Source: Pedobacter sp. AK013
GTDB taxonomy: Bacteria > Bacteroidota > Bacteroidia > Sphingobacteriales > Sphingobacteriaceae
DNA length: 64,000 bases
Assembly (NCBI RefSeq): GCF_014205835.1
Contig: NZ_JACHCQ010000003.1
Location: 62,001 to 126,000, forward strand
Direction of reading: 5' to 3'
The translations under genes were made by a program, and so were the position numbers. The notes under the pieces are model-generated. The model did no database searches, was not told the origin of the DNA, and saw only the letters and a program-made list of their open reading frames with translations. Below, in pieces: positions 1 through 64,000 of the stretch; positions within the stretch are counted from its first letter, which is position 1; every line of letters begins with the position of its first letter.

Positions 1-1197
1 ATTAAATGCCGAAATATTGGTATTAGACCTAAAATTAAACCGTTTAAATCCGGTGTATTTAATTGTTCCTTTCTGATCCAGATAACCACCCGAGAAAGTG
101 TATGTTGCATTTTCTCCACCTCCGGTAGCACTAAGCTGATAATTTTGAACAGGTGCAGTTTCAGTAATTTCATCAAACCAGTTGGTACCTGCTTTATTTG
201 CTCTTGTAATCTGATAGAAAAGATCAGGATCACGGCTATAGTTATACTTAGCCGGATCTGCATCTGCAGCAGTAACATCCTGACCAAGTTTTAAACCTGC
301 CACTAAATATTCAGGTAGTACAGGTGTTGAACCAGAGCCATAATTTTTCCCTGCCTCGATCGGCTTTCCCGCATTGGTATAGCCATCAAATACATATTGT
401 GCATATTGTTGAGGATTCATCATTTCAGGGAAACTATTTTTTCTGGGCACCTGAGTGCCATAATAAGAATCGAGTGTGATTTTTGGTGTTCCGGCAATCC
501 CTTTTTTTGTGGTGATGATAACTACACCATTATTTGCCCTAGAACCATAAATAGAAGCCGAAGATGCATCTTTTAACACCTGCATATTTTCAATATCATT
601 CTGGTTAAGCCATGATAATTTACCTTCAAAAGGAACTCCATCAATAACATAAAGCGGTTCGTTATTATTAATGGTACTAATTCCCCTGATTCTGATCTGT
701 GGTGTCGAGCCTGGGGCACCATCGTTAATAATCTGCACACCAGTAGCTTTACCCTGTAGCGCTTCTACAGCACTTGCGGCTGGCTGGGCTTTTAACAGCT
801 CCATGTTCACTACCGCAACGGCACCGGTTAAATCTTTTTTCCGTTGAGAAGAATAGCCGGTTACAATCACATCGGTTAAATTGTTATTCTCTGCCTGTAG
901 TATAACCGTGATGTTGGTCTGTTTGCCCACCACAACTTCTTTATTGCTGTAACCAACAAAAGAAATAATCAAAATATCGGTAGGTTTTACACTTAAAGAG
1001 AACGTTCCCGTGGCATCAGTGGTGGTACCTCCTGCGCCATCTTTAATTTTAATTGTAGCACCAATAACAGGTAATTTGTCATCGCTGGCAATAACCTTAC
1101 CAGTGATTTTTGATTGGGCCGTTGCACTAAGAGCAAATAACATCCCCAAACACAAGAGAAGAAAACTCCTCTTGATACAAGATAGATTTTGTTTCAT
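1..1197 (-). CDS. SusC/RagA-family TonB-linked outer membrane receptor, 5' part only
   Basis: This reading frame starts at 1197 and stays open to the left edge, so only the first 399 residues are visible and the C-terminal barrel lies outside. The N-terminus is a signal peptide ending near ATAQ. A carboxypeptidase-regulatory-like beta-sandwich follows (ITGKV...GATIKI...FVGY, residues about 28-100), then the TonB plug with the conserved stretches LQGKATGVQI, IRGISTINN, PLYVIDGVP, VLKDASSASIYGSRANNGVVIITTKKG (given here as family landmarks around residues 140-245). Such receptors import oligosaccharides or other large nutrients across the outer membrane with a SusD-type lipoprotein, which would be expected beyond the edge. 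The substrate cannot be told from this part. Confidence 0.93.
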   Translation of the reverse strand, partial: MKQNLSCIKRSFLLLCLGMLFALSATAQSKITGKVIASDDKLPVIGATIKIKDGAGGTTTDATGTFSLSVKPTDILIISFVGYSNKEVVVGKQTNITVILQAENNNLTDVIVTGYSSQRKKDLTGAVAVVNMELLKAQPAASAVEALQGKATGVQIINDGAPGSTPQIRIRGISTINNNEPLYVIDGVPFEGKLSWLNQNDIENMQVLKDASSASIYGSRANNGVVIITTKKGIAGTPKITLDSYYGTQVPRKNSFPEMMNPQQYAQYVFDGYTNAGKPIEAGKNYGSGSTPVLPEYLVAGLKLGQDVTAADADPAKYNYSRDPDLFYQITRANKAGTNWFDEITETAPVQNYQLSATGGGENATYTFSGGYLDQKGTIKYTGFKRFNFRSNTNISAFN

Positions 1198-1250
1198 AGG
1201 TTTATATTGATTAGGTTAAATAATGCTTACTCAAACAGCTGATATTGCTT

Positions 1251-1400
1251 CTAGATTAATAGGCTTAACCGTATCAGCATATTACCATTAGTTACGAAGA
1301 TGCGTTTAAGCGGCTTGGTTTGCCAGGCGCCAATGCCCCAAGAAAGGCAGGCATACAAGAAGAATGGAATCCTCCTGGTAAGTAGTAGATTTTTTCTCAT
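1251..1400 (-). CDS. Candidate 49-residue leader ORF upstream of the SusC gene
   Basis: A short ATG-initiated frame starting MRKNLLLTRR and ending LSLLI lies 53 bp upstream of the SusC start, on the same strand. It is more GC-rich than the DNA around it and contains a hydrophobic run (PFFLYACLSWGIGAW) followed by a basic stretch (KPLKR). I do not recognise a family. It could be a leader peptide, a small membrane peptide, or a chance frame over a structured 5' untranslated region; the DNA here holds GGCGCC and CTTGG/CCAAG inverted repeats. Conservation in relatives would decide. Confidence 0.35.
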   Translation of the reverse strand: MRKNLLLTRRIPFFLYACLSWGIGAWQTKPLKRIFVTNGNMLIRLSLLI

Positions 1401-1659
1401 AAGTAAGTGGTTAGATAGCTTTGTTAGGTATTTTATTTATGATTTACATGATTGTATCTTTTTAATTGAATAATAAATTAGTGTATAATATACACTTTAA
1501 TAAAAATAAATATACATATAAAAAATAGTTATAATACAAAAACATCTACAAATAGATACTAAATTGAAAGGTAAATATACCAGACGACAACCCAATAGAT
1601 GTAATAAATAACAATTTGAGGTTACATTTATCAAATAACATATTGTCATACATTTTTTG

Positions 1660-1667
1660 TATCTTTG
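1660..1667 (+). promoter_or_regulatory. Bacteroidota -7 promoter element (TATCTTTG) for the DEAD-box helicase
   Basis: TATCTTTG matches the Bacteroidota sigma-A -7 consensus TAnnTTTG exactly. A TTG at 1643-1645 could act as the -33 box, though the 14-bp spacer is short. Transcription would begin near 1673, giving an untranslated leader of about 110 nt before the ATG at 1782. Confidence 0.6.
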
Positions 1668-1690
1668 CCGCCGAAGCAGGAATAAGGGCT

Positions 1691-1707
1691 TGCCATTCTG
1701 AATGGCA
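1691..1707 (+). other. Perfect hairpin in the helicase 5' leader
   Basis: TGCCATT, a 3-nt loop CTG, and AATGGCA form a perfect 7-bp stem about 18 nt into the predicted transcript. No T-run follows, so it is not a terminator. A stable structure near the 5' end of an RNA helicase mRNA could affect stability or autoregulation, which is inference. Confidence 0.4.
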
Positions 1708-1781
1708 TATTCTCTCCGCAAGTTAGTCCTTCAACAATTGATTGTTCTAGCTTCTTCGATAAATATTACACAGAAACATAC

Positions 1782-3083
1782 ATGTTATTCAAAGAATTAA
1801 ACCTCATTGAGCCGATTCTAAAGGCCCTTGAGACCGAAGGTTATACACAACCAACACCAATACAGGAGCAATCCATCCCAACGATATTAAAAGGCAAAGA
1901 TTTATTAGGTTGCGCACAAACCGGTACTGGAAAAACAGCAGCCTTTGCCATCCCGATGTTGCAGTTACTGCACGAAAAACACATCAATACCAAAGCAACC
2001 AAAAATATCAAAGCTTTGGTTTTAACACCTACACGTGAACTGGCCATTCAGATTGAAGAAAGTTTTAAAGCTTATGGCCGTCACTTAAATTTACGCCATT
2101 TAGTAATTTTTGGTGGTGTAAATCAACATTCGCAAGTAGAAGCCTTAAAGAAAGGTATTGATATTTTAGTGGCAACACCTGGCCGTTTATTAGATTTAAT
2201 GAACCAAGGTTTCATCAGCTTAAATACCATCGAACTTTTCGTATTAGATGAGGCCGACCGTATGTTGGATATGGGCTTTATTCATGATGTGAAAAGAGTG
2301 GTGGCTAAATTGCCAGCTAAACGTCAGACTTTATTTTTCTCGGCAACCATGCCGGATGAAATCCAGAAGTTGGCCAACACGATTTTGTCTAGCCCGACAA
2401 AAGTAGAAGTAACTCCCATTTCTTCTACAGCCGAAACAATTGTTCAATCGGTTTATTTTGTTGATAAGCCAGATAAGAAAAAATTATTGATCCATCTTTT
2501 AGAAGATAAAAACATTCAAACCGCACTGGTTTTTACCCGTACCAAACATGGCGCAGACCGTATTGTTAAGGATTTAGCGCATGCGGGAATTAAAGCAGCG
2601 GCTATTCATGGTAATAAATCTCAAAATGCGAGGCAAAGGGCATTAACTGATTTTAAGGATAGAAAAATCCGCGTTTTGGTAGCTACTGATATTGCTGCAC
2701 GGGGTATTGATATCGATCAGTTATCACATGTTTTCAATTTCGAATTACCAAACATTCCTGAATCTTACGTTCACCGGATTGGCCGTACTGGTCGTGCTGG
2801 TGCAAACGGTATTGCCATTTCGTTCTGCGATGCAGAAGAAAATGAATATTTATTGGATATCCAGAAACTGATCAAAATTACACTTCCGGTTGTAGATGAT
2901 CATCCTTATCCATTAAGCTGGGAAAATATGTTGGCCAAAAACCAGGTCAAACGCAAACCACAAGCACAATCGAAAGGTAGCGGTGGCGGCAAAAAAGGTG
3001 GTGACGGCAATATGAGCGGTAAACCACGTAACGCCAGCAATAATAGAAGATTTGGTGGCAACAGGAGAAGAGGAGAAAGATAA
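1782..3083 (+). CDS. DEAD-box ATP-dependent RNA helicase, RhlE-like
   Basis: 433 residues with the full DEAD-box motif set: Q motif (GYTQPTPIQ, 20-28), motif I AQTGTGKT (45-52), Ia PTRELA (83-88), GG and TPGR (132-135), motif II DEAD (156-159), motif III SAT (187-189), and motif VI HRIGRTGRAG near residue 335. The last 45 residues are a Gly/Arg/Lys-rich tail typical of RNA-binding extensions in RhlE/CsdA-type proteins. It is expected to unwind RNA duplexes in the cytoplasm during ribosome assembly, mRNA turnover or cold adaptation. It is monocistronic, with a long leader upstream and a bidirectional terminator downstream facing leuS. The RhlE subgroup is favoured by the short core and the N-terminus, but CsdA- or DeaD-like roles cannot be excluded. 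Confidence 0.95.
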   Translation: MLFKELNLIEPILKALETEGYTQPTPIQEQSIPTILKGKDLLGCAQTGTGKTAAFAIPMLQLLHEKHINTKATKNIKALVLTPTRELAIQIEESFKAYGRHLNLRHLVIFGGVNQHSQVEALKKGIDILVATPGRLLDLMNQGFISLNTIELFVLDEADRMLDMGFIHDVKRVVAKLPAKRQTLFFSATMPDEIQKLANTILSSPTKVEVTPISSTAETIVQSVYFVDKPDKKKLLIHLLEDKNIQTALVFTRTKHGADRIVKDLAHAGIKAAAIHGNKSQNARQRALTDFKDRKIRVLVATDIAARGIDIDQLSHVFNFELPNIPESYVHRIGRTGRAGANGIAISFCDAEENEYLLDIQKLIKITLPVVDDHPYPLSWENMLAKNQVKRKPQAQSKGSGGGKKGGDGNMSGKPRNASNNRRFGGNRRRGER

Positions 3084-3090
3084 TCCCCGT

Positions 3091-3156
3091 CGTCATTCTA
3101 AACTTGTTTTAGAATCTTACTGGCAAGATAGATGAAGAAATAAATTCAGCATGACG
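3091..3156. repeat. REP-like dispersed palindromic repeat
   Basis: CGTCATTCTAAACTTG at one end and AAATAAATTCAGCATGACG at the other face each other, with inner TTTTAGAATCT and AGATGAAG segments. The same words recur at about 11.8, 15.8, 22.2, 22.5, 42.0 and 60.6 kb in this window, always between genes. Confidence 0.7.
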
Positions 3157-3172
3157 TATCTTATAAATGATA

Positions 3173-3207
3173 AAAACCCCAAATTACGTTTTGTAATCTG
3201 GGGTTTT
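3173..3207. terminator. Bidirectional intrinsic terminator between the helicase and leuS
   Basis: AAAACCCC plus AAATTAC, a short loop, then GTAATCT plus GGGGTTTT form a long stem with A/T tracts on both outer sides. It can terminate the helicase transcript rightward and leuS leftward. Confidence 0.8.
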
Positions 3208-3263
3208 CTATTTTAAGGCAAGAGCAAAGAAAACCCTCTACCCTAAACCTTACTCCTTCTACC

Positions 3264-6092
3264 TTAAACAACTACATTAATAATCTTTCCTTTAACGAAA
3301 ATGATCTTTTTTGTTGGTTTTCCGTCTAAGAATTTCTGGAATTGCTCATCGGCCAATAAAATGCTTTCAACTTCAGGCTGAGCCAATGTCAAGCTCAAAT
3401 TCAGATTCATTTTCATTTTACCATTGATTGAAACCGGATAGGCAAACTCATCTTCAACCAGATATTCGGGTTTAAATGTTGGGAAAGCAGTATAAGATAA
3501 AGTTCCTGCTTCATTACCTAACAACTGCCAAAGTTCTTCACAAATATGTGGTGCATAAGGTGAAAGGATAATCACCATATCTTCCAAAATCTGACGGTTT
3601 TTGCATTTCAGATCCGTTAATTCATTTACCGCGATCATAAAGCTTGATACAGAGGTATTGAATGAAAAACGCTCGATATCATCTTGTACTTTTTTGATGA
3701 TTTTATGTAACGATTTTAGTTCTGCTTTGGTAGGTACTGTATCGTTTACGTGGAAAACCCAGTCTTCATTGTGGAACAAACGCCAGAATTTACGCAGGAA
3801 CTTAAATACACCTTCAATACCGTTTGTATTCCAAGGTTTACTCTGCTCTAACGGACCTAAGAACATTTCGTACATCCGCAACGTATCAGCACCGTAACGC
3901 TCAATCAAATCATCGGGATTAACCACATTGAATTTTGATTTCGACATTTTTTCTACTTCAACACCGCAGATATATTTTCCCCCTTCCAGAATAAATTCTG
4001 CATTGGCATATTCTTCTCTCCAGGCTTTGAATTTAGCAATGTTTAAAGTATCGTTCTCAACAATATTCACATCAACGTGCAATGCAGAGGTTTTATATTC
4101 TTTTCTTAATCCGGCTGATACATAGGTATTGGTAGGTTTTCCGTTCTCATCGTTAATACGATAAACAAAATTACTTCTACCCTGGATCATCCCCTGGTTG
4201 ATTAGTTTTTTGAAAGGTTCTTCTTCTTTGGTGTAACCAAGATCTTTCAAAAATTTATTCCAGAAACGACTATATAATAAGTGGCCAGTTGCATGCTCAG
4301 AGCCTCCAATGTACAAATCAACATCTTTCCAGTACTCAACCGCTTCTTTTGAAGCAAAGTTGTTATTGTTATTGGCATCCATGTAACGGTACCAGTACCA
4401 GCTACTTCCTGCCCAACCTGGCATGGTGCTTAATTCGTAATGTCCGCCACCTTTTGGCAACCAGTTTTCAGCCCTGGCCAATGGTGGTTCGCCGGTTTCA
4501 GTTGGTAAATATTTATCAATTTCAGGAAGCAATAATGGCAATTCTTCTTCATTTACCAAATAAGGCAATCCATCTTTAAAGTAAACCGGAATTGGCTCTC
4601 CCCAATAGCGCTGGCGACCAAAAATCGCATCACGCTGACGGAAATTTACTTTTGCCTTGCCCGCGCCACGTTCTTCTAACCAGTTATTTAAAAAAGCAAC
4701 AGCCTCTTTATATTCCATTCCATTAATAAAACCAGAATTGATATATTTTCCTTCCTTTGTTGGATCTGCCTGCACGTCAATATCTTTCTGTGCGTCTAAA
4801 ATCTGTACAATCGGCAAATTAAAATGCGTGGCAAATAACCAGTCGCGCTGATCGCCACTCGGAACGCCCATTACCGCACCAGTTCCGTAACCTGCCAGTA
4901 CATAATCGGCAATCCATAACTGCACACGTTCGCCACTTACCGGATTAATCACATAAGTACCCGTAAAAGCGCCAGAAACGGTTTTGGTATCGGCCATGCG
5001 GTCTAACTCTGATTTCTTTTTAGTTAAAGCAATATAGTTTTCGATATCCTGTTTTTGTTCAGGAGTAGTCAATTCTGCAACCCACTCATGCTCCGGAGCC
5101 AAAACCAGGTAAGAAACCCCAAAAATGGTATCTACACGGGTGGTGAAAACCTCTATATATTTTTCAGTTTTCAGTTTCGAGTTTTCAGTTTCTTCAACCG
5201 CCAACTTCGAATTGTCAACTGCAAACTTTACTGATGCGCCAACACTTTTACCGATCCAGTTGCGCTGCATTTCTTTAATCGGCTCTGGCCAATCGATGGT
5301 ATCTAAACCCTGCAAAAGTCTGTCAGAATAAGCAGTAATCCGCATGCTCCACTGCATCATTTTCTTTTGCTCAACCGGGAAACCACCACGCTCAGAAAAA
5401 CCGTCTTTAACTTCATCGTTCGCTAAAACCGTTCCCAATGCCGGGCACCAGTTTACGGTACTCTCACGGAGATAAGTTAAGCGGTATTTTAACAATTCAA
5501 TCTGTTTCTCTTCATCGGTAAAGGTTGCCCAATCGCTCGGTAAAAATTCTTTAGTATCTTCGTCACAAACAGCCTTAACATCTGCAGTACCGGAAGCATT
5601 GAATTTTTCGATCAAAGTGGTAATATCTTCTGCCCTATCGTTTTCGATGTTGTACCAGGAGTTGAACAATTGCATAAAAATCCACTGTGTCCACTTGTAA
5701 TAGGAAGGTTCGCTGGTGCGTACCTCTCTGCTCCAATCGAAAGAAAAACCAATTTGGTCTAACTGCCTGCGGTAGGTTGCAATGTTTGCCTCGGTGGTAA
5801 TGGCCGGATGCTGTCCGGTTTGTATAGCGTATTGCTCTGCTGGTAGTCCGAACGAATCATATCCCATGGGATGCAATACGTTAAAACCTTTAAGGCGTTT
5901 ATATCTTGAAAAAATATCTGATGCAATGTAACCCAGCGGGTGGCCAACGTGCAGACCTGCTCCTGATGGATAAGGAAACATATCTAACACATAATATTTT
6001 GGTTTTTCAGAATTGCTTTCGGCTTTAAACGTTTGATGATCTGCCCAAAATTTCTGCCACTTTTGCTCTATTTCTTTGAATTGGTAATCCAT
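3264..6092 (-). CDS. leuS: Leucyl-tRNA synthetase
   Basis: 942-residue class I aminoacyl-tRNA synthetase that charges tRNA-Leu. The HIGH-type motif is HVGH (48-51), following PYPSGAGL, and the KMSKS loop is at 715-719. The CP1 editing region contains TTRVDTIFG and the anticodon/C-terminal domains follow KMSKS. An insert near residues 115-155 (NDRAEDITTLIEKF...TKEFLPSDW) resembles the extra segment common in Bacteroidota LeuRS. A second, odd insert at about residues 290-310 (DNSKLAV...ENSKLKTEK) is encoded by repetitive DNA at 5160-5223 and sits just before the editing domain. The ATG at 6092 gives the expected N-terminus. Other aminoacyl-tRNA synthetases are excluded by the WYWYRYMD and GGSEHA blocks. 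Confidence 0.98.
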   Translation of the reverse strand: MDYQFKEIEQKWQKFWADHQTFKAESNSEKPKYYVLDMFPYPSGAGLHVGHPLGYIASDIFSRYKRLKGFNVLHPMGYDSFGLPAEQYAIQTGQHPAITTEANIATYRRQLDQIGFSFDWSREVRTSEPSYYKWTQWIFMQLFNSWYNIENDRAEDITTLIEKFNASGTADVKAVCDEDTKEFLPSDWATFTDEEKQIELLKYRLTYLRESTVNWCPALGTVLANDEVKDGFSERGGFPVEQKKMMQWSMRITAYSDRLLQGLDTIDWPEPIKEMQRNWIGKSVGASVKFAVDNSKLAVEETENSKLKTEKYIEVFTTRVDTIFGVSYLVLAPEHEWVAELTTPEQKQDIENYIALTKKKSELDRMADTKTVSGAFTGTYVINPVSGERVQLWIADYVLAGYGTGAVMGVPSGDQRDWLFATHFNLPIVQILDAQKDIDVQADPTKEGKYINSGFINGMEYKEAVAFLNNWLEERGAGKAKVNFRQRDAIFGRQRYWGEPIPVYFKDGLPYLVNEEELPLLLPEIDKYLPTETGEPPLARAENWLPKGGGHYELSTMPGWAGSSWYWYRYMDANNNNNFASKEAVEYWKDVDLYIGGSEHATGHLLYSRFWNKFLKDLGYTKEEEPFKKLINQGMIQGRSNFVYRINDENGKPTNTYVSAGLRKEYKTSALHVDVNIVENDTLNIAKFKAWREEYANAEFILEGGKYICGVEVEKMSKSKFNVVNPDDLIERYGADTLRMYEMFLGPLEQSKPWNTNGIEGVFKFLRKFWRLFHNEDWVFHVNDTVPTKAELKSLHKIIKKVQDDIERFSFNTSVSSFMIAVNELTDLKCKNRQILEDMVIILSPYAPHICEELWQLLGNEAGTLSYTAFPTFKPEYLVEDEFAYPVSINGKMKMNLNLSLTLAQPEVESILLADEQFQKFLDGKPTKKIIFVKGKIINVVV

Positions 6093-6317
6093 TGCAAGTT
6101 TTAAATTTTTAAAGGTGCGAAAATACGGAAATTAAGGGGCTTAAAAAAGCAGATTCAGGATAATATTTTGCAATAGAAATGCAGAATCAGAAGAATTTAA
6201 GGGTTAAAATTCGGGTTCTTGTGTGTAATCAGATGTACCTTCCGACTATCTAAACATTTAATAAGAGAATATGAGTTCTTATAAGTTGTATAATAAATTG
6301 TAATTCTATTCGGATTT

Positions 6318-6389
6318 GTCACATGTTGAGTTTGCCGAAACATCTTGAGCGGGATTTATACCGATCCTTCGACAAGCTCAAGGATGACA
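6318..6389. repeat. REP-like palindromic repeat in the leuS-lipoprotein gap
   Basis: GTCACATGTTGAGTTTGCCG and GATCCTTCGACAAGCTCAAG plus GATGACA face each other in the style of Bacteroidota BIME-like repeats. The rest of the roughly 400-bp gap (6093-6495) is AT-rich, and I see no gene in it apart from a terminator at its right end. Confidence 0.6.
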
Positions 6390-6435
6390 ATCCATATTAT
6401 GATACAGCTCCATAACCAGTCACGGATATCACCAC

Positions 6436-6472
6436 AAAAAAATGCGCCATTGATTTCTAATCAATGGCGCAT
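6436..6472 (-). terminator. Intrinsic terminator of the small lipoprotein gene
   Basis: ATGCGCCATTGAT and ATCAATGGCGCAT form a perfect 13-bp stem with a TTCTA loop. On the minus strand a run of T follows the stem. It lies 24 bp past the stop codon at 6496. Confidence 0.85.
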
Positions 6473-6495
6473 TCAAATATAAGGTGATCGGAATA

Positions 6496-6921
6496 TTATC
6501 TCGACAGGTAATAAACCTTTTTTATCCTATTGCTAATTGTAGCTGTAAACTGAAATTGATTTCCGTTCAAACTGTTAACCACACAAAAATTGTTGCCATC
6601 ATTCAATTCCATGGTAAACTGATCGGAATAAATAATCTGGTAAGTACCGATAGTCTTGTTTCCTGAAAGGCTTATTTCTACCTGATCGTCGTTGTTCGAT
6701 TTGTAATCAACATAATCGCTGGTTTTACCATAAGTCACATCCCCATTAATTTTGGTTGGGTCTTTTAAGGTCTCATCGGCCGTATAACCTGTTGTCACAA
6801 TCCTGTTTAAAGTCCAACGCCCCATCATTTGGGCCTTTAAAGAAGTCGTGTCTTTTTTACAGGAAATGACCGTGCTTGCAACGATTAATAGTAAGGCTAT
6901 TGATGTAATTTGTTTTTTCAT
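6496..6921 (-). CDS. Small lipocalin-like lipoprotein of unknown function
   Basis: 141 residues with a lipoprotein signal peptide: charged start MKKQ, hydrophobic core, and lipobox STVISC with Cys21 as the predicted lipidated residue. The mature part opens with KKDTTSLKAQMMGRWTLNRI, the pattern of Bacteroidota lipocalin-like lipoproteins in which a WxL motif leads an eight-stranded barrel. Alternating polar and hydrophobic strands continue to the end. It is transcribed alone, divergent from ftsX, and closed by a strong terminator. The lipocalin-like fold is an inference from the GRWTL motif; function is unknown. Confidence 0.8.
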   Translation of the reverse strand: MKKQITSIALLLIVASTVISCKKDTTSLKAQMMGRWTLNRIVTTGYTADETLKDPTKINGDVTYGKTSDYVDYKSNNDDQVEISLSGNKTIGTYQIIYSDQFTMELNDGNNFCVVNSLNGNQFQFTATISNRIKKVYYLSR

Positions 6922-7115
6922 AGTTTAATTTTAATCTTAAGTTTTATGATTAACGGCATTTTAACAAAATTCGTACCGTATTTTTACAAAATTATGAATT
7001 AATTAAAAGAATCTGATCTCTAAACTAAAACTTAAACCTATCCGTTAATGTTGATTTAAGGCTTTTTTAAAATTGGTGTTTATCAGGTATAATTTATATT
7101 TTCGCAGAAACAAAA

Positions 7116-8003
7116 ATGAAATACATGGAAGAATTCGAAGTAAGTGATGCATCTAAGAAAACCAAAACCGTTTATATTTCTACTATAATCAGTATTGCCT
7201 TGGTTTTACTAATGCTGGGGCTACTTGGTTTGGTACTTGTACACGCCAAAAACCTATCTAACTACGTTAAAGAAAACATCGTTTTAAACATTATTGTTGA
7301 TGAAGGCGCAAAAGAAGCCGATGTTTTAGCCTTTCAGAAAGAGTTAAATGCGAATCCTGCAGTTAAACAAACTCAATATGTAAATAAAGAGCTTGCCGCA
7401 AGAAATTTAACCCAGGATTTAGGTGAAGATTTTGTTAATTTTTTGGGATACAACCCGCTAACTTCTACTTTCGATGTGTATTTAAAAGCAGAATATGCAA
7501 ATAATAAAAGTATTGATGCCTTAAAAGCAAGTATTTCTAAAAACCCTGTGGTTAAAGAAGTGGTTTACCAAAGTTCTTTAATTGATATGGTGAATAAAAA
7601 TATTAATACTATCGGTTTAATTATTTTAGCCTTTGCAGTATTACTACTCATTATTTCTATAGCCCTGATTAACAATACAATAAGACTAGCAATCTACTCA
7701 CAGCGCTTTTTAATTAAAAGTATGCAGTTAGTTGGTGCAACGAAAAACTTTATTCGACGTCCTTTCTTATTGTATGCTGCTTTGCATGGCCTAATTGCCG
7801 CATTTATTGCCATCATAATTTTATTGGCAACTTTAATTTACGCCCGCAAAGAGGTACCTGAAATTATCATTTTAAATAATTACCAGGAATTTGGCTTCGT
7901 GTTTATAGGCCTTTTAATTGTAGGTATTTTTATAACGGGTATTAGTACATGGTTTGCAGTAAGCAGATATTTACGTTTAAAATCTTATCATCTTTATAGA
8001 TAA
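7116..8003 (+). CDS. ftsX: Cell-division ABC-type permease FtsX
   Basis: 295 residues with the FtsX layout: a short cytoplasmic N-terminus, TM1 at about 22-44, a large extracytoplasmic domain (about 45-165), then TM2 (168-190), TM3 (220-243) and TM4 (258-282). FtsX works with the ATPase FtsE to activate peptidoglycan hydrolases at the septum. No ftsE is adjacent, which is common in Bacteroidota. A second ATG three codons in (MEEFEVS) could be the real start. A TATATTTTCG stretch just upstream resembles a -7 element. The stop overlaps the next start by one base, so it is cotranscribed with the DUF3098 gene. Confidence 0.9.
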   Translation: MKYMEEFEVSDASKKTKTVYISTIISIALVLLMLGLLGLVLVHAKNLSNYVKENIVLNIIVDEGAKEADVLAFQKELNANPAVKQTQYVNKELAARNLTQDLGEDFVNFLGYNPLTSTFDVYLKAEYANNKSIDALKASISKNPVVKEVVYQSSLIDMVNKNINTIGLIILAFAVLLLIISIALINNTIRLAIYSQRFLIKSMQLVGATKNFIRRPFLLYAALHGLIAAFIAIIILLATLIYARKEVPEIIILNNYQEFGFVFIGLLIVGIFITGISTWFAVSRYLRLKSYHLYR

Positions 8004-8230
8004 TGGCAGAAAAAAAAACAGGTCCGGTTGTAAAGGACGTTAAAAGCGAATTGGTTTTTACCAAAAAAAACTATCAGTTATTGTTAATCAGCATTGCCAT
8101 TGTAGCAGTTGGCTTTATATTAATGATGGGTTCCACTGGTAACATTTATGACTTCAGAAGGACCTTATTGGCACCAATAGTGGTACTGGCAGGTTTTGCT
8201 TTTGGTATTTATGCGATCTTAAAAAAATAA
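8003..8230 (+). CDS. DUF3098 family small membrane protein
   Basis: 75 residues with two predicted membrane helices (about 27-45 and 55-73) joined by the loop MGSTGNIYDFRRTLLAPIV, the signature of the Bacteroidota-restricted DUF3098 family. Its start overlaps the ftsX stop (TAATG), so translational coupling is likely. The ftsX-DUF3098-uppP order is familiar from this phylum and suggests a role connected with envelope growth, but no biochemical function is known to me. Confidence 0.85.
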   Translation: MAEKKTGPVVKDVKSELVFTKKNYQLLLISIAIVAVGFILMMGSTGNIYDFRRTLLAPIVVLAGFAFGIYAILKK

Positions 8231-8308
8231 TTTATCCTACAGAATCATATTTGAAAACGCTTAATTTATTGGTTAAGTGTTTTCTTTGTTTCTTATCTTT
8301 TCCAAAAT

Positions 8309-9103
8309 ATGAACTCTTTTGAAGCCATTGTCCTTGCTATTGTTGAAGGATTGACTGAATTTTTGCCTGTATCAAGCACCGGGCACATGATTATTGCATC
8401 ATCCTTTATGGGCATTGCATCAGAACCATTTGTAAAACTATTTACCATTGCCATCCAGTTGGGTGCTATACTGTCAGTGGTTGTATTGTATTTCAAAAGA
8501 TTCTTTAAATCAATAAACTTCTACATTAAGTTAATTGTCGCATTTATTCCAGCGGCAGTATTTGGCCTGCTATTAAGTAAAAAAATAGACGAATTACTGG
8601 AAAGTCCGATGGCTGTTGGTATTTCGCTCTTAGTTGGCGGTGTTATCTTATTATTTGTTGATAAATGGTTCAACAAACCAACCATCAATGAAGAGGAGAA
8701 CGTAACCTATTTAACGGCACTGAAAATTGGCTTCTTCCAATGTATTGCCATGATACCGGGCGTATCGCGCTCTGGCGCAACTATTGTTGGCGGTATGAGT
8801 CAGAAATTAAGCAGAAAAGTTGCAGCAGAATTTTCATTCTTCCTCGCAGTACCTACGATGTTTGCTGCAACAGCAAAAAAACTGTACGATTTTTACAAAG
8901 AAGGACACACCATTACCCATGAGCAGACTAACCTTTTAATTATCGGTAATGTTATTGCTTTTATAGTAGCGCTTTTGGCGATAAAAAGCTTTATTGGGTA
9001 CTTAAATAAAAATGGTTTTAAAGTTTTTGGATGGTATAGAATTGCAGCTGGCTTAATCATTATCATCCTGTTGTTAAGCGGGCACAACTTACAGATTATA
9101 TAA
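8309..9103 (+). CDS. uppP: Undecaprenyl-diphosphatase (BacA type)
   Basis: 264-residue polytopic inner-membrane enzyme that dephosphorylates undecaprenyl pyrophosphate to recycle the lipid carrier for peptidoglycan and O-antigen synthesis; it also confers bacitracin resistance in other bacteria. The two family signatures are present: [14 protein letters not shown] (13-26) and PGVSRSG (150-156), which hold the catalytic Glu, Ser and Arg residues. About eight membrane segments are predicted. It sits 78 bp after the DUF3098 gene and may share its transcript or use a promoter near TTATCTTTT just before the start. Confidence 0.97.
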
Positions 9104-9210
9104 TCTAGAAGAATATTTAACTACAGATTTAGACAGATAAACACGGATGATTATGATCAGTGTGCATCCTTTTTTATATGTAGTTAAAAAAATTAAGTAA
9201 ACCGCATCGA

Positions 9211-9969
9211 ATGCGTATCTTTGTGCAAAAAAGATTTGTGAGTACCGAAAATTCAAAACTCAAAGATTTCAATTTTGCTGAAGGCGAATTGCTTTTAATT
9301 AACAAACCATACAAATGGACTTCATTTGATGTGGTGGGCAAAATCCGTAATTCTCTAAAACCATTAAAACTAAAAGTTGGTCATGCCGGCACTTTAGACC
9401 CACTAGCCACAGGCCTGTTAATCATTTGTACAGGTAAGTTGACCAAACAGATAGACACTTTTCAGGCCGAAGAGAAAGAATATACCGGTACCATGATTTT
9501 GGGTGCTACTACCCCATCATTCGATATGGAAACCGAGGTTGATGAAACATTCGATATCAGTAACATTACCGAAGAAGAAATTTATGCTGCTTGCCAACCA
9601 TTTATTGGCGATATTGAACAATATCCACCTGCACACTCAGCAGTAAAGGTAAATGGCGAACGTTTGTACGTAAAAGCAAGATTAGGTGAAGAGGTTGAAT
9701 TACGTAAACGTTTTGTAAGTGTTCCGGAATTTGAAATTACACGGATCGAACTGCCAGAAATCGATTTCAGGGTTGTGTGCAGTAAAGGTACTTACATCCG
9801 TTCATTAATATCAGATTTTGGTAAAACGTTAAATAACGGCGCTTATCTTTCTAAACTTACGCGTACCCGAAGCGGAAACTTTTTGTTAAAAGATGCGTTT
9901 GAGGTATTAGAGCTTGTTAATTATATTCGTACGAAGAAAGAAGAAGCTAAAACTGAAGCAGAAGTATGA
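9211..9969 (+). CDS. truB: tRNA pseudouridine(55) synthase
   Basis: 252-residue TruB that converts U55 of the tRNA T-loop to pseudouridine. The catalytic block GHAGTLDPLATGLL (57-70, Asp63 catalytic), KEYTGTMILG, and the RNA-binding SKGTYIRSLI and LTRTRSGNF motifs are present. The start is uncertain. The ATG at 9211 lies upstream of a perfect -7 element TATCTTTG at 9216-9223, so transcripts from that promoter could only use the in-frame GTG at 9238, which removes nine residues (MRIFVQKRF) not needed for the fold. The stop overlaps the next gene by 4 bp (ATGA). Confidence 0.95.
   Translation: MRIFVQKRFVSTENSKLKDFNFAEGELLLINKPYKWTSFDVVGKIRNSLKPLKLKVGHAGTLDPLATGLLIICTGKLTKQIDTFQAEEKEYTGTMILGATTPSFDMETEVDETFDISNITEEEIYAACQPFIGDIEQYPPAHSAVKVNGERLYVKARLGEEVELRKRFVSVPEFEITRIELPEIDFRVVCSKGTYIRSLISDFGKTLNNGAYLSKLTRTRSGNFLLKDAFEVLELVNYIRTKKEEAKTEAEV
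9216..9223 (+). promoter_or_regulatory. -7 element TATCTTTG inside the annotated truB start
   Basis: An exact TAnnTTTG match whose transcription start would fall near 9229-9231. This would leave the ATG at 9211 outside the mRNA and point to GTG 9238 as the start codon. No clear -33 box was seen. Confidence 0.5.
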
Positions 9970-10826
9970 ACCACATCAAAAACAGGAATACCAGGTTTAT
10001 AAAAGAAATTCTTTTAATTATTGCAGGCGTAACTTCGGCATGTTTTGGCTTAAAAAGCTTTTTAATGCCCAGCCATTTTATTGATGGCGGCGTTACAGGT
10101 ATTTCGCTGTTACTAAGCACCTTAACTGGCTGGAATTTATCGTACCTTATTGCCATAATCAATATTCCATTTGTTATTTTAGGTTATAGGCAGATTGGTA
10201 AAGGCTTTGCCCTTAAAACTGCTATCGCCATTGCTACACTCTCATTGGCACTAATTATCCTGCCCTTTCAGCCCATTACGCACGATAAATTGCTTATCGC
10301 ATTTTTTGGAGGTTTGTTTTTAGGTGGGGGAATTGGATTGGCCATGCGTGGTGGCTGCGTAATTGATGGTACAGAAGTTTTAGCGCTTTACATCAGTAAA
10401 AACAGCATTTTAACTGTTGGAAATATCATCCTGATTTTAAATATCATTATTTTTGCTTTCGCCGCTTATTTCTTAAACATCGAAACTGCACTGTATGCCA
10501 TTTTAACCTATTTATCAGCATCAAGCACTATCGATTTCATCGTAAACGGGATAGAACAATACACGGGGGTGACCATTATTTCAGAACATCAGGAAGCCAT
10601 AAAAGGGTTCATCATTAACGAAATGAAACGTGGTGTAACCATTTATAAAGGCGAAGGTGGTTATGGAGAAAAGAAAGATATCGATATTATTTTCACCGTT
10701 GTTACCAAACTAGAGATGAGCAAATTACAAACCGCTATCAGACAGATTGATTCGGATGCCTTTGTAATACAACAACAAATTGCCGATTTAAAAGGCGGGG
10801 TGGTTAAACGCCATGCTTTACATTAA
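9966..10826 (+). CDS. YitT family (DUF161/DUF2179) membrane protein
   Basis: 286 residues. The N-terminal two thirds hold five or six membrane helices with the glycine-rich turns GGVTGISLLL, FFGGLFLGGGIGLAMRGG and DGTEVLAL typical of the YitT family. The last 80 residues form the soluble DUF2179 domain (GVTIYKGEGGYG...DIIFTVVTKLEMSKL). Its molecular role is not established. The start overlaps the truB stop by 4 bp and ribF begins 12 bp after it, so truB, this gene and ribF look like one operon. Confidence 0.9.
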   Translation: MNHIKNRNTRFIKEILLIIAGVTSACFGLKSFLMPSHFIDGGVTGISLLLSTLTGWNLSYLIAIINIPFVILGYRQIGKGFALKTAIAIATLSLALIILPFQPITHDKLLIAFFGGLFLGGGIGLAMRGGCVIDGTEVLALYISKNSILTVGNIILILNIIIFAFAAYFLNIETALYAILTYLSASSTIDFIVNGIEQYTGVTIISEHQEAIKGFIINEMKRGVTIYKGEGGYGEKKDIDIIFTVVTKLEMSKLQTAIRQIDSDAFVIQQQIADLKGGVVKRHALH

Positions 10827-10838
10827 TTTCTTATCCCA

Positions 10839-11807
10839 TTGAAGATATACAATAACCTTTCGGACTTTAAAAAATTAGATAATGCCATTGTAACCATTGG
10901 CACTTTTGACGGTGTGCATTTCGGACATCAAAAAATCATTAAACAACTGGTAGAAAAAGCAAAATCAGATAAAGGAGAAAGCGTAATATTAACTTTTTTT
11001 CCCCACCCGAGAATGATTATTGATCCCGAAAACCAGGATCTAAAAATGATTAACACGATTACAGAAAAAGCAGCAATTTTAAAAAGCTTAGGTGTAGATC
11101 ATTTAATCATCACACCATTTACCAGAGATTTCTCCAATCAGCTGCCTGAAGATTATATAAAAAACATACTGGTAAACAACATAGGTACCAAGCATATTAT
11201 TATTGGTTATGACCATCGTTTTGGCAAAGACCGTTCGGGCAACCTAAACGATTTAAAAGCCGCTGGTTTACATTACGGCTTTAGTGTGGAGGAAATTATG
11301 GAGCAGGACATCCATGACGTTGCAGTAAGCTCAACCAAAATCCGTCAGGCACTGTTGGCAGGCGATGTAAGTCTGGCTAATGATTATCTGGGTTATCCGT
11401 TTTCTATTTTTGGAAGGGTAATTAAAGGCGATAAAATAGGCAGAACTATTGGTTTCCCCACAGCCAATATCTTTGTAGAAGAAACTTATAAACTGATTCC
11501 AGGTGATGGCATTTATGCGGTAGAGATGGAGTCCGAGGGCCGAGATCAGGAGCCTGAAGCGCTCAAAGCCCTAAATCCTCAACCTTATAAAGGTATGGCT
11601 TACATCGGGCAACGACCAACCATTAACGGAATGACCAGAAACATTGAAGTAAATATTTTCGATTTCAACCAGGAAATTTATGGACAGGATATTAAGATGA
11701 ATTTCTTAAAATTTTTGCGCCACGATGTAAAATTTACCGGGTTAGAAGCGCTGACCGTTCAATTACAAAAAGACAAAGAGGCTACTTTAGCTTATTTTAA
11801 TGGGTAA
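10839..11807 (+). CDS. ribF: Bifunctional riboflavin kinase / FAD synthetase
   Basis: 322-residue RibF that phosphorylates riboflavin to FMN and adenylates FMN to FAD. The N-terminal nucleotidyltransferase has TIGTFDGVHFGHQ (about 20-32) and SSTKIRQAL. The C-terminal kinase domain has GRTIGFPTAN (about 206-215), GIYAVE and NIEVNIFDF. The only start that gives the full conserved N-terminus is TTG at 10839, a rare initiation codon. A segment rich in Glu, Pro and Ala (residues about 232-249, DNA 11532-11585) interrupts the kinase domain between YAVEME and YKGMAYIG, where relatives usually have a short loop. Confidence 0.96.
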   Translation: MKIYNNLSDFKKLDNAIVTIGTFDGVHFGHQKIIKQLVEKAKSDKGESVILTFFPHPRMIIDPENQDLKMINTITEKAAILKSLGVDHLIITPFTRDFSNQLPEDYIKNILVNNIGTKHIIIGYDHRFGKDRSGNLNDLKAAGLHYGFSVEEIMEQDIHDVAVSSTKIRQALLAGDVSLANDYLGYPFSIFGRVIKGDKIGRTIGFPTANIFVEETYKLIPGDGIYAVEMESEGRDQEPEALKALNPQPYKGMAYIGQRPTINGMTRNIEVNIFDFNQEIYGQDIKMNFLKFLRHDVKFTGLEALTVQLQKDKEATLAYFNG

Positions 11808-11847
11808 TATTAATAACATCCCATTACCGGACCTAAAATAAACGAAG

Positions 11848-11936
11848 TCGTCACCCTGAACCGAGCCTTAGCGAGCTCACCGTAGGTAATTTATTTCAGG
11901 GTCGGATAGATGCTGAAATAAATTCAGCATGACGCG
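11848..11936. repeat. REP-like palindromic repeat pair
   Basis: The stretch contains GTCACCCTGAA facing TTATTTCAGGGT, followed by GATGCTGAAATAAATTCAGC plus ATGACGCGAC. A GAGCCTTAGCGAGCTCA segment lies between. It is the fullest single copy of the window's dispersed repeat family and fills the gap after ribF. Confidence 0.7.
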
Positions 11937-12046
11937 ACTATTGAATAATAGTTCAATTCAGAAATTAAGATCAAAACGGCCGGATCAAATCAATTTAAAT
12001 CAGCTTTTGCTTTCAAAAAAGCCTTATTTTCGCTATATTAGCGGCA

Positions 12047-12394
12047 ATGAGGCTTTTTTACATCATCTTCTTTCTATCCATCTCTATAAATTTTGCGAGC
12101 TTCGCATCGCAGGAAAAAAGAAATGATGCAATATTAGAAAGCTCCAAAATCAGTTTCTTTTCTTGTAAAAAAAACATCAGTTTCGGATTTAATCAGGATA
12201 ACGAAAGTTTACAAAGAGACTTTATTAACAGTCCTATTGTAAAAGTGGTATTAAATACCTGTATCCTCTTGTCTTTTTTGCTGTTTCTTTTTTTAAAGAA
12301 CAAAACCGTCAATACCAAAGTTATAATCAAGAGATTAAAATATAATTATTGGTGCCTGTTTAAAGTGCTCTATCCAAAACATGTTTTTTGGTAA
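12047..12394 (+). CDS. Small hypothetical exported membrane protein
   Basis: 115 residues. Residues 1-20 form a signal peptide or first helix (MRLFYIIFFLSISINFASFA); a second helix at about 65-84 (VVLNTCILLSFLLFLFLKN) is followed by a basic tail rich in Lys, Tyr and Trp. The segment between is polar with two cysteines. A TATTTTCG-like -7 element lies about 20 bp upstream, with TTTTG as a possible -33 box, so it is probably expressed on its own. I recognise no family. Confidence 0.55.
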   Translation: MRLFYIIFFLSISINFASFASQEKRNDAILESSKISFFSCKKNISFGFNQDNESLQRDFINSPIVKVVLNTCILLSFLLFLFLKNKTVNTKVIIKRLKYNYWCLFKVLYPKHVFW

Positions 12395-12483
12395 GTAATT
12401 TCATTTTATTGGAATTTTATTAAATGTCGGGCATAATCATGTCCGAAAATAGATTATTTAACATCATTATCCATTTTTTATAG

Positions 12484-14697
12484 ATGCATTTACCTGATTT
12501 AATTGCCGATTTAGGATTAATTCTTGCTGCTGCAGGGATAACCACCCTCATATTTAAACGAATCAAACAACCACTGGTTTTAGGTTATATACTGGCCGGC
12601 CTGTTGGTTGGCTCCCATTTAGATTTTTTTCCTTCAGTTACCGATACAAAAAGCATCAATATTTGGGGCGAAATAGGCGTAATTTTCCTTTTATTCAGCT
12701 TAGGTTTAGAATTCAGTTTCAAGAAACTGGTTAAAGTTGGGGGCTCAGCTTCCATTACCGCGATTGTAAAAGTTCTATTTATTATTTTGGCCGGTTACCT
12801 TGTTGGTAAAGGTATGGGCTGGAAAGATATGGACAGTTTATTTTTAGGAGGGATTTTATCCATATCATCAACCATGATTACCATTAAAGCCTTCGAAGAG
12901 CTTGGTTTAAAGCATAAAAAGTTTGCTGGTCTGGTATTCGGGGTTTTAATTGTTGAAGATCTGGTGGCCATTTTGTTATTGGTGTTATTTTCTACATTGG
13001 CAGTAAGCCAGCAATCGGCAGGTACAGAAATGCTGTATTCTATCTTAAAACTAGCATTCTTTTTGGTGCTTTGGTTCTTGGGCGGAATATTTTTGATCCC
13101 TTCGTTTCTTAAGGCAACCAAAAAGTTAATGAATGACGAAACCATGTTGGTCGTATCGCTAGGTTTATGCTTGGTGATGGTATTATTGGCCGATAAGGTT
13201 GGCTTCTCTCCTGCTTTGGGTGCATTTATCATGGGCTCTATCTTAGCCGAAACTACACAGGCCGAAAGAATAGAGCACTTAACAAAATCGGTAAAAGACT
13301 TATTTGCTGCAGTTTTCTTTGTTTCGGTTGGTATGCTGATTGATCCTTCTATGCTGGTTAAATATGCTGTTCCTATTTTGGTTGCTACTGTAGTTATTAT
13401 CTTCGGAAAAATCATATTTACCATTTTAGGTGCATTACTATCCGGCCAGCCGCTAAAAACTTCGGTACAATCGGCCATGAGTTTAGCCCAAATTGGCGAG
13501 TTTTCATTCATCATTGCCTCTTTAGGACTAACGCTTAAAGTAACCAGCGACTTCCTCTATCCTATCGCGGTAGCAGCAGCGGCGATTACTACATTTACTA
13601 CACCATATTTAATTAAACTATCTGAACCTTTTTACCAGTATTTGAACCGTGTTTTACCGAAAAAGTGGCTTAATGGTATCGACAGATATAGTTCAAGTAC
13701 TGAAGGGATTACCACATTAAGTGATTGGAAAGTTTTATTAAGGTCTTACATCTTTAATACGATTATCCACTCGGTCATCATCATAGCAATCATATTTCTG
13801 GCTTACAGATATGTTCAGCCTTTTATTGTGAGCAATATTTCCGATAGTTTAACTTCTATAATAATCAGCGTAGTGGTCTCGTTTATTTTAATGTCGCCAT
13901 TTTTATGGGCATTATCTATCCGAAGGATTCAGCGAACAGCCTATTCTCACCTTTGGTTGAATAAAAAATATACCCGTGGTCCGTTAATCGCCATTGAATT
14001 TTTCAGAATAGCCCTGGGGATTTTCTTTGTAGGCTTTTTAATGTACGAGTTTTTTGATACCTGGATTGCTGCTGTAATCGCACTGGGTTTAATCATCTTA
14101 GGGATGGTTATATTCTCCAGGAAACTGCAGTCTTTCTACGATAAACTGGAAAGGCGTTTCATGCTCAACCTAAATGCCCGTGAGAGCCAAAAACCGAATA
14201 TTTTACCCTGGGATACCCACTTAACAGAACTCATTGTTTCTCCCGAATCGGAAGTGGTCGGAAAAACGCTTACCGAGTTAATGATCAGGGAAAAGTATGG
14301 GGTAAATATTGCGTTAATCGAGCGTGGAAGAAATAATATCCCAACACCAGGCAGAGATGAGCGACTTTATCCAAACGATAAACTGTTGTTGATTGGTGCT
14401 GATGACCAACTTGCGGCTGTTAAAGCACTTTTAGAAGTTGATGCTCCAGAAACAGCCGAAGAGAGTAATTTCCCGAATAAAGAAATGACCTTGCAAAAGG
14501 TTGTTGTGCATGCCGAATCGCCTGTTTATGGCCTGAGTATTAGAAATGCAGGTATACGCGAGAAAGCACAGGCTTTAATTGTTGGTATAGAAAGGGGTAC
14601 AGATCGGATATTGAATCCTTCATCAGACTTTGTATTCGACAACGGCGATGTAATTTGGATTGTAGGCAATAACAAGAAGATCAAGGAGGTTATTTAA
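12484..14697 (+). CDS. CPA2-family cation:proton antiporter with regulatory TrkA-C domains
   Basis: 737 residues. Residues 1-390 form a Na+/H+ exchanger (KefB-like) domain with about 12 helices and family landmarks such as FSLGLEFSF, GILSISSTMI and AFIMGSILAET. Four more hydrophobic helices (about 420-560) precede two tandem TrkA-C (RCK_C) segments (about 578-655 and 668-737) that usually bind ligands and gate transport. The classical Rossmann RCK_N domain of KefB/KefC is missing, and the extra transmembrane block takes its place. It likely exchanges K+ or Na+ for H+ at the inner membrane. The ion cannot be assigned from sequence. Confidence 0.9.
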   Translation: MHLPDLIADLGLILAAAGITTLIFKRIKQPLVLGYILAGLLVGSHLDFFPSVTDTKSINIWGEIGVIFLLFSLGLEFSFKKLVKVGGSASITAIVKVLFIILAGYLVGKGMGWKDMDSLFLGGILSISSTMITIKAFEELGLKHKKFAGLVFGVLIVEDLVAILLLVLFSTLAVSQQSAGTEMLYSILKLAFFLVLWFLGGIFLIPSFLKATKKLMNDETMLVVSLGLCLVMVLLADKVGFSPALGAFIMGSILAETTQAERIEHLTKSVKDLFAAVFFVSVGMLIDPSMLVKYAVPILVATVVIIFGKIIFTILGALLSGQPLKTSVQSAMSLAQIGEFSFIIASLGLTLKVTSDFLYPIAVAAAAITTFTTPYLIKLSEPFYQYLNRVLPKKWLNGIDRYSSSTEGITTLSDWKVLLRSYIFNTIIHSVIIIAIIFLAYRYVQPFIVSNISDSLTSIIISVVVSFILMSPFLWALSIRRIQRTAYSHLWLNKKYTRGPLIAIEFFRIALGIFFVGFLMYEFFDTWIAAVIALGLIILGMVIFSRKLQSFYDKLERRFMLNLNARESQKPNILPWDTHLTELIVSPESEVVGKTLTELMIREKYGVNIALIERGRNNIPTPGRDERLYPNDKLLLIGADDQLAAVKALLEVDAPETAEESNFPNKEMTLQKVVVHAESPVYGLSIRNAGIREKAQALIVGIERGTDRILNPSSDFVFDNGDVIWIVGNNKKIKEVI

Positions 14698-14706
14698 TCA
14701 GTCCAA

Positions 14707-14754
14707 AGTCCTTAGTTGGGAGCCTAATCGACTCAAGACTTCCGACTAAGGGCT
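14707..14754. other. Long hairpin repeat after the antiporter gene
   Basis: Two 16-nt arms (14707-14722 and 14739-14754) pair over their full length if three G-U pairs are allowed. They are made of CCAAAGTCC / GACTTCCGACTAAGG words. No T-run follows on the plus strand, so termination is not obvious; it may be a repeat element. Confidence 0.5.
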
Positions 14755-14785
14755 AAAAAACATATCTTCGTGTATAACCTAACCT

Positions 14786-15820
14786 ATGAAAGTTGACAGA
14801 GAAAAGAGTGAGTTTCTTGATGATATGATTGAGCAATGGCAAAACGATGGCTTAATTAATGATGAAACAGGCGATAAACTCCGCAAAAGTTATGAAGCTA
14901 AAAACTTCGATTGGTTGCGCCTGGCACAATATGCTTTTTGGATAGCCTTAGCTTGTGGTTTTATTGCCCTTGGATCGCTTCTTATTGATAATTCTATCTT
15001 AAACTATTTAAAACGCGTTTATAATACACCTAATATTGTTATTGCTATTGTTTCTGGTGGATTGGCGGCATGGCTTTACATTCTAGGTTTTAAGCGAAAA
15101 AAGAAACTGGCGCATTTAAAGTTTAGCAATGAGGCAATTGTTTTTTCAGCCATTTTACTCACGGCAAATGCTATTGCTTATTTCGGAAAGGCCCTAGATA
15201 ATGGTTCTGGCAATTTCTCTATCCTGATTTTAATATCTGTTTTCATTTATGGTGCTTTGGGTTATATCTTCAATTCGCGTTTAATCTGGGTTTTTGCTTT
15301 AATCTCCTTAGGTGCCTGGTTTGGCACAGAAACAGGTTATTTAAGCCGTTGGAATTATTATTTCCTCGGTATGAATTATCCTTTACGCTTTGTTGCTTTT
15401 GGCGCTGCATTAACGGCAGCATCGTTCATTATTAAAGTTTTCCCCAAAACACAAAACTTCTTCCAGGTTACTTATATCGCAGGTATGGTTTACCTGTTTG
15501 TTTCACTTTGGGCTTTATCCGTATTCGGTAACTTTGCCAGTTTAGAAGAATGGTATAAGGTTAGACAGCTAAGCCTATTCTATTGGGCACTAATTTCGGG
15601 AGCCATTTGTGTAGCCAGTACTTTATTTGGTTTAAAATACCGTGATGATATTGCCCGCGAATTTGGCATTACTTTCCTCTTTATTAACCTCTATACCCGA
15701 TATTTTGAATACTTCTGGGATAGCTGGCATAAGGCTTTGTTTTTTTCTGTACTGGCTGCATCTTTTTGGCTGATTGGCAGAAAGGCAGAAAAAATATGGA
15801 ATGTAGAGTTTTTGAAGTAA
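14786..15820 (+). CDS. DUF2157-like multi-pass membrane protein
   Basis: 344 residues. A soluble N-terminal region (1-45) with the helical pattern of DUF2157 proteins (EQWQNDGLINDETGDKL) leads into about ten hydrophobic helices from residue 50 to the C-terminus. A TATCTTCG -7-like element stands about 20 bp upstream of the start, so the gene probably has its own promoter. Function is unknown. The DUF2157 assignment rests on overall layout and is moderately sure. Confidence 0.7.
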   Translation: MKVDREKSEFLDDMIEQWQNDGLINDETGDKLRKSYEAKNFDWLRLAQYAFWIALACGFIALGSLLIDNSILNYLKRVYNTPNIVIAIVSGGLAAWLYILGFKRKKKLAHLKFSNEAIVFSAILLTANAIAYFGKALDNGSGNFSILILISVFIYGALGYIFNSRLIWVFALISLGAWFGTETGYLSRWNYYFLGMNYPLRFVAFGAALTAASFIIKVFPKTQNFFQVTYIAGMVYLFVSLWALSVFGNFASLEEWYKVRQLSLFYWALISGAICVASTLFGLKYRDDIAREFGITFLFINLYTRYFEYFWDSWHKALFFSVLAASFWLIGRKAEKIWNVEFLK

Positions 15821-15849
15821 AAACCCTAAGGTTGATTATAAAATTATTA

Positions 15850-15870
15850 TAGAATAAATTCAGCATGACG
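15850..15870. repeat. Partial REP-like repeat
   Basis: AGAATAAATTCAGCATGACG is a half copy of the dispersed palindrome found elsewhere in the window. Confidence 0.55.
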
Positions 15871-15968
15871 GATCGCCCTGAATAGAAAAGTCAGACAGTA
15901 TCTGACGAATCTGAAAGCATATTAATTTCCGAGACCGTGTTTCGGAAATTTGAAACGAATTAAAATCA

Positions 15969-16391
15969 ATGAAAATATACCAACAGGCCTTGACACTGAG
16001 AGAACGAAGAAGAGGTTTCCATATCATTACCGACGAAATTGAAGATGCCTTACCGCAACTTGATGAGATTAACATTGGCATTTGCCAGGTTTTTATTCAG
16101 CATACTTCAGCTTCACTTACCATCAACGAGAATGCAGACCCTACAGTTCGTGTTGATTTTGAAATGTTCTTTAATAAAACCGTAAAGGAAAATGATCCCG
16201 ATTATGAGCATGACTATGAAGGATCGGATGATATGCCTGCGCATTTAAAGTCTGCGCTTTTGGGTAGCTCCGTGACTATCCCAATTAGAAATGGCAGATT
16301 GGCTCTTGGTACCTGGCAGGGCATTTATCTTTGCGAACACCGCAACCATGGCGGGCGAAGAAGATTAATCATTACAGCTTGGGGCGAATAA
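15969..16391 (+). CDS. YjbQ family (UPF0047) protein, secondary thiamine-phosphate synthase-like
   Basis: 140 residues covering the whole UPF0047 fold. Landmarks are RGFHIITDEI, GICQVFIQHTSASLTINENADPTVR (centred on residue 50), DMPAHLKSALLGSSVTIPI and GTWQGIYLCEHRNHGGRR, with conserved histidines likely to bind metal. E. coli YjbQ has weak thiamine-phosphate synthase activity, but the physiological role is open. The gene stands alone between the membrane protein and a convergent hydrolase gene. Confidence 0.92.
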   Translation: MKIYQQALTLRERRRGFHIITDEIEDALPQLDEINIGICQVFIQHTSASLTINENADPTVRVDFEMFFNKTVKENDPDYEHDYEGSDDMPAHLKSALLGSSVTIPIRNGRLALGTWQGIYLCEHRNHGGRRRLIITAWGE

Positions 16392-16415
16392 AACTAGCTC
16401 TTCTTTAATTTCAAG

Positions 16416-16444
16416 CAAAAAAGCTCCGAATTTTGGTCGGAGCT
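16416..16444 (-). terminator. Intrinsic terminator of the hydrolase gene
   Basis: AGCTCCGA and TCGGAGCT form an 8-bp stem; on the minus strand the stem is followed by TTTTTTGC. It lies 27 bp after the hydrolase stop codon. Confidence 0.75.
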
Positions 16445-16470
16445 GTATTCTTAATCGGTAGGTCACTATA

Positions 16471-17790
16471 TTATTTAGCCTTAATCCATAATGCAATATC
16501 GTTAACTAAAGTTTCGGAAACGCTTACAGCAGCCTGATATTGGGCCATTGTACCCTTTTCAGTCTGAGAACTTAGCAGGTGATTTAAATCCGGGTAAAAC
16601 TTAAGAACTACATTTTTCTTTTTACTCAAAGCAGCATTCCATAAATCAAAATCTACTTTACCTACCTGAAAATCATTACCGCCCTGCAATACATATATTT
16701 TAGGTTTCGAAAGGCTTTTTGCTACAGCCACCTGATTGTAGGTGTTTAAATCTGTCCAATATTTTGCTGGCAGTCCTAAAATTAAAGAATCAGGTTTTAT
16801 GGTAGTTCCCAACTGCGAAATTCTGCTTTTATCAATTTCCACATAAGCATCCGCAAGTTGTTTTTTAAAGGCAGCTGTGGTATCGTTAGCCTGATCGAAC
16901 ATATACTTATTCTGATCAACAATAACATCTGTTAATTTTCTCGCCGGTGTTGCAGCCAAAATAATCCCTGCTAAATCTGGGCTAAGTGTTGCTATTTTAG
17001 GTGATAACATCCCACCTAAACTATGGCCGAATACATAAACAGCTTTAGGATTAGCGCCAACAACTGTTTTTGCAAGTGCAATAGCTGCAGTTGCATCATC
17101 CAACACCTCTTCTTTTACCGTAAAAGCCTTGGTAAACTCGTTCGGATAGATTAAAGTTCGTTTTACGTAACGAACAGAAGCAATTCCTTTAGAGGCTAAA
17201 CCACCAGCCAGATCTTTAAAGGGTTTATTCGCCCCAACTGTTTCATCCATATCGGCAGGGCCAGAGCCGTGAACAAATACCACTACAGGGAAATTTTTGA
17301 CGTTTTTTGGTGTAGTGATAATAGCTGCCAATTGTTTTCCTGCGGGACCAATATATACTGACTTTTCCTGGTATAAACTGGTATCAACATAAGTTGGTTT
17401 TAGATAAGCGGCCGTCTTTCGCGAAGGAGCCAGGAAGATTCCAACGATTTTCTGTTGTTTATTAAAACCTAAAATAAAATTCTGATCACCATTAGCAAAT
17501 TTACCTTCTACCGTTACAGCAAAAAATTCGCCCTGGGCTTTGCTTTGAATGGCATCTAATGATTCTGCCTTTCCATATTTTGTTCCAATATCTCCCCAAA
17601 GTTTTTTTAAACTCTCTTCTGTCAATTTGGTTTTTAAAGTATCATCAAAGAAAGCGTGGGCATCTTTAAATTTCTCTTCCTGCAACAGTTTAAAAAAGTC
17701 GTTTGCACCGTTGAAAAGCTGGATCACATTTTGAGAAAATGCAGTGGTTGTAAATAATAAAGCTATTATGAATAAAAGGCTCTTTTTCAT
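16471..17790 (-). CDS. Secreted alpha/beta hydrolase with N-terminal DUF3887-like domain
   Basis: 439 residues. A signal peptide (1-20, ending TTAFSQ) is followed by a DUF3887-like domain (about 25-120, with FKDAHAFFDDTLKTKL) and an alpha/beta hydrolase domain (about 145-439). The oxyanion strand is VFVHGSGPAD (172-181), the nucleophile elbow GHSLGG has Ser257, and the acid and base are probably the Asp in GGNDFQV and the His in DLNHLL. The substrate of such periplasmic esterase or acyl-hydrolase proteins is unknown. The gene is monocistronic with its own terminator. Confidence 0.88.
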   Translation of the reverse strand: MKKSLLFIIALLFTTTAFSQNVIQLFNGANDFFKLLQEEKFKDAHAFFDDTLKTKLTEESLKKLWGDIGTKYGKAESLDAIQSKAQGEFFAVTVEGKFANGDQNFILGFNKQQKIVGIFLAPSRKTAAYLKPTYVDTSLYQEKSVYIGPAGKQLAAIITTPKNVKNFPVVVFVHGSGPADMDETVGANKPFKDLAGGLASKGIASVRYVKRTLIYPNEFTKAFTVKEEVLDDATAAIALAKTVVGANPKAVYVFGHSLGGMLSPKIATLSPDLAGIILAATPARKLTDVIVDQNKYMFDQANDTTAAFKKQLADAYVEIDKSRISQLGTTIKPDSLILGLPAKYWTDLNTYNQVAVAKSLSKPKIYVLQGGNDFQVGKVDFDLWNAALSKKKNVVLKFYPDLNHLLSSQTEKGTMAQYQAAVSVSETLVNDIALWIKAK

Positions 17791-17951
17791 CCGTATGTTT
17801 TTGTTTTAATGGTAATGAGCACTCATGATTTATCCTTTTTTGGATCTAAAAAATCATGATGGTTTCAATGTATTGTGTTTGGTTGTTTACAATACCCAAA
17901 GTTAACAATATTTGGTTCTGAAAAGCCTTTAACTAAACTAGCTGTTTAGTT

Positions 17952-18329
17952 TTAACTAATTTTAACATTTGATGCCAGTTTCTTCCATAAAACATACGGG
18001 ATAAACATAATTACCAAGGCAATAAGCGGAGGAATTAAAAGCGATATACCATCGCCAACAAATGCTCTAGAGGCAAAGGCACCAATAAAATTAATGGCAA
18101 AACCTGCGTAAGCCCATTCTTTAAGAGTAATAAATTTATTTTGTAATATAGATGCTGCCCCTAGCAATTTTGCTATACCAACAATGATAAGCAGATACAT
18201 CGGATAACCAAGGTGCTTAAGTACTTCTTTGCCTGCTTCCTGCTGAGTAATTCCTCCAATACCATCCATAATCATCATTAATGCAAAAATAATAGTAGCA
18301 ATCCAATGCCATGTTTTTAACTTCTTCAT
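17952..18329 (-). CDS. DoxX-like family membrane protein
   Basis: 125 residues with four hydrophobic helices and the DoxX-like pattern HWIATIIFALMM...GGITQ, LGYPMYLLIIVGIAKLLGA and WAYAGFAINFIGA. Its start overlaps the end of the VOC gene by 4 bp, so it is the last gene of a three-gene operon. Just past the stop is the inverted repeat AACTAAAC / GTTTAGTT (17931-17951), which may end the transcript although the T-run is poor. DoxX-like proteins are often linked to redox or sulfur stress, but no role is proven here. Confidence 0.85.
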   Translation of the reverse strand: MKKLKTWHWIATIIFALMMIMDGIGGITQQEAGKEVLKHLGYPMYLLIIVGIAKLLGAASILQNKFITLKEWAYAGFAINFIGAFASRAFVGDGISLLIPPLIALVIMFIPYVLWKKLASNVKIS

Positions 18330-18745
18330 ATTGATCTGTTTTTATCGTAATTAATTAACCAATTATTTCCAAAGCGATCTGTTAAATCGCCAAAAAGTGC
18401 TCCCCAAAATGTTTCCTGTAGCGGTTGCGAGACCTTCCCGCCTGCTGAAAGTTTATGGTAAAAAGACCTGGCCTCTTCTTCCGAGTTGCAATTCAACATC
18501 ATAGAAATCGAATTGCCTTTAATTAATCCACATTCTTCTACCATATCTGTTGCCATAATCACCAAATCATCTTTGGCCAAAACAGCATGCATAATGCTCC
18601 GTTTCATAATATTGGGCATTTTGTCAACAATAACCGATTCGCCAATGGTCTCGAGGGTCAATTCTCCCCCCAAACAATCCTGATAAAAAGTCATTGCTTC
18701 GCGGCAGTTGCCGTTAAAAGTGAGATATGAATTTATACTTGCCAA
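18326..18745 (-). CDS. VOC-family (PhnB/glyoxalase-like) protein
   Basis: 139 residues forming a complete vicinal-oxygen-chelate fold of the PhnB type: SYLTFNGNCREAMTFYQDCLGGEL at the start, HAVLAKDDLVIMATD in the middle, and FWGALFGDLTDRFGNNWLINYD at the end. Such proteins are usually annotated as glyoxalase-like or DNA-binding-like, and their substrates are generally unknown. It overlaps the DoxX gene and follows the GyrI-like gene by 6 bp. Confidence 0.9.
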   Translation of the reverse strand: MASINSYLTFNGNCREAMTFYQDCLGGELTLETIGESVIVDKMPNIMKRSIMHAVLAKDDLVIMATDMVEECGLIKGNSISMMLNCNSEEEARSFYHKLSAGGKVSQPLQETFWGALFGDLTDRFGNNWLINYDKNRSI

Positions 18746-18751
18746 CTGATT

Positions 18752-19162
18752 TTATTTTTTGATGCCTACCATTAAGCGCACATCGGTTTTATTAATATAC
18801 ATTTCAAGGCAATAGCCGTTTGGATCGATATTAGGTTGTTTGAGCAATTTCTCGAAAGTCTTTCCTATCCGGCTAACATCTATCATAAAATTGGGAACCA
18901 GCTCACTAATAAATGTTCCTTTCTTTATGATAAAGGTTTCTACACCAAATTTCCCGATTTCGTCGTCTGCTATTTCTTCAACGGCAGCTTTATAAATAAT
19001 TTCCCGTTTTCCGTTCGGCCTGCTTATTCCAAAATATCTGCGTTGCTTACCTGGGGGAAACAGGGCGTGAAGTTTTTGATGCGCTGCTAAAACCCCATTG
19101 GGAAAAGATTCTGCAGTAATGCACATTACTTTAATATCCTCATTTAAAATATACTCTTCCAT
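18752..19162 (-). CDS. GyrI-like small-molecule-binding domain protein (tentative)
   Basis: 136 residues with alternating strands and helices and no signal peptide. Segments such as RRYFGISRPNGKREIIYKAAVEE and KFGVETFIIKKGTFISELV fit a stand-alone GyrI-like or AraC effector-binding domain. It is the first gene of the three-gene operon and faces the GlxA-type regulator across 135 bp. An exact minus-strand -7 element (CAAACATA on the plus strand, 19207-19214) lies upstream. The family call is tentative. Confidence 0.6.
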   Translation of the reverse strand: MEEYILNEDIKVMCITAESFPNGVLAAHQKLHALFPPGKQRRYFGISRPNGKREIIYKAAVEEIADDEIGKFGVETFIIKKGTFISELVPNFMIDVSRIGKTFEKLLKQPNIDPNGYCLEMYINKTDVRLMVGIKK

Positions 19163-19206
19163 TTAGCATTACCGCTTTAAAGATTTAACTGCAACGATTA
19201 ACAACA

Positions 19207-19214
19207 CAAACATA
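19207..19214 (-). promoter_or_regulatory. -7 element (TATGTTTG) of the GyrI-VOC-DoxX operon
   Basis: TATGTTTG read on the minus strand matches TAnnTTTG. It would start transcription near 19200, about 38 nt before the first start codon. The -33 box is not clear. Confidence 0.45.
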
Positions 19215-19262
19215 CGTGCAGAAATTAACAAGCATAACCAGCAGAAACGACAATTGCAGGGG

Positions 19263-19293
19263 TTGTTTACGACAAATAGCCTCGTTATATTTG
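19263..19293 (+). promoter_or_regulatory. Promoter of the GlxA-type regulator, probably giving a leaderless mRNA
   Basis: TTG at 19263-19265, a 20-bp spacer, and TATATTTG at 19286-19293 fit the Bacteroidota promoter consensus. The ATG at 19298 is only 4 bp past the -7 box, so the transcript should begin at or very near the start codon. Confidence 0.6.
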
Positions 19294-19297
19294 AATT

Positions 19298-20284
19298 ATG
19301 AAACATGTATCTATCTTAATTCCAGAGACTGCGGTAATCGAAGCCATTGCAGATCCCCGCTATCTATTCACTGCTGTTAATGAATTTTTACAAGCATCAG
19401 GGAAACTCCCGCTTTTTAAAGTTGAGCTTATAGGAATGACCAAGGAGGTAAGGTTAAATAACAGTCTTTTCTCAGTGCACGCAGATAAATTAATGCATGA
19501 GGTTGATCATACCGACCTTATCTTCGTACCAGCCATTAGCGGCAATATAGGTTATGCAATGGAAGCTAACCAGGATCTATTACCGTGGATTATAAAACAC
19601 CACACTAAAGGGGCAGAAGTAGCCTCCCTCTGTATGGGTGCATTTTTACTGGCCGCAACTGGTTTGTTAAATGGACGAAAATGTTCTACACATTGGCTAT
19701 TTGCCAATCAATTTAGAGAAATGTTCCCTGAAGTAGAATTAGTAGATGGTAGTATTATTACCGATGCCCAGGGTTTATATTCTAGCGGTGGTGCAAACTC
19801 TTACTGGAACTTACTTTTATACCTGGTTGAGAAACATACGGATAGGGATACCGCCATTTTAGCCGCTAAATACTTTGCTATTGATATCGACCGCGAAAGT
19901 CAGCTGGCTTTTATGATGTTTCAAGGGCAGAAGGGGCACGAGGATGCAAAAATTAAAAAGGCGCAGGAATTTATTGATAGCAACTATCAGGAACGGATTA
20001 CGGTAGATCAACTGGCTGATATGCTGGCATTGGGCAGAAGAAGTTTCGAACGGAGATTTAAAAGTGCAACCAAAAATACAGTGATCGAGTATATTCAACG
20101 GGTTAAAATTGAGGCTGCCAAACGAAGTTTCGAATCAAGCAGAAAAAATATTACTGAGGTGATGTTTGATGTTGGTTATACAGATACAAAATCGTTTAGG
20201 GATGTTTTCAAAAAAATTACGGGTTTAACACCAATTGAGTATCGGAACAAATACCATAAAACTATCCCTGTTTTACAGGTTTAA
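19298..20284 (+). CDS. GlxA-family transcriptional regulator (DJ-1/PfpI domain plus AraC DNA-binding domain)
   Basis: 328 residues. Residues 1-200 form a class I glutamine-amidotransferase-like (DJ-1/PfpI) domain with the nucleophile-elbow cysteine in SLCMGAF (Cys112). Residues about 215-320 hold two helix-turn-helix motifs of the AraC type (ITVDQLADMLALGRRSFERRFK and ITEVMFDVGYTDTKSFRDVFKK). It likely senses a small molecule and controls the divergent GyrI-VOC-DoxX operon and itself; that pairing is inferred from position. Copy A of the repeated RNA-like element follows it. Confidence 0.92.
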   Translation: MKHVSILIPETAVIEAIADPRYLFTAVNEFLQASGKLPLFKVELIGMTKEVRLNNSLFSVHADKLMHEVDHTDLIFVPAISGNIGYAMEANQDLLPWIIKHHTKGAEVASLCMGAFLLAATGLLNGRKCSTHWLFANQFREMFPEVELVDGSIITDAQGLYSSGGANSYWNLLLYLVEKHTDRDTAILAAKYFAIDIDRESQLAFMMFQGQKGHEDAKIKKAQEFIDSNYQERITVDQLADMLALGRRSFERRFKSATKNTVIEYIQRVKIEAAKRSFESSRKNITEVMFDVGYTDTKSFRDVFKKITGLTPIEYRNKYHKTIPVLQV

Positions 20285-20307
20285 CTACATTTGCCAAAAA
20301 AAGATAA

Positions 20308-20416
20308 AAAAATTTAAGCTCCACACAATATATTCTATTTACAGCGTTTATGTATGTGAGAGCGTTAATTTAGATGACGGGGATACTGCCTAAGGGTGGA
20401 ATCCCCGTTTCTTTTT
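20308..20416 (+). ncRNA. Candidate small RNA element, copy A
   Basis: About 109 nt homologous to copies B and C near 22 kb. The shared core is ACAGCGTTTATGTATGTGAG followed by AGCGTTAATTTAGATGA. It ends in a terminator stem, ACGGGGAT (20377-20384) with ATCCCCGT (20401-20408), then a T-rich tail. In the other copies the same stem reads ATGGGGAT / ATCCCCAT, a compensatory C-G to T-A change. No open frame fits. The promoter is not obvious. I do not recognise it as tmRNA, SRP RNA, RNase P RNA or a known riboswitch. Confidence 0.55.
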
Positions 20417-20417
20417 A

Positions 20418-20493
20418 AGCAGAGGGCAAGGTACGTGGAACAGAACCAATGGCGATCAAATCTCCACACTCCGTGTGCTCTGCTACTAAGCAC
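20418..20493 (+). other. Possible structured region after RNA copy A
   Basis: GCAGAG near 20420 can pair with CTCTGC near 20480, enclosing a CACAC/GTGTG hairpin, and GTGCT can alternatively pair with AGCAC near 20490. The region ends in the strong terminator that follows. It could be a 3' extension of copy A or a second RNA. Confidence 0.3.
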
Positions 20494-20527
20494 AAAAAAG
20501 GGACATTATTAAAAAATGTCCCTTTTT
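20494..20527. terminator. Bidirectional intrinsic terminator
   Basis: GGGACATT (20500-20507) and AATGTCCC (20515-20522) are flanked by A6 on the left and T5 on the right, so the hairpin can work in both directions: for the RNA region on the left and for the convergent membrane-protein gene on the right. Confidence 0.85.
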
Positions 20528-20551
20528 AGATATATGATAGAGTTAAGAATT

Positions 20552-20941
20552 TTAGCTTTCTTTATCAGTAAAATCAATTGGTTTTTTTTCAAAATACTGA
20601 TCGAAGTTTTGTACTTTTTTTGGTTTTAAGATTACATATAAGCCTAAGCCGATCAATACCATTGGAATGCTAATCCTAAACAGATCGAAATCAAATATGT
20701 TTATTGCTTTAAAAGTGAATAAGCCTCCAATAATGGTCAATGCCAACCAGCCGCTTCCTTGAAAATTTTTACGGTAACCCACCCACAAACCTATACCTAA
20801 CATAATGGTATGCCATTTCAATATCCAATGTGGAACATCTATTCCCGAGTTTCTTAATAAGAATACCGAACCGATGGCAATGATTAAAATGCCTAGACCA
20901 AATTGTTTATCTGCGTGATTTTTTTTGATTAAATTTTCCAT
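20552..20941 (-). CDS. Small LiaF-like (DUF5668-type) membrane protein
   Basis: 129 residues with four closely spaced helices (about 12-30, 44-56, 65-83, 90-107) in the layout of the LiaF transmembrane domain: FGLGILIIAIGSVFLLRNSG at the start, GSGWLALTIIGGLFTF in the middle and SIPMVLIGLGLYVIL near the end, then a short polar tail. The C-terminal cell-wall-active domain of full LiaF proteins is absent. Envelope-stress sensing is suggested by the family only. The gene stands alone and ends at a shared terminator. Confidence 0.75.
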   Translation of the reverse strand: MENLIKKNHADKQFGLGILIIAIGSVFLLRNSGIDVPHWILKWHTIMLGIGLWVGYRKNFQGSGWLALTIIGGLFTFKAINIFDFDLFRISIPMVLIGLGLYVILKPKKVQNFDQYFEKKPIDFTDKES

Positions 20942-21134
20942 GACCGTTTTGTTTTATGATTCAAATGTATCACGAATACCAATGCTGGAGAATGGCTTTT
21001 CCCCTAGTTGTGATGTTTTATCGGCGAGTGAAATAAAACCGTCGGTAAAAAATTCATGGAAATTTAAAGAGAGTGTATTTCATCGGTGAAAATGTCAGTT
21101 TTGCTGCGCAAATACCAAAGAAGACGGAATAAAA

Positions 21135-21199
21135 CTTAATTTTCTTAACTCCTTCATGCTAAAAATTTTGATCACCATGAAGAAGTTAAGATTATTAAG
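21135..21199. repeat. Imperfect 24-bp inverted repeat with CTTAA-type words
   Basis: The arms at 21135-21158 and 21176-21199 pair at 21 of 24 positions around a 17-nt loop. They are built from CTTAACTCCTTCATG-like words. The rest of the roughly 360-bp gap (20942-21302) shows no gene. It ends in a degenerate AATGAACCAATGACTAATG repeat at about 21265-21295, next to the 3' end of rpiA. Confidence 0.6.
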
Positions 21200-21302
21200 A
21201 GAAATTACCTCAATTCTTAAGATTGGTATCGTCATTCCACTTAGCAATAACAAAATGAGGGACACAAATGAACCAATGACTAATGAACCAGTAAATCAGC
21301 TA

Positions 21303-21992
21303 TCATTCGAAAATAATTATATCCGCCCCCTCGCTCATGATCACCTTTGAAGTAAGGTTGATAAATAAGCCATGGGCCAGTAATCCATTAATCTGGTTCA
21401 GGTTAACAGATAATTTTGCAGGATCATCAATAAGGCCAAAATCGGCATCGATAATCAGGTTACCATTGTCGGTAATAAATGTTTGGTTTTCTACCGCTCT
21501 CAATATACCTTTTCCACCAAGTTTATTAATTTGATCGAATACATATTGATAGGCTAAAGGAACTACCTCAACAGGGACAGTAAAAGCACCCAATTTTTTA
21601 ACTTTTTTCGAAGCATCGGTAATAATGATGGCATTTTTACTAAGTGAAGCAATTATTTTCTCTCTAAACAGGGCCCCGCCCCCACCTTTAATCAGATCAA
21701 GTGATTCTGTAAATTCGTCAGCCCCGTCAATACTGATATCGATTTTGCTTAAGCCCCCAAGGTCAAGAATTTCGATCCCTAGCGATTTCGCAAGTTCTTG
21801 TGTTCGGATGGAGCTTGCAGCTGCTTTTATTTTTAGGCCAGCTTTTACACGTTTGCCTAGTTCGTTAATGGCAAAGGTCGTAGTAGAACCGGTACCCAGG
21901 CCTACTACATCACCATCTTTAACAAATTTTACAGCAGCCAGGGCAGCTGCCAGTTTCTCTGCATCTTGTTGTATTTTATCTGTAGTAGCCAT
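21303..21992 (-). CDS. rpiA: Ribose-5-phosphate isomerase A
   Basis: 229 residues of the RpiA family, interconverting ribose-5-phosphate and ribulose-5-phosphate in the non-oxidative pentose phosphate pathway. Signatures are GLGTGSTTTFAI (about 32-43), SIDGADE, KGGGGALFREKI and VEVVPLAYQYV. The length is standard and the ATG at 21992 is followed by a usual N-terminus for the group. It is transcribed alone and diverges from the two RNA-like repeats upstream. Confidence 0.97.
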   Translation of the reverse strand: MATTDKIQQDAEKLAAALAAVKFVKDGDVVGLGTGSTTTFAINELGKRVKAGLKIKAAASSIRTQELAKSLGIEILDLGGLSKIDISIDGADEFTESLDLIKGGGGALFREKIIASLSKNAIIITDASKKVKKLGAFTVPVEVVPLAYQYVFDQINKLGGKGILRAVENQTFITDNGNLIIDADFGLIDDPAKLSVNLNQINGLLAHGLFINLTSKVIMSEGADIIIFE

Positions 21993-22032
21993 AAAGTAAA
22001 AATAGGTTTAAATGATAAACATCCCAAAAACG

Positions 22033-22147
22033 AAAAAAAATTTCATAGCTGATGCAATAAATCATTTTTATAGCGTTTATGTATATGAGAGCGTTAATTT
22101 AGATGATGGGGATTCTGCACTAGTGGGATCCCCATTTCTTTTTTCTC
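22033..22147 (+). ncRNA. Candidate small RNA element, copy B
   Basis: Homologous to copy A and about 93% identical to copy C over the same span. The core GCGTTTATGTATATGAGAGC plus GTTAATTTAGATGATGGGGAT ends in the stem ATGGGGAT (22106-22113) / ATCCCCAT (22128-22135) and a strong T-run (22136-22147). It is transcribed away from rpiA if it has a promoter. Confidence 0.55.
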
Positions 22148-22164
22148 TCATCCCAATGCGCGAT

Positions 22165-22300
22165 GTCATCCTGTCCAAAGGACTCCTACAGAGAGCGCAG
22201 TCGAAGGATCTTTTTATTTAACAGACCCTGAAATAAATTCAGGGTGACGAGTTCCAGCGTGTAGATTTCTCCATTTCGCTACGCTTCAGTCGAAATTACG
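22165..22300. repeat. REP-like repeats attached to RNA copy B
   Basis: GTCATCCTGTCCAAAGGACTCC, a GTCGAAGGATC segment, ACCCTGAAATAAATTCAGGG plus TGACG, and a CATTTCGCTACGCTTCAGTC plus GAAATTACG segment follow one another. All are forms of the window's dispersed palindromes. Confidence 0.65.
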
Positions 22301-22341
22301 ACCAGGGGGCAATGACCGAAGGGGCATTCACAAATCAAGAC

Positions 22342-22456
22342 GAAAAAAAATTTCATAGCTAATACAATAAATCGTTTTTACAGCGTTTATATATGTGAGA
22401 GCGTTAATTTAGATGATGGGGATTCTGCACTAGTGGAATCCCCATTTCTTTTTTCT
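22342..22456 (+). ncRNA. Candidate small RNA element, copy C
   Basis: Third copy. The core CAGCGTTTATATATGTGAGA plus GCGTTAATTTAGATGATGG leads to the stem ATGGGGAT (22416-22423) / ATCCCCAT (22438-22445) and a T-run (22446-22456). It agrees with copy A at CAGCG where copy B has TAGCG. Confidence 0.55.
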
Positions 22457-22684
22457 CTCACCCTAATGCGCGATGTCATCCTGTCCAAAGGACTCCTACG
22501 GAGAGCGGAGTCGAAGGATCTTTTTATTTAACAGACCCTGAAATAAATTCAGGGTGACGACTTCCAGCATAGATTTCTCCATTTCGCTACACTTCAGTCG
22601 AAATGACGAAAATTTCTATTCAAATTTCTGCCATAAAAAAACGGCTGGCATTTCTACCAACCGTTTCCTAACAACTAAACTTAC

Positions 22685-24655
22685 TTATTTATTTAAAGAA
22701 TTTATCCATCCTGCAATTTTTAAAGCTTCTGCTTTGGTTACTTGAGGCATTGGCGGCATTTCTGTTGAATAGCCCGGCCAGTTTTGTGGTTGTGGGTTGT
22801 GGATCAATTGAAATATCTTCTCAGGTGAATACTTACGTTTCGCAATTTCTGCGAATGGCGGGCCAATTTGTCTTTTGGTTTGATTATGGCAGGCCAGGCA
22901 AGTATTTTTAGTCAACAAACCCTCAACTTCTTTAAACGTAGGTACTTTAGCGGTAGTAGCAGGTTTGGCCGGAGTTAATGGTCCTTTTGCTTCAGGTGCT
23001 TTTCCGGTTGTTGCCTTTGGAGTAGCTGTTTTCTTAACAGGAGCATTTACAGGTGCTGCTGAGTTTTTGGTACTCACTTCGCTGGCAGAAAGTTTATTTC
23101 CATCAGGAATCTGATTTAAAGTATAATAAGCTACTGGGTGAACTAAAGAATAAAAGCCATCTTGCGATCTTAAACCATCTAATGTTAAGGTATGGATATA
23201 ATATTGACGGAGGTTTTGTACAATAATCCTGGCTTTTAATCCATCTGCCGAAACTTTAACACCAGAGATTTTTAGTTTCTCCGTGTTTACAGGAGGTGAC
23301 CCATATACCGGGTGGTATTTGTAAATAAAACTTTCTGCATCATATGAAGCTAAATCTTCAGCTGATCTACGATCAACAGGCATGGTAAACTCTACTTCAA
23401 AACCATCAGGCATTGCCCTAACAGCTTTCATTTCGAAAGGGATTTTATTGTTATATACCAATCTTTCTAAGCCTTCATTCGCATCGCCTGCCGATCCCCA
23501 ACCACGGTTGGTTTCTCCAACAAATAATGAACCATCGGTTCCCCACTCTAATCTGAGTACCCCCGAACGGAACCCCTTACGGAAAAGGAAGGCAGCGCCT
23601 TGTTCCTCGCCCTTCACGGTCTCCATAAAAATCCTGGAAATGATACTCATTCCCTGATCGCCAACCAGAATCTGACCCGCAAATGGCCCAAATGTATTGG
23701 CAGGAATTTTAACAGGTTCTGCAGAAGAAATACCTAAGATACCATAAGGCAACCAAACTGATGGCAAACGTAGTTCAGGGAATACTTTCTTCATTTCAAA
23801 TAAGGTTTTAAAAGTTTCGTTTACCCTATTTTCTGGTTTAATGTATCTTCCCTGCTCGTTTTTGGTTCTGCGCTCGTCTATTTGCGAGTAAAAGAAATCT
23901 GATTGCAGTTTAACAGGAGAGTTAGGCAGGTTAGTCCACCTTAAACTGGCCGGATGCCCCATAAAATCACCTTTATTTACTTTCCATAAACCACCGGAGC
24001 CTACCCAGTCGCCTTGGTTTTCAGTATAATAAAACTGACCATCGATACTACCAATACCCGCTGGCGAACGGAAACCCGCAGCATAAGGGCTCATTTTACC
24101 ATCTTCTGTAATATTCATGGCCCAACCGCGCATCGGCACACGACTTTCTGCGCGCCACCATTCTTCGTCGCCAAAGGCCACATTTGCGGTAACCATAAAA
24201 GTACCATCGGGCATTAACTTCGGACCAAAACTATATTCGTGATAATGACCGCTTAAAGGCCATGCATAAATGGTTTCGTACACATCGGCTTTGCCATCCT
24301 GATCTTTATCGATCAATTTGGTTAACTCGCCACGCTGTGCTACGTAAATTGCACCATTTTTATAGGCTATACCCAAAATTTCGTGCAAACCATAAGCAAA
24401 TCTGCGCCAGTAAGGCTTGGCGCTTGTAGGATTTTCTACAATGTACACTTCTCCTCTACGGGTAGAAATGCCTAAATCGCCATTTGGTAAGGTAACCAGA
24501 CCACCCACTTCTAATATGGGGCCTTCGGGTACACGTACTTTATTTACCTTGAAAAAATCTTCTTCTTTCGGTGTTTCTTGTGCAAAAACTGTAGTAAAGC
24601 TAAAACTTAATGCCAGTATTGCTAATTTTTTAAATGTATTTCTCATTACTTTCAC
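22685..24655 (-). CDS. Sorbosone-dehydrogenase-like beta-propeller protein with C-terminal cytochrome c
   Basis: 656 residues. A signal peptide (1-25, ending TTVFAQ) leads into a propeller domain of the DUF7133/L-sorbosone dehydrogenase-like type (about 35-440), with VGGLVTLPNGDLGISTRRGE, GLHEILGIAYKNGAIYVAQR, a calcium-loop-like DKDQDGKADVYE, and GFRSPAGIG. A linker rich in Ala, Pro and Lys (about 530-575) precedes a monohaem cytochrome c domain with the haem motif CLACH near residue 587 and a candidate axial Met in MPPMP. It probably oxidises a sugar-like substrate in the periplasm and passes electrons to its own haem. It starts 2 bp after the DUF1080 stop and is the last gene of the mannan locus. 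Confidence 0.85.
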   Translation of the reverse strand: MKVMRNTFKKLAILALSFSFTTVFAQETPKEEDFFKVNKVRVPEGPILEVGGLVTLPNGDLGISTRRGEVYIVENPTSAKPYWRRFAYGLHEILGIAYKNGAIYVAQRGELTKLIDKDQDGKADVYETIYAWPLSGHYHEYSFGPKLMPDGTFMVTANVAFGDEEWWRAESRVPMRGWAMNITEDGKMSPYAAGFRSPAGIGSIDGQFYYTENQGDWVGSGGLWKVNKGDFMGHPASLRWTNLPNSPVKLQSDFFYSQIDERRTKNEQGRYIKPENRVNETFKTLFEMKKVFPELRLPSVWLPYGILGISSAEPVKIPANTFGPFAGQILVGDQGMSIISRIFMETVKGEEQGAAFLFRKGFRSGVLRLEWGTDGSLFVGETNRGWGSAGDANEGLERLVYNNKIPFEMKAVRAMPDGFEVEFTMPVDRRSAEDLASYDAESFIYKYHPVYGSPPVNTEKLKISGVKVSADGLKARIIVQNLRQYYIHTLTLDGLRSQDGFYSLVHPVAYYTLNQIPDGNKLSASEVSTKNSAAPVNAPVKKTATPKATTGKAPEAKGPLTPAKPATTAKVPTFKEVEGLLTKNTCLACHNQTKRQIGPPFAEIAKRKYSPEKIFQLIHNPQPQNWPGYSTEMPPMPQVTKAEALKIAGWINSLNK

Positions 24656-24657
24656 AA

Positions 24658-26061
24658 TTAAAACAAAATGGTATAATTCAACTTACTTCCAATGGCTGCG
24701 ATCATTTCCCATTTGCCATCAACATTTCTAATAATTGGTTTTGCAGTACCCTCACCAAGCTGTATGTAATACGCTTTATCATCAATTAAGTACAAACCTT
24801 TGCCAGCTTCTTCAATATTCGAAGCAATAGCCAAAAGGAAATGCAAATCTTTTGATGGTTTATCAACAGTAATTTCCCTGGTTAAACCTTGCCCGTTTTC
24901 TATCACTTTAACTGCATCGGTAACATTTGTTCCATTAATGATATACTTAAACTCTGGGCGGTCTTGTTTATCTATTACATAACCCTTGGTTCTGAAACCA
25001 GTACCAGCCGTGTCTGCAATCCACTTAGCCTGATCATTTGCTAACTTTGATATCGCCAAAATAGGTTTTTTGGTGAAACGCGTAACACTGCCCAAAGGGC
25101 GCGAGGTTCCGTTACCACGTCCATCCCACATTGGTGTTGCATCGATAAAATCACCATGCCATCCCTGTAATAATGTACCATTATCCAAATCGTAGCTATA
25201 GGCAACTTTTTCCGGTCCACCCACCGAAATAGCGTGTACCGAACGTACTCTTGGTGCAACATCAACAAAACTTCTGATCATGTTGTTGCTTGCTGCTTCA
25301 ATGTATATTGGATCTGCCCCGCCGTTTTGGTTTGGCTTTGGAATTTCTGATAATTCGCTAATCTGGATATTTCTGAACGCTACCGAACCGTGATCGCCCT
25401 GCAAGCGTAAAGGTCCTTTTGCTCTTTCAGCACCTGCAGCCCCTCTGGTTGCACCAAATAATTCAACATTTTCATGGATCAGTACACCGTTTAGTTCTGC
25501 ACTGATGATTTTAGCATTTTGGGTTTTCTTTCCTGATGCATCAAATTTTGGTGCCTGGAATATAATTTTAATGTGCTGCCATAAACCTGGTGCCTTGCTT
25601 GTGTTCTGGCGGGGTGCAACGCCACCAAACCCTTTTTCTGCTTCGGGTTTGCTATCGTCCCAGCGCTGGTAAATACCACCGTTGTTTGACGAACTAGCAT
25701 TTTTAAGTCCCCATGCATCGTCAATCTGGATTTCATAATTACCCTGAAGATAAATGCCTGAATTTGTTCCTTTTGCAGTTAAATAATCCAATTCTACAGC
25801 TACGTCGCCATATTCATTTATCGTGTATAAATCGGACCCAGTTTTTTTTGCTGTAGATTGGTTAACCAATATCCCCTCACCTTTGGTTGTTTTTAAAACA
25901 TTTTCGGCGTTAAGGTCGGCCACCACATTTTGAGCGAGTGACCATGAATTTGAAGGGTTTTTAAAGGCTGATAGATCTTTGAGATCAATACGCTGGCCAA
26001 ATGCCAACAGGGTTCCGCAAAGCCAGAAAATGGCTGTAAAACCCGTCTTTGAAATGTTCAT
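24658..26061 (-). CDS. Secreted DUF1080 (3-keto-glycoside hydrolase-like) protein
   Basis: 467 residues with a signal peptide (1-22, LLAFGQ). The first half is a DUF1080 jelly-roll domain (about 25-235) with NSGIYLQGNYEIQIDD, GGIYQRWDDSKP, LWQHIKIIFQAP, NAKIISAELNGVLIHENVE and GPLRLQGDHGSVAFRNIQI. The second half (about 245-467) is a beta-rich domain of the kind that often accompanies it. DUF1080 members include 3-keto-disaccharide hydrolases or lyases that act on oxidised glycosides. Tight coupling to the downstream dehydrogenase suggests an oxidise-then-cleave pair, which is inference. Confidence 0.85.
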   Translation of the reverse strand: MNISKTGFTAIFWLCGTLLAFGQRIDLKDLSAFKNPSNSWSLAQNVVADLNAENVLKTTKGEGILVNQSTAKKTGSDLYTINEYGDVAVELDYLTAKGTNSGIYLQGNYEIQIDDAWGLKNASSSNNGGIYQRWDDSKPEAEKGFGGVAPRQNTSKAPGLWQHIKIIFQAPKFDASGKKTQNAKIISAELNGVLIHENVELFGATRGAAGAERAKGPLRLQGDHGSVAFRNIQISELSEIPKPNQNGGADPIYIEAASNNMIRSFVDVAPRVRSVHAISVGGPEKVAYSYDLDNGTLLQGWHGDFIDATPMWDGRGNGTSRPLGSVTRFTKKPILAISKLANDQAKWIADTAGTGFRTKGYVIDKQDRPEFKYIINGTNVTDAVKVIENGQGLTREITVDKPSKDLHFLLAIASNIEEAGKGLYLIDDKAYYIQLGEGTAKPIIRNVDGKWEMIAAIGSKLNYTILF

Positions 26062-26108
26062 ATACTTGGTTTGTTAGTTTTAGCCTAAAGCTAAAAATTT
26101 GGTTTAAA

Positions 26109-26139
26109 ATCCATCGGATAAATTGCTTACCCGATGGAT
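26109..26139 (-). terminator. Intrinsic terminator after the downstream GH92 gene
   Basis: ATCCATCGG (26109-26117) and CCGATGGAT (26131-26139) form a 9-bp stem; on the minus strand it is followed by TTTTAAA. It suggests that the DUF1080 and cytochrome genes have their own promoter or depend on read-through. Confidence 0.65.
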
Positions 26140-26150
26140 AGTTATTTTCT

Positions 26151-28439
26151 CTATTTTTCTGTTGATAATGAATAAGGGAAATCAGCTGGATTCGAACCCC
26201 TGGTTTTATTCGGCGTTGCTGTCATATTAAAATTTAACACCGCACCTTTTTGTATACCACTGTGGCTGATCCAGTTTTTAGAATATGGTTTACCATTCAT
26301 CAGCAATGACTGAACATAACGGTTATTATCGCTATTGGCAGCTGCGTTAATCACCACAGTTTTACCATTTTCTAAAGTAATGGTTACCTTTTTAAACAAA
26401 GGAGCACCTAAAACATACTGATCAACTGCTGGTGTTACCGGGTAAAAGCCCATTGCTGAGAAAACGTACCAGGCAGAAGTTTGCCCGTTATCTTCATCAC
26501 CACAATATCCATCAGGGGTAGCTTTATACATCCTGTTCATGGTTTCGCGCACCCAATATTGTGTTTTATAAGGTGCACCACCATAGTTGTATAGGTAGAT
26601 CATGTGCTGAATCGGTTGGTTACCATGTGCGTACTGGCCCATGTTGGCAATCTGCATTTCGCGGATTTCGTGAATTACACCACCATAAGCACTTTCATCA
26701 AATACCGGAGGCATAGAAAAAACCGAATCCAATTTGCTTACAAATTTACCGTGGCCACCCATTAATTTGGCTAAACCATCAACATCCTGGAAAACCGACC
26801 AGGTATAATGCCAGCTGTTACCTTCGGTAAATGCACCGCCCCATTTAAATGGGCTGAACGGGCTTTGGAAAGTTCCATCCTGATTTTTGCCACGCATTAA
26901 ACCAGAAGCTAGATCGAAAAGATTCTTGTAGTTCATGGCTCTTTTCTTATAGATATCAATCTCTGATGCTGGTTTACCTAAAGCTCTACCCAACTGGTAA
27001 ATGGTGAAATCATCATAAGCATACTCTAATGTTTTAGCGGCATTTTCGTTCTTTTTCACATCAAAAGGCACATAACCCAATTCGTTATAATATTTAACAC
27101 CATCACGACCAACTGCCTCCATTGGGCCTTCGTTGTTTGCGCCATGCTTTAAAGCCTGCCAAAGTGTTTCAATGTCGTAGCCACGCATACCTTTAATGTA
27201 AGCATCAGAAACTACCGAAGCAGAATTGTTACCCACCATAATATTGGCATAACCCGGGCTGCTCCACTCTGGCAACCAACCGCCTTCTTTGTAATCGTTG
27301 ATTAAACCTTGCTGCATTTCTTTGTTGATAGAAGGATAAACCAGGTTTAAGAAAGGGTATAAAGCCCTAAACGTATCCCAGAAACCGGTACCTGCAAACA
27401 TATAACCTGGTAAAACCTGCCCGTTATAAGGGCTCCAGTGTACGATCTGGTTTTGTGCATCAATTTCATATAGTTTATTCGGGAAGAACAAAGTGCGGTA
27501 CATGGCAGAATAAAATGTACGGGTTTGATCAATCGTACCACCTTCAACCGAAATTTTACTTAAAGTTTTGTTCCAGGTTGCTCTACCTTTTGCTTTGGTT
27601 GCATCGAAACCATCGTTAGCCAATTCTCTTTTTAGGTTTAAATCGGCCTGTTCGAAGCTGATAAATGAAGAAGCCACTTTTGCAATTACCTGCTCACCTT
27701 TTTGGGTAGCGAAACCAATAACGGCACCAGCATGATCAACAGTCAGTTCTAAATCTTTATCATTTAATTTTTTGTCATCCCAGGTTTTGGCCAACTTGAA
27801 ATCTTTATTGAAATAAATTACAAAGTAATTTTTGAAATTTTTAGGCAGAGGACCACGGGCATATTTAGTAGTATAACCGATAATTTTCCTTTCTGCAGGT
27901 ATAATTTTAATGTACGAGCCTTTATTCTGTGCATCTACTACCACATAAGCACTATCAGTTTTAGGAAAAGTAAACCTAAATTGCGCGGCTCTTTCTGTAG
28001 GGGTAATTTCAGTCGTTACATCTGCATCTGCTAAATAAATACTGTAATAATATGGTTTAGAAACCTCTGCTTTATGGCTGAACCAGCTTGCCCGGTCATC
28101 ATCTGTGAATCTTAATTTACCCGTAACAGGCATAATGGAAAAAGCGCCGTAATCATTCATCCATGGCGAAGGTTGGTGTGTTTGTTTAAAACCACGGATT
28201 TTGTCGGCATCGTAAACATAAGCCCACCCATCACCGTTTTTACCTGTTTGTGGAGTCCACATGTTCATTCCCCAAGGCAAACCAATTGCTGGGTAGGTGT
28301 TTCCGTTAGATAATGATGGCTTGGATGCCGTGCCCATTAAAGGGTTTATCCAATCTACCGGATCTGTAATTTTGCCTATTGTTTGTGCGAAGCTGGTTGA
28401 CGCCGCGACACTCAGTAAGGCGATAAATAATCTTTTCAT
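26151..28439 (-). CDS. GH92 family alpha-mannosidase (downstream copy)
   Basis: 762 residues from the ATG at 28439, chosen because a clean signal peptide follows (MKRLFIALLSVAASTSFAQ); a longer frame from 28517 adds 26 residues that look unlike a signal. The protein has the two-domain GH92 layout: an N-terminal beta-sandwich (YVNP-type opening, GNTYPAIGLPWGMNMWTPQT, about 40-270) and a C-terminal (alpha/alpha)6 barrel with GFWDTFRALYPFLNL, GWLPEWSSPGY, EGNSWHYTWSVFQD and GDEDNGQTSAWYVFSAMGFYPV. GH92 enzymes are calcium-dependent inverting exo-alpha-mannosidases. Linkage specificity cannot be read here. Its paralogue is at 31720-33987. Confidence 0.96.
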   Translation of the reverse strand: MKRLFIALLSVAASTSFAQTIGKITDPVDWINPLMGTASKPSLSNGNTYPAIGLPWGMNMWTPQTGKNGDGWAYVYDADKIRGFKQTHQPSPWMNDYGAFSIMPVTGKLRFTDDDRASWFSHKAEVSKPYYYSIYLADADVTTEITPTERAAQFRFTFPKTDSAYVVVDAQNKGSYIKIIPAERKIIGYTTKYARGPLPKNFKNYFVIYFNKDFKLAKTWDDKKLNDKDLELTVDHAGAVIGFATQKGEQVIAKVASSFISFEQADLNLKRELANDGFDATKAKGRATWNKTLSKISVEGGTIDQTRTFYSAMYRTLFFPNKLYEIDAQNQIVHWSPYNGQVLPGYMFAGTGFWDTFRALYPFLNLVYPSINKEMQQGLINDYKEGGWLPEWSSPGYANIMVGNNSASVVSDAYIKGMRGYDIETLWQALKHGANNEGPMEAVGRDGVKYYNELGYVPFDVKKNENAAKTLEYAYDDFTIYQLGRALGKPASEIDIYKKRAMNYKNLFDLASGLMRGKNQDGTFQSPFSPFKWGGAFTEGNSWHYTWSVFQDVDGLAKLMGGHGKFVSKLDSVFSMPPVFDESAYGGVIHEIREMQIANMGQYAHGNQPIQHMIYLYNYGGAPYKTQYWVRETMNRMYKATPDGYCGDEDNGQTSAWYVFSAMGFYPVTPAVDQYVLGAPLFKKVTITLENGKTVVINAAANSDNNRYVQSLLMNGKPYSKNWISHSGIQKGAVLNFNMTATPNKTRGSNPADFPYSLSTEK

Positions 28440-28476
28440 TTGTTGTGTTTGTGTTTTTATATGCTTGTACTTATTT

Positions 28477-29148
28477 TTAAACTTCCGAATTTTTAACGTA
28501 ATCTGCCCAAAGCTCATCTAAATCTTTACCGGTTAATTTTACCCAGATATCTTTGGTATAAGTGTGGTCTCTTAAAGAAGCATCAACGGTTTTAATTATA
28601 CCAGGTTTTACGCTTTTCTCCATCCAGGCAAAAAATCCTGCAGTAATGCGGTAGCTATTTTTATAACTATGTTCTGGTTTTAAGGCGGGAAGCGACCATT
28701 TGGCGTTGGCATTATCTACACCAAATTTATAACGGGCATAATCGGCAATACCCTCTGTTAACCAACCCGGACCAACGCTTCGGCCATAGTCTTGCACAAT
28801 ATGCATCACCTCATGGGTTACTACATCAATATCTTCAGGATGTTTCGTCATCCAGATCGAACTGAAAGTTACTTTACCATCGGCAGTTGCTGCCACACCT
28901 TTATAAGCAGTATCTACAAAAAACTTTACTTCTTTTATAGTTGATGGATTATACGCTTTGGCCAGTTTTGGATAAACTTCAAAAAAAGTTTTGATTAACC
29001 GTTTTTTCAATTGTGGATCAAGTTCTGCGAAATTGCTTTCGAAAGATAAAGTGTAACCACTCTTTTTAATAATTTCCTGTGCTTTTAGCTGTGCAGAAAA
29101 AGCTGAGATCAGCATTGCACAAATCGAAATGGTGAATATTTTTTTCAT
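28477..29148 (-). CDS. Basic secretory protein family peptidase, single domain
   Basis: 223 residues with a signal peptide (1-23, ending QLKAQ) and one complete basic-secretory-protein domain (PF04450 type). The zinc-binding HEVMH (112-116) is followed by GPGWLTEGIADYARYKFG, where a Glu or Asp probably completes the site. The family is predicted to consist of metallopeptidases and is known from plants and from Bacteroidota glycan loci, where it may remove the protein part of glycoproteins. It is a close paralogue of the upstream gene. A perfect operator-like palindrome lies at 29207-29220. Confidence 0.9.
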   Translation of the reverse strand: MKKIFTISICAMLISAFSAQLKAQEIIKKSGYTLSFESNFAELDPQLKKRLIKTFFEVYPKLAKAYNPSTIKEVKFFVDTAYKGVAATADGKVTFSSIWMTKHPEDIDVVTHEVMHIVQDYGRSVGPGWLTEGIADYARYKFGVDNANAKWSLPALKPEHSYKNSYRITAGFFAWMEKSVKPGIIKTVDASLRDHTYTKDIWVKLTGKDLDELWADYVKNSEV

Positions 29149-29206
29149 TAATCAGTGATTTATGGCTTTGGTTAGGATATTTGGTTCTGCAAAATAAATA
29201 TAATAT

Positions 29207-29220
29207 GTAAAACGTTTTAC
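29207..29220. promoter_or_regulatory. LacI-type operator, perfect palindrome GTAAAACGTTTTAC
   Basis: A 14-bp perfect palindrome 59 bp upstream of the single-domain peptidase gene. The central CG with AAA/TTT arms is the form usual for LacI-family operators, and the same site recurs before other genes of the locus. Confidence 0.75.
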
Positions 29221-29325
29221 TAAATGATCAAAAATTTTACTTTATAGATGAATATTTTTATAAACAAGTATTAGGAAAGCCTAGTTTCCCTAGCCATAAG
29301 CCTATAAAACTTAACTTCTCTATAA

Positions 29326-30309
29326 CTATTTTTTACTACTATAGGTAAGACTTACTTTTTGAGGTTCTTTACCGTAATCTTCCCAAAGCTGATCGACAGT
29401 TTTAACTGTTAAAGCTGCCCATGATTGTTCGTTGTACTGATGTGCCCTTAGCTGTTGATCTAAAGTAGCAATTAAGCCCGGTTTTACATTTTGTTCTAAC
29501 CAGGCAAAAAAACGTGCTGTAATGCGGTAGCTATTTTTATAACTCTGTTTCTCATTATACGCGGGCAAACTCCATTTCGAACCCACATTATCTACACCAT
29601 ATTTATAGCGCACATAATCGGCTATGCCTTCGGTTAGCCAAACTGGGCCTGCGCTATAACCATAACCCTGCACAATATGCATAGTTTCATGTGTTACCAC
29701 ATCTATATCAGTTGGGTGTGCCTTCATATAACCTGCACTAAACAAAATTCTATTTCCACTTGCTTCTGCAACCGCTTTATAGGCTGTATCTACCACAAAT
29801 AACACCTCGTGTGTAGATTGATTGTTAAATGTTTTAACTAAGGTTGGATAGATTTCGAAATAAGTAGCCATTAACTTCTTTCTTACCGTTGGATCTAAAT
29901 CCGGGTCTTTGCTGATGAAGGTTAATTCATAACCTTTGTGCTTTTCTTTGCTGTAAGAAACCCAGTTTTTCGAAAGCGCCATAAACAGTTCTTTTTGTAT
30001 TTTCTTTTGAGATTTATTTTTAACCCATTGGCTGTTTACTTTAATTTCTCCGGCTTTGGCCTTAATTGTAGAAGTCTCATCAGTTACAAAATCCAGTACT
30101 ACATTTCTTTTGGTACGGTAGCCATCGGCCTGTGCAAAAAACGGATAAACCTCAAAAAATGCTGCCCTGAGCCTGCCATCCAATGTTGTGTTGGCTATAC
30201 TATCTGCATCATTGATGGTAATTTTATATTCTCTCTGTCCCCGGTTTTGAGCAAAAGCAGCAATACCTAAAAACGAGACTAATGCAATGATTAAAAATTT
30301 CTTTTTCAT
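29326..30309 (-). CDS. Basic secretory protein family peptidase with an extra degenerate domain
   Basis: 327 residues from the ATG at 30309, which begins a signal peptide (MKKKFLIIALVSFLGIAAFAQ). Residues 127-327 form an intact PF04450-type domain with HETMH (207-211) and WLTEGIADYVRYKYGVDN. Residues about 27-118 align with the beginning of that same domain (LRAAFFEVYPFFAQ against LMATYFEIYPTLVK; SQWVKN against AGYMKA) but stop before the zinc site and have no HExxH. So an internal duplication with loss of the catalytic half is visible. It may help substrate binding or folding. The site CTAAAACGTTTAAG lies about 120 bp upstream. Confidence 0.88.
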   Translation of the reverse strand: MKKKFLIIALVSFLGIAAFAQNRGQREYKITINDADSIANTTLDGRLRAAFFEVYPFFAQADGYRTKRNVVLDFVTDETSTIKAKAGEIKVNSQWVKNKSQKKIQKELFMALSKNWVSYSKEKHKGYELTFISKDPDLDPTVRKKLMATYFEIYPTLVKTFNNQSTHEVLFVVDTAYKAVAEASGNRILFSAGYMKAHPTDIDVVTHETMHIVQGYGYSAGPVWLTEGIADYVRYKYGVDNVGSKWSLPAYNEKQSYKNSYRITARFFAWLEQNVKPGLIATLDQQLRAHQYNEQSWAALTVKTVDQLWEDYGKEPQKVSLTYSSKK

Positions 30310-30429
30310 TTGGTTTGTTTGGTGTATGATAAAATGACAATTGGAGTTAACAAAAATCACTTCCCATAAAGCATCAGTTATAATAGCAAACACTGTCTTA
30401 CTGGACTAAAACATAGCTTTAAAACTTAA

Positions 30430-30443
30430 CTAAAACGTTTAAG
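30430..30443. promoter_or_regulatory. Imperfect LacI-type operator CTAAAACGTTTAAG
   Basis: Matches the locus palindrome at most positions and lies upstream of the two-domain peptidase gene. Confidence 0.6.
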
Positions 30444-30603
30444 TAAACAATAATAAGCATATTACTACATAAGCGAAAATTAAATTCATGTTTTTGCGAT
30501 AGAAATTTTCATTAAACGCACAGTGTAGTGCCACAGTGGCCATTAGAAATAAAAATATTACAAAAAATTTTGTAACCGGAAGAGCGTCTTTCGGAGGCAA
30601 GAA

Positions 30604-30642
30604 GCAATCTTCGCACGCTAGTCGTGATCGTTGTAAGATTGC
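30604..30642. repeat. Palindromic repeat between the ROK kinase and peptidase genes
   Basis: GCAATCTT and AAGATTGC enclose CACG/CGTG arms in the style of Bacteroidota REP elements. A second inverted repeat, GTCATTTAG (30712-30720) and CTAAATGAC (30745-30753), lies nearer the kinase gene. The 470-bp gap 30310-30784 otherwise holds only the operator site. Confidence 0.55.
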
Positions 30643-30784
30643 CACAAAAGCCGAAAAATCCTGCTCACAATAATGGTTCTCCGCAGTCAATAATCTGCAA
30701 AAAGACCATCTGTCATTTAGTTGATTTTTGTTGAATATAATCTGCTAAATGACGATGATCGGGAAAAAAAGATAAAAACTAATC

Positions 30785-31660
30785 TTATGTAAGGCTCAAA
30801 TCGCAACAGCTTGCAGCACCAATTAACGCTGCATGTTCTTTTAGTTCTGAAATTTTGATTTCAGTATCTATTCCATTGCCTTTAAGTGTTGCGATTAACT
30901 CTGGAGCAAATGCGCTAAAAGATTGCGCAATATTACCACCAACTATTACAGTATCTATCCTGTGTTCCTTGATAATAGGAATCAGGAACTGCGCCAGATT
31001 ATAGCCAAATTCCATAAAAACCATGGTAGCATGATGATCGGTTTCTACAATTTCCACAAGCTCTTTAACCCCGGCAACTACTTTTCCACTTAGTTGATTA
31101 AAACGTTTTACGAACCAGCGCGTAGATAAGTAATCTTCAGCAATTCCATCTAAAAAAGCAGAGTTCCACAAGTCTGCATCGTAAGCTTTATCGTTTAAGC
31201 AAAGTGAAGATCCGAGCCCCGTTCCTAACGTTAAGCCCAATACGCTCACATTTCCTTTTGCGGCCCCGGCAAAAACTTCGCCTTGTAAAAAGCCAGCTGC
31301 GTCGTTTATAAAGTGGATATTTTCGACGGGAATATCCAATCGTTTAGCCAGCTCTTCTTTCACATTAACCTGATAAAGCGACTTAAACTTATCCTGATCT
31401 TTAATCAATGAAATTCCTTCTTCATAATTAAATGGCCCGGGCATGGCTATACCTACATTTCTAATGCCGTTTTTTACATTCTGAAAAGCGCTATTGATAA
31501 TATCGCACCAAGCCGACAAAATCACTTCTCTATTCTCCTGTGAATTCACAGGGCTACGTTTGATAGAATTCTTCACCAAAGTTCTTGTTTCCAAATCCAC
31601 CAATGCGGCCGTAATATGCGAGCCGCCAATATCTACACCTAATGCAACAGGCTTTTCCAT
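30785..31660 (-). CDS. ROK-family sugar kinase
   Basis: 291 residues of the ROK/hexokinase-like fold. The phosphate-binding motif is LGVDIGGSHITAALVDL (about 7-23); IAMPGPF and FINDAAGFLQGE carry the catalytic Asp region; LGLTLGTGLGSSLCL and VIVGGNIAQS are the second ATP-binding parts. The classical ROK zinc-finger Cys cluster is not seen. The cytoplasmic enzyme probably phosphorylates mannose or a related hexose released by the GH92 enzymes, a role inferred from context. It lies 59 bp downstream of a GH92 gene and is likely cotranscribed. The operator-like TAAAACGTTTTA at 31099-31110 is inside its coding sequence. Confidence 0.9.
   Translation of the reverse strand: MEKPVALGVDIGGSHITAALVDLETRTLVKNSIKRSPVNSQENREVILSAWCDIINSAFQNVKNGIRNVGIAMPGPFNYEEGISLIKDQDKFKSLYQVNVKEELAKRLDIPVENIHFINDAAGFLQGEVFAGAAKGNVSVLGLTLGTGLGSSLCLNDKAYDADLWNSAFLDGIAEDYLSTRWFVKRFNQLSGKVVAGVKELVEIVETDHHATMVFMEFGYNLAQFLIPIIKEHRIDTVIVGGNIAQSFSAFAPELIATLKGNGIDTEIKISELKEHAALIGAASCCDLSLT
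31099..31110. promoter_or_regulatory. Operator-like TAAAACGTTTTA inside the ROK gene
   Basis: A 12-bp perfect palindrome identical to the core of the locus operators. It encodes V-K-R-F in the kinase, so it may be chance; an internal roadblock or loop-forming site is possible. Confidence 0.3.
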
Positions 31661-31719
31661 TCTATATATATTTCTGTTATCTATTCTTTATTAATTCGCC
31701 AAAAGTAGCAATTCAATAT

Positions 31720-33987
31720 CTATTTACTGATTGAAAATGGCTTATCTTCTGCTAATAACCCTCTATTTAACGAAGGTTTAACATTCATCTCTAATTTTAG
31801 CACCCCTCCTTTTAATAAATCGCTATGATTTATAAAGTTTTTGGTATAATTTTTACCGTTTAAGCTTGCTGATTTTATATAAACATGATGAACATCATTT
31901 GCTGGCGCTTCGATAACGAATTTTTTACCATTTTCTAAGTTAATAGTCGTTTTTTTAAACATCGGGCTTCCTAAAACGTACTCACCGGTACCAGGGGTTA
32001 CACTATAAAACCCTAAAGCGCTTAACACATACCACGAAGAAGTTTGCCCTTGATCTTCATCTCCCGGATAACCATTTTCTGTTGCATTGTACAGCTTACG
32101 CATCACTTCGCGGGCGTAAAATTGTGCTTTCCAGGGTTGGTTGGCATAATTGTATAAATAAACCATGTGTTGTATAGGTTGATTGCCATGTGCATATTGG
32201 CCCATGTTGGCCATTACCATTTCGGTCATTTCATGAATCATCCCACCGTACGAACCTACATTTACTTTATTGGGTTCGCTAAAAACAGAATCTAGTTTTG
32301 CCGTGAAATTGCTGTTGCTCCCCATCAAATTAATTAAACCTTTGGTATCATGAAAAACCGACCATTGCCAATGCCAGGCATTTCCTTCTGTAAATGGGCC
32401 TCCCCATTCGGTTGGATCAAAATTTGGCGACCATTTGCCCTCCGCATTCCTTCCCCTCATAAAACGTGTAGATGGATCGTAAACATTTTTATAATTGAAC
32501 ATCGGTTTCTCAAAAATCTCCATATAATGTTTATCGCCAATCATTTTGGCTAAAGCGTAGGCACAATAATCATCGTAGGCATATTCTAATGTTTTTGCAG
32601 TAGCTTCTCTATATTTTGGATAAGGAACATACCCCAGTTGGTTATACTCGGTTACGCCGTCCCTACCATTTGCCGGCCCCCACGGCCCCTTATTCATCGC
32701 TTCGTGATAATAGGCATCTAGCGCCTTTTTTGGATCAAATGTTCTTATTCCTTTGGCCCAGGCATCGGTTAACAAAGAAATAGCATGGTTACCGATCATA
32801 CTTCCGGCTTCGCTGGGAAAAGACCACGAGGGTAACCAACCGCATTGCTCGTAAGCATCGAGCATGGCCTGCATATAATGGCCATGCATTTCTGGTTGCA
32901 CCAGTGTATTTAGTGGAAATTGCGCACGGAAAGTATCCCAAAAACCCGTATCAGTGAACATGTATCCATCGTGTACTTTACCATCATACGGACTAAAGTA
33001 ATATGGTTTTCCTGCTTCATTTATTTCATAAAACTTTCTGGAGAACAAACTTGCCCTAAAAAAGCAGGAGTAAAAAGTCTCCATATCTGCCTTAGATCCG
33101 CCTTCTACTTCTATCTTGCCCAGTGATTTATTCCACACCGCAGCAGCATTTGCTTTCGTATCTTCCAGCGTTTTATCATTGCCCAGTTCTCTTTTTAAAT
33201 TGAGTTCGGCCTGTTGTAAACTGATATAAGATGAAGCGGTCTTCACCTGAACTTTTGTACCTGATTCGAACTGTACAAACGCACCTTTACCTAATCCTTC
33301 GGCAGAAATAGAATCTTTTGTAATGGTATTCCGGTTGTTTTCCCACGTACCATAAGATTTAACCGGTTGATCGAATTGAATGACGAAATAACTTTTCCAA
33401 CCTCTTTTAAAGCCTTCGCCATTGTTTACCCAACCCGTTATTTTACTTTCTTTAGGATAGATCTGAACACCACTTAACCTATTGTACCCGTCTAAAACTA
33501 AAAAGCTTCTTTTGCCTTTTGGATAGCTGAACCTGAGGTGTGCACCACGTTCTGATGGTGAAATCTCAGTGGTAATTTCGTTTTCAAATGTTACTTTGTA
33601 ATAGTTTGGTTTAGCGATCTCATTCTGATGGCTGAACTTGGTTTCACGCTTATCTTCATTTACAATCAGTTCATCAACCATGGGCATTAAAGAAAATACG
33701 GCATAATCTCTTGTCCACGAACTGCATTGGTGTGCTTGCTGAAAGCCTCTGATTTTATCTTTAAAATATTGATATTTCCAACCATCACCATTTTTACCTG
33801 TTTGTGGAGTCCAGGTATGCATGCCAAATGGCAGTGCCGTTGTCGGATAGGTATTCCCTCGGGTAAGTTCGTGTTTAGAGTTGGTGCCCTGCAGCGTATT
33901 CACATAGTGGACCAAATCTTTCTGCTGTGCCAATAACCCTTTGGCAACAAGGCAACATAAAATGGATGCAATTAATTTAAGTTTCAT
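31720..33987 (-). CDS. GH92 family alpha-mannosidase (upstream copy)
   Basis: 755 residues with a signal peptide (1-20, KGLLAQ). The opening LVHYVNTLQGTNSKHELTRG, GNTYPTTALPFGMHTWTPQT, GFWDTFRAQFPLNTL, GWLPSWSFPSEAG, EGNAWHWQWSVFHD and GDEDQGQTSSWYVLSALGFYSV cover both GH92 domains. It is a clear paralogue of the copy at 26151, but different in several loops, so the two may cut different alpha-mannosyl linkages of the same glycan. It follows a decayed small gene and two operator palindromes, and leads the ROK gene. Confidence 0.96.
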   Translation of the reverse strand: MKLKLIASILCCLVAKGLLAQQKDLVHYVNTLQGTNSKHELTRGNTYPTTALPFGMHTWTPQTGKNGDGWKYQYFKDKIRGFQQAHQCSSWTRDYAVFSLMPMVDELIVNEDKRETKFSHQNEIAKPNYYKVTFENEITTEISPSERGAHLRFSYPKGKRSFLVLDGYNRLSGVQIYPKESKITGWVNNGEGFKRGWKSYFVIQFDQPVKSYGTWENNRNTITKDSISAEGLGKGAFVQFESGTKVQVKTASSYISLQQAELNLKRELGNDKTLEDTKANAAAVWNKSLGKIEVEGGSKADMETFYSCFFRASLFSRKFYEINEAGKPYYFSPYDGKVHDGYMFTDTGFWDTFRAQFPLNTLVQPEMHGHYMQAMLDAYEQCGWLPSWSFPSEAGSMIGNHAISLLTDAWAKGIRTFDPKKALDAYYHEAMNKGPWGPANGRDGVTEYNQLGYVPYPKYREATAKTLEYAYDDYCAYALAKMIGDKHYMEIFEKPMFNYKNVYDPSTRFMRGRNAEGKWSPNFDPTEWGGPFTEGNAWHWQWSVFHDTKGLINLMGSNSNFTAKLDSVFSEPNKVNVGSYGGMIHEMTEMVMANMGQYAHGNQPIQHMVYLYNYANQPWKAQFYAREVMRKLYNATENGYPGDEDQGQTSSWYVLSALGFYSVTPGTGEYVLGSPMFKKTTINLENGKKFVIEAPANDVHHVYIKSASLNGKNYTKNFINHSDLLKGGVLKLEMNVKPSLNRGLLAEDKPFSISK

Positions 33988-34041
33988 TTGTTTGTGTGTT
34001 TGCTTTCTTTACCTAAAACCAATCATATTTATCATCAATCT

Positions 34042-34221
34042 TTATAAAGACTGCTCTTTCCCAGTCTGATCTTTAATAAACGATTGGTTAAGTCCATCAT
34101 CGAAAGACCAAATATTCAAACAGGTATCATCTGTAATTAATGGATAAGCATGTGCTTTATCTTTTGCTTTTGTAATTAAATTAAAAAAAAGACAAAGTGC
34201 TACTAAAGAAATTTTTCTCAT
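34042..34221 (-). pseudogene. Decayed 5' remnant of a secreted-protein gene
   Basis: A 59-codon frame starts with a good signal peptide (MRKISLVALCLFFNLITKAK) and continues DDTCLNIWSFDDGLNQSFIKD before a stop. Its ATG is 24 bp from an operator palindrome, the position expected for the first gene of the GH92 transcript. After the stop, a neighbouring frame continues VFIKIDDKYDWF and then ends. This looks like an internally deleted gene keeping both ends. I do not recognise the family. A genuine small secreted peptide is the alternative. Confidence 0.5.
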
Positions 34222-34244
34222 AAATTAATATTTGGTTTTGTTTC

Positions 34245-34258
34245 GTAAATCGTTTTAC
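34245..34258. promoter_or_regulatory. LacI-type operator GTAAATCGTTTTAC
   Basis: One mismatch from the perfect palindrome. It is 24 bp before the remnant's ATG and about 260 bp before the GH92 gene, so it probably overlaps the promoter of that transcript. Confidence 0.65.
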
Positions 34259-34354
34259 CAAATTACCTACTAAATATCTCATGCCAGGCTTAAAATAAGC
34301 TGAGAAAGACATACTGGTTTAAATTGGATTTTCAGGTGGTAAAAGCCCCAACAA

Positions 34355-34370
34355 AGTAAAACGTTTTACT
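34355..34370. promoter_or_regulatory. LacI-type operator, 16-bp perfect palindrome AGTAAAACGTTTTACT
   Basis: The longest perfect copy in the locus, about 97 bp upstream of the neighbouring operator. The 34222-34588 space holds these two sites and otherwise AT-rich DNA without a gene. Confidence 0.75.
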
Positions 34371-34588
34371 AGTGTCAATATTAGTAAAAATATCTTCATG
34401 TTTAGACTTACCTAACTGTAACATATAGGTTACAAAGTATTGATTTAAAAATGAATGGAAAAACAATCATCACCAGTACTATATAAATTGAAAATAGAAG
34501 TATAACACCTCTTTTTAGCTTTAAATTAAGGTATATTATTAGAAGCTTCGCAAGTTAGTCTATCAAAATTATAATTGTGTATTTCGTA

Positions 34589-34626
34589 AAAAAGCCGCAC
34601 CACAATCTCTTATGATACGGCTTTTT
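34589..34626 (-). terminator. Intrinsic terminator after the SusD gene
   Basis: AAAAAGCCG (34589-34597) and CGGCTTTTT (34618-34626) pair, with a T-run on the minus strand, 20 bp past the SusD stop. It separates the susCD transcript from the GH92 transcript. Confidence 0.75.
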
Positions 34627-34645
34627 ATGTTTTAACTTAGCTATA

Positions 34646-36304
34646 TTAATTATAACCAGGGTTTTGTGCTAAATTTTCATTAAGTGTGCGTTGAACTTGT
34701 GGAATTGGGAACAAGTTCCTAAACGTTGCTGAAGGTGTATGATCCCACCAGCTTTCGGTCGTAAATTTACCAAATCTGATCAGGTCATTTCTTCTGAAAC
34801 CTTCAAAAATAAACTCCCTGCCTCTTTCATTTAGCAATTCGTTAAGTGTTAATGTTGCAGGGGTGTATGCTCTTGTTGCCCAATTTGCATCAGTAAAAGC
34901 TCTTTTTTTACAATCGTTGATCAGTTGTACTGCCTCTGCCGTTGCTACCCCTCCATTCTTACGCATAATGGCTTCTGCTTTCGCAAAATACACCCAGGTT
35001 AACCGGTAAATATTCCAATCAGTATTGTTATAATTAGGATCAATAGGTACAGCTACACCATTTACAATACCTGCAACCTGGTTACCTAATTTGTATTTAT
35101 TGAAACGAACACCACTATTTTCTTCGCCTTCGCTCATATTGGATACAGTAGATCCGGTTTTATTTTTGCGGATGTTATCTACAAAAACAATCTGTTGTCC
35201 ATCATATTCATTTCCTCCTCTGGCAAGGGCCGGTTGACCATTGTCAAATCTCACCATCGGACCTTCCAAGAGCCAGGTTCTCTTTCTTAAATCTTCATCC
35301 TCGTATTTTGTAAAATTTCCGGGTACTACAACAACACCATCGTTACCATTTCTGGCACCACCATAAATTTGATCTTGCTGGAAGTGAAAGAATTCACCTG
35401 TCCAAGAGGGTTGAAAAGAAGCTTTTGTAAACTCATAAGCGATTGAAAAAATCACTTCTTTGGATAAATCGTTAGTAGACTTGAATGGATCAGTAATGTT
35501 TGGATCTAACTGCATAGTACCGTTCTGTCCACCCCCATCACCTGCAATCAGTTTATTTGCGGCAGCAATACAATCGTCCCACCTTGCTGTACCTGTCCAA
35601 ATTTCAGCATTTAGATAAAGCTCTACCAACATTGCATACGCACCGGCCTGACTCATCCTGCCAATCATGTTTTTTGATAACTTTGGTGCTTTTTCGATGT
35701 TTTCTTTAATCTCTTTTTCTATAAAAGAAAAAACAGCTGCTCTGGGCTGTGTTGCGGGCTTTGCAGGAATACCAACCTGTGTAACAATTGGAATATTGCC
35801 AAAAAGATCCATTAGTTTTAAATAATGGAAAGCTCTTAACAATTTTAACTCTGCAATGTAGGCATCCTTTTCTGCCTGTGTAATCCCCATATCTACAATA
35901 CTCCTTCTTTCAAGGTTTCCGATAGGATCGTTACATAAACCCATGCCCCAATACATTAACACCCAGGCATTATTTAATGGTCCATCATCGCTTAACCAGC
36001 TATGATAGTGTAATCTTTTCCATTTACCACCATCTTCTCCATGACGACCTTTAGTTGGCCAGGCCAATTGATCTCCTGAGAGTTCAGCAGGTCTCCACCA
36101 TCCATCCTGACCTGATGGCGTAACCCAGGCATTTGCGTGTGTGTATGGCCTTAAAACGGCTGATAGAACCTCATTTTTATTGTTATAGAAATTATCTGCA
36201 ATCAACTGATCGTAAATTGGTTGATCAAGTTTTGAACAGCTATTGAATAGCAGTGTTGGCGCTGCCACAAGCACTGCTAGTATTATTTTTTTATATCTTT
36301 TCAT
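34646..36304 (-). CDS. SusD/RagB-family glycan-binding lipoprotein
   Basis: 552 residues with a lipoprotein signal ending LLFNSC (Cys23). SusD landmarks are YDQLIADNFYNNKNEVLSAV near the start, AYIAELKLLRAFHYLKLMDLFGNIPIVTQ (TPR-type helices around residue 150), YFAKAEAIMRKNGG and LNELLNERGREFIFEGFRRNDLIRFG, and the C-terminal FPIPQVQRTLNENLAQNPGY. It caps the partner SusC barrel and binds the glycan at the cell surface. It follows susC by 10 bp. An alpha-mannan-type ligand is inferred from the locus. Confidence 0.96.
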   Translation of the reverse strand: MKRYKKIILAVLVAAPTLLFNSCSKLDQPIYDQLIADNFYNNKNEVLSAVLRPYTHANAWVTPSGQDGWWRPAELSGDQLAWPTKGRHGEDGGKWKRLHYHSWLSDDGPLNNAWVLMYWGMGLCNDPIGNLERRSIVDMGITQAEKDAYIAELKLLRAFHYLKLMDLFGNIPIVTQVGIPAKPATQPRAAVFSFIEKEIKENIEKAPKLSKNMIGRMSQAGAYAMLVELYLNAEIWTGTARWDDCIAAANKLIAGDGGGQNGTMQLDPNITDPFKSTNDLSKEVIFSIAYEFTKASFQPSWTGEFFHFQQDQIYGGARNGNDGVVVVPGNFTKYEDEDLRKRTWLLEGPMVRFDNGQPALARGGNEYDGQQIVFVDNIRKNKTGSTVSNMSEGEENSGVRFNKYKLGNQVAGIVNGVAVPIDPNYNNTDWNIYRLTWVYFAKAEAIMRKNGGVATAEAVQLINDCKKRAFTDANWATRAYTPATLTLNELLNERGREFIFEGFRRNDLIRFGKFTTESWWDHTPSATFRNLFPIPQVQRTLNENLAQNPGYN

Positions 36305-36314
36305 TGCTTAAAAA

Positions 36315-39300
36315 TTAAAATCCGAAATTAACGCCAAATAAGAATTGTCTTGTTGCAGGGTAAGGGCTTCTGGTGTCGATACCTAAGCTTCTGCCGTTGA
36401 TTTCTTGACCTAAACCTGTATCTTGAATATAGTCTGGGTCATTCCCTGTGTAACCAGTAATGGTCACTAGATTTTGTCCGGTCAGGTTCAATCTTAGTGT
36501 TCTCACATATTTAGTTTTAAGTTTAAAGGTATAGCCAAGCGTAACCTCATCAAGTTTAAGAAAGCTACCACTCTCCAAATAATAATCAGTGTACATATAA
36601 GTATCTTTCAGTTCAGCATATTTGGTGAAAGCACTATTTAGTAAGTTTGTAGAGGCACCGTTTTTATTACCATAAGAAATAGCCATCGTATTGAGCACAT
36701 CAAAATCAAGCTTACTTCTGAGGAATACCCTCAAATCAAATCCTTTATAGGTAAAGTTGTTTGTTAATGACAAATAATACTTAGGGACAGCATTCCCAAG
36801 CACGGCAAAGTCTGTTTGGTCTCTGAATACAGAGGTGTTAATTTCAGCATTACTTACAACCTCATTATTTCTGTTGTAAAACCTCCATTTTCCATCTGGT
36901 GAGAAATTGGCAAAACGTTTGCCCCAAAATTCACCTACTTTTCTACCTTCGTAAGTTCTAAATGCGTCTCCTAGTGCTCCGAAACCACCAATCGAGCCAA
37001 AAGTTCTCATATCCCTGCGATATTCGCTGTTTGAATAAGTGTCCAGGATATTTTCTGTTGTACTACCTGCAAAATCTACGCTCCAACTGAAATTTTTATT
37101 TTTGATAGCCGCATAGCTTAACGAAATCTCAATACCTTTAGCTGAAATTGATCCAACGTTTGTTGTAATTGATGAAGTTACAAAAGGAGGTTGTGGAGAA
37201 GTATACGTATCGATGAGGTCTTTCGTTTTTCGTTTATATACATCTATTGAACCGGTTAATTTGTTATTTAGGATCGTAAAGTCTATACCAATATTGGTTT
37301 CTTGTTTGGTTTCCCACCTCAAATCAGGGTTAGGGTTTTTATTTGGGCCATAAGTTTGCAGATACTCACCTGTTGGGAAAAGATAAATCCCTCCACCGCT
37401 TAAGGTTACCAGAGCTGCATCATTTCCCATACCCGAATTACCTGTTTCGCCATATCCTACTCTTAGCTTCAAATTGTTCACCCAGCTTACATTCTTCATG
37501 AATTCTTCCTGCGTAATATTCCAGCCTCCGGAAATAGCAGGGAAGTTAGCCCATTTGTTGTTTGCGCCAAACTTAGAAGAACCTTCTCTTCTGAAGATAG
37601 CTTGAGCAAAGTATTTATCACTCAGGGAATAGTTTAATCTCGCAAAAACAGCAATCAATGTGTTCTCGTTTTTAAAGCTTCCTATCCCAATTGTAGTAAC
37701 CTTTACTGGCACACTTCCCAGGTTGTTATCTTCAAACAAATCATTCACATAGCCCCGGTTATTGGCATTAAAACCTTCATTGGTTTCCCGACGGAAACTG
37801 TAACCACCAATTCCAGAGAGTTTGTGTTTCCCAAAAGTCTTTGTGTATTCAATAGTAGGTTCGAAGTTGATATTTTGGTTTAATTCGGTAGTTTTTGCAG
37901 CATATCCACCATTAGGGGCATCACCGTTCTCTACTGAATTTTGGCTTGCCTTATCACGATATTCACTCCAAATTCTATTATTTCTTTGAGCTGCAAAGAA
38001 TGCACTCAATTTCAGATCTTTCAGCACTTCGAAATCCAATTTACCATCTACTGAGGTAGTTTGCTGCTGTACGCCATAGCGTTCTTGTTCTAAACGGGCA
38101 AGCTCGTTGGTGATTGTTCTGGTGAAAAGGTAAGAACCATCAGAGTTAAAATAAGATTCAGTTGGATTCTTAGTTAATACATTTTCCCAACCGCCACCAC
38201 CAAGTAGGTTGGCATTGTTGAAATTGGTAGATACATTAAACTGTGCCTGAAGTTTATCCTGAAATCCCTTTTGAGTTAAGCTTGCACGAATGCCATATTC
38301 TTTTCGTCCGTTTTCCTTTGCAAATCCCTGCAGCTCTCTGTAGTTTGCACTAACTCTATAATTAGAGTTATCGCTGCCTCCAGATACGGCCAAGTTGTGG
38401 TTGTTGGAGATATTATTTTTATTGATAAGATCCTGGAAGTAATCAAAATCCCCTCCCTTATCAACCACCTTGTACTCACCGCTTGCAATGCGTGCTCTCC
38501 ATTCGGTAGCATTCATAAAGTCGGGCCTTTTTACAAGGGTTTCAGTTCTAACATAGGCATTGTAATCAAAACGAGCAGGTCCTTTTTTGCCTTTTTTCGT
38601 TGTTACGATGATTACCCCTGCATTTGCTCTTGTTCCGTATATTGCGGCACCCGATCCGTCTTTTAAAACACTAAACGATTCAATATCGTCTTGCTGTAAA
38701 AGATCAAGATTACCTCCCGGAATACCATCAATAATAATTAAAGGGCTTGCGGTACCAGATACAGAGGTAACTCCCCTTAATTGAATACCTACTCCGCTGT
38801 TAGGATTAGAGCTATTTCTAGAGATTTGTAACCCTGCTACCTTTCCTACCAGTAAATCCAATGGGTTTCTCGATCCGCTTTGTCTGAATTTAGTAGAATC
38901 TACTTTAGCGATGGCCGAGGTAATCTCTTTTTCTCTTAATGTACCGTAACCTACCACCACAACATCATCTAGCTTGGTATCAGCCGATACAGCTAATTTG
39001 ACATTTAATGTGGTTTGATTAGCAATTGTGATATTCTGCGTTATATAGCCGATATAGCTGATCCTGATCACATCACCTACATTTGCTTCTATACTAAATT
39101 TTCCGGTTACATCGGTTACAACACCTTTACCAGAAGTTACATTCTTAATACCAACGCCTGGTATGGGCTGGTTATTTTCGTCAAGAACTGTCCCCGAAAC
39201 TATCTTTTGTACCCGAGCATGTTGCAATAGCTTGCTCTCGTTAAAGCGCCTCCCCGTAACTCCCAACTTTGCGTTCATTGAAAACGCAGGACTATTCAGC

Positions 39301-39350
39301 AATACAATTGCAGCCGACAGCCCCGTAATTTTAAGTAAATTAATTTTCAT
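36315..39350 (-). CDS. SusC/RagA-family TonB-linked receptor of the mannan locus
   Basis: 1011 residues. After a signal peptide (ending SPAFS) and a basic stretch, a carboxypeptidase-regulatory-like domain runs from VSGTVLDENNQPIPGVGIKN to VKLAVSADT (about 50-130). The plug follows with VVVVGYGTLREKEITSAI, VGKVAGLQI, GIQLRGVTSVSG, PLIIIDGIPGG and GSGAAIYGTRANAGVIIVTTKKGK, then the 22-strand barrel ending RQFLFGVNFGF. It imports oligosaccharides with the SusD protein encoded 10 bp downstream. Two operator palindromes lie about 245-300 bp upstream. Confidence 0.97.
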   Translation of the reverse strand: MKINLLKITGLSAAIVLLNSPAFSMNAKLGVTGRRFNESKLLQHARVQKIVSGTVLDENNQPIPGVGIKNVTSGKGVVTDVTGKFSIEANVGDVIRISYIGYITQNITIANQTTLNVKLAVSADTKLDDVVVVGYGTLREKEITSAIAKVDSTKFRQSGSRNPLDLLVGKVAGLQISRNSSNPNSGVGIQLRGVTSVSGTASPLIIIDGIPGGNLDLLQQDDIESFSVLKDGSGAAIYGTRANAGVIIVTTKKGKKGPARFDYNAYVRTETLVKRPDFMNATEWRARIASGEYKVVDKGGDFDYFQDLINKNNISNNHNLAVSGGSDNSNYRVSANYRELQGFAKENGRKEYGIRASLTQKGFQDKLQAQFNVSTNFNNANLLGGGGWENVLTKNPTESYFNSDGSYLFTRTITNELARLEQERYGVQQQTTSVDGKLDFEVLKDLKLSAFFAAQRNNRIWSEYRDKASQNSVENGDAPNGGYAAKTTELNQNINFEPTIEYTKTFGKHKLSGIGGYSFRRETNEGFNANNRGYVNDLFEDNNLGSVPVKVTTIGIGSFKNENTLIAVFARLNYSLSDKYFAQAIFRREGSSKFGANNKWANFPAISGGWNITQEEFMKNVSWVNNLKLRVGYGETGNSGMGNDAALVTLSGGGIYLFPTGEYLQTYGPNKNPNPDLRWETKQETNIGIDFTILNNKLTGSIDVYKRKTKDLIDTYTSPQPPFVTSSITTNVGSISAKGIEISLSYAAIKNKNFSWSVDFAGSTTENILDTYSNSEYRRDMRTFGSIGGFGALGDAFRTYEGRKVGEFWGKRFANFSPDGKWRFYNRNNEVVSNAEINTSVFRDQTDFAVLGNAVPKYYLSLTNNFTYKGFDLRVFLRSKLDFDVLNTMAISYGNKNGASTNLLNSAFTKYAELKDTYMYTDYYLESGSFLKLDEVTLGYTFKLKTKYVRTLRLNLTGQNLVTITGYTGNDPDYIQDTGLGQEINGRSLGIDTRSPYPATRQFLFGVNFGF

Positions 39351-39591
39351 TAACGGTTTTGTTAAATTATAAATGATTAGTTATTTTTTCCCTGGTAATA
39401 TTTTATCTGCGTTGGAAATGACCGGACTGGATAGGTTGCCGAACATTTTCAGGTATATAATTGGTTTAAAGATTTGATTTGATAAAGACAGAAACTGACT
39501 CCAACAACTGGTTTTATTTCTGCTGTTTAATAGAACTCATTAAAATTCAGTAAGGGGTGCTGTAATTCTCATAATATTTGGATCAGGTATG

Positions 39592-39605
39592 CTAAAACGT
39601 TTTAG
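39592..39605. promoter_or_regulatory. LacI-type operator CTAAAACGTTTTAG upstream of susC
   Basis: A perfect 14-bp palindrome 242 bp before the susC start. The region 39351-39692 contains no gene; it is the regulatory space between susC and the regulator gene. Confidence 0.7.
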
Positions 39606-39635
39606 TCTGTCAATTATAACTATTATAAATCGTAA

Positions 39636-39647
39636 TAAAACGTTTTA
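39636..39647. promoter_or_regulatory. Second LacI-type operator TAAAACGTTTTA upstream of susC
   Basis: A perfect 12-bp core palindrome centred 43 bp from the previous site, close to four helical turns, and next to the 3' end of the LacI-type gene. The spacing would allow cooperative binding. Confidence 0.7.
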
Positions 39648-39692
39648 GTATGTAAAAAAAATATTACAGCATCTTGGAGAGAGGTTTTTTTA

Positions 39693-40697
39693 TTAGTCTC
39701 TAAGAACTAGGCGGGTGGGGATAATTACCTCTTCAGCAGGTAGTTTACCTTTTGAAGAAAGGCGGCTTAAAATAAGTTTAATAATGGTTTCGGCTATCTC
39801 CTCTAAAGGTTGCTGAATAGCAGAAATGCGCGGGGTATGCAATTCGAATGCTTCATGATCATCATATGCAATTACTGCAAAATCATCCCCTACTTTTTTA
39901 TCGATCTGTTTCAATGCTTTTAAACCACTAATAGCCAAATAATTGGTTACGAATAATACTGCATCGATTTTTTTATTTTCGAAGAGTTCTTTAATCTGCG
40001 CAATGGTGTCGCTTTCATCCTGGTTAAAGTGGATCTTTAAAACCAGGTTGTCATCATATTTGATTCCGTTATCTTCCAATGCTTTTTTATAACCATCGTA
40101 TCGCTCAATAATTTGTTCCACATTTATATCAGTGGTAACCAAAGCGATGTTCTTTTTGCCCTGATCGATAAAATTCTGTATTGATTGATATGAGGCATTA
40201 AAATGATCGGCACCAACATAGCTTGTATTAATGTCTGGCAAATTTCTATCGAAAAGAATTACCGGATTGCCATCATCAAGGAGCATCTGGATATCTTCTT
40301 CTATTCCTTTTATCGGAGAGATGATATAGGCATCAACTTTTCGTGATTTGAACATATTGATCAGCTCCTTCGCTTTGTCGATATTATTTTCTGTACTGGA
40401 ATAAATAATTTTATATCCTCTTTTATAGGCTTTATCTTCGATTAACCGTGCAATCCTCGAGAAGAATGAATTGGAAATATCCTCGATAATTAAGCCGATG
40501 ATATTGGAGTTACCAGTTCTTAAACTTCTAGCAATCTGATTAGGTTTATAACCGCTTTCTTCTATAATTTTTTTTACTTTCTCTATTACTGCTTCGCTTA
40601 TCGATTTCTCTTTTGCTTTACCGTTAATAATGAATGAAACTGTGGTAATGGATACGTTTGCTTTTACGGCTATATCTTTGATAGAAAGCGATTTCAT
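39693..40697 (-). CDS. LacI-family transcriptional regulator of the mannan locus
   Basis: 334 residues. The N-terminal helix-turn-helix is IKDIAVKANVSITTVSFIING (about 6-26) with the hinge helix near GYKPNQIARSLRTG (50-63). The periplasmic-binding-protein-like effector domain runs from NIIGLIIEDISNSFFS to the end, with VILFDRNLP, YVGADHFNAS and FAVIAYDDHEAFELHTPRISAIQQP. It probably senses a mannose-containing sugar or its phosphate and binds the CG-centred palindromes listed in this locus; both points are inference from adjacency and site type. A double half-site at 40798-40823 suggests autoregulation. Confidence 0.95.
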   Translation of the reverse strand: MKSLSIKDIAVKANVSITTVSFIINGKAKEKSISEAVIEKVKKIIEESGYKPNQIARSLRTGNSNIIGLIIEDISNSFFSRIARLIEDKAYKRGYKIIYSSTENNIDKAKELINMFKSRKVDAYIISPIKGIEEDIQMLLDDGNPVILFDRNLPDINTSYVGADHFNASYQSIQNFIDQGKKNIALVTTDINVEQIIERYDGYKKALEDNGIKYDDNLVLKIHFNQDESDTIAQIKELFENKKIDAVLFVTNYLAISGLKALKQIDKKVGDDFAVIAYDDHEAFELHTPRISAIQQPLEEIAETIIKLILSRLSSKGKLPAEEVIIPTRLVLRD

Positions 40698-40797
40698 TTG
40701 GTTGGGATTTCTTTAAATTAATCAATTCAAAGCTAAATAAAAATTGTAGCTTTTAAATTTTTGCCTGTTATAAAAACGCAATTTAACATTTTTTATA

Positions 40798-40823
40798 TTA
40801 ATCGTTTTAGAAACGTTTATTAA
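40798..40823. promoter_or_regulatory. Overlapping operator half-sites upstream of the LacI-type gene
   Basis: ATCGTTTTAG and GAAACGTTTA lie back to back inside TTAAT...ATTAA ends, 101 bp before the regulator start. The arrangement differs from the single palindromes and fits autoregulation. Confidence 0.45.
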
Positions 40824-40865
40824 AGGAGCGAAGTGTAATGATAAATATAAATCTCTTTAGATTGT

Positions 40866-41969
40866 TTATTTTACATAGGTAGAAATTAACTTAGCCGTTT
40901 TTGCCGAAGCACCGGGTTTTCCCATAAGCAAAAGCAGCTCATCGTAATCCTTTAACATCATGTTCCTGCCGGCTCCTTCCATGATGATTTTAAGCGCTTC
41001 GTTTACTTTTTGGGTATTGCAATCTTCCTGGATCAGTTCGGTTACAATCTTTTTGTTTACGATAAGGTTAACCAATGAGATGAACTTTATTTTCACCAGC
41101 ATCCTGGCAATGGCAATAGAAATGGTTCCTCCTTTGTAAACCACCACCTGCGGAACCTTAAATAAAGCCGTTTCTAGTGTAGCTGTTCCAGAAGCTACAA
41201 TTGCGGCATGGGCATAGTGCAATAAATTATAGGTATTATTAAAAAGAAGTTTAACTTTTTTATCTCCCATAAACTGGTGATAATAAGCTTCCGTAAAGCT
41301 TGGTGCGGCAGCAATGGCGAATATACAATGGGGATAACTTTCTGTAATGCTTAACATCACCGGTAATAAACGCGCTATCTCCTGCTTGCGGCTACCGGGC
41401 AAAAGGGCAATAATTTTTTCACCTCCCAGTTGATTGTTTTCGCGGAAGTTTACATCTGGGGTAAACTGTGCAATTTCGTCCAGTAGCGGATTGCCTACAT
41501 AATCTACCTTCATACCCCATTCTTTGTAAAAATCAACCTCGAAAGGTAGAATACAGAACATATGATCGACAACCTTTTTGATTTTCAGTACCCGCTTCTG
41601 GTTCCAGGCCCAAACTTTAGGTGAAATATAGTAACATACTTTTATGCCATTAGCCTTTGCAAATGCTGCAATTTTTAAATTAAAGCCCGGAAAATCGATC
41701 AAAATTAATACATCAGGCTTCCAATTTAAAATATCGTCCTTACAAACTTTGAGGTTTCTGAAAATGGTTCTTAAATTTAAAATCACTTCGGTAAAGCCCA
41801 TAAATGCCATATCGGCATAGTGTTTAACCAGCTCCCCCCCTTCAGTTTTCATTTTATCTCCCCCGAAATACCTGAACACAGCTTCGCCATCCTCAGCTTT
41901 TAAGGCTTTCATTAAGTTGGCACCATGTAAATCGCCAGAGGCTTCTCCGGCTACGAGGTAATATTTCAT
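40866..41969 (-). CDS. lpxB: Lipid-A-disaccharide synthase
   Basis: 367 residues of glycosyltransferase family 19, joining UDP-diacylglucosamine and lipid X into the lipid A disaccharide at the inner membrane face. Landmarks are YLVAGEASGDLHGANLM (about 4-20), FRYFGGDKM, DVLILIDFPGFNL, YYISPKVWAW, HMFCILPFEVDFY, LPGSRKQEI and ASGTATLETALFKVPQVVVYK. It follows surE and a small membrane protein gene, separated from them by a REP-like repeat. Confidence 0.97.
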   Translation of the reverse strand: MKYYLVAGEASGDLHGANLMKALKAEDGEAVFRYFGGDKMKTEGGELVKHYADMAFMGFTEVILNLRTIFRNLKVCKDDILNWKPDVLILIDFPGFNLKIAAFAKANGIKVCYYISPKVWAWNQKRVLKIKKVVDHMFCILPFEVDFYKEWGMKVDYVGNPLLDEIAQFTPDVNFRENNQLGGEKIIALLPGSRKQEIARLLPVMLSITESYPHCIFAIAAAPSFTEAYYHQFMGDKKVKLLFNNTYNLLHYAHAAIVASGTATLETALFKVPQVVVYKGGTISIAIARMLVKIKFISLVNLIVNKKIVTELIQEDCNTQKVNEALKIIMEGAGRNMMLKDYDELLLLMGKPGASAKTAKLISTYVK

Positions 41970-42018
41970 GTCTATAATTTTATAGCAAAATCTGTCATTA
42001 GATGTAACATAAAAGTAA

Positions 42019-42088
42019 TCGTCATTCCCGCGCAGGCGGGAATCTTAAAGCTATAGTACTTGGATCCTGAAATAAATTCAGGATGATG
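42019..42088. repeat. REP-like repeats between lpxB and the small membrane protein gene
   Basis: CGTCATTCCCGCGCAGGCGG plus GAATCTT forms a compact CCCGC/GCGGG hairpin, followed by GATCCTGAAATAAATTCAGG plus ATGATG, a second palindrome of the dispersed family. Confidence 0.65.
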
Positions 42089-42116
42089 AACCTTCCTATT
42101 TGCTTTTTGCATTTTT

Positions 42117-42389
42117 TCAAAAAACTTTATAAGCAAAAAATGCAAAAGCACACAAAAACGTTGCGGCTAATATACCCCTACCAATATTTTCTTTATTGTA
42201 TTTAAAAAAGTACTGCATAGTATAAGCATTTATAGCAATGCCTCCAATATATAACAAATCTGCTTTTGCAAGGTAAGCCACATGGTTAATGATATACCAG
42301 GCAATTGAACATAGTATTGCCGGCACAAGCAAACCAATGCCTAAACCTATCCATACCGAATTATTTAATCTTTTTAACCGATCAATCAT
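42117..42389 (-). CDS. Hypothetical small membrane protein next to surE
   Basis: 90 residues with three predicted helices (about 12-34, 42-58 and 70-88) separated by short charged loops such as KYNKENIGRG. No conserved motif is known to me. It begins 10 bp after the surE stop, so the two are probably translated from one mRNA; the surE, membrane protein, lpxB order may point to envelope maintenance, but that is only context. Confidence 0.75.
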   Translation of the reverse strand: MIDRLKRLNNSVWIGLGIGLLVPAILCSIAWYIINHVAYLAKADLLYIGGIAINAYTMQYFFKYNKENIGRGILAATFLCAFAFFAYKVF

Positions 42390-42398
42390 TGCAAGTGC

Positions 42399-43238
42399 TT
42401 AACCTAAATTAATGCCATCTGGTGCCGAAACTTTGGTGCCCACAGATTTCGAATCTTTGTTGCCTATGAAATCCCAACTGTTTAAGGCCTGTATAGCATG
42501 ATGCGCCGTTAAATCAAACTGAACCGGAACGATAGAAACATAATGATGTTCCAAAGCCCAAACATCGGTATCTTCTCCCTTATCAAAATTTTCGAAAACA
42601 CCTGTTAGCCAATAGTATGGACGTTTGTAAGGATCTGTCCGCTCATCAAATTCTTCCATCCACTTGGCATTGGCCTGACGGCAAATTTTAACACCTTTTA
42701 GGTTGTCGCCTTTCGGAAAATTCACATTTAAAAGTGTGCCTTCCGGTAAACCATTCGCTAAAACCTGCTCACAGATATTTTTAATGTATTTTTTGGTATG
42801 GTTGAAATCGGCATCGGCAGCAAAATCATCGAGGGAGAAACCAATAGACGGGATTTTTTCTATCGCACCTTCTACCGCAGCAGACATGGTACCCGAATAC
42901 AGTACATTAATCGAATTATTTAACCCGTGGTTAATTCCAGATACACACAGATCAGGTTTTTTACCTTTAAAGATTTTATTTACAGCAATTTTAACACAAT
43001 CAACCGGGGTTCCACTGCATTTATACATTTCTACGCCCGCATAAAGATCAACCTTATCAAAACGGATCGGTTTACCTATGGTAATAGCATGCCCCATTCC
43101 ACTCTGCGGACTATCTGGTGCAACCACCACCACATTGCCAAGCTCCTGCATTACCTCCATTAAATTCTTTATGCCTGTAGCTGTAATTCCATCATCATTT
43201 ACAACTAAAATATTTGGTTTTGTGCCCTGCTTTGTCAT
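42399..43238 (-). CDS. surE: 5'/3'-nucleotidase SurE
   Basis: 279 residues from the ATG at 43238; a longer frame to 43295 adds a hydrophobic stretch not found in SurE proteins. The metal site NDDG is in PNILVVNDDGITATGI, and VVVAPDSPQSGMGHAIT, CSGTPVDCVKIA, SGINHGLNNSINVLYSGTMSAAVEG and LLNVNFPKG complete the SurE signature. The enzyme removes phosphate from nucleoside monophosphates and short polyphosphates and is linked to stationary-phase survival. It diverges from the M16 peptidase gene. Confidence 0.95.
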   Translation of the reverse strand: MTKQGTKPNILVVNDDGITATGIKNLMEVMQELGNVVVVAPDSPQSGMGHAITIGKPIRFDKVDLYAGVEMYKCSGTPVDCVKIAVNKIFKGKKPDLCVSGINHGLNNSINVLYSGTMSAAVEGAIEKIPSIGFSLDDFAADADFNHTKKYIKNICEQVLANGLPEGTLLNVNFPKGDNLKGVKICRQANAKWMEEFDERTDPYKRPYYWLTGVFENFDKGEDTDVWALEHHYVSIVPVQFDLTAHHAIQALNSWDFIGNKDSKSVGTKVSAPDGINLG

Positions 43239-43371
43239 GTCGGTAAAAATACAGATTATAAATTCAAGGCACAATAAAGCAAGGTTTATATGCAAAAATC
43301 ATTTATTCCTAGATTTTTAGTTTTGGGATCAAAATTATTTCGTTCCCTGCAAGAAAGCATCTATATTTGAA

Positions 43372-43379
43372 TAAATAAC
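43372..43379 (+). promoter_or_regulatory. -7 element TATATTTG upstream of the M16 peptidase gene
   Basis: An exact TAnnTTTG match about 80 bp before the start codon, predicting a leader of about 75 nt. The -33 box is weak. Confidence 0.5.
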
Positions 43380-43460
43380 TTATTAAAAATGAATGCTGTA
43401 TTTGAGATCATGCTTAAACTAACAGGTACACATTCATGATCATAAACCAAAACCAATTCA

Positions 43461-46394
43461 ATGAAATTCAAACTATTTACTTTGGCTTGTTTTCTAATTA
43501 CGGGTTCTTTCGCAAAGGCGCAAACCACCTACCAATGGAAAACAGGAACTTCTGGTGGCTTCACCTACAAATATGTAACCAACGATCCAACCAAAACACG
43601 TTTTTACACTTTAAAAAACGGTTTAACTGTAATTTTATCTCAAAATAATAAGGAGCCCAATATTACCTACAAAATGGCAGTAAGGGCGGGTAGTAATACC
43701 GATCCTCGTACCAATACGGGTTTGGCGCATTACTTAGAACACCTTTTGTTTAAAGGAACGGATAAATTCGGAACGCTAAATTATGCCAAAGAAAAACCAC
43801 TTTTAAATAAGATCGAAGCACTTTACGAAACTTACAACAAAACTACCGATCCGGCTAAACGTAAAGAGATTTATAAGGAAATTGATAAAACATCGGGCGA
43901 AGCTTCAAATTATTCTATCGCAAATGAATATGATAAAATGATGAAATCGATCGGAAGTAATTCTACCAACGCACACACTTCGGTAGAAGAAACCGTTTAC
44001 GAAGAAGACCTTCCATCAAATGCCATCGATAAATTTTTGGCTGTGCAGGCAGAACGTTTCCGTGCCCCTGTTTTCCGCATCTTCCATACGGAGTTAGAAG
44101 CTGTTTACGAAGAGAAAAACATCGGTATGGATAACGATGGCCGTAAAATGTATGAGAAAATGCTATATGCTTTGTTCCCAACACATAACTACGGACAACA
44201 AACCACCATTGGTACTATTGAGCATTTAAAAAACCCATCGTTAATCGAAATCAGAAAATATTACGATAAATATTATGTGCCTAACAATATGGCCTTAATT
44301 ATGAGCGGTGATATTAATTATGATGATTTAATCAAAAAAATCGATAAAGATTTTGCCTACATGGTTCCAAAACCTTTGTCGCTTTATAATCCTGCTCCAG
44401 AAAAACCATTAACGCAGGTTCAAACGGTTGATATTTACGGTCCAAGTGCCGAAAACTTATATGTTGCTTACAGAGGTTTTGCTCAAAATACCCACCAAAG
44501 TTTATTACTGGATTTAATCGGCAGTATACTGGCAAACGGCAAAGCAGGTTTAATGGATATTAACATTAACAAACAACAAAAAATGTTGCGTGCAAGTGCC
44601 GGTTATAACTCCATGAAAGATTACGGAATTTTCATTTTATCTGGCTCGCCTAAAGCCGGACAAAGTTTAGAAGAAGCCCAAAAATTATTGTTAGAGCAGG
44701 TAGATCTGCTTAAAAAAGGCGAGTTCGATGAAAGTTTGATTAAAGCAACTGTAGCCAATATTAAATTAGGCGAGCTTCAAAGTTTCGATAACAACGATGT
44801 TCGTGCAGATTTCGCAATGAATGCCTTTATCCAAAACCGTGGTACGGAGTGGGATAAAACCCTGGCATCAACTGATGCAATGGCTAAAGTAACCAAAAAA
44901 GAAATTGTAGATTTTGCCAATAAATTTTTCATCAACAATTATGTTTCCATCTTAAAACATAAAGGCGAAGATAAGAGCATTATTAAAGTAGAAAAACCAG
45001 CCATTACAGCGGTAAAAACAAATGTTAATGAGGTTTCTCCATTTACAAAAGACATTATTGCTGCCCCTGTAAAACCGATAGCCCCTAAGTTTTTAGATTA
45101 CACTAAAGATCTTAATTTCGGTAAAGCAGGCATTGCGGATGTAATTGCAGTTCAAAACACCGAAAACGGAATTTTCCGCATGAGTTACCGTTTTGATATA
45201 GGCTCTTACAACTACAAGCTATTGCCTTATGCTGCTCAGTATCTGGCTTTCTTAAGTACTGATAAATATTCTGCAGAGGATATTAGTAAAGCATTTTACA
45301 ACATTGCCTGTAGCTACAGCATCAATGTAGGTACCGATGTAACTACCGTTTCCATCAGCGGTTTACAAGAAAACTTTGATAAGGCTGTTGCCTTGGTAGA
45401 AGATGTACTGGCACATTGCAAACCAAATGAAAAAGCTTTAGAAGATTTAAAGGGTCGCTTGTTAAAATCGAGAGATAATGCAAAATTAAATAAATCGTCT
45501 ATTCTCGGTGGTTTAATGAGTTATGCGCAGTATGGCGCTGATAATCCTTTCAATTATGGATTAACCAATGATGAGATCAAAAACATGAAATCGGCAGATT
45601 TGATCTACATCTTACACAACCTTACCAACTACAAACACACCATTACTTATTATGGCCCAAAAACTTTAACGGCATTTTCTGCTGATATTGTAAAAGCACA
45701 CCCATTAGCAAAAGAATTTACAGATGCTGCACCGATTAAGAAATTTGTGTACACTAAAACCGATTCGAACAAAGTTTACTTTGCCGATTACGATATGGTA
45801 CAGGCAGAAATTCGCTGGGTACGTAATGCAGGACTATACGATCCGGCCAATGCGGCAAAAATTGCCTTATTTAACAACTATTTCGGTGGTGGTATGGGTT
45901 CAGTAGTATTCCAAACCATCCGCGAATCTAAAGCCTTAGCTTATTCTACTTTTGCAGTGTACTCTTCTCCAAACACTAAAGAGAAAGAGAATACTGTTAT
46001 CGCTTATGTAGGTACACAGGCCGACAAAATGAATGAAGCAGTTGCGGGTATGAATGAGTTATTAACCACTTTACCCGAATCAGATAAATCATTTGCACTA
46101 TCGAAAACAAATTCATTAAACGGTCTGGAAACTAGCCGCATTACCAAGGATGGTATTATCTACACCTATTTGGCAGATAAAAAATTAGGTTTCGATCACG
46201 ACTCAAGAATTGATGAATACGCAAATCTGAAACCATTAACTTTTAATGATGTAAAATCATTCCATCAAACCAATCTTTCGGGTAAGCCTTACAACTATTG
46301 TATTGTTGCTTCAGAAAAGAAAATCAACATGGCCGATTTAGCAAAATTTGGCCCGGTTACCAAATTGAACTTGGAGCAGATTTTCGGATACTAG
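43461..46394 (+). CDS. Secreted M16-family metallopeptidase, double-length
   Basis: 977 residues with a signal peptide (1-20, SFAKA). The inverted zinc motif HYLEH (His90, Glu93, His94) sits in GLAHYLEHLLFKGT, and the distal Glu is probably in HTELEAVYEEKNIG. The protein contains two M16 repeats: an active N-terminal half and a C-terminal half (from about 560) without HxxEH but with GGGMGSVVFQTIRESKALAYS. Such pitrilysin-like enzymes degrade peptides in the periplasm or envelope. A stretch of about 50 residues between the zinc motif and TSVEETVY is a family-typical helical insert. It ends before a bidirectional terminator. Confidence 0.93.
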   Translation: MKFKLFTLACFLITGSFAKAQTTYQWKTGTSGGFTYKYVTNDPTKTRFYTLKNGLTVILSQNNKEPNITYKMAVRAGSNTDPRTNTGLAHYLEHLLFKGTDKFGTLNYAKEKPLLNKIEALYETYNKTTDPAKRKEIYKEIDKTSGEASNYSIANEYDKMMKSIGSNSTNAHTSVEETVYEEDLPSNAIDKFLAVQAERFRAPVFRIFHTELEAVYEEKNIGMDNDGRKMYEKMLYALFPTHNYGQQTTIGTIEHLKNPSLIEIRKYYDKYYVPNNMALIMSGDINYDDLIKKIDKDFAYMVPKPLSLYNPAPEKPLTQVQTVDIYGPSAENLYVAYRGFAQNTHQSLLLDLIGSILANGKAGLMDININKQQKMLRASAGYNSMKDYGIFILSGSPKAGQSLEEAQKLLLEQVDLLKKGEFDESLIKATVANIKLGELQSFDNNDVRADFAMNAFIQNRGTEWDKTLASTDAMAKVTKKEIVDFANKFFINNYVSILKHKGEDKSIIKVEKPAITAVKTNVNEVSPFTKDIIAAPVKPIAPKFLDYTKDLNFGKAGIADVIAVQNTENGIFRMSYRFDIGSYNYKLLPYAAQYLAFLSTDKYSAEDISKAFYNIACSYSINVGTDVTTVSISGLQENFDKAVALVEDVLAHCKPNEKALEDLKGRLLKSRDNAKLNKSSILGGLMSYAQYGADNPFNYGLTNDEIKNMKSADLIYILHNLTNYKHTITYYGPKTLTAFSADIVKAHPLAKEFTDAAPIKKFVYTKTDSNKVYFADYDMVQAEIRWVRNAGLYDPANAAKIALFNNYFGGGMGSVVFQTIRESKALAYSTFAVYSSPNTKEKENTVIAYVGTQADKMNEAVAGMNELLTTLPESDKSFALSKTNSLNGLETSRITKDGIIYTYLADKKLGFDHDSRIDEYANLKPLTFNDVKSFHQTNLSGKPYNYCIVASEKKINMADLAKFGPVTKLNLEQIFGY

Positions 46395-46448
46395 AAAGGT
46401 AGAAGGTAATAAGGTTAAGGGTAGAAGGTAAAAACCCAAGGCCTAAAT

Positions 46449-46484
46449 AAAAAAGCGGCTCTCCGAAAGGGGGATCGCTTTTTT
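46449..46484. terminator. Bidirectional intrinsic terminator between the M16 and GH130 genes
   Basis: AAAAAAGCG and CGCTTTTTT form the outer stem around CTCTCCGAAAGGGGGA, with A and T tracts on the two sides. Confidence 0.75.
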
Positions 46485-46615
46485 GTTTGGTTTATTATTT
46501 CATTGGTTATTTGTTCATTTGTCATTCGTTGCATTTTTCAGAAAAACAAATTGTGCCTTCGTGTCTTGGTGATAAAAAACACGAAAGCAGCTTCCTTCGT
46601 TAATCCAATAAATAA

Positions 46616-47665
46616 CTAGAGATATTTCAGCGCCTTCAAAATTTCCTTTATCGAAAATTTAGCCCCACAAACAAATTCATCAGCCGCACCATAGTAAATG
46701 GTTAGTTCATCACCGTTAACAATGTGACCATTTGTGAATACAACCTTACCAAAAAAGCCATGCAGTTCGTAATCTTCTGTCGGTATCATAATCGGGTTTT
46801 CTGTTCTGGCCAATACTTTCGATGGATCATTTAAATCCATTAGAAACGCGCCCAAACAATACTGATGTTTTTCATTTGCACCGTGATATATTTCGAGCCA
46901 CCCTTCTGCGGTTTTGATTGGCGCTGCACCTGCGCCCACACGGGCACTATCCCACAGGTTTGCTCTGGTTTTAACAATACACCTGTGCTTTCCCCAATAA
47001 ATCCCATCTGGAGATTCGGCCAACCAGATATAATTACCGCCCAAAGCCACACTGCTGGGGCGGTGCAAAGCGTAAAACTTACCGTTAACACATTCTTCAA
47101 ATAAGGCGCAATCTTTATTATGAGGAGGGATAATCATACCATAACGCTGAAAATTTTTCCAGTCTTTTGTAGTCCGCATCCCCACACCAACGCCATGCTC
47201 GGAAACAGCAGTATAGGTTAAATAATAGGTTTCGCCGACCAAGGATACTCGGCAATCTTCAATTCCAAACGTTTCATCCTGGCCTTCTCCCTGTAGCAAT
47301 GGATAACCTTCGGGTTCGTAAAAATAAATGCCGTCATCGCTGCAAACTAATCTTAAATGCGACAGCGTAGTTAAGTAATCGGCTCCCCTGTAATTAATCA
47401 CTCTTGGGTCTGTTACATTTAAATACGGGTCGTTTTCTTCGATCGCCAGAATTTCTATTCCGTGTTCCTTTAAAATAGGAAAAGAGATTATACCCGGTGT
47501 CTGTTCGGGCCTTTCGGCTACACGGATCAGTAGCCATGTTTTTCCTTCGAATGTAAAAACACCTGGGTTTAAAAGGCAAACAACTTCCAGGCCTACCCTG
47601 CTTGGGTTTAGAGCTTTTGGATATAAAATTGGATTTTCGGGAAATCTTCTGGCTAGATAGACCAT
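46616..47665 (-). CDS. GH130-family mannoside phosphorylase-like enzyme
   Basis: 349 residues, no signal peptide, so cytoplasmic. The five-bladed propeller pattern of GH130 is visible: NPSRVGLEVVCLLNPGVF, TWLLIRVAERPEQTPG, NVTDPRVINYRGADYLTTLSH, ETFGIEDCRVSLVGETYYLTYTAV, KDCALFEECVNGKFYALHRP, WDSARVGAGAAPIKTAEGWLEIYHG. The Asp in the IEDCR region is the likely proton donor; phosphate-binding Arg/Lys/His residues appear in ALHRP and IYHG. Family members phosphorolyse beta-1,4-mannosides such as Man-GlcNAc or mannobiose. It could finish breakdown of N-glycan cores released by the GH92 locus. Confidence 0.93.
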   Translation of the reverse strand: MVYLARRFPENPILYPKALNPSRVGLEVVCLLNPGVFTFEGKTWLLIRVAERPEQTPGIISFPILKEHGIEILAIEENDPYLNVTDPRVINYRGADYLTTLSHLRLVCSDDGIYFYEPEGYPLLQGEGQDETFGIEDCRVSLVGETYYLTYTAVSEHGVGVGMRTTKDWKNFQRYGMIIPPHNKDCALFEECVNGKFYALHRPSSVALGGNYIWLAESPDGIYWGKHRCIVKTRANLWDSARVGAGAAPIKTAEGWLEIYHGANEKHQYCLGAFLMDLNDPSKVLARTENPIMIPTEDYELHGFFGKVVFTNGHIVNGDELTIYYGAADEFVCGAKFSIKEILKALKYL

Positions 47666-47682
47666 AAAAAATGCTTTTATAA

Positions 47683-47716
47683 CAAACAGGCGATCAAAAT
47701 TTTGATCGCCTGTTTG
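47683..47716. terminator. Perfect 34-bp palindrome overlapping the CsbD 3' end
   Basis: CAAACAGGCGATCAAAA and its exact reverse complement meet at 47699/47700. It can act as an intrinsic terminator (stem plus TTTG tract) for the CsbD-like gene, whose stop codon at 47694 is inside it. Confidence 0.7.
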
Positions 47717-47900
47717 CTATTGAATTAATATTAAATGAGTTGATCCATTTCACAAGTTCATCACTTCCTTTTCCTGTTTTTTGTTGCAGTTTCCCCAACA
47801 ATTCCTCGTTTTGACCTTCTTCATGTTTTAAATCAGCATAAGTTTGCTTAACCTTTCCTTTTATTTCATTCCACTTTCCTTTTAATTCTAACTTACCCAT
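47694..47900 (-). CDS. CsbD-like stress protein
   Basis: 68 residues. The CsbD pattern is complete: [21 protein letters not shown], then [25 protein letters not shown]. CsbD-like proteins are small, hydrophilic and induced by general stress; their role is unknown. The last residues ([12 protein letters not shown]) are unusual, since the family normally stops soon after KWIxxL, and here the frame runs into the terminator palindrome. This suggests loss of the ancestral stop. No neighbour is coupled. Confidence 0.88.
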
Positions 47901-48099
47901 GCGCGTGTTTTTGTCGTCAACATGATGCCCTGTGCGTAAATTAACAATCTTATCTCCTTTTTGTTTCGTTTTTTTAGCCCTTTACTTAAAAAATTTAGCT
48001 TATCTCACTTTATTCCTGAAGATTTTATATATATTTTAATTATATTATGCGTATTATTTCTACTCACAATTAAACATTACTAATTAAACTACCAATTTG

Positions 48100-51000
48100 A
48101 TGAAAAAACTGCTCTTAAGTATGATTTTATCACTTAGTGTAATTACGTTTGCTTTCGCACAAGGCAAAGTAATTACCGGAAAAGTGACGTCAACCTCGGG
48201 ACCAATTCCTGGCGTTAGCGTATTTGTAAAAGGCTCACCAGCTAACGGCACACAGAGCGATGCCTCGGGCGCCTTTAAATTAACCGTTTCGGATGATGCT
48301 AAAACACTTATTTTTAGCTTTATCGGCTATAAAACCAAAGAAGTGCCTATTACAGGGCAAACCATTAATGTAAGCCTCGATGAAGAAAATAATACCCTAT
48401 CTGATGTGGTGGTAGTGGGTTACGGCACGCAGAACAAGCGTGATGTAACGGGGTCTGTAGCCTCTGTTAAATCTAAAGACCTTGAAAATCTACCGGTAAC
48501 AAGTTTTGAACAGGCTTTACAGGGTAAAGCGGCAGGTGTACAGATTGCAGCACAAAATGGAAAACTAGGGCAAGGTATAACGGTAAGGGTAAGGGGAGCC
48601 GCATCGGTAACAGCCGGCAGCGAACCGCTTTATGTCGTGGATGGAATCCCAATCACTTCTGGCGACTTTTCAAGCACTACTGCGCCAACCAGTGCTTTGG
48701 CAGATTTAAACACCAATGATATCGAATCAATCGAAGTTCTAAAAGATGCCTCTGCTTCGGCAATTTATGGGGCAAGGGCTTCGAACGGGGTAGTTTTAAT
48801 TACAACAAAACAAGGTAAGGTCGGCAAAACTGCCATTACTTTTAGTGCATTAGGAGGAATCAGTTCTCCATCTAATCACAGAGAATTTCTTAATTCCGAA
48901 CAGTATGTTCAAATTTTAAGGAGAGCAGGAGTTGGCAGGGCAAAATACGATTTTGAAAACACTACCGACTATGCAACCCTACAAGAAGCTTTAGATGATT
49001 ATAGTTCCATTGTTGAAGGCAGATTGAATAGATATTCTGCTGGAAATGATGATTATAAAACATATAAAGTAAATACAAACTGGGAAAGAGAAGCTTTTCA
49101 AAGTTCTCCGATTACTCAACAATATGATTTAAATCTAACTGGTGGTAACGAAAAAACTAAGTTCTATATTGGTGGACAAGCATTAAATCAAGATGGTATC
49201 ATTGTTGGCAATAGCTACAAGCGCTATAGCGGAAGATTAAACCTGACCAACAAGGTGACTGATTTTCTTGAAGTTGGAGTGAATCTAAATTTCTCCAACA
49301 GTATTAATAACAGGCTATCAAATGATAATGCATTTTCCAGTCCTTTACAGGCTGTAGCCCTATCACCAATTACACCTTTTATAGATCCAAGATCGGGCTT
49401 AATAAGTGGAACCTTGCCAGGTGCTGCCTCTAATTACCCGCTTTATTATAATCCGTTTATTGGCATAGAAAACGCCTCATATAAAGCAACGGTTTACCGC
49501 ACAATTGGTAAAGCATTTGCGAATATCAATATTGCAAAAGGCTTAAAATTTAGCACCGATTTTTCTGTTGATAACCTTAACCAAAATGAGGAAAGTTATT
49601 ACGGCTCTTTAACCTTTAAAAATACAGGTACAAATAATGGTGATGGAGAAAATATTTCAACTTTTGTAATCAATACAAACACCAATAATTTTTTTAGTTA
49701 TAATGCTACTTTTGGCGAAAAGAGTGTATTTGACGCTGTTATAGGTACAAGTTATCAAAAATCAACCACTAAATATAGCTCAATAGAGGGGCAGGATTTT
49801 CCTAGCGATGCCTATATAAAATTAGGAAGCGCAGCTACTAAAGTTAAAGCTACCAGTAACGAAAATGCATTCAGCTTTTTATCTTATTTCTTTCGAGCCA
49901 ATTATAAGTATAATAACCGCTATTTAATTGGTTTTAGCGTGAGGGCAGATGGTTCATCCCGTTTTGGCACAAACAATAAATATGGCTACTTCCCTGCAGG
50001 GTCATTAGCTTGGATTGCTTCAGAAGAAGATTTTTTAAAATCATCTGAAACCATTAGCCTGTTAAAATTAAGATTGAGTTACGGCCTAACTGGAAATGCA
50101 GAAATTGGGAATTACCGCGCTCGCGGCCTGTTTAGCGGTACAGGAGCCTATGGTGGCGCTGCTGGCCAAATCCCGACCCAGATAGCTAACCCAGATTTAA
50201 CATGGGAAAAAACTAAACAATTGGATATTGGCTTAGACTTCGGCTTTTTAAAGAATAGAATTACAGGTACTTTCGATTACTATCAGAAAAAAACAACGGA
50301 GTTATTGTTGGAGGTTCCAATTCCACAAACTACTGGTTTTTCTATCAAAACGCAAAACTTAGGTAAATTGGAAAATACGGGTTATGAGTTAGGTATTAAT
50401 ACAGAGAATTTTGTTGGGGCATTTAAATGGTCAACAGCTTTAACTGCTGCCATCAACAACAACAAAATTACCGATTTAGGTGGACAGATTTTGAATACCA
50501 ATGAAATTAACGCAGCTATTGCTGGGCAACCAATTGGTGTTTTCTATTTACCAGAATATGCAGGAGTAAATCCAGCTAATGGAGATGCGATTTATTATCG
50601 AAACACAGTTGATGCAAATGGCAACCTCGACAGAAGCACAACGAATAATATCAACGATGCACAAAGAATTTTTGCTGGTAACCCTAACCCAAAATATGTT
50701 TTTGGCATTAATAATAGTTTCTCCTTTAAAAACTTTGATTTAAGCATATTCTTTCAAGGCGTTAGTGGAAATAAGATCTATAATTCTGGAGGACAATATA
50801 TGAGCGCCAATGCATCAAATGGCTACGACAACCAAACCGCTGATCAGATAAATTACTGGGATAAACCTGGCGATATTACACAGGTTCCAGAGCCCAGATT
50901 GGGATTGGGAAATGGTGTAGGTAACTCTACAAGATATATATCAGATGGCAAATATTTGCGTTTAAAAACCTTAACATTAGGCTATACATTTACCCCTGAA

Positions 51001-51195
51001 ATTCTAAGCAAGATTAAATTGAGCAAATTAAGACTCTTCGCCACAGCTCAAAATTTAGCTACAATTACAGGTTATAAAGGTTGGGACCCCGAGGTTAATG
51101 CCGATTTCCAATCTACCAACATTAACCAAGGAGTTGATTTCTATTCAGCCCCTCAACCAAGGGTAATTTCATTCGGCATCAACATTGGTTTATAA
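48100..51195 (+). CDS. SusC/RagA-family TonB-linked receptor (second complete pair)
   Basis: 1031 residues from the ATG at 48100; a TTG one codon upstream would only add a residue. A signal peptide (ending TFAFAQ) is followed by a regulatory-like domain (VITGKVTSTSGPIPGVSVFVKG to VSLDEENN, about 20-110), the plug (VVVVGYGTQNKRDVTGSVAS, LQGKAAGVQI, VRVRGAASVTAG, PLYVVDGIPITSG, SASAIYGARASNGVVLITTKQGK) and the barrel, which ends VISFGINIGL. It is a paralogue of the mannan-locus receptor but not close. The SusD gene follows after 18 bp. The substrate is unknown; no enzyme genes are coupled. Confidence 0.97.
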   Translation: MKKLLLSMILSLSVITFAFAQGKVITGKVTSTSGPIPGVSVFVKGSPANGTQSDASGAFKLTVSDDAKTLIFSFIGYKTKEVPITGQTINVSLDEENNTLSDVVVVGYGTQNKRDVTGSVASVKSKDLENLPVTSFEQALQGKAAGVQIAAQNGKLGQGITVRVRGAASVTAGSEPLYVVDGIPITSGDFSSTTAPTSALADLNTNDIESIEVLKDASASAIYGARASNGVVLITTKQGKVGKTAITFSALGGISSPSNHREFLNSEQYVQILRRAGVGRAKYDFENTTDYATLQEALDDYSSIVEGRLNRYSAGNDDYKTYKVNTNWEREAFQSSPITQQYDLNLTGGNEKTKFYIGGQALNQDGIIVGNSYKRYSGRLNLTNKVTDFLEVGVNLNFSNSINNRLSNDNAFSSPLQAVALSPITPFIDPRSGLISGTLPGAASNYPLYYNPFIGIENASYKATVYRTIGKAFANINIAKGLKFSTDFSVDNLNQNEESYYGSLTFKNTGTNNGDGENISTFVINTNTNNFFSYNATFGEKSVFDAVIGTSYQKSTTKYSSIEGQDFPSDAYIKLGSAATKVKATSNENAFSFLSYFFRANYKYNNRYLIGFSVRADGSSRFGTNNKYGYFPAGSLAWIASEEDFLKSSETISLLKLRLSYGLTGNAEIGNYRARGLFSGTGAYGGAAGQIPTQIANPDLTWEKTKQLDIGLDFGFLKNRITGTFDYYQKKTTELLLEVPIPQTTGFSIKTQNLGKLENTGYELGINTENFVGAFKWSTALTAAINNNKITDLGGQILNTNEINAAIAGQPIGVFYLPEYAGVNPANGDAIYYRNTVDANGNLDRSTTNNINDAQRIFAGNPNPKYVFGINNSFSFKNFDLSIFFQGVSGNKIYNSGGQYMSANASNGYDNQTADQINYWDKPGDITQVPEPRLGLGNGVGNSTRYISDGKYLRLKTLTLGYTFTPEILSKIKLSKLRLFATAQNLATITGYKGWDPEVNADFQSTNINQGVDFYSAPQPRVISFGINIGL

Positions 51196-51213
51196 TTCAA
51201 AAAAGGAATCATT

Positions 51214-52593
51214 ATGAAAAAGATATATATATATAATTTAATGTTTTTAGCCATGCTTTTTATTACGGTATCCGCATGTAAGAAAGCATTAGAAATCAAT
51301 CCTGTTGATACAGTGGAACAAAGCAAGGCCTTACTCACATCAAAAGATGTAGAGGTTGCACTTGTAGGTGCTTACTCAGAGTTAGGAAGTAGAAATTTTT
51401 ACGGTGGAAGACCATTTTTATTAGCAGATTTTTTAGCAAATACAAATGCAATTGAATGGGGTGGAACATATGAGGAGCTTACACAAACCGTTAATAAACA
51501 GATTTTAAAAACAAACGCCTTTGTTGATAACGTTTGGGCAGCTGGATATACTGCTATTAATGATGCAAACAATGTAATTTCAGCTATAGATAAAGTTGAT
51601 GCAGCAAAAAAGAGCAGAGTAGAAGGAGAAGCTAAATTTATAAGAGGGGCTGCGTATTTTGATTTAGTAAAATTGTTTAGCAAAGCATATAACGATGGTA
51701 GCCCAACAACAAATCTTGGTGTACCTATTGTGCTTACCCCAACAAAAGCGATTACAAACGAAAGCTATGTAAGTAGGGCGACTGTTGCTGCCGTTTATTC
51801 TCAAGTCATTGCTGATCTAACAGAAGCAGAGGCAAAATTACCAGAAACAAATGGTTTTTTTGCTACCAAATTCTCAGCAGCTGGTATGCTTGCCAGGGTA
51901 TATTTACAAATGGGTAATTACGCAGCCGCTGCTGCTGCTGCAAATAGAGTAATTGCTTCAAACAAGTACACTTTAACTAATGCATTTATAGATGCTTTCC
52001 CAAAAATGCCAGAAGCTGGAAAATCGGGGCAACCTGGTCCAAACACAACAGAAGATGTGTTCGCTATGCAGGTTACCACCTTAACTGGTTTTAATGGTTA
52101 TAACGAATTTTATGGTTCATCAACTTTTGGAGGAAGGGGTGATGCCTCTATTTCTGAAGATTGGATTAATAATACTTATGAGGCAGCTGACGATAGAAAA
52201 AATGCTTTTTATGATGACGGCGCGCTGTTCACATCTAAGTATGGCAATTCTTATGGAAATATTTCTATAATGCGCTTTGCAGAAATGTATTTAATCAGGG
52301 CAGAATGTAATGTCCGCTTGGCTCCGGCCCCTCCTATTGGGGGCGTAACACCTTTACAAGACCTAGCTAAGGTTAGAAATAGAGCTGGCTTAACAACAAC
52401 TACAGCTACCTTATCAGACATTCTTAACGAAAGAACACTTGAATTTGCCTTTGAAGGTTTTTCACTGCACGATGCGAAAAGAACTCAAACCAATATTGGT
52501 AGCATACCTTGGAATGCTAACAGATTGATATTTCCGATTCCACAAAGGGAAATTGATGCCAACAAAAACTTAGTTCAAAATCCAGGTTATTAG
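51214..52593 (+). CDS. SusD/RagB-family lipoprotein (second complete pair)
   Basis: 459 residues with lipobox TVSAC (Cys22). The SusD pattern is seen in NPVDTVEQSKALLTSKDVEVALVGAYSEL, GEAKFIRGAAYFDLVKLFSKAY, AGMLARVYLQMGNYAAAAAAANRVIAS and DILNERTLEFAFEGFSLHDAKR, ending FPIPQREIDANKNLVQNPGY. It is shorter than the mannan-locus SusD and close to the length of non-saccharide or simple-glycan types. Its partner is the receptor gene just upstream. The ligand is unknown. Confidence 0.95.
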   Translation: MKKIYIYNLMFLAMLFITVSACKKALEINPVDTVEQSKALLTSKDVEVALVGAYSELGSRNFYGGRPFLLADFLANTNAIEWGGTYEELTQTVNKQILKTNAFVDNVWAAGYTAINDANNVISAIDKVDAAKKSRVEGEAKFIRGAAYFDLVKLFSKAYNDGSPTTNLGVPIVLTPTKAITNESYVSRATVAAVYSQVIADLTEAEAKLPETNGFFATKFSAAGMLARVYLQMGNYAAAAAAANRVIASNKYTLTNAFIDAFPKMPEAGKSGQPGPNTTEDVFAMQVTTLTGFNGYNEFYGSSTFGGRGDASISEDWINNTYEAADDRKNAFYDDGALFTSKYGNSYGNISIMRFAEMYLIRAECNVRLAPAPPIGGVTPLQDLAKVRNRAGLTTTTATLSDILNERTLEFAFEGFSLHDAKRTQTNIGSIPWNANRLIFPIPQREIDANKNLVQNPGY

Positions 52594-52700
52594 AAAAGAT
52601 TAATTGTGGGGCTTCTCAAAAATAAAAATTGAGCCTCAGGAAATTAAATATTCGAAAATGCTCCTGTAATGGGGCTACAAATAAAACAACAAAAAAGACA

Positions 52701-52730
52701 GGCTGTATCAGCAAATTGATACAGCCTTTT
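52701..52730 (+). terminator. Intrinsic terminator after the second SusD gene
   Basis: GGCTGTATCA and TGATACAGCC form a perfect 10-bp stem followed by TTTT. The rest of the 440-bp gap up to 53032 is AT-rich regulatory space without a gene. Confidence 0.85.
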
Positions 52731-53032
52731 CTAACCAGTACTCATCTACAAGCCGTATTAGCTTACTCTACCTCAGTCTAATATTTTCATGTTAGAATAG
52801 GATGTTTCGCACTTTTATTTCATCAGTTTATACCGGAACTAAAGATTTGCATTTCTTTAGATTACTATTTCTTATTAAAACCGAGTGCTATATATGAAAT
52901 CAAGCACTTAATAAGAAGATTAAAAAGTATCTAAAAAGATACAAATAAGTATCATAATCAATTCAAAAAGTAGAACATTAAACTTATATTGTAATGCAAA
53001 AACTAATCTATTAACAATCAAAAAATCTACCC

Positions 53033-54604
53033 ATGAAATTAAATTCTAACTTAACAGCCTTATTAAAGAAAACGCTTTTCGCTTTCCTAATCATTTCTTT
53101 AATCTCGGCCTGTAAAAAAACTCAGGAACCAAGCGTTATTTCGTCGAAAAACAATGATTTTAATAAAAATGGAATACCCACACCGTACTTCGACTGGTCT
53201 ACGGTAGATTATATGCCAACTCCCTCGGGTTCGCCAACAATTTTAGTGCCTTGGGCAAATGGCTCGGTAAGGGGGTTTACTTCCGACATTCAATATGATT
53301 ATTTGCCAGCTGACGGATGGAAATTACTATATAATACATTTGATCCTACTAAACCTTTGCCAAGCAATCCTTTTTTTGTCCTTTACAACAAATACAGAGC
53401 ATTATTGAGAATTTATATTTACGTTACAACAAATGGTTTTCAAAATTCTGATTATCTAACAACAGGATTAAACCTTGGTCCAAATAATATTAACTCCAAC
53501 ATGTTAAATTATGCTGGTCAAGACATTGTTAATGTTAATATTGACAGTAATGTTAAAATATCTTCAAAAATAGAACCAACTCAAATTGCATCAGGATCTT
53601 GGTATGCTACGCAATATGAGATAGCCTATGACAACAATATCCAAACCAGTACCTTTCAACAAATCGGTGTAAATGCAACTATCAATTGGACTAATGTAAG
53701 CACAATTTCTCTTGGAGGGACGGCTGAAGGTGAAATTAAAGGTTCAATCACTTCTCAAGGGAGTTCTCCTTTTTCATTATCAAAAATCCTAACGGGGACA
53801 CTGGATGCAGTTGGAGCATCTTTTTTTACTGCTAATAAAGGACAGAGTACTACCAATCCAGGGGAAGGGAATAAACTTGGATTACCTGCGGCTATTTTTA
53901 ATGCATCAAGTAGTGCTTTAACAAGTGGCTTATCTGATATTGTTAAAGGTTTCTTTAGTGGCATTTTCGGGGGTAAAACTGGAGGTACAAATCAATCAGT
54001 TTCCTTAACAACCAATACAAAAATTACCCTAACAGGAAATAGTACGCAAAATGGTGCCTTATGGCCTAATCCAGGCTTGGGATTAGGTATACCAGGAACG
54101 ATTAATAGCCAATCAGCAATAGGGTACGTACCATATTATAATGAACCTATGGGACTATTTTATTTAGCTAATACACCCAATGTTAATGCAACCTATATAT
54201 CTTATCCTGTTAATATTAGCGATCGCCTCAATGGATATTATGATAATCAGGTTGAATATATACTCAATAGCTCTTCTATTAATCCAATTTGGAATAATGC
54301 TGTAGTCAATACTAGCGCAGATGGTGTTTCCATTTCGGATTTTAAAAATGAAATTGTATTGATTCCTAACAATCCAGAGGTCGGTGGGCAATACGAAGCT
54401 GGTTTTAATGGAACTTTCGAAACGATTGGTGAGAAGAAAGTTTATACTTCTTTTTACTCGGTAAGTGCCAATATACATGGACGTACTAAAACCCAGTTTC
54501 CAAAAGGTAAACTGGCCGTAAGAATCTCCTTTCATGTCACCCCCAATGGTAATCCAGCAGCTAAATTCTTATACGTTAAAACCTTCTATGCAGTCGAAAA
54601 TTAA
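53033..54604 (+). CDS. Large lipoprotein of unknown function
   Basis: 523 residues with a lipobox (SLISAC, Cys27). I recognise no family. A beta-rich N-terminal part (about 45-215) is followed by a Gly/Ser/Thr-rich region (about 225-330) with two weakly hydrophobic, glycine-spaced segments (LSKILTGTLDAVGASFF and LTSGLSDIVKGFFSGIFGG), then a second beta-rich part ending KFLYVKTFYAVEN. The central part recalls membrane-inserting or pore-forming segments, but this is only a resemblance. It leads a cluster with a beta-barrel protein (120 bp downstream) and an S41 peptidase. A lower GC content than the core genes suggests an accessory origin. Confidence 0.75.
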   Translation: MKLNSNLTALLKKTLFAFLIISLISACKKTQEPSVISSKNNDFNKNGIPTPYFDWSTVDYMPTPSGSPTILVPWANGSVRGFTSDIQYDYLPADGWKLLYNTFDPTKPLPSNPFFVLYNKYRALLRIYIYVTTNGFQNSDYLTTGLNLGPNNINSNMLNYAGQDIVNVNIDSNVKISSKIEPTQIASGSWYATQYEIAYDNNIQTSTFQQIGVNATINWTNVSTISLGGTAEGEIKGSITSQGSSPFSLSKILTGTLDAVGASFFTANKGQSTTNPGEGNKLGLPAAIFNASSSALTSGLSDIVKGFFSGIFGGKTGGTNQSVSLTTNTKITLTGNSTQNGALWPNPGLGLGIPGTINSQSAIGYVPYYNEPMGLFYLANTPNVNATYISYPVNISDRLNGYYDNQVEYILNSSSINPIWNNAVVNTSADGVSISDFKNEIVLIPNNPEVGGQYEAGFNGTFETIGEKKVYTSFYSVSANIHGRTKTQFPKGKLAVRISFHVTPNGNPAAKFLYVKTFYAVEN

Positions 54605-54725
54605 ATAAATATAGCAATATATATTTGCCAGTTGCAGTTATTGCAACTGGCAATAAGCCAAGAGAATAATAATCAAATATTTAATATATTATAACAAGCT
54701 AATTAATATCCAAAAAGGGATAACA

Positions 54726-55457
54726 ATGTATAATATTTGTTTACTATTCAATAAATTCAGTTTAATCATATTTGTTTGCCTTGTAACATGTGGTCATTCC
54801 TTTGCTCAACAAGAATTGGGAATTGGGGGAGGTTTTAATATGAATACCTTAATCATTCAGAATGAAAGTAATAAAAACGTGCGAACGATCCCTAAACTAG
54901 GATACTCCATATTTTTTCATTCAAGATTCTGCTTAAATAAATCATTTGATTTAATACTCGAACCAGGAATAAGCGAAAAAAACTACCAAAGAAGATCGGT
55001 TGATAACCAATATATTGAAGAAACAACTACTAATAAATATTTGCAGTTACCTATAAATTTGGATACTAAAATACTTAAAGGCAAAAAAACAACAACGTAT
55101 TTAACTGTAGGTGCCACTATTGGCTATTGGATTAAATCCAACACAAGAGGGTATCTTCCTGATATTTTTAGCAGTTTTACTTCTTTTGAAAATACTGAAT
55201 ATTATAATCTAATCTATTTTAATGAAAAATATGCTTTTGACAAAAAAAAGGACAGGAGATATGATATTGCAATTAATCTGGGCTTCCGAGAGCGTTTTTA
55301 TATCCGAAATACGACCTTAAGCGTAAACGCTTTCATTACTAAATCGATTATTAGCCAACAGAACACTTATATGTTAAATCAAGAAATGCGAAGTAATCAG
55401 TCAATCACCCTTCAAATTGCATATTCTAAAAAGTTAAAGCATCATGAAGATAAGTAG
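54726..55457 (+). CDS. Outer membrane beta-barrel protein (PorT-like)
   Basis: 243 residues with a signal peptide (1-27, GHSFAQ) and alternating strand pattern in the style of the outer-membrane beta-barrel families common in this phylum: LGIGGGFNMNTL, IPKLGYSIFFHSRFCLNKSFDLILEPGIS, KYLQLPINLDTKIL, TTYLTVGATIGYWIK and the final SITLQIAYSKKLK. About eight strands are likely. Function is unknown. It overlaps the S41 peptidase gene by 14 bp, so the two are translationally coupled. Confidence 0.8.
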   Translation: MYNICLLFNKFSLIIFVCLVTCGHSFAQQELGIGGGFNMNTLIIQNESNKNVRTIPKLGYSIFFHSRFCLNKSFDLILEPGISEKNYQRRSVDNQYIEETTTNKYLQLPINLDTKILKGKKTTTYLTVGATIGYWIKSNTRGYLPDIFSSFTSFENTEYYNLIYFNEKYAFDKKKDRRYDIAINLGFRERFYIRNTTLSVNAFITKSIISQQNTYMLNQEMRSNQSITLQIAYSKKLKHHEDK

Positions 55458-56598
55458 ATGGCTTATTGTTTACTGCTTGATTACAACAACAGCAATTAGT
55501 TGTAAAAAAGAACAATCGCTTAATAAAGACCCTAAAAGTTTTAATGAAATTTATGAAACTTTCTGGAGAGAAATGAATATTAACTATGTTTATTGGGATA
55601 TCGATAAAACCAATTGGGATAGTTTATACAGTACCTATAAGCCTTTATTCAATAAACTTGACATTAATAATGAAAACGACATTAAAAGTTCAGTTTTATA
55701 TTTTAAAAATCTAACCGCCAAACTCACTGATTCACATTATAGTATTTCTTTTCAAAAGCAAATATTAAAAGACTCAAGTATCTATCCTGCATATACTAGA
55801 AACATTTCATTTAAAAAAATACACAATAAATATGACTTCACCAATCTAGTAACAAAATATTTAGACACGGCTTATCTATCTTCCAGTTACTTTTATAGCG
55901 AAAACAATACATCTAAACTACTCTTTACAAGGCTAGGAACTATAAATAAGCGCATCTTATATTTTGCTTGTAATCAATTTGCACTATTAAGAACGATTCA
56001 ATCAAAAGATCCAAACACAACATCACTATTAAACAAACTAGATTTTTATTTGAATGAATCTACAGATATTAAGGGATTAATATTTGACTTTAGGGGTAAC
56101 AATGGCGGCGATATTGTTGACCTTAATTATCTAATTGGAAAAATCATTGACAAACCAGTTCATTTTGGCTTCGTAAGATATAAAAATGGCAATAATCGCT
56201 TAGATTATACTCCTTGGATAAATACAACCGTAAGTCCGCAGAGTACATCTAAAAAATTTCAATATCCAATAGTTGTCTTGGTAGATAATTACTCAGCCTC
56301 CTTATCTGAAACTTTTGCAATGGTTATTCACACATTACCAAATGGAATTATTGTTGGAGAAAGAACTTGGGGAGCCACTGGCCCGATTGCTCATAATAAC
56401 ATTTATAACTATGGTAGTTTTATAATCCATGACTTTATGAATGTTACCATGGCTTCTGGAGAATTTAAATATTTAGATAATAAAAGTTATGAAGAAATTG
56501 GTTTTCCACCGGACATCAGCGCAGCATTTAGCCTACCCTCTTATCAGGCAGGCATCGATTCCCAATTACAAAAAGCCATAGATATATTTATGAAATAA
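55444..56598 (+). CDS. Tricorn-like S41-family peptidase lipoprotein
   Basis: 384 residues with lipobox TAISC (Cys20). The N-terminal helical region has LTDSHYSI with the Ser97-His98 pair typical of tricorn-like S41 enzymes. The C-terminal catalytic core has GLIFDFRGNNGG (211-222), VLVDNYSASLSETFA with the probable nucleophile Ser284 or Ser286 and Glu289, GERTWGATGP where C-terminal-processing proteases have a catalytic Lys, and the usual end EEIGFPPDISAAF. No PDZ domain is seen. It may process surface or periplasmic proteins, perhaps its own neighbours; that is inference. Confidence 0.85.
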   Translation: MKISRWLIVYCLITTTAISCKKEQSLNKDPKSFNEIYETFWREMNINYVYWDIDKTNWDSLYSTYKPLFNKLDINNENDIKSSVLYFKNLTAKLTDSHYSISFQKQILKDSSIYPAYTRNISFKKIHNKYDFTNLVTKYLDTAYLSSSYFYSENNTSKLLFTRLGTINKRILYFACNQFALLRTIQSKDPNTTSLLNKLDFYLNESTDIKGLIFDFRGNNGGDIVDLNYLIGKIIDKPVHFGFVRYKNGNNRLDYTPWINTTVSPQSTSKKFQYPIVVLVDNYSASLSETFAMVIHTLPNGIIVGERTWGATGPIAHNNIYNYGSFIIHDFMNVTMASGEFKYLDNKSYEEIGFPPDISAAFSLPSYQAGIDSQLQKAIDIFMK

Positions 56599-56675
56599 AC
56601 ATATAAAATACCTCTGTTTTGCACAGGTGTTTTATATGTTTATCTGCTAATATAAACTGAATACTAATTGTTCAG

Positions 56676-58571
56676 CTAAAGTTTTTTAGCTGCTTCAATA
56701 ATCTCTTCTACTACTCCCGGATCAAGCAGTGTAGACGTATCCCCTAGGTTACCGGTTTCTCCTTCGGCAATTTTACGCAGAATTCTGCGCATAATTTTGC
56801 CTGAACGTGTTTTTGGTAGACCAGAAACAAATAATATCTTATCAGGCTTTGCAATAGCCCCAATTACGCGGGTAACGGTCTGCAATATATCTTTTTTAGA
56901 TAAATCTGCCTCGCCATGCATGTCCGGATAAATAACAAAAGCATAAATCCCCTGCCCTTTTACATCATGAGGGTAGCCCACCACAGCGCTTTCTACCACA
57001 CCAGCATGCATGTTAATGGCATTTTCTACTTCTGCAGTACCAATCCTGTGTCCCGAAACATTTAATACGTCATCCACACGGCCGGTAATTCTATAATATC
57101 CATCTTCATCCCGTAAACAGCCATCACCGGTAAAATATAAATTATCGTAAGTAGAGAAATAAGTTTGTTTGCAACGCTCATGGTCGCCATAAGTAGTGCG
57201 CAACATGCCTGGCCAAGGAAATTTAATGCAGAGATTACCCATTACCCCATTTCCTTCAATTTCATTCCCGTTTTCATCAACTAAAATTGGCTGAATTCCT
57301 GGTAAAGGTAATGTAGCAAAACTAGGTTTGGTTGGGGTTACCGTAGCAATAGGCGAAATCATAATCCCTCCGGTCTCTGTTTGCCACCAGGTATCCACAA
57401 TAGGCGCTTTACCGTGCCCGATTTTTTCATCAAACCAATGCCAGGCCTCTTCGTTAATCGGCTCCCCTACTGAGCCTAAAACGCGGATCGTGCTTAAATC
57501 TTTTCCGTTGAGTGGGTCGTCGCCATAACTCATTAAAGAACGGATGGCTGTAGGCGCGGTGTATAAGGTATTTACTTGATGTTTTTCTACAATATCCCAA
57601 AAACGAGATGGGCTTGGGTAAGTTGGAATTCCTTCGAACAATACAGATGTTGCCCCTTGCGAAAGCGGTCCATAAACAATATAAGAGTGACCTGTAATCC
57701 AGCCAATATCTGCCGTACAGAAATAAACTTCACCCGGCTGGTAATTAAACACATTTGAAAAAGTATAACCTGCATAAACCATATACCCCCCGCAGGTATG
57801 CACAACACCTTTAGGTTTTCCTGTGGAGCCAGAAGTATACAGAATAAAGAGCATATCCTCCGCATCCATTTCTTCCGCTTCACAGATATCATTTACGTGT
57901 TTAACCTCATCTTCCCACCATACATCCCTGCCTTTCAGCATCGAAACAGGTGTACGGATATGGGTTAACACGATACATTTTTCTACCGTTGGGCAACCAA
58001 TTAAGGCATCGTCAATTACATCTTTTAAAGGAATCTGTTTATTGCCACGATAAGAACCATCGGCAGTAATCACTACTTTACATTGCGAATCGTTAATCCT
58101 GTCGGCAATAGATTTAGCAGAAAACCCACCAAAAATAACCGAATGAACGGCACCAATTCTGGCACAGGCCAAAACAGCAATAGCCAGTTCGGGCACCATG
58201 GGCATATAAATACAGATACGGTCGCCTTTTTTAGCACCATTACGTTTTAAAACGTTGGCAAAACGGCAAACGCGTTCGTGCAACATTTTATAAGTATAAG
58301 TAACACTTTCTTCTTCAGGATTATTAGGTTCCCAAACAATAGCAGGTTTATCTCCATTGGTAGCTAAGTGCCGATCTAAACAATTTTCGGTAATATTAAG
58401 TTTAGCGCCTTCGAACCACTTGATATTTGGTTCGTTAAAGTTCCAGGATAATACCTTGAACCAAGGTTTGCGCCATTGAAAGTTTTGCGCCACTTCGCCC
58501 CAAAACTGCTCTGGGTTTTCTACGCTTTTCTTATAATCTTCTTCGTATTGCTTAAAAGATGTAATTTGCAT
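56676..58571 (-). CDS. acs: Acetyl-CoA synthetase
   Basis: 631 residues of the AMP-forming acyl-CoA synthetase superfamily, activating acetate to acetyl-CoA. Motifs include the ATP-binding YTSGSTGKPKGV (about 265), GWITGHSYIVYGPL, WWQTETGG, YFTGDGCLRDEDGYYRITGRVDDVLNVSGHR and the C-terminal PKTRSGKIMRR with the catalytic Lys that is usually regulated by acetylation. The length and N-terminus fit Acs rather than propionyl-CoA synthetase, though that cannot be fully excluded. It is monocistronic with a 14-bp palindrome about 85 bp upstream. Confidence 0.96.
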   Translation of the reverse strand: MQITSFKQYEEDYKKSVENPEQFWGEVAQNFQWRKPWFKVLSWNFNEPNIKWFEGAKLNITENCLDRHLATNGDKPAIVWEPNNPEEESVTYTYKMLHERVCRFANVLKRNGAKKGDRICIYMPMVPELAIAVLACARIGAVHSVIFGGFSAKSIADRINDSQCKVVITADGSYRGNKQIPLKDVIDDALIGCPTVEKCIVLTHIRTPVSMLKGRDVWWEDEVKHVNDICEAEEMDAEDMLFILYTSGSTGKPKGVVHTCGGYMVYAGYTFSNVFNYQPGEVYFCTADIGWITGHSYIVYGPLSQGATSVLFEGIPTYPSPSRFWDIVEKHQVNTLYTAPTAIRSLMSYGDDPLNGKDLSTIRVLGSVGEPINEEAWHWFDEKIGHGKAPIVDTWWQTETGGIMISPIATVTPTKPSFATLPLPGIQPILVDENGNEIEGNGVMGNLCIKFPWPGMLRTTYGDHERCKQTYFSTYDNLYFTGDGCLRDEDGYYRITGRVDDVLNVSGHRIGTAEVENAINMHAGVVESAVVGYPHDVKGQGIYAFVIYPDMHGEADLSKKDILQTVTRVIGAIAKPDKILFVSGLPKTRSGKIMRRILRKIAEGETGNLGDTSTLLDPGVVEEIIEAAKKL

Positions 58572-58655
58572 TGCTTGTTTTTATATTTTGGATTAGTGGG
58601 GCTAATTTAAATAAATAATAATAAGGAAAAATAGTCTAATCGTATCAAAATGAAT

Positions 58656-58669
58656 ATCAAACGTTTGAT
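58656..58669. promoter_or_regulatory. Perfect palindrome ATCAAACGTTTGAT upstream of acs
   Basis: A 14-bp palindrome with a central CG, like LacI-family operators but with a different outer sequence from those of the mannan locus. It lies in the 290-bp space between acs and rpmB, which otherwise holds no gene. Confidence 0.45.
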
Positions 58670-58860
58670 CCGGAATATTTATTTTTAATAGATGTAATAT
58701 ATGAAGATTTTAATATTTGGCGTTTACAAACCTTTTCAGCCTATAAATATTAATTACAAAAATATTTAGCTGTACTATTGCTGTTTACAATTATTATTCA
58801 GATATTTGCACACTCTTAAAAAAATTAAGCGGACGATATTAACAACTATATTTACAAGTC

Positions 58861-59094
58861 ATGTCAAGAGTTTGTGATTTAACAGGAAAAAAAGCAATGG
58901 TAGGTAACAACGTTTCTCACTCGAACGTTAAAACCAAACGCAAATTTTACCCAAACCTACAACTTCAGAAATTTTATATTCCTGAGGAAAACCGTTGGAT
59001 TACGTTGAAAGTTTCTACTTCAGCGATTAAAACCATCAATAAAGTGGGCATTAGCGAAGCAATTAACCGTTTCGTAAAAAAAGGATTTTTGTAA
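58861..59094 (+). CDS. rpmB: 50S ribosomal protein L28
   Basis: 77 residues, full length. The L28 signature is at the start ([21 protein letters not shown]) and the basic [11 protein letters not shown] follows. It leads the rpmB-rpmG-DUF4295 cluster, an order conserved in Bacteroidota. A TATATTTA box at 58847-58854 is a plausible -7 element and would give a very short leader. Confidence 0.97.
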
Positions 59095-59138
59095 AAAACA
59101 TTAACTGTTGAGATTAACAGTTTTCAATTTATATTAAA

Positions 59139-59321
59139 ATGGCAAAAAAAGGTAACAGAGTTCAGGTTATTTTAGAATGTACTGAACATAAAGAAAGTGG
59201 CATGCCAGGTATGTCTAGATATATTTCTACCAAAAACCGTAAAAACACTACTGAAAGATTAGAATTGAAAAAATTCAATCCAGTATTGAGAAAAGTAACC
59301 GTACATAAAGAAATTAAATAG
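59139..59321 (+). CDS. rpmG: 50S ribosomal protein L33
   Basis: 60 residues, complete: [51 protein letters not shown]. It lacks the zinc-binding Cys pairs of the C+ form (a single Cys remains), so it is a C- type L33. It follows rpmB by 44 bp and precedes the DUF4295 gene. Confidence 0.97.
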
Positions 59322-59418
59322 GTTTAGCATAAAAGACCAAAGCTTAAAGACTAAAGCATTTGCAAGTCTTAAATCTAATGTCTGATATCTCAAATCTAAT
59401 AATTAAAATTATAAGAAC

Positions 59419-59574
59419 ATGGCAAAGAAAGTAGTTGCAACCCTTAAAACAGGTACAGGTAAAGAATATTCGAAAGTAATTACAATGGTAAAATCACCAA
59501 AAACCGGTGCTTACTCATTCAAAGAACTTATCGTACACAACGACCACGTAAAAGATGCTATCGCATCTAAATAA
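59419..59574 (+). CDS. DUF4295 family protein (small ribosome-associated candidate)
   Basis: 51 residues starting MAKKVVATLKTGTGKEYSKV and ending DHVKDAIASK. It is a very short basic protein of the Bacteroidota-specific DUF4295 family, regularly found after rpmG. The conserved position suggests a ribosomal or ribosome-associated role. The preceding 90 bp contain a degenerate AAAGACTAAAG-type repeat. A terminator follows the stop. Confidence 0.9.
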   Translation: MAKKVVATLKTGTGKEYSKVITMVKSPKTGAYSFKELIVHNDHVKDAIASK

Positions 59575-59602
59575 GGTTAATATTTTTTAATATAAAAATA
59601 TT

Positions 59603-59638
59603 AAAGGCCGTTCCGTTTTAACCGGAAGGGCTTTTTTT
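59603..59638 (+). terminator. Intrinsic terminator after the DUF4295 gene
   Basis: AAAGGCCGTTCCG and CGGAAGGGCTTT pair with one bulge and a mismatch, followed by a T7 run. It ends just 20 bp before the ftsY ATG, so ftsY may be expressed by read-through or from an overlapping promoter. Confidence 0.75.
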
Positions 59639-59657
59639 GTTATTGCAAATTTTAGAT

Positions 59658-60620
59658 ATGGGTTTATTCGATTTTTTCAAAAAGAAAGAAACTGCACCTG
59701 AAGCTCAGGAAGCGCTGGATAAAGGTTTAGAGAAAACTAAAGACGGTTTCTTTAATAAAATTACCAAAGCCGTAGCAGGAAAATCTTCTGTTGATGATGA
59801 AGTTCTCGATAATCTGGAAGAAGTTTTAGTTACTTCTGATGTAGGCGTAAGCACTACATTAAAAATTATCAAACGTATTGAAGAACGTGTTGCTAAAGAC
59901 AAATACCTCAATACCTCAGAGTTAAATTTTATCCTGCGGGATGAAATCCAGTTGCTGTTATCTGAAAACAACAGTAACGATTTCCGTCAGTTCGAATATG
60001 GCGATCATAAACCTTACGTAATTATGGTGGTTGGCGTAAATGGTGTTGGTAAAACAACTACCATCGGAAAACTGGCACATAAACTTAAAGAATCGGGACT
60101 TAAAGTAGTATTAGGCGCTGCCGATACCTTTAGAGCCGCAGCTGTTGATCAGATTAAACTTTGGGGCGAACGCGTTGGCGTACGCGTTGTGGCACAGGCC
60201 ATGGGTTCTGATCCTGCTTCTGTTGCCTTTGATACCTTACAGTCTGCTGTGGCCAATAATGAAGATGTAGTAATTATCGATACTGCCGGGCGCTTACACA
60301 ACAAAATCGGCTTGATGAACGAGTTGGGTAAAATTAAGCAGGTGATGCAAAAGGTAGTACCAGGCGCACCACACGAAATTTTACTGGTATTAGATGCCTC
60401 AACCGGACAAAACGCTTTTGAGCAGTGCAAACAGTTTACCGAAGCTACTGATGTTAATGCATTGGCCATTACTAAATTAGATGGAACAGCGAAAGGCGGT
60501 GTGGTAATTGGCATTTCCGATCAATTTAAAATTCCAGTTAAATACATTGGCGTAGGTGAAAAAATTGGCGACTTACAGCTTTTTGACAAGAAAGAGTTTG
60601 TAAATAGCCTGTTTAAATAG
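59658..60620 (+). CDS. ftsY: Signal recognition particle receptor FtsY
   Basis: 320 residues from the ATG at 59658; a TTG-initiated extension would begin inside the terminator and is not credible. The N domain has LEEVLVTSDVGV. The G domain has GVNGVGKTT (127-135), DTFRAAAVDQI, DTAGRLHN and TKLDGTAKGG, with the final GVGEKIGDLQLFDKKEFV. It receives the SRP-ribosome complex at the inner membrane. The long acidic A domain of enterobacterial FtsY is absent, as usual in this phylum. Confidence 0.97.
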   Translation: MGLFDFFKKKETAPEAQEALDKGLEKTKDGFFNKITKAVAGKSSVDDEVLDNLEEVLVTSDVGVSTTLKIIKRIEERVAKDKYLNTSELNFILRDEIQLLLSENNSNDFRQFEYGDHKPYVIMVVGVNGVGKTTTIGKLAHKLKESGLKVVLGAADTFRAAAVDQIKLWGERVGVRVVAQAMGSDPASVAFDTLQSAVANNEDVVIIDTAGRLHNKIGLMNELGKIKQVMQKVVPGAPHEILLVLDASTGQNAFEQCKQFTEATDVNALAITKLDGTAKGGVVIGISDQFKIPVKYIGVGEKIGDLQLFDKKEFVNSLFK

Positions 60621-60640
60621 GCTCGATTATTTTAATGCCA

Positions 60641-60707
60641 TCGTCATGCTGAATTTATTTCAGCATCTGTTTAGAAAAAAGACCCTGAAATAAATTCAGG
60701 GTGACGG
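60641..60707. repeat. REP-like repeat pair between ftsY and rimO
   Basis: ATGCTGAATTTATTTCAGCA and CCCTGAAATAAATTCAGGG are two palindromes of the dispersed family in opposite orientation, separated by 18 bp. Confidence 0.7.
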
Positions 60708-60740
60708 CTATATTAACACAGTAAAGATCAAGTGTAAAAG

Positions 60741-62072
60741 ATGAATACCAAAATAGTAAGAAGTAAAAGCGCGATTAAACAGCCTAAAATTAATGTAATT
60801 ACATTAGGTTGTTCAAAAAATATATACGATTCGGAAGTATTGATGGGGCAGTTGCGTGGCAACAACTTAAATGTTGTGCACGAATCAGACAAAATGGGTA
60901 AAGATGATATCGTTGTAATCAATACCTGCGGTTTTATCGATAATGCTAAACAAGAATCAATTGATACCATCTTACAGTTCAGTGAGCTAAAAGAAGCTGG
61001 TAAAATTGGTAAAGTAGTGGTTACGGGTTGCTTATCTGAACGCTACAAACCTGAACTGGAATCAGAAATCACCAACGTTGATGCTTTTTTTGGCACTAAC
61101 GACCTGCAGAATATATTACATGAGTTAGGCGCCAATTACAAGCACGAGCTTATCGGTGAGCGCTTGCTAACCACTCCTTCTCATTTTGCTTATTTCAAAA
61201 TTGCTGAAGGTTGTAACCGTCCTTGCTCTTTCTGTGCCATCCCTTTAATGCGTGGCAAGCACTTGAGCAAGCCGATGGAAGAGTTGGTTAACGAAGCCAA
61301 AATATTGGCCAAAAATGGCACAAAAGAACTAATTTTAATTGCTCAGGATCTTACCTATTACGGTTTAGACCTTTATGGCGTGCGTAAGTTAGATGAGTTG
61401 ATGCGTCGCCTTTCAGATGTTCCTGGAATCGAATGGATCCGCTTGCAATATGCCTACCCTTCCGGTTTCCCGATGGAAATTTTAGACGCCATGAACGAAC
61501 GCGACAACATCTGCAAATATCTGGATATGCCTTTACAGCACATTACCGATAACATGCTAAAATCGATGCGCCGTGGCACAACCAAACAAAAAACCATCGA
61601 TTTAGTTAACCAGATTAGGGATAAGGTACCAAACATTGCCATGCGTACCACGCTAATATGTGGATATCCAGGCGAAACAGAACGCGATTTTGAAGAAATG
61701 AAGGAATGGGTTGCCGAAACCAAATTCGATCGTTTAGGCTGCTTTACCTATTCGCACGAAGAAAAAACACACGCACATACTTTGGTTGATGATATCCCTG
61801 AAGACGTGAAGCAACAACGTGTAGATGATATTATGGAAATACAACAAGGCATTTCATTTGATATTAACCAGGAAAAAGTAGGCAAAATCTTTAAAGTACT
61901 GGTTGATAAAAAAGAAGGTGATTTCTTTGTAGGCAGAACGGAGTTCGATTCGCCTGAAGTTGATAATGAAGTGTTAATTGATGCTGCTACAGGTTATGCT
62001 GCTAATGGGAGCTTTGTTAATGTGAAGATAGACAGGGCCGAAGATTTCGATTTATACGGAACTATAATTTAA
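60741..62072 (+). CDS. rimO: Ribosomal protein uS12 methylthiotransferase RimO
   Basis: 443 residues. The N-terminal UPF0004 domain carries three cluster-binding cysteines (Cys24 in TLGCSKN, Cys63 in NTCGFID, Cys97 in VTGCLSE). The radical SAM motif is CNRPCSFC (Cys158, Cys162, Cys165). A C-terminal TRAM domain (about 375-443) has KIFKVLVDKKEGDFFVGRTEFDSPEVD. It methylthiolates an Asp of ribosomal protein S12. The LGCSKNIYDSE start separates RimO from MiaB. A strong terminator follows. Confidence 0.97.
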   Translation: MNTKIVRSKSAIKQPKINVITLGCSKNIYDSEVLMGQLRGNNLNVVHESDKMGKDDIVVINTCGFIDNAKQESIDTILQFSELKEAGKIGKVVVTGCLSERYKPELESEITNVDAFFGTNDLQNILHELGANYKHELIGERLLTTPSHFAYFKIAEGCNRPCSFCAIPLMRGKHLSKPMEELVNEAKILAKNGTKELILIAQDLTYYGLDLYGVRKLDELMRRLSDVPGIEWIRLQYAYPSGFPMEILDAMNERDNICKYLDMPLQHITDNMLKSMRRGTTKQKTIDLVNQIRDKVPNIAMRTTLICGYPGETERDFEEMKEWVAETKFDRLGCFTYSHEEKTHAHTLVDDIPEDVKQQRVDDIMEIQQGISFDINQEKVGKIFKVLVDKKEGDFFVGRTEFDSPEVDNEVLIDAATGYAANGSFVNVKIDRAEDFDLYGTII

Positions 62073-62088
62073 AAAACATACAAATACG

Positions 62089-62119
62089 AAACCCCAAAAG
62101 CTGTGCTTTTGGGGTTTTT
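62089..62119 (+). terminator. Intrinsic terminator of rimO
   Basis: AACCCCAAAAG and CTTTTGGGGTT form an 11-bp perfect stem with a CTGTG loop and T-run. Confidence 0.9.
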
Positions 62120-62297
62120 GTTTTTATAAACATTAAGATATTCGCTTTTAGCTGTAGCGAATAACATCACGTCATCGTTTAAAGAATAGAACCATATATA
62201 GGAGCACTAAATCAAATTGATTAAACAATTATGGTTAATTGCAATTAAACGGAACATACCCTCCTTAAAAGTATAACTATTCAATAATTTAAACTAC

Positions 62298-62798
62298 ATG
62301 AAAAAAATTCTATTTGTTCTCGTACTAATTTTCATCACCAATTTAGGTTGCAAAAAAATACCTAACGGTGGCGGACTATGTGCCTGCTCACCTATAAGTT
62401 ATGACACAAGCTTGGGGCTGGTAATTAAAAATAGTACAGATGTGGATCTTCTTAATCCTAAAACTACAGGTTTTTTAGACAAGACCCAGATACAGCTTTA
62501 TTCTAAAGATGCCAACCATGTAATTAAACAAATCAATTTTGACATTCGTCAGCCCTTTACTTATACAAATAATTTGAAAATGGATTATTATCAGCTGGTT
62601 TCTTCTGAAATAGGTCAACAAGCGAAAAGCATTGATAATACCTTTTATCTTAAGCTTGGTGATAAAATTTATGAGCTTAATCTAAAGGTAAATAACCAGG
62701 CGGTAGAAAAATTGCTGATCGATAAAAACGATGCCTCTAAAGAACTTCCCAATGCAAACAGTCAGTACCTTAATAGCATCTATACCTTAAAAATTTAA
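62298..62798 (+). CDS. Small hypothetical lipoprotein
   Basis: 166 residues with lipobox TNLGC (Cys18), then a CACSP motif and a beta-rich body (LGLVIKNSTDVDLLNPKTTGF, QIQLYSKDANHVIKQINFDI, NTFYLKLGDKIYELNL). The layout fits small Bacteroidota surface or periplasmic lipoproteins of unknown function. It stands alone, between the rimO terminator and its own terminator. Confidence 0.8.
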   Translation: MKKILFVLVLIFITNLGCKKIPNGGGLCACSPISYDTSLGLVIKNSTDVDLLNPKTTGFLDKTQIQLYSKDANHVIKQINFDIRQPFTYTNNLKMDYYQLVSSEIGQQAKSIDNTFYLKLGDKIYELNLKVNNQAVEKLLIDKNDASKELPNANSQYLNSIYTLKI

Positions 62799-62830
62799 AG
62801 TGTGGTGCTGCAGGTATAACTGATTTATAC

Positions 62831-62867
62831 AAAAAATCCGGGTGAGTAAAGCTCATCGGGATTTTTT
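62831..62867. terminator. Bidirectional intrinsic terminator
   Basis: AAAAATCC plus GGTGAG and CTCATC plus GGATTTTT pair around a TAAAG loop, with A6 and T6 tracts. It serves the small lipoprotein gene on the left and the convergent secreted-protein gene on the right. Confidence 0.8.
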
Positions 62868-62871
62868 AATG

Positions 62872-63216
62872 TTATTTTTTAGATGCAGGCCTGTTTTTAA
62901 TCTGGCTTGGTTTTAACCAAATTTTAGCACCTTTCGAGTTTACATAATATTTTTCATTTTTTGCATTGATATAAACATCAGAACCATCTGGTGCCATTTT
63001 ACCTTTCCAGGTTTTATCTGCAATTTTCGAACTGCCCTTTACCGCTACTTCAGCAGTTTTATTACCAACCGATTTGGCACCTTTACTAATTGCTTTTCCG
63101 GTATGGTCTAATGCCTTACCAACTTCGCTTTTTTTCTTTTCTTGTGCATTTACACTAAGAGCAGCGCCCCCAACTAAGGCCAGCGCTAATAAACCCATTA
63201 CAAATTTCTTTTTCAT
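62872..63216 (-). CDS. Small secreted basic protein of unknown function
   Basis: 114 residues with a signal peptide (1-24, ending SVNAQ) and a Lys-rich, mostly helical middle (ALDHTGKAISKGAKSVGNKTAEVAVKG) of the kind seen in repetitive stress proteins. The C-terminal part DVYINAKNEKYYVNSKGAKIWL has the tyrosine/glycine turn pattern of short PBCV-type basic adaptor repeats; the resemblance is weak. The function is unknown. It is followed by a shared terminator. Confidence 0.75.
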   Translation of the reverse strand: MKKKFVMGLLALALVGGAALSVNAQEKKKSEVGKALDHTGKAISKGAKSVGNKTAEVAVKGSSKIADKTWKGKMAPDGSDVYINAKNEKYYVNSKGAKIWLKPSQIKNRPASKK

Positions 63217-63313
63217 GACAGCTATATTTTGTTTAGAGAATAACAGTTAATTATAAGATTTGTTTTATTTCTGTTACACTAATAAAGATAAAATTTCAAA
63301 ATATTATTTCCTA

Positions 63314-63957
63314 TTTAAATTGTTTTTTTTGGAGCGCAAGGTTCGAAGCAATGATTAAATTTTGTTCCCGTTCTTCGCTGTACCCTTTCGCTGCACTTCA
63401 GGGATGCCGCTTCGCCCGGGGCTAGGCACACTGGTACTGCAAGAAGGTTAAGGTTTAGAGAAACCGTTGTTTTGGGTTTTGGAAACACAGGCCCTTCTTC
63501 AATAAACCTTATTGCAGCGGTTATACTTTTTGCTGCACAAACAAACAGCCAGCAATAACATCCATAAAAAGATAGTAGCGGAAAGAAGGACTACCTGAAC
63601 CGAAAAGCACCAAACCTGCTTTTCAAAAGATTTAAATTGTTTTTTTGGAACGCGAGGTTCGAAGCAACGATTAAAGTTTGTTCCCCGTTCTCCGCTGTAT
63701 CCTTTCGCTGTGCTTCAGGGATGCCGCTTCGCCCGGGGCTAGGCACACTGGTACTGCGAGAAAATACAGAACGCCCACCTACTTCTTTCGTAAGCATTCA
63801 TTTTTTATTTCTTGCACAGCCCCTCGTTCAATAAACCTTATTGAAGCGGCTATCCTTTTTGTTGCCCACACAAACATCCCTCACTAACCATCACAAAAAG
63901 ATAATAGCGGAAAGAAGGGCTACCCGAACCGAAAAGCGCTAACCCAGCTTTTCAAAA
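63314..63957. repeat. Tandem duplication of a non-coding repeat of about 320 bp
   Basis: Unit 1 (63314-63629) and unit 2 (63630-63957) share the same order of segments: TTTAAATTGTTTTTTTGGA, GGTTCGAAGCAA, a GC-rich stretch with CAGGGATGCCGCTTCGCCCG and GGGCTAGGCACACTGGTACT, then TTCAATAAACCTTATTG, AAAAAGATA, TAGCGGAAAGAAGG, GAACCGAAAAGC and GCTTTTCAAAA. Short open frames exist on both strands across the GC-rich stretch but look like by-products. The 780-bp right end of the window (63217-64000) contains no other feature. Confidence 0.75.
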
Positions 63958-64000
63958 AAAACAATTAGTTATTGAAGGGCAATAGTATACGCTCTCTCAA

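What the first reader, a model, noticed from the sequence alone, without database searches (positions are those of the whole stretch)
20308..22456. A repeated RNA-like element with a covarying terminator stem
Seen directly: three copies on the plus strand (20308-20416, 22033-22147, 22342-22456) share a core of about 45 nt and end in a stem plus T-run. The stem reads ACGGGGAT/ATCCCCGT in copy A and ATGGGGAT/ATCCCCAT in B and C, so one base pair changed on both sides together. No reading frame is shared. Inference: a small RNA family not matching tmRNA, SRP RNA, RNase P RNA or any riboswitch I know.
Basis: partly seen in the sequence, partly recalled or inferred. Interest (0 to 1): 0.7.

Follow-up and report, generated by a model that had tools for sequence, protein, structure and literature searches.

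The report
Pedobacter sRNA seed shared with phages
A tiny RNA gene that Pedobacter bacteria carry in several copies, and that some very different bacterial viruses carry too, keeps one fixed 18-letter stretch in front of an interchangeable stop signal, so it is probably a regulatory RNA used by host and virus alike.

Summary
Copies A, B and C are three members of a multicopy small-RNA gene family. The conserved part is not the stem but an 18-nt stretch, GAGAGCGTTAATTTAGAT, followed directly by an intrinsic terminator that differs from copy to copy. Its first 15 nt occur exactly 12 times in this genome and 2-15 times in each of 36 of 36 genus genomes searched (Pedobacter, judged by named relatives), and in 0 of 23 genomes of other families. 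Promoter-like boxes just upstream of 132 of 179 host copies suggest that the RNA starts at the core: a single-stranded 5' seed plus a terminator, about 55-60 nt.

The unexpected part: 31 IMG/VR contigs carry the exact 18-mer and 0 carry it reversed. They include tailed phages and three Microviridae, where the gene follows the capsid gene. One of this genome's own copies lies in a prophage.

Best reading: a trans-acting, base-pairing sRNA family analogous to Bacteroides FopS, whose seed phages also carry. Targets are unknown: SusC translation starts failed the test. No Rfam family matched above its threshold. No transcript data were available.

The parts
20358..20375 (+). copy A: invariant 18-nt core (5' seed)
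   Evidence: exact match; 16-mer plus A, T at 99% in 179 copies
20376..20416 (+). copy A: terminator hairpin and T-run
   Evidence: stem; fold -23.4 kcal/mol, z -3.6
20325..20351 (+). copy A: putative promoter boxes ACAAT (20325-20329) and CGTTTAT (20345-20351), ECF-like spacing of 15
   Evidence: positions; CGTYT just upstream in 105 of 179 host copies; the ECF likeness is recalled, not tested
22087..22104 (+). copy B: invariant 18-nt core
22105..22143 (+). copy B: terminator hairpin (22105-22136) and T-rich tail
22054..22080 (+). copy B: putative promoter boxes GCAAT (22054-22058) and CGTTTAT (22074-22080)
22397..22414 (+). copy C: invariant 18-nt core
22415..22453 (+). copy C: terminator hairpin (22415-22446) and T-rich tail
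22364..22390 (+). copy C: putative promoter boxes ACAAT (22364-22368) and CGTTTAT (22384-22390)
22027..22258 (+). first unit of the tandem duplication that holds copy B (second unit 22337-22568 holds copy C)
   Evidence: 232 nt, 94% identity, spacing 310

Best explanation
Each copy is a stand-alone small-RNA gene. Transcription starts at or within about two bases of the core G and ends at the hairpin and T-run, giving an RNA of about 55-60 nt: a single-stranded 18-nt 5' seed (GAGAGCGUUAAUUUAGAU) on a terminator. Some members carry an extra 5' hairpin before the core. The RNAs act in trans, most likely by pairing the shared seed with a set of mRNAs, without Hfq, in the manner of the Bacteroides FopS/GibS sRNAs. 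Different promoters (an ECF-like CGTYTAT type and a housekeeping TANNTTTG type) let several signals feed one target set. Phages of this clade, including ssDNA Microviridae, carry their own copy and probably use it to steer the same host regulon during infection. Shown here: gene anatomy, invariance of the core, its spread, and its presence in phage contigs and in a prophage. Inferred: transcription, start site, base-pairing, targets, and the purpose in phages.
For: Core exact in 36 of 36 genus genomes, 2-15 copies each, and 0 of 23 other-family genomes; reversed control 1 hit in all 59. 179 of 179 unique host-set copies have a T-run and 169 of 179 fold at -8 kcal/mol or below, against 163 of 1000 random positions, while terminators differ (60 distinct outer stems). 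Exact TANNTTTG starts at -13/-12 in 22 of 179 copies against a mean of 0.14 at other offsets, and CGTYT lies at -17 to -7 in 105 of 179. The seed is unpaired in the predicted folds of A, B and C. Among 143 copies in named loci the next ORF is convergent in 89 and co-directional in 32. 31 viral contigs hold the 18-mer and 0 its reverse; 26 of 32 viral copies have hairpin plus T-rich tail against 197 of 2000 random positions, and 5 of 32 the exact -7 box against 4 of 2000. Analogue with shown mechanism: FopS/GibS (passages of PMC11697453 and PMC7366714).
Against: No transcript data. No target found: 50 of 56 SusC-like starts pair with the seed no better than with shuffled seeds (34 of 60 shuffles as good or better); complementary 7-9-mers are not clearly enriched at 732 translation starts. 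Among 300 other starts strong duplexes are only slightly in excess (17 against 11.2, sd 6.0, reached by 8 of 60 shuffles). 47 of 179 host copies and 20 of 32 viral copies have neither promoter box. In viral contigs the next ORF is co-directional in 21 of 32, so a cis role there is not excluded. Invariance over all 18 nt is stricter than many sRNA seeds (recalled), which could point to protein binding.
Confidence: 0.6

Rival explanations
1. The core is a protein-binding site and the RNAs are sponges or cofactors: an RNA-binding protein (RRM/RbpB-like, or RNA polymerase) recognises the 18 nt, and copy number sets its free amount. Phage copies would titrate the same protein.
For: 18 nt invariant in host and phage while everything around changes; this genome has one RRM_1 protein and 34 of 36 genus genomes have one; Bacteroides FopS binds the RRM protein RbpB (PMC11697453, passages); a 5' hairpin loop in 11 of 179 copies repeats GAGAG.
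Against: Two genus genomes at 99% completeness (G016, G032) lack an RRM_1 hit yet have 6 and 4 copies; 18 fixed nt is long for a single RRM (recalled).
Confidence: 0.25
2. An RNA antidote or decoy: the core neutralises a host toxin or defence factor, as type III antitoxin RNAs do, and phages carry it to escape.
For: Presence in unrelated phages including Microviridae; multicopy in hosts.
Against: No toxin gene was recognised beside the window copies; neighbours of the 12 own copies differ; type III antitoxins are usually repeats just upstream of their toxin gene (recalled). No library of toxins or defence genes was searched with the neighbours.
Confidence: 0.07
3. A cis-acting leader, attenuator or leader peptide (M-R-A-L-I).
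For: ATG or GTG AGA GCG TTA ATT TAG can be read in the three window copies; in viral contigs the next ORF is co-directional in 21 of 32.
Against: Only 85 of 179 copies have a start codon there; in named host loci the next ORF is convergent in 89 and co-directional in 32 of 143.
Confidence: 0.04
4. A DNA-level mobile repeat or recombination site rather than an RNA gene.
For: Dispersed, multicopy, shared with phages; B and C lie in a tandem duplication.
Against: Promoter boxes at fixed offsets, hairpin plus T-run of unrelated sequence, and an ancestral copy at a conserved locus fit genes; by eye, most phage and host copies share only the core.
Confidence: 0.03

Closest known systems
FopS (family of paralogous sRNAs) and GibS of Bacteroides thetaiotaomicron (PMC11697453, PMC7366714; passages read)
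   Same: Multicopy sRNA family in an Hfq-less Bacteroidota with a conserved, unstructured 5' seed, different promoters among members, an RRM protein in the genome, and one report of the sequence in a phage.
   Different: Different lineage; here an 18-nt core is fixed and the rest, terminator included, is interchangeable; RNA predicted shorter; many phages, including Microviridae, carry it; SusC starts are not predicted targets. The FopS letters were not available, so the seeds were not compared.
Envelope-stress sRNAs with 5' seeds (RybB, MicA) of enterobacteria (recalled)
   Same: Short RNA, seed at the 5' end, terminator at the 3' end, in part under an ECF-type promoter.
   Different: Hfq-dependent and few in number; no sequence relation was tested.
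Phage- and prophage-encoded sRNAs in general (search listings only)
   Same: sRNA genes carried by phages.
   Different: Here the seed is identical to a multicopy host chromosomal family and occurs in tailed phages and Microviridae.
Pedo-repair RNA (RF01715), a Pedobacter RNA motif (table in PMC2864571)
   Same: Same genus.
   Different: A 211-position model with no hit in this genome at E up to 10.

Membership tests
FopS sRNA family | Many paralogous sRNA genes per genome sharing a conserved 5' seed | tested here: met
   12 exact copies here, 2-15 in each of 36 genus genomes; seed unpaired in A, B, C
FopS sRNA family | The R1/R1' seed sequence itself | not testable with these tools
   the FopS letters are in a figure, not in the text held
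FopS sRNA family | Seed pairs with SusC-like translation starts | tested here: not met
   50 of 56 SusC-like starts: 34 of 60 shuffled seeds pair as well or better (crude start calls)
FopS sRNA family | Binds an RRM protein (RbpB) | not testable with these tools
   an RRM_1 gene is present here and in 34 of 36 genus genomes; binding needs an experiment
Pedo-repair RNA (RF01715) | Match to the covariance model | tested here: not met
   no match in this genome at E up to 10
Any Rfam 15 family | Match above the family's gathering score over the element | tested here: not met
   none over a copy; with loose thresholds only one weak overlap, trpB RF04312 at 28.4 bits (cut-off 59), E 4.8, over the copy in L089
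ECF-sigma-driven sRNA (RybB/MicA type) | ECF-type promoter at the RNA start | tested here: inconclusive
   CGTYT just upstream in 105 of 179 host copies, 0 of 32 viral copies; no sigma factor was linked to it
Leader peptide or cis-attenuator | Conserved start codon and a co-directional downstream gene | tested here: not met
   85 of 179 start codons; 32 co-directional against 89 convergent in 143 named-host copies; viral copies 21 co-directional of 32

The most novel reading that the evidence does not exclude
Pedobacter and a range of unrelated phages, from tailed phages to ssDNA Microviridae on 4.5-5.6-kb contigs, share one invariant 18-nt RNA seed mounted on unrelated terminators and promoters. 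Phages have repeatedly captured the host's seed as a compact way to take over a host RNA regulon, or to block an RNA-binding host factor, so that the host family and the phage copies form one contested RNA circuit.
Probability: 0.4. Interest if true: 0.85.

Novelty: new variant of a known kind. Interest (0 to 1): 0.62.

Why it matters
It extends multicopy-seed sRNA families from Bacteroides to the Sphingobacteriaceae and suggests a minimal architecture: a fixed 5' seed on any terminator. It also offers an unusually clean case of host and phage sharing one RNA regulator, even in ssDNA phages with almost no spare genome. Because the seed is fixed and the genes are small, the target set and the reason phages carry it can be tested directly with a seed-mutant sRNA and one phage.

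Tried and rejected
Leader peptide: start codon not conserved (85 of 179). Cis-leader in hosts: downstream genes mostly convergent. SusC targets: no better than shuffled seeds. General enrichment of complementary 7-9-mers at 732 translation starts: none convincing. Pairing with rRNA: the 16S RNA has an 8-nt stretch identical to the core and no complementary stretch of 7 nt or more; the rest of that contig has no 7-nt match either way. Rfam: nothing over a copy above threshold. INPHARED phages: no match to the copy A region; a viral element gave 23 records with short, mostly weak matches. RRM linkage: an RRM gene lies about 3 kb from a copy in G000, G008, G010 and G030 but not in G007 or G026 (the list of places was cut, so I could not check every genome); taken as local synteny. 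The 16-mer viral scan added 14 contigs, of which 5 have hairpin and T-rich tail; the rest look like chance matches. Literature: the 16-mer is printed in no paper of the library; listings for Pedobacter and small RNA, FopS and phage-encoded sRNA (54), Pedo-repair (60), Microviridae sRNA (83) and phage-encoded sRNA (84) showed no description of this family; those papers were seen as listings only, apart from PMC11697453, PMC7366714 and PMC2864571, of which I saw passages.

Full report
CHECK OF THE OBSERVATION. The three plus-strand copies are present as described. Copies B and C belong to one 232-nt tandem duplication at 94% identity, spaced 310 nt, so the A versus B/C base-pair change is one event, not two. 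Across 12 distinct members of this subtype, 2 of 13 stem pairs change on both sides and 96.8% of cells pair, against 41-53% when the partner is slid; 113 of 500 shuffles reach two double-changed pairs. The predicted RNAs of A, B and C fold at -23.4, -22.2 and -22.7 kcal/mol with z -3.6 to -4.3, leaving the first 15 nt unpaired.

WHAT IS CONSERVED. Related copies share GAGAGCGTTAATTTAGAT, directly followed by a hairpin and T-run of variable sequence. From loci L001-L185 I took every exact 16-mer GAGAGCGTTAATTTAG, dropping 21 duplicates and 8 too close to a locus end, which left 179 unique copies. Positions 17-18 are A and T in 99%; identity then falls off. 179 of 179 have a T-run and 169 of 179 fold at -8 kcal/mol or below, against 163 of 1000 random positions of the same loci. 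There are 60 distinct outer 6-bp stems among the 179; the 12 copies of this genome have ten, counted by eye. Because the copies were chosen by an exact core, mismatch counts matter: in this genome the 15-mer has 12 exact and 3 one-mismatch hits, while all hits at up to 3 mismatches are no more than the reversed control (243 against 274).

SPREAD. The exact 15-mer is in 36 of 36 genus genomes, 2-15 copies each, and in 0 of 23 genomes of other families; the reversed control has 1 hit in all 59. In a sample of 247 class genomes it occurs in 6: the 3 of the genus, 1 of 5 others of the family, and 2 of 239 elsewhere, where the reversed control has 3 hits. In 201 family genomes with up to 2 mismatches, all 36 genus genomes and 59 of 165 others have a hit. 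The reversed control is not empty there (one genus genome, G432, has 9 control hits against 12). The rows shown include exact 18-mers, mostly one per genome, in seven other genera (the listing was cut). One copy seems ancestral: it lies 54-56 nt after the stop of what looks by eye like the same lipoprotein gene in L092, L131, L138, L163 and L119 and in this genome (L006). In Arcticibacter (L145, L156) the gene before it is a different one.

PROMOTERS AND CONTEXT. Column conservation upstream peaks at about -52 to -44 (A/T-rich), -32 to -26 and -13 to -1. Two promoter types are visible. CGTYT at -17 to -7 occurs in 105 of 179 host copies and 0 of 32 viral copies; exact TANNTTTG starting at -13/-12 occurs in 22 of 179 host copies against a mean of 0.14 at other offsets. 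TANNTTTG is the Bacteroidota housekeeping -7 box (passage of PMC7366714). CGTY resembles an ECF -10 box (recalled). 47 of 179 host copies and 20 of 32 viral copies have neither, even with one mismatch allowed in TANNTTTG. These boxes place the RNA 5' end at or just before the core (inference). A minority (11 of 179) has a GGTGAGAGYC hairpin loop upstream, and there the core is internal. Among 143 copies in named loci the next ORF is convergent in 89 and co-directional in 32; 20 have none in the locus and 2 lie inside an ORF. Among 32 viral copies 21 are co-directional, 10 convergent and 1 has none. In the window, A follows an AraC-type regulator with a DJ-1/PfpI domain, and B and C lie between ribose-5-phosphate isomerase A and a large gene with a weak cytochrome match, both on the other strand. 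So the host copies look like stand-alone genes; in phages a cis role is less firmly excluded.

PHAGES. The exact 18-mer is in 31 IMG/VR contigs and its reverse in none. Of 32 viral copies, 26 have a stem of at least 7 pairs with a T-rich tail, against 197 of 2000 random positions; 5 of 32 have the exact TANNTTTG box at the right offset against 4 of 2000, and 12 of 32 with up to one mismatch against 87 of 2000. I searched one to three proteins from 28 of the 31 contigs. Sixteen have a head, packaging or tail match, two of them (L190, L212) weak; the others gave helicases, families of unknown function, other domains or nothing. L191, L198 and L210 (4.5-5.6 kb) encode the Microviridae capsid protein (Phage_F) and a pilot protein. 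The copy follows the capsid gene in all three, and Rep follows the copy in L191 and L210; no Rep was identified in L198. In L188 a tRNA and a permuted tmRNA lie downstream of the copy; tRNA genes are close to the copy in L201, L202 and L203. In this genome the copy L013 lies among portal, terminase, head-protease and exonuclease genes, a prophage. A covariance model from the 12 aligned copies recovers the nine other own-genome loci tested and all 31 viral contigs at E up to 0.0035 (rough E-values; those contigs had been chosen by the core, so this is no independent test).

MECHANISM. The best-supported reading is a trans-acting sRNA with a 5' seed. FopS and GibS of Bacteroides are the closest analogue: paralogous sRNAs, a conserved unstructured 5' seed, start-codon targeting, no Hfq, and a report of the sequence in one phage (passages of PMC11697453 and PMC7366714). 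This genome has no Hfq hit (5 of 14 control genomes ring) and one RRM_1 protein. The direct FopS-like test failed: 50 of the 56 SusC-like starts found pair with the seed no better than with shuffled seeds (34 of 60 shuffles as good or better), and complementary words are not clearly enriched at 732 starts. Targets therefore remain unknown, and protein binding is a serious rival. Why phages carry the gene is inference: to drive the host regulon, to exclude competitors, or to block a host factor.

MEMBERSHIP AND NOVELTY. No Rfam 15 family matches a copy above threshold in the sequences scanned; one sub-threshold overlap, trpB at E 4.8, lies over the copy in L089. The Pedobacter-specific Pedo-repair RNA is a different, 211-position model with no hit here. 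No paper in the library prints the 16-mer. I rate it a new variant of a known kind: multicopy-seed sRNAs are known, but an 18-nt core fixed on interchangeable terminators and shared with unrelated phages, Microviridae included, was not described in anything these searches returned.

Noticed in passing
window 63829-63925 (+): Flavo-1 RNA (RF01705), 46.2 bits against a cut-off of 42; a known Bacteroidota sRNA, unrelated to this element.
   Followed up: no
L285 (G000:C5:128000-147000), core at L285:9968 (-): A prophage in the window's own genome (portal, terminase, head protease, exonuclease, replication protein) carries one of the 12 copies.
   Followed up: partly
L188:7773-8137 (-): A phage contig with the sRNA copy, then a tRNA, then a permuted tmRNA in a row.
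   Followed up: no
L213:10698-11054 (+): A viral contig of 183 kb carries a tmRNA and three tRNA genes near its copy of the core.
   Followed up: no
L188, L193, L201, L203, L216: Five phage contigs share nearly the same hairpin after the core, a phage subtype placed just before tRNA or tRNA-like sequence.
   Followed up: no
window 22148-22300 and 22458-22610: Each of B and C is followed by the same further repeat (part of the tandem duplication and its second block), which looks like a dispersed intergenic repeat.
   Followed up: no
L217:1408-1755 (-): The only RRM_1 gene of this genome lies about 3 kb from a copy (L012); the same spacing is seen in G008, G010 and G030.
   Followed up: partly
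window 20495-20527: A separate 16-bp inverted repeat between copy A and the convergent gene, probably that gene's terminator.
   Followed up: no
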